Source: a virus. Taken from it: 20,833 nucleotides of DNA. This document shows positions 1 to 20,833 of the stretch, one piece after another; within the stretch, counting starts at the first letter, position 1, and the number at the start of each line of letters is the position of its first letter. The DNA is taken from positions 1-20,833 of the IMG/VR virus record IMGVR_UViG_3300003885_000147. One strand, written 5' to 3'. A program made the translations under genes and the position numbers. The notes below the pieces were generated by a model, which saw only the letters and a program-made list of their open reading frames with translations, ran no database searches and was not told the origin of the DNA.

Positions 1-131
1 TTAATTACAGCCTTGTCCTGGCTGCGCTTGCTGTATGACCACGCAATCATCCCTCCAGATATCGCACCGAGAACGAATACGATTGCTATTACAACCGCCT
101 TCGACATTATCTTTTTGAGCCATGGAATCAT
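1..131 (-). CDS. Small N-terminally anchored membrane protein, cut by window edge
   Basis: An ORF opens with ATG at 131-129 and runs off the left edge after 43 codons without a stop. It has an excellent ribosome binding site, AGGAGG at 142-137, five bases before the ATG. Its start overlaps the previous stop as ATGA, so it belongs to the same operon. The visible residues begin MIPWLKKIMSK, followed by one hydrophobic segment at about residues 12-32 and then a polar, basic stretch (SYSKRSQDK). This is the pattern of a membrane anchor with a short basic N-terminus. No lipobox cysteine is visible, so I do not call it an outer-membrane spanin. It sits last in the lysis cassette, so a role in lysis or in the envelope is an inference from position only. 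The C-terminus is outside the window. Confidence 0.6.
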   Translation of the reverse strand, partial: MIPWLKKIMSKAVVIAIVFVLGAISGGMIAWSYSKRSQDKAVI

Positions 132-400
132 TGTCCCCTCCTCACTTTCCGAAGCCGCTCGATCTCGGCCCGGAGATAACTGATCTGACCGAAATCGTCC
201 AGATCCTTGTTAGGTTTCGCCTTCAGCCTCGCCAATTGATCCAGCAGGGACTGGATAAGCATATCCAGGGCGTAGTCCGCCTTGGTCTCAGCCAGCCTCA
301 CCTGGTCTGTGGTGGCGAATGTCCTGGATACGGTCCATCCCCCTCCTCCTACGAGGATAATCATTCCTGTGACCGCTGAGGCCCTCTGAATCAGGTTCAT
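128..400 (-). CDS. Probable spanin-like (Rz-type) membrane-anchored coiled-coil protein
   Basis: This 90-aa protein has a glycine-rich hydrophobic N-terminal segment at about residues 8-25. A charged helical region follows, with leucines spaced as in a coiled coil (ALDMLIQSLLDQLARLKA, then YLRAEIERLRKVRRGQ). A short N-terminal anchor and a periplasmic helical rod is the design of inner-membrane spanins, which fuse the inner and outer membranes in the last step of lysis of Gram-negative hosts. The start overlaps the stop of the 397-648 gene as ATGA, and AGGA lies six bases upstream. No recognisable Rz1-type lipoprotein is nested in another frame. The family assignment rests on size, topology and position next to the endolysin. 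A generic small membrane protein is the alternative. Confidence 0.5.
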   Translation of the reverse strand: MNLIQRASAVTGMIILVGGGGWTVSRTFATTDQVRLAETKADYALDMLIQSLLDQLARLKAKPNKDLDDFGQISYLRAEIERLRKVRRGQ

Positions 401-648
401 GGCTTGTCCTGTCGGTCGTAGTTAACGTCGTCATAGGCGGCCGCACCGATAAAGGTCGAGACGATTGCAAACAGCCCGGTGATGACCGCTATTGCGATGC
501 CGGCTATCGCTGATATGTATGCCGCGTCGATCAACTTCAGGCTGTAAAGGATAGCCGATACTGGCAGGACGAGGATAAGGTCCCAGAAGGCCACCTGTGC
601 CATCAGGCGGCGCGATCTCCATCTTCCCCTGGTTGCGTGGTTGGTCAT
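397..648 (-). CDS. Holin-like small protein with two membrane segments
   Basis: This 83-aa protein has a basic N-terminus (MTNHATRGRWRSRRLM) and two hydrophobic segments at about residues 18-38 and 44-70, joined by a short turn (KLIDAAY). A short acidic C-terminus ends it (YDDVNYDRQDKP). Small proteins with two transmembrane helices directly beside an endolysin are often holins or holin regulators. Its start overlaps the amidase stop as ATGA, so it is probably translated by coupling. A second membrane protein of holin type is encoded on the other side of the amidase (1242-1769). One may be the holin and the other an antiholin or accessory pore, but the sequence does not say which. Confidence 0.55.
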   Translation of the reverse strand: MTNHATRGRWRSRRLMAQVAFWDLILVLPVSAILYSLKLIDAAYISAIAGIAIAVITGLFAIVSTFIGAAAYDDVNYDRQDKP

Positions 649-1199
649 GCCAGTCGGTCTCTCAGGCTGTCTCTGAAGTCAGACCATTTGAATTTACCGG
701 GATCTCCGAGGCGGGATTGTCCTGGTTTGGTCGGATACTCACGGTTCCATCGTTCTCGGACGTGCTCGTGGCTCGTGATCCGCTTCTGGTCGAAGTCGTG
801 CTGCTCGACGAGGTAGGCGCTGACATCGATCAGCTTTTCAATTTGTGCCGGCGTGAATGCTTCCCCGTGTTTTCCATCGGTACCGAGTGAGACCAGACTG
901 ATCCCGATCATGAACCCGTTGCAGTATTTCTCACCCTCGTACACAGACTTCCCGGCGTGGAATGCCTTGAAGGGTTCCGGTACCCGGCGCACGGCCAGTC
1001 CGTCCCGGTAGATCATGACGTTGTAGGAGAAACGAGACGGGACGAGGATCTTCTGATCGATCAACTGTGGATTGAACGGGTTGTCCGGGAAGGCATACTT
1101 CCCTGATATCTTGTGGAGCACGATGCCTGTCACCCTGTCCATATCCTCCGGCCTGCCGGTCCTGCTGTACGTCCAGCACTGCCGCGGGAGGTGGTACAT
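645..1199 (-). CDS. Endolysin, N-acetylmuramoyl-L-alanine amidase (Amidase_2/AmpD-like)
   Basis: This is probably the lysis enzyme. It would cut the bond between N-acetylmuramic acid and L-alanine in peptidoglycan using a catalytic zinc. From the ATG at 1199 the product is 184 aa, a single domain without a cell-wall-binding module. Family hallmarks are visible in order: a strand ending in the first zinc histidine (GIVLHKISG, His29), SYNVMIYRDG and AFHAGKS, NGFMIGISL, then ITSHEHV (His144) and GDPGKFKW (Asp166). The two histidines and the aspartate fit the AmpD-type metal triad. AGGAG at 1213-1209 lies nine bases before this ATG and three before another ATG at 1205; a TTG at 1208 is less likely. 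No signal peptide is seen, so export would need a holin, and holin-like genes flank it. Confidence 0.85.
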   Translation of the reverse strand: MYHLPRQCWTYSRTGRPEDMDRVTGIVLHKISGKYAFPDNPFNPQLIDQKILVPSRFSYNVMIYRDGLAVRRVPEPFKAFHAGKSVYEGEKYCNGFMIGISLVSLGTDGKHGEAFTPAQIEKLIDVSAYLVEQHDFDQKRITSHEHVRERWNREYPTKPGQSRLGDPGKFKWSDFRDSLRDRLA

Positions 1200-1241
1200 A
1201 TGCATCAACTCCTGTGAGGAGCTCTCTGATCCAGGAATGGT

Positions 1242-1769
1242 TTATTTTCTGTTGTTTCCATTTCCTTCTCTTCGGTCTATACCGTCCTGTCTGGCTGTGA
1301 ATTTTATATCCCATTTTCCAAAATGCTTCGTTGTCCATCGGATCATGATGTTGACTCCGGACATCACAAGCGATCCACTAAATCCCCAAACCAGGCTGAA
1401 TGCAACCAGGGCCTCAAGCGGCCATCGGATTCCGAGATTGAGAAATGTATTAGTGAAACTGAGGAGGCCGAAGGCCATTAAGCTCATCATCATCCCAAGG
1501 ATGACGTAAGCGATGAATTGCATGAATCGGACAGACTTATTTCGACTAAGGAAAATGTGAGCAGCTCCGCCGCATCCACCAATGGCGCCGGTAACTGATA
1601 CGAGAAGGATTTGAAGCAACCACCACCATGTATCATCCGGTTTATCGATCATCGTCTTTCCGCCCTGTTTGAATTGGATGACATCCATTTGTCTGTTTTT
1701 CGTCCGTGGTTCCTCCACAAGCCTCTCGAGAAGCCGTTTAGGAGATGGATATGGATATATTTGTGTCAA
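1242..1769 (-). CDS. Holin-like protein with three membrane segments
   Basis: The ORF encodes up to 175 aa from a TTG start. Three hydrophobic segments lie at about residues 48-73 (starting WWWLLQILL), 83-105 and 117-140, followed by a basic C-terminal tail (DGIDRREGNGNNRK). Size, three helices, charged tail and position just before the amidase fit a holin of the LydA/superfamily III type. I infer that class from topology only. Start choice is uncertain. The TTG overlaps the previous stop (TTGA) and has GAGG five bases upstream, which fits the coupled starts elsewhere in the operon. Alternative ATGs at 1688 and 1652 would remove 27 or 39 polar residues and leave a plain three-helix protein. 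Confidence 0.6.
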   Translation of the reverse strand: MTQIYPYPSPKRLLERLVEEPRTKNRQMDVIQFKQGGKTMIDKPDDTWWWLLQILLVSVTGAIGGCGGAAHIFLSRNKSVRFMQFIAYVILGMMMSLMAFGLLSFTNTFLNLGIRWPLEALVAFSLVWGFSGSLVMSGVNIMIRWTTKHFGKWDIKFTARQDGIDRREGNGNNRK

Positions 1770-2086
1770 CTTGTCCTCACGTCTCCCCCTACAGGGATCT
1801 CCCAGTGTGCGTCTGTTCCTCCTGGTGTGGAGAGGTCGACGATCAGTGTATATCCGCCACCGTCGACAATAACAGCGGCCTTATCTATCTGTTTACGGTA
1901 TAGGCCAGCTGAGACGAAATCGATTGATTGTGGCCAGACGATCCCGCCGACTGGACTACCGGAGCTGTCGTTGAGAGTTGCTGTAATAGTGGCATTGTCG
2001 ATAGTGATACCAGTGATCTTGTCGGTCACGCCTGCGACCTCGATCAGCATATCGTTGTCCTTGTACCAGATCTGGATATCACTCAT
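1766..2086 (-). CDS. Small beta-rich protein of unknown function
   Basis: The 106-aa product is rich in alternating hydrophobic and polar residues (DMLIEVAGVTDKITG, then TITATLNDSSG), as expected for a small immunoglobulin-like or other beta-sandwich domain. It has no signal peptide and no membrane segment. The ATG at 2086 lies inside the end of the 811-aa repeat gene, with an eight-base overlap, so the two are probably co-translated. The position between a large repeat protein and the lysis genes suggests a small virion or fibre-associated protein, but I do not recognise a specific family. Confidence 0.6.
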   Translation of the reverse strand: MSDIQIWYKDNDMLIEVAGVTDKITGITIDNATITATLNDSSGSPVGGIVWPQSIDFVSAGLYRKQIDKAAVIVDGGGYTLIVDLSTPGGTDAHWEIPVGGDVRTS

Positions 2087-4514
2087 TTACTGGCCTCACT
2101 TTCAGATTAGCATCGATTGTTGTCGGGACTGTTAGTGTCGCATCGATTGTTGTCGGGACTGTTAGTGTCGCATCGACTACAGATAACAAATTAAATCTAG
2201 CAACTATGACCTTCCGAGCTATTGATGCCGTAATATTATCCACTATAGAGGTTAACTGCACCCCTGTCAGTGAAACAGTGATCGCTCCTGATGGAGATAT
2301 ATTTCCTATTTCTGTTGTTGATAAAACCCCAGAGAGTTCTCTCGAGTTTATAAAAGAAACAGATCCGGCTTCCCCTCCGGCCTGTACTCCAGACAATAAA
2401 ACTGATTTCCCATTGCCAACTGATCCGACTGCGGAACTAGATTGCAATCCAGTTAGGCCAACCACCCCGGATTCTGTGAACCCTACACTGCCTACCGCGG
2501 GGGCACTTTCTACACCAGTCAGTGCGACAGTGACCGGCCCGGTAACATTTCCAACTATATTTCCAACTGCGGTTGTTGATGGAACACCAGACAGCACTCG
2601 GCTATTGACCGGACTGGCTAACCCGACAGCACTGCTCGATTGAATACCTGTTAACGGTTGTGTACTGACAGCAAGCACACTATCGACAGCACTGTTAGCT
2701 TGCACCCCCGTCAATGCGACGGTGCCTGACTCAGTAACTCCTAAATTACCAACAGCACTTGTAGTCTGTGCGCCTGATAGTGATTGGTCATTCTTACCAC
2801 TGACACTATCGACAGCACTTGTAGCCTGGACCCCTGTCAGCCCAACATTACCTGACTCGGTAAAGCCTACTGATCCCACTGCGGAGGGGCTGGACACACC
2901 CGTCAGTGGTAATGTGATATTGCTCCCTGCGGACACATTACCTACTGCGGGAGTGCTGCTTACTCCTGTCAGGGGAACTGTGCCTGACTCAATGATCCCT
3001 ACCGTGCCAACAGAGCCAGCAGCTTGTATACCTGTCAGCGCAACGGTGCCGGACTTGGCGATCCCTACCGTACCAACTGCGGGGATGCTTTCTACCCCTG
3101 TCAGCCCAACATTGCCTGACTCTGTGAACCCAACACTGCCCACTGCGGGAGTGCTTACTGCTCCTGTCAATGCAACGGTGCCTGACTTGGCAATTCCTAA
3201 ACTATCTATTGCGGAAGTGCTCGCCACTCCCGTTATTGCAACAGTGACAGCAGCACCAGCAGACACACTTCCAACTGCGGTCGTGCTTACTGCTCCTACC
3301 AGTGGTCGTGTACTGGCGGGTGGCACACTGCCTACTGATGAAGTGCTGGCTACTCCTGTCAACGGCTGAGAGTTAACAGCAGATACGCTTCCAACTGATG
3401 AAGGGCTTGCCAATCCTGTCAGCCCAACATTACCTGATTCAGTAAAGCCGACTGATCCTACCGATGAAGTGCTGGCTACTCCTGTCAGTGCAACTGTGAC
3501 AGGTACACTAATTCCTACGTTGCCTACTGATGGAGTGCTGGCTACTCCTACCAAGGGTTGTGAGTTGATGGACGTGGTATTGCCCGCTGCGGGAGTGCTG
3601 CTTACTCCTGTCAGGGGAACTGTGACAGGAATGCTTGCGACCACACTTCCAACAGCGGGAGTGTTAGCTACACCTACCAATGGCTGTGAAGTGGAGGAAG
3701 AGGCACTGCCTACTGCGGGAGTACTGGCTACTCCTGTCAATGGAACCGTGACGGGGATACTCGCAGTCACGCTTCCTACTGCGGGTGTGCTTGGTGTACC
3801 TGTTAAGCCAAGGCTAAGCCCAATGGCAAGAGCACCCGCAGCCAAAGTTCCTATGACGCCAGTCAATGCAACAGTGACACCACCACCAGCAACAGCAGGG
3901 GCAAGGGCAAGCAGTTGTCCTACATTTTGACCAGCAAGCGCAGCCGTAGCAACGCGTGTTCCGGTAGCAGCAGCAGTCGCCCACGCCTCGTCCGCTGTCT
4001 CTTCTGTTGATGGGCCAAGAGCACCAGCACCTTGCAAGTCACTCCGCTCAGTCATTCCCGTTGCAGGAGTGATAGTAGTGGCAGCTTCAGTAGCGAACGC
4101 ACCGACAAGCATGGTGTTGGCTACTGTCGGAATAATACTTGGTGCCGTTATCGAGACAGATGAAACGTTGGTCTGTTGACCTTTGACATTGACCGGGGTG
4201 GTCGTGTCAACACCAGAGTAAGAGTGAATGGCTCCGGTTAAGTCAGCGGTTGCGGACGTAAAGACATAGTTGGCAGGTTCCGCAGCTCCCGCAACTTTAG
4301 TCCACATCCAAGAGTGGATTTGTTGACCACCCCAGCCAATATTTTGTTGCGCTACCCATCCTGCGGGGGCTACTACAGCAGGCGTACCATCGGTAATATC
4401 CGAAATGATAGCCACCATGACATCGTCTAAAACGGTGCCAGCGGGTTTCGCTATCGTTATAGATACGCTCTCTTCTGCCGTCGCTGTAGCAACAGCACGG
4501 AATAAAATAGCCAT
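2079..4514 (-). CDS. Large repeat-built putative virion surface or fibre protein
   Basis: This 811-aa protein has three parts. Residues 1-210 form a globular beta-rich domain (MAILFRAVATATAEESV, TGAIHSYSGVD) of the kind seen in secreted and phage surface proteins. Residues 213-770 hold about 26 tandem units of 20-22 aa with the core LTGVxSTPAVGSV followed by a variable strand such as GFTESGNVG or ASIPVTVP. Residues 776-811 end with two identical ten-residue units (DATLTVPTTI) and a short tail. I saw no cysteine and little charge in the repeats, which suggests a stacked beta fibre or solenoid. The gene sits among host-contact genes, so adhesion or capsid/tail decoration is the best inference. 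A start-stop ATGTAA lies just before the ATG. The repeats also leave the antisense frames open, but those are shadows. Confidence 0.75.
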   Translation of the reverse strand: MAILFRAVATATAEESVSITIAKPAGTVLDDVMVAIISDITDGTPAVVAPAGWVAQQNIGWGGQQIHSWMWTKVAGAAEPANYVFTSATADLTGAIHSYSGVDTTTPVNVKGQQTNVSSVSITAPSIIPTVANTMLVGAFATEAATTITPATGMTERSDLQGAGALGPSTEETADEAWATAAATGTRVATAALAGQNVGQLLALAPAVAGGGVTVALTGVIGTLAAGALAIGLSLGLTGTPSTPAVGSVTASIPVTVPLTGVASTPAVGSASSSTSQPLVGVANTPAVGSVVASIPVTVPLTGVSSTPAAGNTTSINSQPLVGVASTPSVGNVGISVPVTVALTGVASTSSVGSVGFTESGNVGLTGLASPSSVGSVSAVNSQPLTGVASTSSVGSVPPASTRPLVGAVSTTAVGSVSAGAAVTVAITGVASTSAIDSLGIAKSGTVALTGAVSTPAVGSVGFTESGNVGLTGVESIPAVGTVGIAKSGTVALTGIQAAGSVGTVGIIESGTVPLTGVSSTPAVGNVSAGSNITLPLTGVSSPSAVGSVGFTESGNVGLTGVQATSAVDSVSGKNDQSLSGAQTTSAVGNLGVTESGTVALTGVQANSAVDSVLAVSTQPLTGIQSSSAVGLASPVNSRVLSGVPSTTAVGNIVGNVTGPVTVALTGVESAPAVGSVGFTESGVVGLTGLQSSSAVGSVGNGKSVLLSGVQAGGEAGSVSFINSRELSGVLSTTEIGNISPSGAITVSLTGVQLTSIVDNITASIARKVIVARFNLLSVVDATLTVPTTIDATLTVPTTIDANLKVRPVNE
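2111..2170. repeat. Perfect 30-bp tandem duplication
   Basis: Bases 2111-2140 and 2141-2170 are identical, and the next copy begins at 2171 but soon diverges. The unit encodes ten residues (DATLTVPTTI), so the duplication keeps the reading frame at the C-terminus of the 811-aa repeat protein. Complete identity at third positions points to a recent slippage or recombination event. Confidence 0.95.
2211..3878. repeat. Degenerate tandem repeat array, about 26 units of 60-66 bp
   Basis: This stretch encodes the LTGV-AVGSV units of the 811-aa protein. Units of 20 and 22 residues are mixed. The 22-residue form carries linkers such as ESGNVG, KSGTVA or PVTVP, and the 20-residue form ends in N/S-x-Q/R-P. 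One unit is 24 residues long (VGNVTGPVTVA). The repeats are diverged in DNA but conserved at the Leu, Gly, Val and Gly core positions, which indicates selection on protein structure. Similar linkers recur at non-adjacent places, as expected if blocks of units have been duplicated together. Confidence 0.85.
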
Positions 4515-4558
4515 GGCTCTTACATATTTTTCCTATTGTGGGGTGTTTACTGTTCCCA

Positions 4559-5017
4559 CTAAGCCAGACGGATCAGGCCGGTCAGGTTGTCGTTGACAGG
4601 CATGGTCAATGTGAAGTCACCGGCGGTAACGGTCTGACTACCGAAGGTGTGAACCGACAACGCCAGATTGGTAGCAGATGTGCTGTTGTAGATCAGCACT
4701 GCATCAAACGCGACAGCTAAAGTCACGTTGGTATACACGATTGACGCGCTTGGAGTGAAGTGGGCCGTGTCAACAGTTAATGCTGGTGCTGTAGCGGTTG
4801 TGACAGCCACACCACCCGCAGTGTAGTTAGTACCTGTAACTTCACCTGTAGCAGTGTAGATGGTTGCAGTCTTGTTAATGGTGGCAGTTACAAGGTACAA
4901 AGCCGCCTTATATACATCCTTGGTTGTAGCAGCTCTGATGACACTGGCTCCCATTGCATGTAGGCCGTTCATTAAATCGACCTTTGCCTGATTACAAAAT
5001 GCTTGTGTATTCGCCAT
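4559..5017 (-). CDS. Probable phage virion protein, small beta-rich type
   Basis: This 152-aa protein starts with a helical segment (NQAKVDLMNGLHAMG). Beta strands and the motif TNYTAGGVAVTT follow, then FTPSASIVYTNVTLAVAFDAVLIYN and a final GSQTVTAGDFTLTMP. A helix, then GTxYTAGG, then a strand with an xAVLY/IYN core, then a terminal GGDFTI-like strand is a pattern I associate with small phage structural proteins of unknown exact role. AAGGAGA lies seven bases before the ATG at 5017. It is encoded between an unknown 97-aa gene and the large repeat protein, so it may belong to the same surface module. The assignment rests on recalled pattern similarity only. Confidence 0.65.
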   Translation of the reverse strand: MANTQAFCNQAKVDLMNGLHAMGASVIRAATTKDVYKAALYLVTATINKTATIYTATGEVTGTNYTAGGVAVTTATAPALTVDTAHFTPSASIVYTNVTLAVAFDAVLIYNSTSATNLALSVHTFGSQTVTAGDFTLTMPVNDNLTGLIRLA

Positions 5018-5056
5018 GGTTAAATCTCCTTACTGGTAATTAAAATTAAAACTGTC

Positions 5057-5350
5057 TTACCCGACTTCAGCAATCTCTGGGAACAGGGCGACATTCTTTT
5101 TCAGTTGAACATGGACTGACCTGTGAACCAGTTCACAATTGTTGAAGTCAACAAGTGTATTCTTGTCAACCACTTCACCAACCGGCCCACGCCAATACTC
5201 GATAACATGAGTCAACTCGTTTTCATCCTCAGTGGTGATCAGCCGTTTGTGCAGATCCTTTGTTGGCATGATCCCTTCCTGGTTGTCTTCTGTCACTTGA
5301 GTTGTGGTCACAAATTCGTTTTTGATGTCATCATAGTTTCTGGTTTTCAT
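5057..5350 (-). CDS. Unknown 97-aa acidic protein
   Basis: The 97-aa product is hydrophilic and acidic, with no membrane segment or signal peptide. Recognisable stretches are KTRNYDDIKNEF at the N-terminus and VIEYWRGPVGEVVDKN in the middle. I do not recognise the family. AAGG lies nine bases before the ATG. It follows the largest gap between genes in this part of the window, where a promoter-like sequence is visible, so it may begin a separate transcript together with the 152-aa and 811-aa genes downstream. Confidence 0.6.
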   Translation of the reverse strand: MKTRNYDDIKNEFVTTTQVTEDNQEGIMPTKDLHKRLITTEDENELTHVIEYWRGPVGEVVDKNTLVDFNNCELVHRSVHVQLKKNVALFPEIAEVG

Positions 5351-5376
5351 TTTTAGGTACCTTTTAATGGTTATAT

Positions 5377-5404
5377 TTTATACGCCATATCAACAGTTTA
5401 ACAA
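5377..5404 (-). promoter_or_regulatory. Possible sigma70-type promoter
   Basis: On the minus strand TTGTTA (5404-5399) is followed after 16 bases by TATAAA (5382-5377), in an AT-rich stretch starting 26 bases upstream of the ATG at 5350. It lies in the only gap over 100 bases that has no long ORF. The match is imperfect, so this is a moderate-to-weak prediction. Confidence 0.35.
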
Positions 5405-5520
5405 ATCTACACAGTTTGTGGCTCTCTGGTGTATATGTCACTCCCTCGACAGGTCGGTCCATGTTAAATCGGCATTGGCTACCATCTCACTGTCCTTGTC
5501 GTATTGTTTGGAACTCTATT

Positions 5521-6309
5521 TTAGCTCGTGTCTGTATTGGTGGGTAGGTGTATAGGTCGCTCACCAGTAAATCCTCCGTACCCGGAAAAATTAGCAACGG
5601 TATCATGCAGCGTATCAACACACTCATTCAGGAAATCTTCGAGTACTTTTCCGCTCGGGTCACTGGACTCAGCCTCCTTCTCAAGATAACCATTCATCAC
5701 AATAGTGACGAACGACATATTTAGACCAATGTTCTCAATTGCCCCTTGATTACCAGCTGTGACGGTCCCACGCTCACGGATATCTCTCAGTGCCTGACTG
5801 ATCAACCTGCGGATCCAATAGTCTACCTCCCCGCGTTCCAGGTCGTCCTCGGTATACCCCTTGAACTCCTCCATGATCTGGTCGTACTGTGCTTTGAGTG
5901 AAAGGATGTCCTTGATTGCTCCCTCGATCGGTGGAATGGATATAGCAAGATTGTCATTAATCTCGTCGATGTCGCACTGGATGAGTTTACGATCAATATG
6001 GCGTCCCTTATTCACCTCAAGTTCCATGATCTCAAGTTCGACCAGCTGTCTTGCGTGCCTGTGCTTTGCCTCGTGCAGTGCTAATGACTTCTTATTGATC
6101 TCGGCAGTAATCTGCCTGGCGTTTCTGAGTCCTCCTTCATGTATGAGGACGAACCTGGTCCAGGCGAACTGCGTGTTCGAGTGGTTATTTATTCTGAAAG
6201 CATCATTCATGTCATGGATGACTTTTTCAGCAAGAATCAGATTATCTTCTAATGATTTATTGCCGAAAGACATTACTTTGTTGTCTTTAAACAGAGACAG
6301 GGCTTTCAT
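5521..6309 (-). CDS. Unknown mostly helical protein in the host-contact module
   Basis: From the ATG at 6309 the product is 262 aa. I chose this start because TAGGAG lies five to six bases upstream; the upstream in-frame start at 6336 would overlap the previous gene and lacks such a site. The protein is highly charged and mainly helical, with a coiled-coil-like stretch (ARQLVELEIMELEVNKG) and a later helical region (SLKAQYDQIMEEFKG). There is no membrane segment or signal peptide. The tail is glycine-rich and proline-rich (SGYGGFTGERPIHLP). Its place after two fibre-like genes suggests a virion or fibre-assembly role, perhaps a chaperone, but no known family is recognised. Function is unknown. 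Confidence 0.7.
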   Translation of the reverse strand: MKALSLFKDNKVMSFGNKSLEDNLILAEKVIHDMNDAFRINNHSNTQFAWTRFVLIHEGGLRNARQITAEINKKSLALHEAKHRHARQLVELEIMELEVNKGRHIDRKLIQCDIDEINDNLAISIPPIEGAIKDILSLKAQYDQIMEEFKGYTEDDLERGEVDYWIRRLISQALRDIRERGTVTAGNQGAIENIGLNMSFVTIVMNGYLEKEAESSDPSGKVLEDFLNECVDTLHDTVANFSGYGGFTGERPIHLPTNTDTS

Positions 6310-6317
6310 TTTTTCTC

Positions 6318-7190
6318 CTAGAATTGTTGACCGCATGCATTGTTTCTCGCCACCGTTAAATTCCCAACATCGGTAGCGTTGGCGTCGGTTGCGAATGGGA
6401 ACTTTTCGATAATATCAAGAGGTCCATTCCCCCCACTTACATAACCATTATTTGATGACGATTGCCCTGCTGTATCTGCTCTTAATGATGTCAAATTCCC
6501 TACGTCAGTGGCGTTGGCATCGGTTGCGAAGGGGAACTTGTCGATTACGTCAGAGGGTCCGGTCTGCCCGCCAGATGTATATCCTGATATTAAAGACGAT
6601 TGGCCTGAGACAGAATATCGACCTACTGTCAAATTCCCTACGTCAGTGGCGTTGGCATCGGTTGCGAAGGGGAACTTGTCGATGATGTCAGTACCTGTGT
6701 TCCCAATTCCACCGCTGGTATATCCACTTATGTCTGATGATTGACCAGCACACAGATGTCTTAAATCTGTCAAGTTTCCTACATCGGTAGCATTGGCGTC
6801 GGTTGCAAATGGGAATTTATCGATGATGTCCTGCTTTGTAGTACCGACGAGACCCCCGCTGGTATAACCGTTGTCTAGTGACGATTGTCCTGTCACATTA
6901 GCTCTGGGTACTGTCAAATTCCCTACGTCAGTGGCGTTGGCATCGGTTGCGAAGGGGAACTTGTCGATTACGTCAGAATTTGCTCCGTTCCACCCTCCTG
7001 ATGAATAACCGTAACTTTTTGAAGACTGTCCACCTGGTGTGTTTCTCGCCACCGTTAGATTCCCAACGTCAGTAGCATTGGTATCAGAAGAAAATGGGAA
7101 TTTATCGATTACGTCAGTATATGTCCCACCACCACTGGTATATCCTCTGACCAGTCCTCCGCTGCGAAACATAACTGGTCTGATTAGCAT
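6318..7190 (-). CDS. Six-unit beta-propeller-like repeat protein, putative receptor-binding or fibre-tip protein
   Basis: The 290-aa protein is almost entirely six tandem units of 44-48 residues. Each unit runs GYTSGG, a variable loop, DVIDKFPF, ATDANATDVGNLT, an arginine-centred variable loop and GQSS. Short Gly-Gly strands and a buried aromatic motif repeated this way resemble Kelch-type beta-propeller blades. The first GYTSGG strand at the N-terminus would close the ring with the last, shortened unit (ending CGQQF). The conserved parts would be the scaffold. The loops between them, the only variable parts, would lie on one face, as in a ligand-binding propeller. The start overlaps the fibre gene stop (TAATG), so the two are coupled. 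The propeller fold and receptor role are inferences. Confidence 0.7.
   Translation of the reverse strand: MLIRPVMFRSGGLVRGYTSGGGTYTDVIDKFPFSSDTNATDVGNLTVARNTPGGQSSKSYGYSSGGWNGANSDVIDKFPFATDANATDVGNLTVPRANVTGQSSLDNGYTSGGLVGTTKQDIIDKFPFATDANATDVGNLTDLRHLCAGQSSDISGYTSGGIGNTGTDIIDKFPFATDANATDVGNLTVGRYSVSGQSSLISGYTSGGQTGPSDVIDKFPFATDANATDVGNLTSLRADTAGQSSSNNGYVSGGNGPLDIIEKFPFATDANATDVGNLTVARNNACGQQF
6354..7140. repeat. Six tandem DNA repeats of about 140 bp with near-identical cores
   Basis: Each unit contains a conserved core that codes for DKFPFATDANATDVGNLT, separated by variable loop-coding DNA. The cores at 6489-6554 and 6912-6977 are identical over 66 bases, and 6624-6683 is identical to 6909-6968 over 60 bases. 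The cores near 6355, 6766 and 7051 differ at many third positions. This mosaic of identical and diverged copies suggests repeated recombination or gene conversion between units. It is not a CRISPR array: the whole stretch is one open frame and the spacers encode loops. Confidence 0.9.
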
Positions 7191-8149
7191 TATGAGAACG
7201 GCCCTTGACCAACCCCATCCATCACGGTTCCATTACCGAAGAATGAAATCCACATATATTCATTTATTCCCTGCGGAATAGTTGGTGCCGATCCGTTGAC
7301 CCATTTGTAATTTGTGCCGAACGTTAACGCCCGTCCTCCTGTGGCATCCTGAGATATCCTGATGGCATAGGTCCCTCCGTCTTTGATGTTGGTCGGGTTA
7401 TCTAGCTGCGCTGTAACGCCTGTCAACGTGAGATTGGCTACCTGTTGTGTATTCAGGTTCCATGCCACATTCGCTCCCCATGTAAGTGCAGCAGATGGAC
7501 TGAAGTTCTTTTGCCCGGTGAAATCCTCAGAGGTCTTCCTGGCCATCATGATGTTGTCACTGATAGCTCCGGTAGAGATCTTAACTCCACCGAGAATTCC
7601 GCTGGTACGGGCCGTGGCGCCATTTGTGACCTGCACAGAAGCGATATCGATATCGATGCCTTCAAAGTGCGTTCCGGCCGCAGACACCTGAACGTCGTTC
7701 GCTCCCGCACCGGTAACGCGAAGATTGATCTGTTGCCTTGCTCCAGTCATCAACATCTGGAATGTCGATACAGCTATGATCGCCAGCGGACTCTCTCCTA
7801 CGATCATGATGTCGGCATTAGCCAGTGCCAGGTTAGCCAATAATGTATGAGTACCATCAAGGATCATCACACGTGATCCTGCCAGTACCAACGTATCGTC
7901 TAGATCAGCAATGACATTTGTTGCTTCGTTTGCTGTGACTTGTGCCGATGATCCGACAATTATATCGAAGTACGAACCCTGAAGACCGAGCTGCCATTGG
8001 CTCAAGTTGTACAGTGCCCAATTAAAGTATTGGAACGGTGGCTTCTCCTGGTAAACGAATCCAAGATCTCGCTTTGCCAGCCCAGGATCTGTAATCCTCG
8101 CGGCCTCTCCGTTCGGTATCCACAACGGAAGGTTTGGTTTATTTGCCAT
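7190..8149 (-). CDS. Tail fibre-like protein
   Basis: The 319-aa product starts with a short conserved-looking region (WIPNGEAARITDPG and GFVYQEKPPFQYFNWALYN), similar to N-termini of phage fibre proteins that attach to the baseplate. The middle, about residues 75-220, is a run of short beta strands with many Ala, Thr, Val and Asp residues, as in a trimeric beta-helix shaft. The C-terminal 90 residues (TWGANVAWNL, GTYAIRISQDATGGRALTFG, EYMWISFFGNG) look like a compact beta domain common at fibre tips. AGGAG lies seven bases before the ATG, which overlaps the previous stop (TGATG). It is the first gene after the baseplate wedge proteins, where side fibres are usually encoded. No intramolecular chaperone or enzymatic motif was recognised. 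Confidence 0.7.
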   Translation of the reverse strand: MANKPNLPLWIPNGEAARITDPGLAKRDLGFVYQEKPPFQYFNWALYNLSQWQLGLQGSYFDIIVGSSAQVTANEATNVIADLDDTLVLAGSRVMILDGTHTLLANLALANADIMIVGESPLAIIAVSTFQMLMTGARQQINLRVTGAGANDVQVSAAGTHFEGIDIDIASVQVTNGATARTSGILGGVKISTGAISDNIMMARKTSEDFTGQKNFSPSAALTWGANVAWNLNTQQVANLTLTGVTAQLDNPTNIKDGGTYAIRISQDATGGRALTFGTNYKWVNGSAPTIPQGINEYMWISFFGNGTVMDGVGQGPFS

Positions 8150-8325
8150 CAGATTCTCCTACCTAATTGTCCGCCGTCTGTGAGGGCTTCATCTCCAAAC
8201 CCGTGGAGTGGGTCGATTGGCCCATTGCCACCTACAACTTCTGATTCATCTGAAAACTGGAAGTTGTTCGTTAGTTCGTTTCGTATCAGATCCAATCGTA
8301 CACCACCGGCCCGGACCGCGGTCAT
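8149..8325 (-). CDS. C-terminal part of the DUF2612-like baseplate protein in the -1 frame
   Basis: This frame encodes 58 aa from the ATG at 8325, or 76 aa from a GTG at 8379. The start (MTAVRAGGVRLDLI) and end (HGFGDEALTDGGQLGRRI) match the usual C-terminal half of DUF2612-type proteins, in which AAGVRLDL is followed by a glycine-rich FGF-like end. The ATG overlaps the stop of the upstream ORF as ATGA, so it could be translated separately by coupling. Alternatively one base has been lost around 8340 and the two ORFs were one gene of about 207 codons. It lacks an independent fold signature, which favours a broken or split gene. Confidence 0.6.
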   Translation of the reverse strand: MTAVRAGGVRLDLIRNELTNNFQFSDESEVVGGNGPIDPLHGFGDEALTDGGQLGRRI

Positions 8326-8771
8326 TCCTGAAACGAGTTCAGCATCGGGTCTTGTGGATCCAGGTCGTCGCTGATCCACGTCATGATGACCGTTGCCAGG
8401 GTTATCTCTGCAAGATCGAGGGTGTCTGTTCCGGATACTCCAGCGAGATTTATGAATGCCGTCAGCAGGGTTTCTATCTCCCCACCTTTCGCAAGTTCGC
8501 CAGCACGCGCTATAAGTCTGGTCCTGTAGTTCCCGTCTGTCTCGGTTGGCGTTCTGGCCAGGTCGACGATCTCTCCGATTCCGTCGAGCTGTGTTCCTGC
8601 TGCAACCGTGAGGTGACGCTGATCGAGCAGCTGGAACAACATCGTCTCGATGTTCTGAGCCTCATTAACAAATGAATCTAGCAGGGCCTCGATATTGGTC
8701 TTCCCTTGCATGAATCCAGGAAGACGATCTTTAGCAAGCGTCTGATGGTCTGTGATCTGTTTTATTGCCAT
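8322..8771 (-). CDS. DUF2612-like baseplate wedge protein, N-terminal part (Mu gp48 position)
   Basis: The 149-aa product begins with a helical region typical of the third baseplate wedge component (NIEALLDSFVNEAQNIETMLFQLLDQR). It continues with GTQLDGIGEIVDLARTP and NYRTRLIARAGELAKGGEIETLL, both DUF2612 hallmarks. It ends early at 8322 after MTWISDDLDPQDPML. Normal family members run on into a VRAAGVRLDL segment, which here is encoded in the -1 frame (8149-8325). In Mu-like and Pam3-like phages this protein links the J-type wedge to the fibres. A mini-ORF ATGGCATAA at 8782-8774 precedes the ATG, and no Shine-Dalgarno sequence is seen. Confidence 0.75.
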   Translation of the reverse strand: MAIKQITDHQTLAKDRLPGFMQGKTNIEALLDSFVNEAQNIETMLFQLLDQRHLTVAAGTQLDGIGEIVDLARTPTETDGNYRTRLIARAGELAKGGEIETLLTAFINLAGVSGTDTLDLAEITLATVIMTWISDDLDPQDPMLNSFQE

Positions 8772-8795
8772 TGTTATGCCATTTTTATCACATTG

Positions 8796-10172
8796 TTATA
8801 TCTGGGTGATCGTGATTCTGGCGCTGTCGAAGTCAGCGATCTCAGTTGCCTGAATGATGATGTTGTTATCAATCGTAGGGCTAGGAGCCGTACCGATCCG
8901 TACTACCACGTCAGTGATCCCAGGAACGTCTGCGAAAGAAGCGATCAGGACCGGGTTGACGATCACATCTTCTCCTATCTGAAGTGCGTCTCCGTAGGCG
9001 AGCACGCGGGTCTGTACCTGGGTATCTCCGTCAGCCGGATAGTTGGCATCGACGGTCAGATCAAGCTCTAAATATATCGATATTGTTGTAGGTCTGGAGA
9101 AGCTGATCGTGTGGCTGTTTCCCTGGCTATCTACTGATGTCCCGGATGTGCTGCCGAACGTCTCGATGCCTGCCGACTTCTTATTGAACAGTTCATCGAA
9201 TATCTCCTGATCAACTCCGCCGACCACAAGGGCTTCAACCGAATGAGGTGGTCTTCCGTTGACATCGGTTACGTCCGTCACGTTCTCGAACACTATCGCC
9301 TGGGTGACGCTCGTTATCGTGAGAAGGGCACCACGGATTGCTTCAAGAGTAGCGCTACCTGATCCCAATAATGCCGCGACCCTCCTGGTTCGGAACGATG
9401 CATCCGTCTCTGCGTCAGCCCCTTTTGTGGCGTCTGCGAAGTTTTCAACTCGTGTCCATCCTGGGGTTGGCGTGATGATTTGGTTAAGTGTTCCAGCGAG
9501 CGCCTGGATCGGTCCAGTGCTAATAGCAGTCACTGTTCCTGGCGTCGCCGGATCAGCATCAATCGTTCCCGTGGCCGGCGTCGTAGGCGTTGTCGTGATC
9601 TGGTACTCGTAGTTATCCACGTCAACCACGACGGTGATCTGATGCAGGATGTTGTATTCGGTCTGATCGGCATTGTTCATGAACGCCCAGTCCCCGACTA
9701 CCCTTCCGTGTCCTACCGCATTTACCGAGACCGTCGACCCTATTCTGGTGATGCCGGTAACGGAGAAGTTTGATCCAGACAGTGTGATGTCTGCGTCGAG
9801 TTGGAACTGGTCCCCAGCATCCTGGGTAGCGATGATCGAATCTTTAGTAACAAGCGTAGCGTTAGTCCCGGCTAGGTACACGTTCGATGTAGATTTCGTT
9901 GCGGCGTTCGGCGCGATACCTGTTATCTCTCCGATCCTTGCCAGAGAGGTACCGCTTGCCGAGTTTGGATACTGTGCGTTGTATATTGCCTGTGCCAGCG
10001 CCCACACCTCCTCGTACCGGTCAGATATGATGCCGATCAACTTTCCGAACTGTGTGTCCGGTGTGGTCTTGATGCCGGCGCCGAACGATACACGGAGAGC
10101 AGCTTCAAGCTCAGACTTCAGGTCGGTAAGCTGTTTCTTTACGAATCCTGTTGATGTGAGTCCGAATGGCAT
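8796..10172 (-). CDS. Baseplate wedge protein, J-like (Mu gp47 type)
   Basis: The 458-aa protein has the J-family pattern. There is an N-terminal helical region (DLKSELEAALRVSFGAGI, FGKLIGIISDRYEEVW), the segment YPNSASGTSLARIGEITG, then GADAETDASFRTRRVAALLGSG, and a C-terminal part (GDALQIGEDVIVNPVL, VPGITDVVVRIG). In contractile tails this subunit forms the wedge arms that open to trigger sheath contraction. Residues about 138-204 look like an inserted small beta domain (VTGITRIGSTVSVNAVGHG, then NADQTEYN, then PTTPATGTI), similar in pattern to the insert in the sheath. GAGGAG lies before the ATG, and the gene follows the gp25-like gene by 15 bases, the usual order. Confidence 0.88.
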   Translation of the reverse strand: MPFGLTSTGFVKKQLTDLKSELEAALRVSFGAGIKTTPDTQFGKLIGIISDRYEEVWALAQAIYNAQYPNSASGTSLARIGEITGIAPNAATKSTSNVYLAGTNATLVTKDSIIATQDAGDQFQLDADITLSGSNFSVTGITRIGSTVSVNAVGHGRVVGDWAFMNNADQTEYNILHQITVVVDVDNYEYQITTTPTTPATGTIDADPATPGTVTAISTGPIQALAGTLNQIITPTPGWTRVENFADATKGADAETDASFRTRRVAALLGSGSATLEAIRGALLTITSVTQAIVFENVTDVTDVNGRPPHSVEALVVGGVDQEIFDELFNKKSAGIETFGSTSGTSVDSQGNSHTISFSRPTTISIYLELDLTVDANYPADGDTQVQTRVLAYGDALQIGEDVIVNPVLIASFADVPGITDVVVRIGTAPSPTIDNNIIIQATEIADFDSARITITQI

Positions 10173-10187
10173 AACGTCTCCTCGTTT

Positions 10188-10541
10188 CTATATCGTGATC
10201 GTATCACTCAGGACTGCGCCCGTCGTGTTGACGGTGTAGCTGATCGTCATCTTGCGCTTGCTGTCTATCGTGACGTCGAACTCCGTAAAGGTGCCTCCAT
10301 TCTCGAGGGATTTCAGGATCTCGTCTTTCAGGATGGACGTGATGATGTCCAGCCTCGGATTCTTGACCAGTATGTCGTTCCTGTAGTCAGGCCCGAACTC
10401 GAGGTCAAGGAACCATTCCCCCATGAATGTCGCCAGCCTGTCCCGGATGGCCTGTCCCTGGGCGTCGTTGTGGTTCAACAGTACGAGGTCCCCTTTTTCG
10501 AGAGTAAGGTCGTTCGTGAACTTGAGATCAACGTGTGCCAT
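10188..10541 (-). CDS. Baseplate wedge protein, gp25/gpW-like (Mu gp46 type)
   Basis: The 117-aa product contains the features of the gp25-like family: an N-terminal DLKFTNDLTLEKGDLVLL, the segment AIRDRLATFMGEWFLDLEFG, then YRNDILVKNPRLDIITSILKDEIL and a C-terminal strand pair. This subunit starts sheath polymerisation and ties the wedges to the hub. Its start overlaps the spike stop (TGATG), and the J-like gene follows directly, the order found in Mu-like and Pam3-like baseplates. Length and motif order are normal for the family. Confidence 0.85.
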   Translation of the reverse strand: MAHVDLKFTNDLTLEKGDLVLLNHNDAQGQAIRDRLATFMGEWFLDLEFGPDYRNDILVKNPRLDIITSILKDEILKSLENGGTFTEFDVTIDSKRKMTISYTVNTTGAVLSDTITI

Positions 10542-11239
10542 CAGATTTTTATATTTCCGAGTTTAGTTACTTCTGCATCGACAGAAGTCTTAATCCCGTC
10601 GACCGCAGTTTTAATGGTAGCAAATGAGGCGGAGTTGATTGGCGTTGATGTGACGGCTCCGGTCTCGGTGTGTGTGATTGCCTGAATGTCTGTCATGGTC
10701 TGGGATACCTGAGCGGTCAGCTCGCTCAGCTTGACGAACGCGTTGTACGCGATGGCCAGCAGCTCATCGGTCCCGTTTCCAAGGGTGACCTTCGTCCCTG
10801 GCTCCACGTGAAGCTCGAGTGCGTTAGGATTATCTGCCGTTATCGGTTTCCCCTCCGGATATCCTCCCAGAATGGCATAGGCGTCACTCAGATGGTGCTG
10901 GCGCGTGTCCAGGGCCTCAGCCTCAGTTCCATCCCCCTGCAGCCACGCCTCCATGGATCGGTCTGAGAAGACCACCGTCACAATGTCCCCACGGGCCACA
11001 GGAAGCCGTATGAGCGCGTTTCCGGTTCTGGGGTGCAATACCGGCACTTTGTTAACGATGGGCAGCAGAGTCGCCTGTGAGGCTCCGTAGAACCGTCTCT
11101 TGATCAGGGGTTGTATAGACGCGATGTGCGTGTCTGGATCGTATTTGTGAATCCTGCCTGGAAGGCAAACGCGCAACTCTCCGGACATCTCGACGAACGC
11201 CTGCTCGATCAGCCTGGCTAAGGTGGGGGTCTCTGACAT
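10541..11239 (-). CDS. Baseplate spike protein (gp138/Mu gp45-like)
   Basis: The 232-aa protein begins with an OB-fold-like region (SGELRVCLPGRIHKYDPDTH, ASIQPLIKRRF, NKVPVLHPRTGNALIRLPVARGD). GDIVTVVFSDRSMEAWLQGDG and a histidine-containing segment (RQHHLSDAYAILGGYP) follow. This layout is that of the membrane-puncturing spike family (gp138 N-terminal domain, Mu gp45). The next part (NALELHVEPGTKVTLGNG) would start the beta-helical needle, and the C-terminal helical or Thr/Ser-rich end is longer than in the simplest spikes. The gene starts at the hub stop (TAATG) and ends at the gp25-like start, fitting a coupled baseplate block. Confidence 0.82.
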   Translation of the reverse strand: MSETPTLARLIEQAFVEMSGELRVCLPGRIHKYDPDTHIASIQPLIKRRFYGASQATLLPIVNKVPVLHPRTGNALIRLPVARGDIVTVVFSDRSMEAWLQGDGTEAEALDTRQHHLSDAYAILGGYPEGKPITADNPNALELHVEPGTKVTLGNGTDELLAIAYNAFVKLSELTAQVSQTMTDIQAITHTETGAVTSTPINSASFATIKTAVDGIKTSVDAEVTKLGNIKI

Positions 11240-12153
11240 TACGGAGCCAAGCTCTGATAGTCTTCTTCAATAAGGTTTGAGTAGACCCCGCTGACCTCGG
11301 TGTACCATTCTTCCCCCCTGGTATCTCCGATGTGAGCGATCTTCTTTGCGTGGTACTCGTTGTTGACGCTGCCTCCACCTGCCTGCAGCGTCCTGCTTAT
11401 CGTGTCAGATTCGACGAAGAACTTCTGGAACAACTTCATCTGTGGCCGCAATAGTGATTTAACATTTACCCCTGTGTAAGTGATCTCTGGTGTCCCGATC
11501 AGGCCGGTCTCCGGCGAGAACGTATTCGACGTTGTCTTCCCACTGTTCGGATCCATCGCCCTGTCGTCGACGTAGACAAGCCCCTGTCCATCCTCGTCGA
11601 TCATGAACGCCAACCCGTACCGTGATAAGAAGTCTGCGGCTACCCTGAACGATAATCCTGAAGCTGAGTATGACGAGACCTTCTTGTTCTTGAGTCTGGT
11701 TGCAGCCTCGTCCGTGATCCTGATATCGAGCAGCATAGGCGCCAGTACCCGATTCACGATTACGCTTGCAGGAGTCGTCCCATCGATACTCTCAACCGTG
11801 ACTCCCTTCTGGGCAGCGTTGTATCCTGTGAATAATTCCATCGTCGTGATCCAGTCTGGCCCCTTCCTTGAGTTGATCGCCGTGATAATGTCGCCGGCGA
11901 ACATTCTGACCTGGTTTCCCCTGTATCCTGCTGACAATGACACGGTAATCACTGGCTCAGCCATGGGTCTGCTGAGATGGTGTGGCCTGGCCAGCAGGTT
12001 TCTGGCGTTTGATGACAGGTTTAATATTGTGATCCGTCCGCTGTTGAACTTCACGGTATCGTTCTTCTCGAGTGAGAACTGTATCCGCAGGTCTGTCACT
12101 GGATTCAGATCCACGCCCTTGAATGCCACCTCTGCGACGCGGTCGAATATCAT
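11239..12153 (-). CDS. Baseplate hub protein (gp27/gpD-like)
   Basis: The 304-aa product has the N-terminal beta domains of phage hub proteins (TDLRIQFSLEKNDTVKFNSG, RITILNLSSNARNLL, PVITVSLSAGYRGNQVRMFAGDI). A middle domain follows (TTPASVIVNRVLAPMLLDI, LSFRVAADFLSRYGLAF), then a C-terminal SLLRPQMKLFQKFFVESDTI segment. FSLEKN, then AGYRG, then FAGDI is typical of the trimeric ring that holds the spike at the tail end. The start overlaps the plug gene stop (ATGA) and the spike gene follows directly. No lysozyme or peptidase domain is fused to it, so any cell-wall digestion during entry would need another protein. Confidence 0.8.
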   Translation of the reverse strand: MIFDRVAEVAFKGVDLNPVTDLRIQFSLEKNDTVKFNSGRITILNLSSNARNLLARPHHLSRPMAEPVITVSLSAGYRGNQVRMFAGDIITAINSRKGPDWITTMELFTGYNAAQKGVTVESIDGTTPASVIVNRVLAPMLLDIRITDEAATRLKNKKVSSYSASGLSFRVAADFLSRYGLAFMIDEDGQGLVYVDDRAMDPNSGKTTSNTFSPETGLIGTPEITYTGVNVKSLLRPQMKLFQKFFVESDTISRTLQAGGGSVNNEYHAKKIAHIGDTRGEEWYTEVSGVYSNLIEEDYQSLAP

Positions 12154-12470
12154 ACCGTCTCGGTGTACTGCATTACGACCCGGTCGCCGAAGTTGACGTC
12201 ATCAGGGTCGGCGCCGAGTCCGTCAAGATCGACTACTGACATAACTCCCACGGGAAGTCCGTTTATTCTCTGGTATTGAGACAGCACGTCTGACGTTTCT
12301 ATAAGCTTCACTCCGCTGACCAGGACGATGCCGTCCCGACCGACGTCCATATGCCATGACCTGTCCCTTGAGTTCCACCGGAATGTCATGTCGTATATGA
12401 CGCCGTCGAGTTCAGTTTGCTGATCGAACGGATCGATGGTGTCGCTTACTGGGATGATGAAGACGTTCAT
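12150..12470 (-). CDS. Baseplate plug protein (Pam3 gp18-like)
   Basis: The 106-aa product shows the pattern of the small plug family: a beta start (VFIIPVSDTIDPFDQQTELDG), YDMTFRWNSRDRSWHMDV, then GLPVGVMSVVDLDG and FGDRVVMQYTE. FRWNxRxxxWxMDI followed by GxxLVxGVKL is the mark of plug proteins in minimal contractile baseplates such as cyanophage Pam3. There the plug fills the space between the hub and the Dit-like ring. Both ends overlap neighbours by ATGA, matching a coupled baseplate operon. Length is normal for the family. Confidence 0.78.
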   Translation of the reverse strand: MNVFIIPVSDTIDPFDQQTELDGVIYDMTFRWNSRDRSWHMDVGRDGIVLVSGVKLIETSDVLSQYQRINGLPVGVMSVVDLDGLGADPDDVNFGDRVVMQYTETV

Positions 12471-12979
12471 ACCGGAATCTTCGTCACGATACCGTTGCTC
12501 CTGACTTTGAGGGCTGTGTGTTTAACGCCGTCCGCGATCCTGTCACGGTTCGTCGCAGCAGTATCTCCCACCACAAGGATCTCCTTCAATCTCGCAGTGA
12601 ACCTGATCGAGCGTCCGTCCAGAGCTGTTCTCGGGACAGATAGCTCCTCGAACATCATCCTGTCATAGACGGCAATCTTGGTAACGACACGGAACGTCTC
12701 CCTGCCCTTTTGCAAGGCAACGAGGGATTTGAATGCGTCAGCCGAAGTTCCTGGTCCCCGGAAGCTTACAAGCGACTGAGTAGCATCAGAGATCCTTCCC
12801 TCGATCTGCAGCGTAGTAGGCTGCAGTACGACGTGGTCTGTGAACACAGTCCCATCCTCTACCGGATTCTCGGTCAACTGTGCAGGGAACCTGTGGTCCT
12901 CGCTGAGCGACGCGTCAAGCTCGACTGTCCCGATCTTGACCTTCGTTATGGTCTGGAATCCAAGTATCGATACAGCCAC
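12467..12979 (-). CDS. Dit-like baseplate protein
   Basis: The 170-aa product opens at a GTG (12979) with GGAGG eight bases upstream and immediately follows the tape measure stop. The segments ITKVKIGTVELDASLSEDH, LTENPVEDGTVFTDHVVLQP and LQIEGRISDA fit the N-terminal Dit-like domain of small contractile-tail phages, which connects the tail tube to the hub. The centre contains a helical stretch (ADAFKSLVALQKGRETFRVV), and the C-terminal part (RSIRFTARLKEILVV) completes the barrel. The position between tape measure and plug is that of known homologues. Confidence 0.78.
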   Translation of the reverse strand: MAVSILGFQTITKVKIGTVELDASLSEDHRFPAQLTENPVEDGTVFTDHVVLQPTTLQIEGRISDATQSLVSFRGPGTSADAFKSLVALQKGRETFRVVTKIAVYDRMMFEELSVPRTALDGRSIRFTARLKEILVVGDTAATNRDRIADGVKHTALKVRSNGIVTKIPV

Positions 12980-14044
12980 TTATCTGTCCTCCGTCTGGAC
13001 CATCTCTCGCGATGCGTCTCTGACTATACCTGATACCACACGCTTGACCTCGCCGGCTATCTTGTCGTCTCCGCTCGCTGTCACGTTTATGTTGAACACG
13101 GCGCTGAGGATGTTTCTGCCGAGTTTTCCAGCTTCGACGCTCGTCTTGATTACGTTTTCAGGGAGACCAATGGCTCTACCACCAGCAACAGCGGGATCCT
13201 CGATAAACGATTTAAACATGCCGCTCTTTTTCGCCTTGTCGCTCGTGACGACGATCTTGTCGAGCAGGATGTTAAGTTTGTTTAATGCAGGAACGAGCAG
13301 TTTGGTTAACGACTCAGATAGGTTGTCCATCGTCTTCTTAAAGCTGGCAGCTGCCCTATCTGCCTCGAACACGGCATCAGGGATCGCTTTGAGGTTCCTG
13401 CTGATGACGCCGCTTGATCGTCCGGTGTTTCTAAGGAACGCGTTCAGCCGCTGCGCTCTGCCGATGCCGCTGGTGAACTCTCCGCCTGGTGCGATGGCGT
13501 TGAGTTGGTCCTGCAGGTTCTGAATCCTTGTCTTGGTAAATCCTGGAACGTCTGCCAGGAATCCGAAGTTACCGGATTCGATTCCCTGTGTGATGCTGGA
13601 GAATAGGTCTTTTACGTTCTTGCCGGTCAGCAGGGATAGTTTCGCGGCAAGCTCGAAAGTCCTTTTGAAGGATTCCATCTTTCCTTCACCACGACCGAAT
13701 ATCTGGAAAAATTCTGTGCCAGCGGAGAAGAAGTCCTTGCCTGTTATTTTGGTGCCAAACCCACGTCTGATCTGATCAAGACTTCTCTGAACAGAGAGCA
13801 GCTGTTGTTCGAGTTGTGCTGTGCTCAGTCCGGTGAACCGCTCCATGTTGAACCGGGCTCGCTCGATTGAGATGCCGAGCTTCCCCATCGCGGTGACGCC
13901 GGCGACCCCGAGCGATATTCCGAACAACTTAGCGAGGCGCCTGGTTCCGCTCCTCATTTTCCGCATCGTGCGCTCGAACTGATCGACGCCCTTCTTGTCG
14001 GTCTCGAACTTGAACCGGGTTACGACTTCGCGCAGGACTGGCAT
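12980..14044 (-). CDS. Short tail tape measure protein
   Basis: At 354 aa this is short for a tape measure. The sequence is basic and mostly helical, with an N-terminal KKGVDQFERTMRKMRSG segment like other tape measures, a hydrophobic stretch at about residues 38-58 (LAKLFGISLGVAGVTAMG) and long helical repeats to the end. It fills the position right after the tail chaperone: the frameshifted chaperone stop TAA is directly followed by this ATG. With the common rule of about 0.15 nm of tail per residue, the tail would be roughly 50 nm. GAGG lies eight bases upstream of the ATG. No lytic transglycosylase or peptidase domain is seen. Confidence 0.85.
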   Translation of the reverse strand: MPVLREVVTRFKFETDKKGVDQFERTMRKMRSGTRRLAKLFGISLGVAGVTAMGKLGISIERARFNMERFTGLSTAQLEQQLLSVQRSLDQIRRGFGTKITGKDFFSAGTEFFQIFGRGEGKMESFKRTFELAAKLSLLTGKNVKDLFSSITQGIESGNFGFLADVPGFTKTRIQNLQDQLNAIAPGGEFTSGIGRAQRLNAFLRNTGRSSGVISRNLKAIPDAVFEADRAAASFKKTMDNLSESLTKLLVPALNKLNILLDKIVVTSDKAKKSGMFKSFIEDPAVAGGRAIGLPENVIKTSVEAGKLGRNILSAVFNINVTASGDDKIAGEVKRVVSGIVRDASREMVQTEDR

Positions 14045-14233
14045 TTAGTGATCCTCAGCTTCTCGTGATATGTCGTCGAGGGTGAGGTTGAAGTCTAGCA
14101 TGTCCCAGATTGTGTATACCGTCTGGGCTTCGTGTAGGGTGCAGAGGTTGGATACTATTGGCCTTCTCAGGAAGGGGTGGATTCCTCCTCCTTCCCATCG
14201 CCCTCTGAGAACATATCCATAATCCCCTGTAAT
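14045..14233 (-). CDS. Frameshift extension of the tail assembly chaperone (-1 frame)
   Basis: After a -1 shift on the A9 tract the reading frame continues for about 62 codons (ITGDYGYVLRGRW onward), with no stop until the TAA at 14047-14045. The tape measure ATG follows that TAA immediately. The segment HPFLRRPIVSNLCTLHEAQT and the end DMLDFNLTLDDISREAEDH resemble the second half of phage tail chaperones, which often end in a helix with alternating Asp, Arg and Glu. The frame has no start codon or ribosome binding site of its own, so it can only be made as a fusion of about 192 aa with the upstream 130 codons. This mirrors lambda G/GT. Confidence 0.8.
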   Translation of the reverse strand: MTGDYGYVLRGRWEGGGIHPFLRRPIVSNLCTLHEAQTVYTIWDMLDFNLTLDDISREAEDH

Positions 14234-14622
14234 TTTTTTTTAACCATGTCTGCGTACCCGTTGTGCTCAATGATGGCAGACACCAGTTCGTACAGATCGT
14301 CGAAGTTTGCCGAGAAGTGAGACTCGTACCAGTCTGAGAAACCGCTACTCACATCGGGCCTGATCATGCTCTCCTGAATTAATTGTTTGACGAAAGCCGG
14401 GGTCCCGCGCTCGTCGATCTGTCCCATCAACCCCTGGACCATCTTCGCAGGGTTGTACTCTGCATCGAGGATCTGATCACTGTCTTTGATGCTGTCTATC
14501 CCGTCCGCAGCACCCATGATGATCTTGGTGATGTGGATCCCGACCTCCATCCCTCTCGTTGCCGGAAGCTGCTGGATGACGAACTCTGTGTCTCCGATTT
14601 GTACTGTCTTCTGTTCGAGCAT
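14167..14622 (-). CDS. Tail assembly chaperone, unshifted product
   Basis: The 151-aa product (MLEQKTVQIGDTEFVIQQLP at the start) lies between tube and tape measure, where phages encode the chaperone that coats the tape measure and recruits tube subunits. The zero frame passes the tract coding KKK (14241-14233) and stops after a short acidic end (MDMFSEGDGKEEESTPS). Ribosomes that slip back one base make the longer product instead. Residues such as PATRGMEVGIHITKI and the acidic tail fit tail chaperones in related contractile phages. No Shine-Dalgarno sequence is clear; it starts eight bases after the tube stop. Confidence 0.8.
   Translation of the reverse strand: MLEQKTVQIGDTEFVIQQLPATRGMEVGIHITKIIMGAADGIDSIKDSDQILDAEYNPAKMVQGLMGQIDERGTPAFVKQLIQESMIRPDVSSGFSDWYESHFSANFDDLYELVSAIIEHNGYADMVKKKLQGIMDMFSEGDGKEEESTPS
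14233..14241 (-). promoter_or_regulatory. Programmed -1 ribosomal frameshift site (A9 slippery tract)
   Basis: The mRNA reads GTT AAA AAA AAA TTA. Nine adenines contain the canonical slippery form A AAA AAA, which lets tRNA-Lys re-pair one base back. A 6-bp stem (GGAAGG with CCTTCC, 14-base loop) lies about 35 bases further on, but no structure at the usual short spacing is obvious. The evidence is the tract, the open -1 frame, and its placement between tail tube and tape measure. Confidence 0.8.
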
Positions 14623-14629
14623 TTCGGTT

Positions 14630-15061
14630 TTAAGCTGCGCCTCCGACTATCATCTGCAGGTTGCTGGTACGAATGACCCACTCTCTGGTCTCGATTCCGG
14701 CCCGGTATGATGTCTGTGGCATCTTCTGGATCCATGAATTCGGAGCGACATGCAGGTCGTTGCCGCGGTTATCCTTCACCAGGACCGGGAAAATCCCATC
14801 TCCGCTTAGCTGGTCGACCCTGGCAAGGCCGGACAGGATAAGGTTTGCCGGACTGGTTTGCAGCAATGTAATGGTGATGCTGCCGCGCTTGTCGTTCGTC
14901 ATCCTGCGTGCCACGTCCCCTTCTGCGCCGACCTCGTCCTCGACCTGGTTCGATTCCCGGTCTACCTGCACGAATGTGTCCTGCGCGTATCCGGTAATGA
15001 TGGCTCCGGCAACGGTGATGATGATGTCCTTCGGGTCGTATGTGTCGATTCTGTCTGCCAT
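14630..15061 (-). CDS. Tail tube protein (DUF3277-like)
   Basis: The 143-aa product has the tube-family pattern: YDPKDIIITVAGAIITGYA, then VQVDRESNQVEDEVGAEGDV, RRMTNDKRGSITITLLQTS, and a C-terminal REWVIRTSNLQMIVGG. DxxxVxxxxGAxGExxRxxxxDxxxxxTxTLxQTS is the signature of the inner tube in DUF3383/DUF3277-type contractile tails. AAGGGG lies seven bases before the ATG. It directly follows the sheath gene, the standard order. The length is normal. Confidence 0.9.
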   Translation of the reverse strand: MADRIDTYDPKDIIITVAGAIITGYAQDTFVQVDRESNQVEDEVGAEGDVARRMTNDKRGSITITLLQTSPANLILSGLARVDQLSGDGIFPVLVKDNRGNDLHVAPNSWIQKMPQTSYRAGIETREWVIRTSNLQMIVGGAA

Positions 15062-15071
15062 GTTTTACCCC

Positions 15072-16355
15072 TTAGACTTGAGCGTTGACGGTGATGGCGA
15101 GCGAGTGGATGGCTCCTGCCAACTGCGCGGATACGACGATGCCAGGAAAGTATCGGCTCGTCCTGTCAGCAGTCAGTTGATCAGCAACCTTCGGAATCGT
15201 GATCCGGTAAAAGTCGCCAGAGTTGTCGAGCAGCGGTCCCAGTAAGTCGTTCCTGATCCCCTGATCCATAACGGTCACGATCTCGCCATGGATGATGCCG
15301 GCGCCCGCGTCCGTGTATGGGATCTTGGGTTCCTTTAGCAGCCTGGCCGCTATCGTCTCGCCCATGGTGGCCTCGAGCCAGTCGATGCCGCGCTGTATAT
15401 CGATGAATCGTCCGAATGCCATGACGGCCTCATGGGTATGCCCTGTCCCTGCCAGCGGTGTGTACAGGTTTGCGTTCTTGCCGAGTGCGGTTGCTTCTTC
15501 GCTTGGTAAGATATCTGTCTTGTTGGCTGCAGCGATACCGGTGAGCTGTTTGAATTTCCACGTCTCGCTTCCAGGGTCCGATGGCAGCATTAATCCTGCC
15601 CATGCACACTCCGGGAATGTGTAGTTTGAAAAATAATTAACTGTCGGAGAAGTAACATCATCCGCAGCCGTTGTGGCGCAGGTGAAGTTGTTCGCATCGA
15701 TTACAGAAGCGACGGTGTTGTTGCCGTCTATCGATACCCCGCTTGATCCTGCGAAAGTGACTGGATCTCCGACTTCGAGATTATGTAAAGCCTGGGTAAC
15801 CGTGATCACATTGGATGTGATGCTGTACACCGCACCGGTGACATCAACGCCGCTCTTGTGGTGCCACAAGTAGGCCGTGCGATTGTAGCTGGCAGCCTGC
15901 AGCACACTAGCGATGTCGGATGTCACGACTGTAAGCACATCTGCGTCCTGGCTGTTGGCAATATATATCTTGGTCTTGCCTTCGATCCAGAGTGCGATCT
16001 CCTGAATGTCGGCCGATACCCGTTTCGGGGTCAGCAGGCAATACCAATCTGAATCTTCTGCTTCAATCGCATTGAGGGCAGCAGTGATATTCGCGTCTCC
16101 AGTCTCCTGTCGACCGATCTTGATAGATGTTGGTGCCCTGGTCTGCGCGAACACAGCGGCCGCAGCCTTGTATGTTTTCGTGGTGGTAGCAAAGTCAGCA
16201 GATACTGCGATCAAATCTGCATATGATTTTGTCCTCGGGGTGAAGACGGTGTTCTCGACGAGATCAAAGATCAAGGGAACGCCGAATCCTAACCTGGTGA
16301 TCTTCGTGTCTGCTACGTTGACTGTTACGTTTACGACATCGGTTGTTTCGGTCAT
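15072..16355 (-). CDS. Tail sheath protein (DUF3383-like)
   Basis: The 427-aa protein shows the sheath pattern: RLGFGVPLIF near the N-terminus, then RTKSYADLIAVSADF, AQTRAPTSIKIGR and WYCLLTPKRV, and in the C-terminal half FIDIQRGIDWLEATMGETIA, IPYTDAGAGII and SRYFPGIVVSAQLAGAIHS. The sheath contracts around the tube to drive it into the host. Residues about 171-243 (VTGAVYSITSNVITVTQALH, NLEVGDPVTFAGSSG, NNFTC) look like an inserted small beta domain, probably exposed on the outside of the sheath. The start is seven bases after the stop of the terminator gene. Confidence 0.9.
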   Translation of the reverse strand: MTETTDVVNVTVNVADTKITRLGFGVPLIFDLVENTVFTPRTKSYADLIAVSADFATTTKTYKAAAAVFAQTRAPTSIKIGRQETGDANITAALNAIEAEDSDWYCLLTPKRVSADIQEIALWIEGKTKIYIANSQDADVLTVVTSDIASVLQAASYNRTAYLWHHKSGVDVTGAVYSITSNVITVTQALHNLEVGDPVTFAGSSGVSIDGNNTVASVIDANNFTCATTAADDVTSPTVNYFSNYTFPECAWAGLMLPSDPGSETWKFKQLTGIAAANKTDILPSEEATALGKNANLYTPLAGTGHTHEAVMAFGRFIDIQRGIDWLEATMGETIAARLLKEPKIPYTDAGAGIIHGEIVTVMDQGIRNDLLGPLLDNSGDFYRITIPKVADQLTADRTSRYFPGIVVSAQLAGAIHSLAITVNAQV

Positions 16356-16362
16356 GGCTCGG

Positions 16363-16938
16363 TCACTCGCTGATGATTAAGTTGCCGTTCGACTCGGACG
16401 GGGTTTGTACCGTCTCGACCCAGTCTCCGGTGCTGCCACCGCCGTCATCGAAAGTCTCACCGCTGTAGGTGAAGTTAACGTCGACCTGAGCCCGTCTTTC
16501 CCACCGATCCCCGAACTGCTCGTCAAACCGGTTTATCTGCCCGTGCGTCAGCATCCCAATCTTAGCAGCCCGGAAGGTGTCGCGCACCTCCTCGGTATCT
16601 AATGCTAACAGGGCGTTCTCAAGCCTCTGAGCGGCGTCCAGTCCAGCAAGGGTCACAGGTGGGTCCGAATAGACCTCGCACTGCGCAACGATCTGCCTGG
16701 GGCCTGACGTTTGTCTCTGGACCTTGTTCGTCGGGATATCGAATTGCTGATCCGTGTGGTCGAACCCAAACCGAAGCCCAAGGTTCATTATCAGGATCCC
16801 GGCGTATGGTTTAGCTGGCCTTGGGATCTCCTGATTTAGCCAGATTACTTTCCCTGATCCGACGCCGGTATAGATTTCGAGCCAGTTCAGGATAGTCCTG
16901 AGATTGGCCTCGAAGTCAGTTGTGACGGTGACGGCCAT
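16363..16938 (-). CDS. Tail terminator / neck protein (gp12-like)
   Basis: The 191-aa protein begins with a helix (EANLRTILNWLEIYTGVG). A conserved-looking strand region (IWLNQEIPRPAKPYAGILI) and paired beta strands around QCEVYSDPPVTLAGLDAA follow, then QRLENALLALDTEEVRDTFR. It ends with RRAQVDVNFTYSG and an acidic, glycine-rich tail. A helix, then a strand with PRPxxPYAxxxI, then a final xxVDVxFxY strand is the mark of the phage neck terminator family, which caps tube and sheath and joins the tail to the head. The location right before the sheath agrees. Confidence 0.75.
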   Translation of the reverse strand: MAVTVTTDFEANLRTILNWLEIYTGVGSGKVIWLNQEIPRPAKPYAGILIMNLGLRFGFDHTDQQFDIPTNKVQRQTSGPRQIVAQCEVYSDPPVTLAGLDAAQRLENALLALDTEEVRDTFRAAKIGMLTHGQINRFDEQFGDRWERRAQVDVNFTYSGETFDDGGGSTGDWVETVQTPSESNGNLIISE

Positions 16939-16941
16939 TGA

Positions 16942-17353
16942 TCATCCCGAATCAGGATCTGCCCTTGTCATGCTGCGTTCGTCAATTACGAGGTTTACGA
17001 TCATGTCGTCAGCTGCTGGATCAACGGCTACCGTGTCATAAACTCTGAACGACCATCCTGGCAACAATATCAATTCTTGAGGAACCGGTACCGCTATGTG
17101 TCCGGCGATGAATGCCAATTCACGAGACTGGTTAACCGTGAGGTGGTATTCGTTGGTCAGCGATGCAGCTTGTACCGCGCCAGAGATAGATTTGTACGCG
17201 ATGTTGGAAGCAGCATCGATGATTTCTATAGCGATTCTCCTGTCTCCAACTACGGCCGTCGATGTCAGTGTTATCTGACCGTATAAAAGCCGGTATCTCC
17301 TTCCTGTTGGAACAATGAACGACTTATCGCTATCACCTAATGCAGCAGCTCAT
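16942..17353 (-). pseudogene. Beta-rich neck/tail protein gene with a one-base frameshift at its start
   Basis: A frame of about 135 codons is open from 17349 to its TGA at 16944-16942. It encodes IVPTGRRYRLLYGQITLTS, RRIAIEIIDAASN, AIVVPQELILLPGW-like strands (seen as AVPVPQELILLPGWSFRVYD) and MIVNLVIDERS. It has no usable start codon near its beginning. An AGGAGG (17363-17358) and ATG (17353-17351) stand exactly where a start should be, but that ATG is one base out of frame and stops after six codons. Removing a single A after the ATG would give MAAALGDSDK and the full 136-aa protein. The protein type (PTG..R.., PGW.FRVYD) resembles small phage virion proteins beside tail terminators. A sequencing error, a real mutation or recoding are all possible. 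Confidence 0.65.
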
Positions 17354-17410
17354 CCGTCCTCCTGCCTTGTTCTATTTCATGTTAGTAGTGTAGATGACAA
17401 GGGCGCTTTG

Positions 17411-17743
17411 TCATAGCGTGTCGTATGTGTGGTTGGCGTTGGCGATGTAGAACGGTCCGTCATCCCAAAGTGATACACGCTGTACAGTAAACTGCACTCC
17501 ACGGAACGGTACCTCATCGATGATCTGTATCGGATTCTCGGTCCAGATGTTTATCCATTCACCGGCATTCTGCCCTTGCGGAAGATTTCTTAGGTCCTTC
17601 GATGTCATAGGCTGGATGTAAGCCTTGATCACACTGGTTACCGGTGTTCCTGGTGTGCTAACACCGTCTACGATCGTCGGCGAGCTTGCCCGAGTGAGCG
17701 TGTAATCCTTTACCTTCCTTTTGATGACATCGACCGCTGACAT
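17411..17743 (-). CDS. Probable head-tail joining (head closure) protein
   Basis: The 110-aa product has a short beta-barrel pattern: KDYTLTRASSPTIVDGVSTP, then SVIKAYIQPMTSKDLRNLP, GEWINIWTENPIQIID, and VPFRGVQFTVQRVSLWDDG. The YTLTR.ASP...DG....G start, the middle V.A.IQP strand and the final W.DGPFY are like the stopper proteins that seal the head after DNA packaging. It sits between the HK97 gp10-like gene and the tail terminator, as expected. GGAGG lies eight bases before the ATG, three bases after the preceding stop. Confidence 0.6.
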   Translation of the reverse strand: MSAVDVIKRKVKDYTLTRASSPTIVDGVSTPGTPVTSVIKAYIQPMTSKDLRNLPQGQNAGEWINIWTENPIQIIDEVPFRGVQFTVQRVSLWDDGPFYIANANHTYDTL

Positions 17744-17746
17744 TGA

Positions 17747-18328
17747 TCATTCCTCCCCTTCCGCTTTAACGATGAATCGTATCGATCCGCCCAGGAGACC
17801 GGTATTGACCAATGGGTTGTCTGATCCCTTACGTCTGATCGTTGCCGCTTTATTCGGTGGGCTCCTCAGCGTGATGATCTTGCGCTTGATGTCCCCCTCG
17901 ATCAACTGGCCCATGATCTCGAGAGCCCCTCCCTTCGTCTGTTCCCCTGAGACGATCTGTCCGACGAGCTTTTTTGAGATGGCGAAGTATCGGTCCTGAT
18001 TCTCATCCATGGTCGAACGTAAGTATGGCCTGGCAGGGATGGTGATGGTGTGAGGACCGGTGATCCCGATCACGCGGTATCCTGATCCTCCTTTCAAGAA
18101 CCGCATCCTGCGCTTCCTGGCATCTTCTGGTGTGGCGTATCCGTAGGAGGTTCCACCCGGATGATTGATGGTGGCACCGAACTCGTTGGCGGCCGCGATC
18201 ACGATCAGCTTCTCGTCCTCGTCTGCCTGGATCCCGATATCAACGTGTGACGCTTCGTTTGCCAGTCGTCTCTTCAGGGCCTTCATTCCGAGGTCCTTCT
18301 CCTCGACCGTGGCACTGCCCTTGATCAT
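17747..18328 (-). CDS. HK97 gp10-like / virion morphogenesis neck protein
   Basis: The 193-aa product has the recognisable family order: a short helix (MKALKRRLANEASHVDIGIQ), the segment VIAAANEFGATI, the loop TIPARPYLRSTMDEN, a central helix and the C-terminal RKIITLRSPPNKAATIRRKG followed by NPLVNTGLLGGSIRF. The xxNEFG, IPARPFLR and PLxDTGxLxxSI motifs are characteristic of HK97 gp10 and Mu gpG-type tail completion proteins. The start overlaps the DUF4054 gene stop (TGATG). No Shine-Dalgarno sequence is seen, so it probably depends on coupling. Confidence 0.85.
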   Translation of the reverse strand: MIKGSATVEEKDLGMKALKRRLANEASHVDIGIQADEDEKLIVIAAANEFGATINHPGGTSYGYATPEDARKRRMRFLKGGSGYRVIGITGPHTITIPARPYLRSTMDENQDRYFAISKKLVGQIVSGEQTKGGALEIMGQLIEGDIKRKIITLRSPPNKAATIRRKGSDNPLVNTGLLGGSIRFIVKAEGEE

Positions 18329-18702
18329 CAGGTTGGTTTGATCACCATGGCCGGCACGTTCACGTGATTCCGTAATTCAAGGAACATCAGCCCGTACTGC
18401 GTAGATGCGATGACAGTGCGCTGGTTCAAATATGGAAGGGTAAAGCTCTGCGTAACGCCGCCAATACTCTCTGACGATAGAGGTCCTCTTCCGCCTGCCT
18501 CCGTGGCTGCCAACGCCAGGATGTGCGCGACATAGTATGTCTGAGCATCCTTCGTCAGGGTTCCGAAGTATGTGTCTTTTATGATCTGGTCTGCGAGAGC
18601 GAGGGCGTTAACGAATGCGGTGTCTGTCTCGTGGAGGGCCTGAATAGTGTCATCAGCCCGAGCGATGGCCTTGACATCTTTAAGCGTCGTCAAGGCCACC
18701 AT
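18328..18702 (-). CDS. DUF4054-like head-tail connector
   Basis: The 124-aa protein is helical at the start (FVNALALADQIIKDTYFGTL, YYVAHILALAATEAGGRG). It ends with LSSESIGGVTQSFTLPYLNQ and TQYGLMFLELRNHVNVPAMV, which is the pattern of DUF4054 connectors: helices, a glycine-rich turn, VTQSF and a closing Y(G)xxFLEL helix. Such proteins form the ring between portal and neck. The ATG lies five bases after the previous stop without a clear Shine-Dalgarno sequence, so translation probably reinitiates after the upstream gene. Confidence 0.85.
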   Translation of the reverse strand: MVALTTLKDVKAIARADDTIQALHETDTAFVNALALADQIIKDTYFGTLTKDAQTYYVAHILALAATEAGGRGPLSSESIGGVTQSFTLPYLNQRTVIASTQYGLMFLELRNHVNVPAMVIKPT

Positions 18703-18707
18703 GGGGA

Positions 18708-19097
18708 TTACTCGTTTTCAGGAATAACTGGTTTCTCGATAGATTCAATTGCGGCAGTGATGGCCTCGACAACCGTTTTTCTGGTGTCTTTACGGTCCTC
18801 CTCTTGCTGCAACAGATCATATAATCCCTCAGCCGTGGTCTCCAGCTCGATTGTGTTCAGAGCTTCAGGAACCTTCATCTTCGAGATATCGACTGTATCA
18901 CCGGCGACGGTGATGATGCCTTTTTCGATCATGTCTTCCAGGCGGGAGGTTTTCTCGTCTCTCGCACGACTTCCGAGTACGGCTTCAAACGTCTCATCTT
19001 CGACCACGTTGCGACCCGGGACAAGTCGTAACAAGTGCTCTGGACCAGCAGATAAGGTGTGCTGCCTGGCTTCGTCAAGGTATAAGATCTTGCTCAT
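18708..19097 (-). CDS. Unknown 129-aa protein following the capsid gene
   Basis: The 129-aa product is acidic and lacks a membrane segment. The N-terminus (KILYLDEARQHTLSAGPEHL, RLVPGRNVVED) looks like a small beta unit, and the middle and C-terminal halves are helical and charged. Small proteins between the major capsid and the connector are common and often have no known role. AGGAG lies five bases before the ATG. It is separated from the capsid stop by a 77-base gap with a hairpin, so its level may differ from that of the capsid. I do not assign a function. Confidence 0.65.
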   Translation of the reverse strand: MSKILYLDEARQHTLSAGPEHLLRLVPGRNVVEDETFEAVLGSRARDEKTSRLEDMIEKGIITVAGDTVDISKMKVPEALNTIELETTAEGLYDLLQQEEDRKDTRKTVVEAITAAIESIEKPVIPENE

Positions 19098-19121
19098 ATC
19101 ATCTCCTGGGTTAAAGGTTCG

Positions 19122-19141
19122 CCTCCGGTTTTACCCGGAGG
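19122..19141 (-). promoter_or_regulatory. Hairpin in the gap after the capsid gene
   Basis: The minus-strand RNA can form a perfect 7-bp stem (CCTCCGG with CCGGAGG) around a six-base loop. There is no run of U after it, so it is not a classical terminator. It may protect the capsid message end or partly attenuate downstream expression. Confidence 0.6.
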
Positions 19142-19174
19142 GTCACCACTCTTTAGTCGCTGTGCGCTAGTGAA

Positions 19175-20146
19175 TTAGATGCCGTACAAGAAGCGGCAGG
19201 CCAGCGGGTAGCGCACTACCGTACCGCCGTTCTCTGCTTCCACTGGAATGATGAACTCGAGGTTCTTCATCTGTGGAGGATGTGTCCGCATTTCCATGGG
19301 GATGCGTAGTTCCAGCACTTCTGGATCACGCTCGTATGCCATTGCCATGTCAGTAGCACCCGTCCCCTGGCCTAAGATATCGACCAGCCAGGTCACCAGG
19401 GTCAACCCGAAGCTGTTTCCTGGCTTCGTGATGAATTCGAGGATCGTGGTATCAGAGATCGTCGAACGTGGAGTGTTGGCGATGATGTCGTACTGCGAGA
19501 TAGGCAGCACCATGGTATTGGCTTCGTGTACACCGTTAGTGGCCTGGCGGATGCCAGATGTCAGGAGTCTTACGTCTGCGATGATTTCATCAGCAGTCTT
19601 TCCTGACCAGTTCCGGGTCGTCGCTGTTCCGTCAAGCGGCGCTTGTACGCTCGGGATGTTCGGGTGTGCGAACAGGCCGACGATGCCGTGGTTGGTGTCG
19701 CCTAACCATGTGATGCCATTTTCCTTCTCTCGGATAGACCGCCTGCTGGCGTCTACCTTGAACAACTCGAGGGCTACCCCTGCGAAGCGTGCGGCGCGTA
19801 ACTCCTGGGTGGAGTAACCGAATGATGTCGCCAGGACGTGTACCTTCTGGGTGAAACGCGATGCGAATACGTCAGACCGCGGCAGGTCATCCGAAGGATT
19901 GGCGATGATCTTTGCCATGCCGATCTTGGTGTACAGGTAGTACGTGATCGTCTCGGCGCCTTCGCCATCCCGGTTCGAGATCGGGATCAGACTTCGGTAC
20001 TTCAGTTCGCGGAGTTTCTTCTCGTAGAGTCGAGATTCTACCGACTCGAGCTGACGCTCAAAGAAGGCTGACTCGCCCTGATCGAGGCGGGAACCGAGTT
20101 TCTCCTCGATGGCCCTTAGCCCGTCGCTTACGAATTGAGTTGTCAT
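19175..20146 (-). CDS. Major capsid protein (DUF2184-like, HK97 fold)
   Basis: The 323-aa product has the family layout. An N-terminal segment (FFERQLESVESRLYEKKLRE) is followed by RSLIPISNRDGEGAETITYY, the E-loop-like VFASRFTQKVHVLATSFGYS and TQELRAARFAGVALELFKVD. Then comes VNHG-like text (GDTNHGIVGLFAHPNIP) and a C-terminal PPQMKNLEFIIPVEAENGG followed by RYPLACRF. The GYSTQELRAA and GxxxHGxxGLxNxPxIP-like motifs are typical of this major capsid group. It would form the icosahedral shell. GGGG lies about seven bases before the ATG. The decoration-like gene is immediately upstream in transcription. Confidence 0.88.
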   Translation of the reverse strand: MTTQFVSDGLRAIEEKLGSRLDQGESAFFERQLESVESRLYEKKLRELKYRSLIPISNRDGEGAETITYYLYTKIGMAKIIANPSDDLPRSDVFASRFTQKVHVLATSFGYSTQELRAARFAGVALELFKVDASRRSIREKENGITWLGDTNHGIVGLFAHPNIPSVQAPLDGTATTRNWSGKTADEIIADVRLLTSGIRQATNGVHEANTMVLPISQYDIIANTPRSTISDTTILEFITKPGNSFGLTLVTWLVDILGQGTGATDMAMAYERDPEVLELRIPMEMRTHPPQMKNLEFIIPVEAENGGTVVRYPLACRFLYGI

Positions 20147-20202
20147 GTCGTGCCCCTCTGTCGGTTGCTCGTTAGGTCGTTCGGTTCAGCCCGTCGCTTA
20201 CG
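20118..20202. repeat. 15-bp direct repeat at the capsid gene start
   Basis: Bases 20118-20132 and 20188-20202 are identical (plus strand AGCCCGTCGCTTACG), starting 70 bases apart. One copy lies inside the first codons of the capsid gene and the other spans the stop of the decoration-like gene. The second copy can also form a short hairpin (CCCGT with ACGGG). It may be the trace of a small duplication at the gene junction. Confidence 0.75.
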
Positions 20203-20668
20203 GGAAGTTAACTTCCAGCTCTGCCAGACCAGCTACCGTATTGACGCTGACCCATGAGGCAAAGGCGGAGATGTCGTCGGCAGTGGCCGTATCGGCTGTG
20301 ACGAGGAAGTCTCCAGGATTAGGCCCGGTGCCAGCAGTGTGCCGCATAAACACGGGTAGTGTCGGGTTAACTGCGACTTCAGCGTTAACCCAGATGCGCC
20401 CTCGTTTGAGCATCGGAATAGCTTGCCCGATCTCATACTGTGCCAGAGCGTTAGCATTTCCCTGTGCCTTGTGTTTCATGATCGAGATGCCGGCAAATGC
20501 GAAACCGGCGGCTGCTGGCACAGAAACTAGTCCGGTTGCCGCCTTCGCGAGACCGACACCAAACTGGACGATGGCAGCGGATACGCCGCTGACGATGTCT
20601 GTCTCGCCGGCGTCTGCCAGCCCGCCTTGAACGGATGCCTGCAGGTCATTGTAGTCGAGTTGGCTCAT
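20198..20668 (-). CDS. Capsid decoration / cement-like protein
   Basis: The 156-aa product starts with MSQLDYNDLQASVQGGLAD and continues with a beta-rich body (GLVSVPAAAGFAFAGISIMK, KRGRIWVNAEVAVN). A glycine-rich strand set ends in FLVTADTATADD and ASWVSVNTVAGLAELEVNFP. A QGxxAD start, a loop of the form VPFGRFVxxG, then GRIWVxxExAVxxGxxVxVR, is the pattern of the cement protein group often encoded next to DUF2184-type capsids; GxxxxPAAAGFAFAGI and RGRIWVNAEVAV fit it. AGGAGA lies eight bases before the ATG. It would bind the outside of the capsid. Confidence 0.72.
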   Translation of the reverse strand: MSQLDYNDLQASVQGGLADAGETDIVSGVSAAIVQFGVGLAKAATGLVSVPAAAGFAFAGISIMKHKAQGNANALAQYEIGQAIPMLKRGRIWVNAEVAVNPTLPVFMRHTAGTGPNPGDFLVTADTATADDISAFASWVSVNTVAGLAELEVNFP

Positions 20669-20714
20669 GATCAGTCTCTCCTGTTTTTCTGTCTGGTAGT
20701 TGCCGGGCCCGGGA

Positions 20715-20833
20715 TCACGCGCTCAGTTTGCGCTGCTCGTCGCTCATGTACATATTCTGCGTATCTTCCAGGAACTTTGAGCGAGGATCGCCTTCGTCTG
20801 CTCTGACCGGGAACCGACTGCCCTTACCTGCTG
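20715..20833 (-). CDS. 3' end of an unidentified head gene, cut by window edge
   Basis: An open frame enters from the right edge and stops at a TGA at 20717-20715, giving 39 visible codons (RFPVRADEGDPRSKFLEDTQ near the middle; end SDEQRKLSA). It is polar and probably helical. In related phages the gene before the cement and capsid genes often codes a prohead protease or scaffold, so that is a positional guess only. The start and most of the protein lie beyond the window. Confidence 0.55.
   Translation of the reverse strand, partial: AGKGSRFPVRADEGDPRSKFLEDTQNMYMSDEQRKLSA

Follow-up and report, generated by a model that had tools for sequence, protein, structure and literature searches.

The window, by which we mean the whole 20,833-base stretch of viral DNA analysed here, carries on its minus strand a run of tail genes in the order sheath, tube, chaperone, extension and tape-measure-like open reading frame (ORF). 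The tail sheath gene (15072–16355; PF11863 DUF3383, phrog_205) is followed by a gene for a tail tube-like protein (14630–15061; PF11681 KPP10_Orf10), which lies upstream of the chaperone ORF (14167–14622). Other neighbours encode a Dit-like protein, a Pam3 gp18-type plug and an E217 gp41-type hub, and genes for baseplate J, capsid and cement proteins lie further out. Residues 177–235 of the sheath resemble an endosialidase beta-barrel (PF12195, E=2.4e-7, just below the cut-off), which suggests that the sheath may carry an inserted surface domain. The Dit-like protein (12467–12979) is also matched by phrog_1517 (E=1e-11), whose 'endolysin' label looks like a mislabelling of that PHROG. Elsewhere in the window, an 811-aa ORF (2079–4514) contains degenerate repeats of about VALTGVxSTPAVGSVG, which at the DNA level measure 66 and 126 bases, and has no Pfam match and no significant PHROG match, while a 290-aa ORF (6318–7190) close to the tail-fibre end contains YTSGG...DVIDKFPFATDANATDVGNLTV repeats and 144-base DNA repeats.

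The 151-aa product of the zero-frame ORF, which ends at a TGA at 14169–14167, is by its Pfam and PHROGs matches a tail assembly chaperone, of the G-like, N-terminal type (TAC-N): PF21822 Phage_TAC_15 is matched at E=2.2e-10 (41.6 bits, against a cut-off of 22) and phrog_1613 at E=1.6e-15. The gene downstream of the extension, a 354-aa ORF at 12980–14044, had been called the tape measure in an earlier, sequence-only reading of this DNA. It probably encodes a short tape measure protein; gene order agrees with that call, and the family match falls below threshold (PF09718, E=0.012). This ORF shares 39% identity with the ORF at the same position in the one close relative, L002, and matches no tape-measure PHROG. 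In a further virus (L007), PHROGs clearly identify the same-position ORF as a tape measure, and BLASTP found no match between that protein and the 354-aa ORF. The chaperone gene thus lies between the tube gene and a tape measure gene that is less firmly identified in the window.

At the heart of the locus is a run of nine A residues (A9) at 14241–14233 of the minus, mRNA strand, the only homopolymer of seven or more in the window. Its zero-frame phase is GTT AAA AAA AAA TTA, such that a putative slip heptamer, A_AAA_AAA, occupies 14239–14233 as a tandem X_XXY_YYZ site in zero-frame register. The zero frame stops 22 codons past A9, counting the TGA. The −1 frame is bounded upstream by a TAA made of the T of GTT and the first two A's of A9, and the T-like extension (TAC-C; 14233–14045) runs for 62 codons after the slip, through a conserved CTLHEAQTVYTIWDMLDF motif, to a TAA at 14047–14045, which the ATG of the next gene (14044) abuts. 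The nine A's, the zero-frame stop and the open −1 frame that ends at the next ATG are as the sequence-only reading had described them, as is the absence of an independent start: the −1 frame contains no ATG, GTG or TTG ahead of the conserved motif. A slip on AAA AAA is predicted to yield a 192-aa fusion whose transframe junction peptide centres on VKKKITGDYGYVLR, and downstream of the slip site bases 14232–14167 would be read in both frames.

By chance, neither element is especially improbable. An open −1 frame of 62 codons arises in 5% of dinucleotide shuffles, which makes it modestly unlikely, and three AAA codons in a row have a probability of about 0.05 given lysine usage in the window. 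The arrangement is clearly non-random because it is conserved, both in the gapless alignment with L002 and in 60 viral loci that carry the extension. No stimulatory RNA structure stands out 3' of A9 (z about −0.2), a search for Rfam elements found none, and no Shine-Dalgarno (SD)-like sequence lies 5' of A9. The missing structure is acceptable since some tailed-phage shifts seemingly need none (PMC5009743).

Our search for close relatives returned a single virus, L002, from a separate record. Across the 578-nt locus the two align without gaps, including the doubly read part, with identities of 66% in the zero frame and 62% in the −1 extension. The L002 slip site reads GTA AAA AAA AAG; it too has nine A's, shifted by one base in phase, so that its heptamer is A_AAA_AAG. 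Those genes of L002 that were examined (locus GC 61%) have no other run of five or more A's or T's. Past the zero-frame stop, dN/dS against L002 is 0.41 for the −1 frame, compared with 0.95 for the zero frame and 3.0 for the +1 frame. Where both frames are read, the values are 0.47 for the zero frame and 0.37 for the −1 frame. All of these come from few sites and are to be read as indicative.

A profile search of genome contigs with a two-sequence extension alignment found no relative, and a five-sequence extension profile retrieved 60 viral loci in IMG/VR. Used by itself, the window extension matches phages of Pasteurella, Aggregatibacter and Haemophilus at the chaperone/tape-measure junction. 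PHROGs 3976, 4364 and 4625, all listed as of 'unknown function', are matched by 27, 23 and 19 of 31 extensions, respectively, at E<=0.01; the window extension matches them weakly (phrog_4364, E=0.006; phrog_3976, E=0.012). The AlphaFold model of the extension (pLDDT 78) shows four helices, and searches of solved structures and folds with this model returned nothing usable. The earlier suggestion that the extension is of the DUF6889 type (PF21829) was rejected: only one of 31 members matched, weakly, at E=0.095, none of 12 records did, and the window extension has no match in Pfam.

The relatives were checked for stops that would close the −1 frame, and in 59 of the 60 loci the extension lies −1 relative to the chaperone ORF upstream of it. 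The exception, L066, is one G short in a G run soon after its T7 tract, giving a frame relation unlike that of its close relatives, and looks like either a sequencing error or a decayed prophage. The constant frame relation bears on whether the extension might instead be an independent gene that starts by itself, the annotation chosen by depositors in PAK_P1, Boevelstad and vB_PseuGesM_254. Against this, the window's −1 frame has no start codon ahead of the motif, and of 57 −1 loci all but one lack an SD-backed start there, many of them having no start codon at all; we therefore regard a separate gene as very improbable. In the Pakpunavirus-like genomes L003, L004 and L005 the −1 extension is annotated as a separate 'hypothetical protein', a call that is likely a misannotation, as has also been argued elsewhere (PMC12846349).

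Although the frame relation is constant, the slip sites are not. A tandem slip heptamer of the pattern X_XXY_YYZ occurs in the permitted zone of 31 of 37 distinct loci and in 10 of 151 control windows taken from farther upstream within those genes (p=6e-21, a value that overstates the evidence, the loci not being independent, while the contrast is still large). Loss of the slip site in relatives, which would have counted against a frameshift, was thus looked for and is not the family's pattern. Of the six distinct loci lacking a tandem heptamer, four have the published G_GTT_TTT site; in L063 and L064, a T7 run lies farther upstream. In addition to the A9 of the window and L002, sites in the family include G_GGA_AAG, G_GGA_AAC, G_GTT_TTT and an A6 A_AAA_AAG. 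On a tree in which several deep branches are long and unsure, the type of slip site has changed at least six times while the direction has stayed constantly −1. One such change is seen among close relatives, as L017 (CTA AAA AAG, an A_AAA_AAG site with A6) is nested in a G_GGA_AAG group with support of 100/98. The −1 direction and the extension have therefore outlasted repeated replacement of the slip heptamer, including this swap between G_GGA_AAG and A_AAA_AAG.

This pattern weighs on two further explanations. One is that the frame break reflects a homopolymer sequencing or assembly error within one continuous gene, since long homopolymers are error-prone and the one-base G-run difference of L066 itself resembles error or decay. 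We consider this hardly credible for the window, because L002, with a chaperone only 66% identical, repeats the frame relation with its A run in another codon phase, and because in distant relatives the break falls at sites that are not homopolymers, in every case towards −1. The other is that slippage is mainly transcriptional, with RNA polymerase dropping one A or adding two at A9 and so bringing the extension into frame. Bacterial RNA polymerase does slip at runs of nine A's or T's (PMC5009743), and there are precedents at an A11 in tssM (PMC4256274) and an A9 in Thermus dnaX (PMC3711429). Furthermore, the window and L002 have exactly nine A's despite their different codon phases. This shared length is, however, weak evidence for polymerase slippage, because Val-Lys-Lys-Lys together with a tandem heptamer already demands eight A's, so that nine call for no added selection on the length of the run. 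Relatives in the family use the slip sites listed above that are not long homopolymers. Transcriptional slippage as the main mechanism therefore seems unlikely to us. The sequence-only reading had raised it as a possibility for the A tract, and there it may still act as an addition, but it does not suit the family as a common mechanism. It is perhaps tempting to speculate that in the A9 lineage (the window and L002) polymerase slippage sets the ratio of short to long product wholly or in part, having replaced or joined ribosomal slippage, yet we would give this only a small chance.

We favour ribosomal −1 slippage as the shared mechanism because the heptamers vary while the direction and the extension persist, and because what the family shares is a site for the re-pairing of two tRNAs rather than a long homopolymer. 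On this sequence-based evidence, the locus is very probably a G/GT-type tail chaperone gene of a contractile-tailed phage, in which −1 ribosomal slippage would give rise to proteins of 151 and 192 aa, in what may be the fixed ratio that the sequence-only reading proposed. The proposal of such a chaperone in the sequence-only reading is supported by the family matches, the conservation of the −1 frame, the enrichment of slip heptamers and published work on related phages (PMC12846349). In the mechanism we propose, most ribosomes would end at the zero-frame TGA and release the 151-aa chaperone, while a minority would slip back by one base at A_AAA_AAA, with tRNA-Lys re-pairing in both the P and A sites, and go on to make the 192-aa protein with its predicted helical C-terminal domain. 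If lambda gpG/gpGT is taken as the model (PMC5009743), the short form may bind along the tape measure protein, with recruitment of the tail tube subunit falling to the extension. In E. coli, A_AAA_AAA ranks well below A_AAA_AAG as a slip site (PMC5009743), and a GeneTack study found shifts of 6–7% for two phage tail chaperone genes (PMC3711429).

The frameshifted chaperone arrangement is already known, and the window extends it to a new and divergent lineage of myophages whose slip site, A9, is unusual. What is new here is the breadth of the extension family, the repeated replacement of the slip site, and the connection with PHROGs 3976, 4364 and 4625. These three PHROGs are united by the extension, which gives them a likely role, and the link would correct annotations in which the extension is missing or listed as a separate hypothetical gene. 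Dozens of other phages can now be seen to carry the extension.

Among known systems, the same chaperone arrangement has been inferred for the Vandenendeviridae, with the same motif noted in the Andersonviridae and GTTTTT as the slip motif (PMC12846349, 2025). The TAC-N/TAC-NC genes of Pakpunavirus and of other Vandenendeviridae and Andersonviridae resemble the window in gene position, −1 direction, extension and N-terminal family, the last with a tblastn match to Boevelstad at 2e-7. The motif CTLHE(L)QTVYS is common to the window and to Pakpunavirus-like IMG/VR loci such as L057 and L060. In these groups, however, the GTTTTT slip site is invariant, whereas the window has A9, and the extensions of the Pakpunavirus-like loci are about 23–30% identical to that of the window. 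In Haemophilus phage Aaphi23, the depositors recorded ORF54-54' as a two-piece joined coding sequence between the tube and tape measure genes; this phage, S1249 and the Pasteurella phages Pmp2 and Pmp3 have an extension homologous to the window's, in the −1 frame. Their slip sites are unlike A9 (Aaphi23 has a T7 run and Pmp3 a T6), and the N domain is much diverged.

In lambda, the slip site of gpG/gpGT is G_GGA_AAG, a heptamer present in the relatives L015, L016 and L018 and absent from the window. The likeness of lambda gpG/gpGT to the window is one of system type, and we claim no sequence homology. Finally, the A9 of Thermus dnaX and the A11 of Citrobacter tssM1 are like the window in having an A run long enough for RNA polymerase slippage. 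They lie in different genes, whereas the tract of the window coincides with an in-phase tandem ribosomal heptamer and belongs to a family that also uses non-homopolymer sites.
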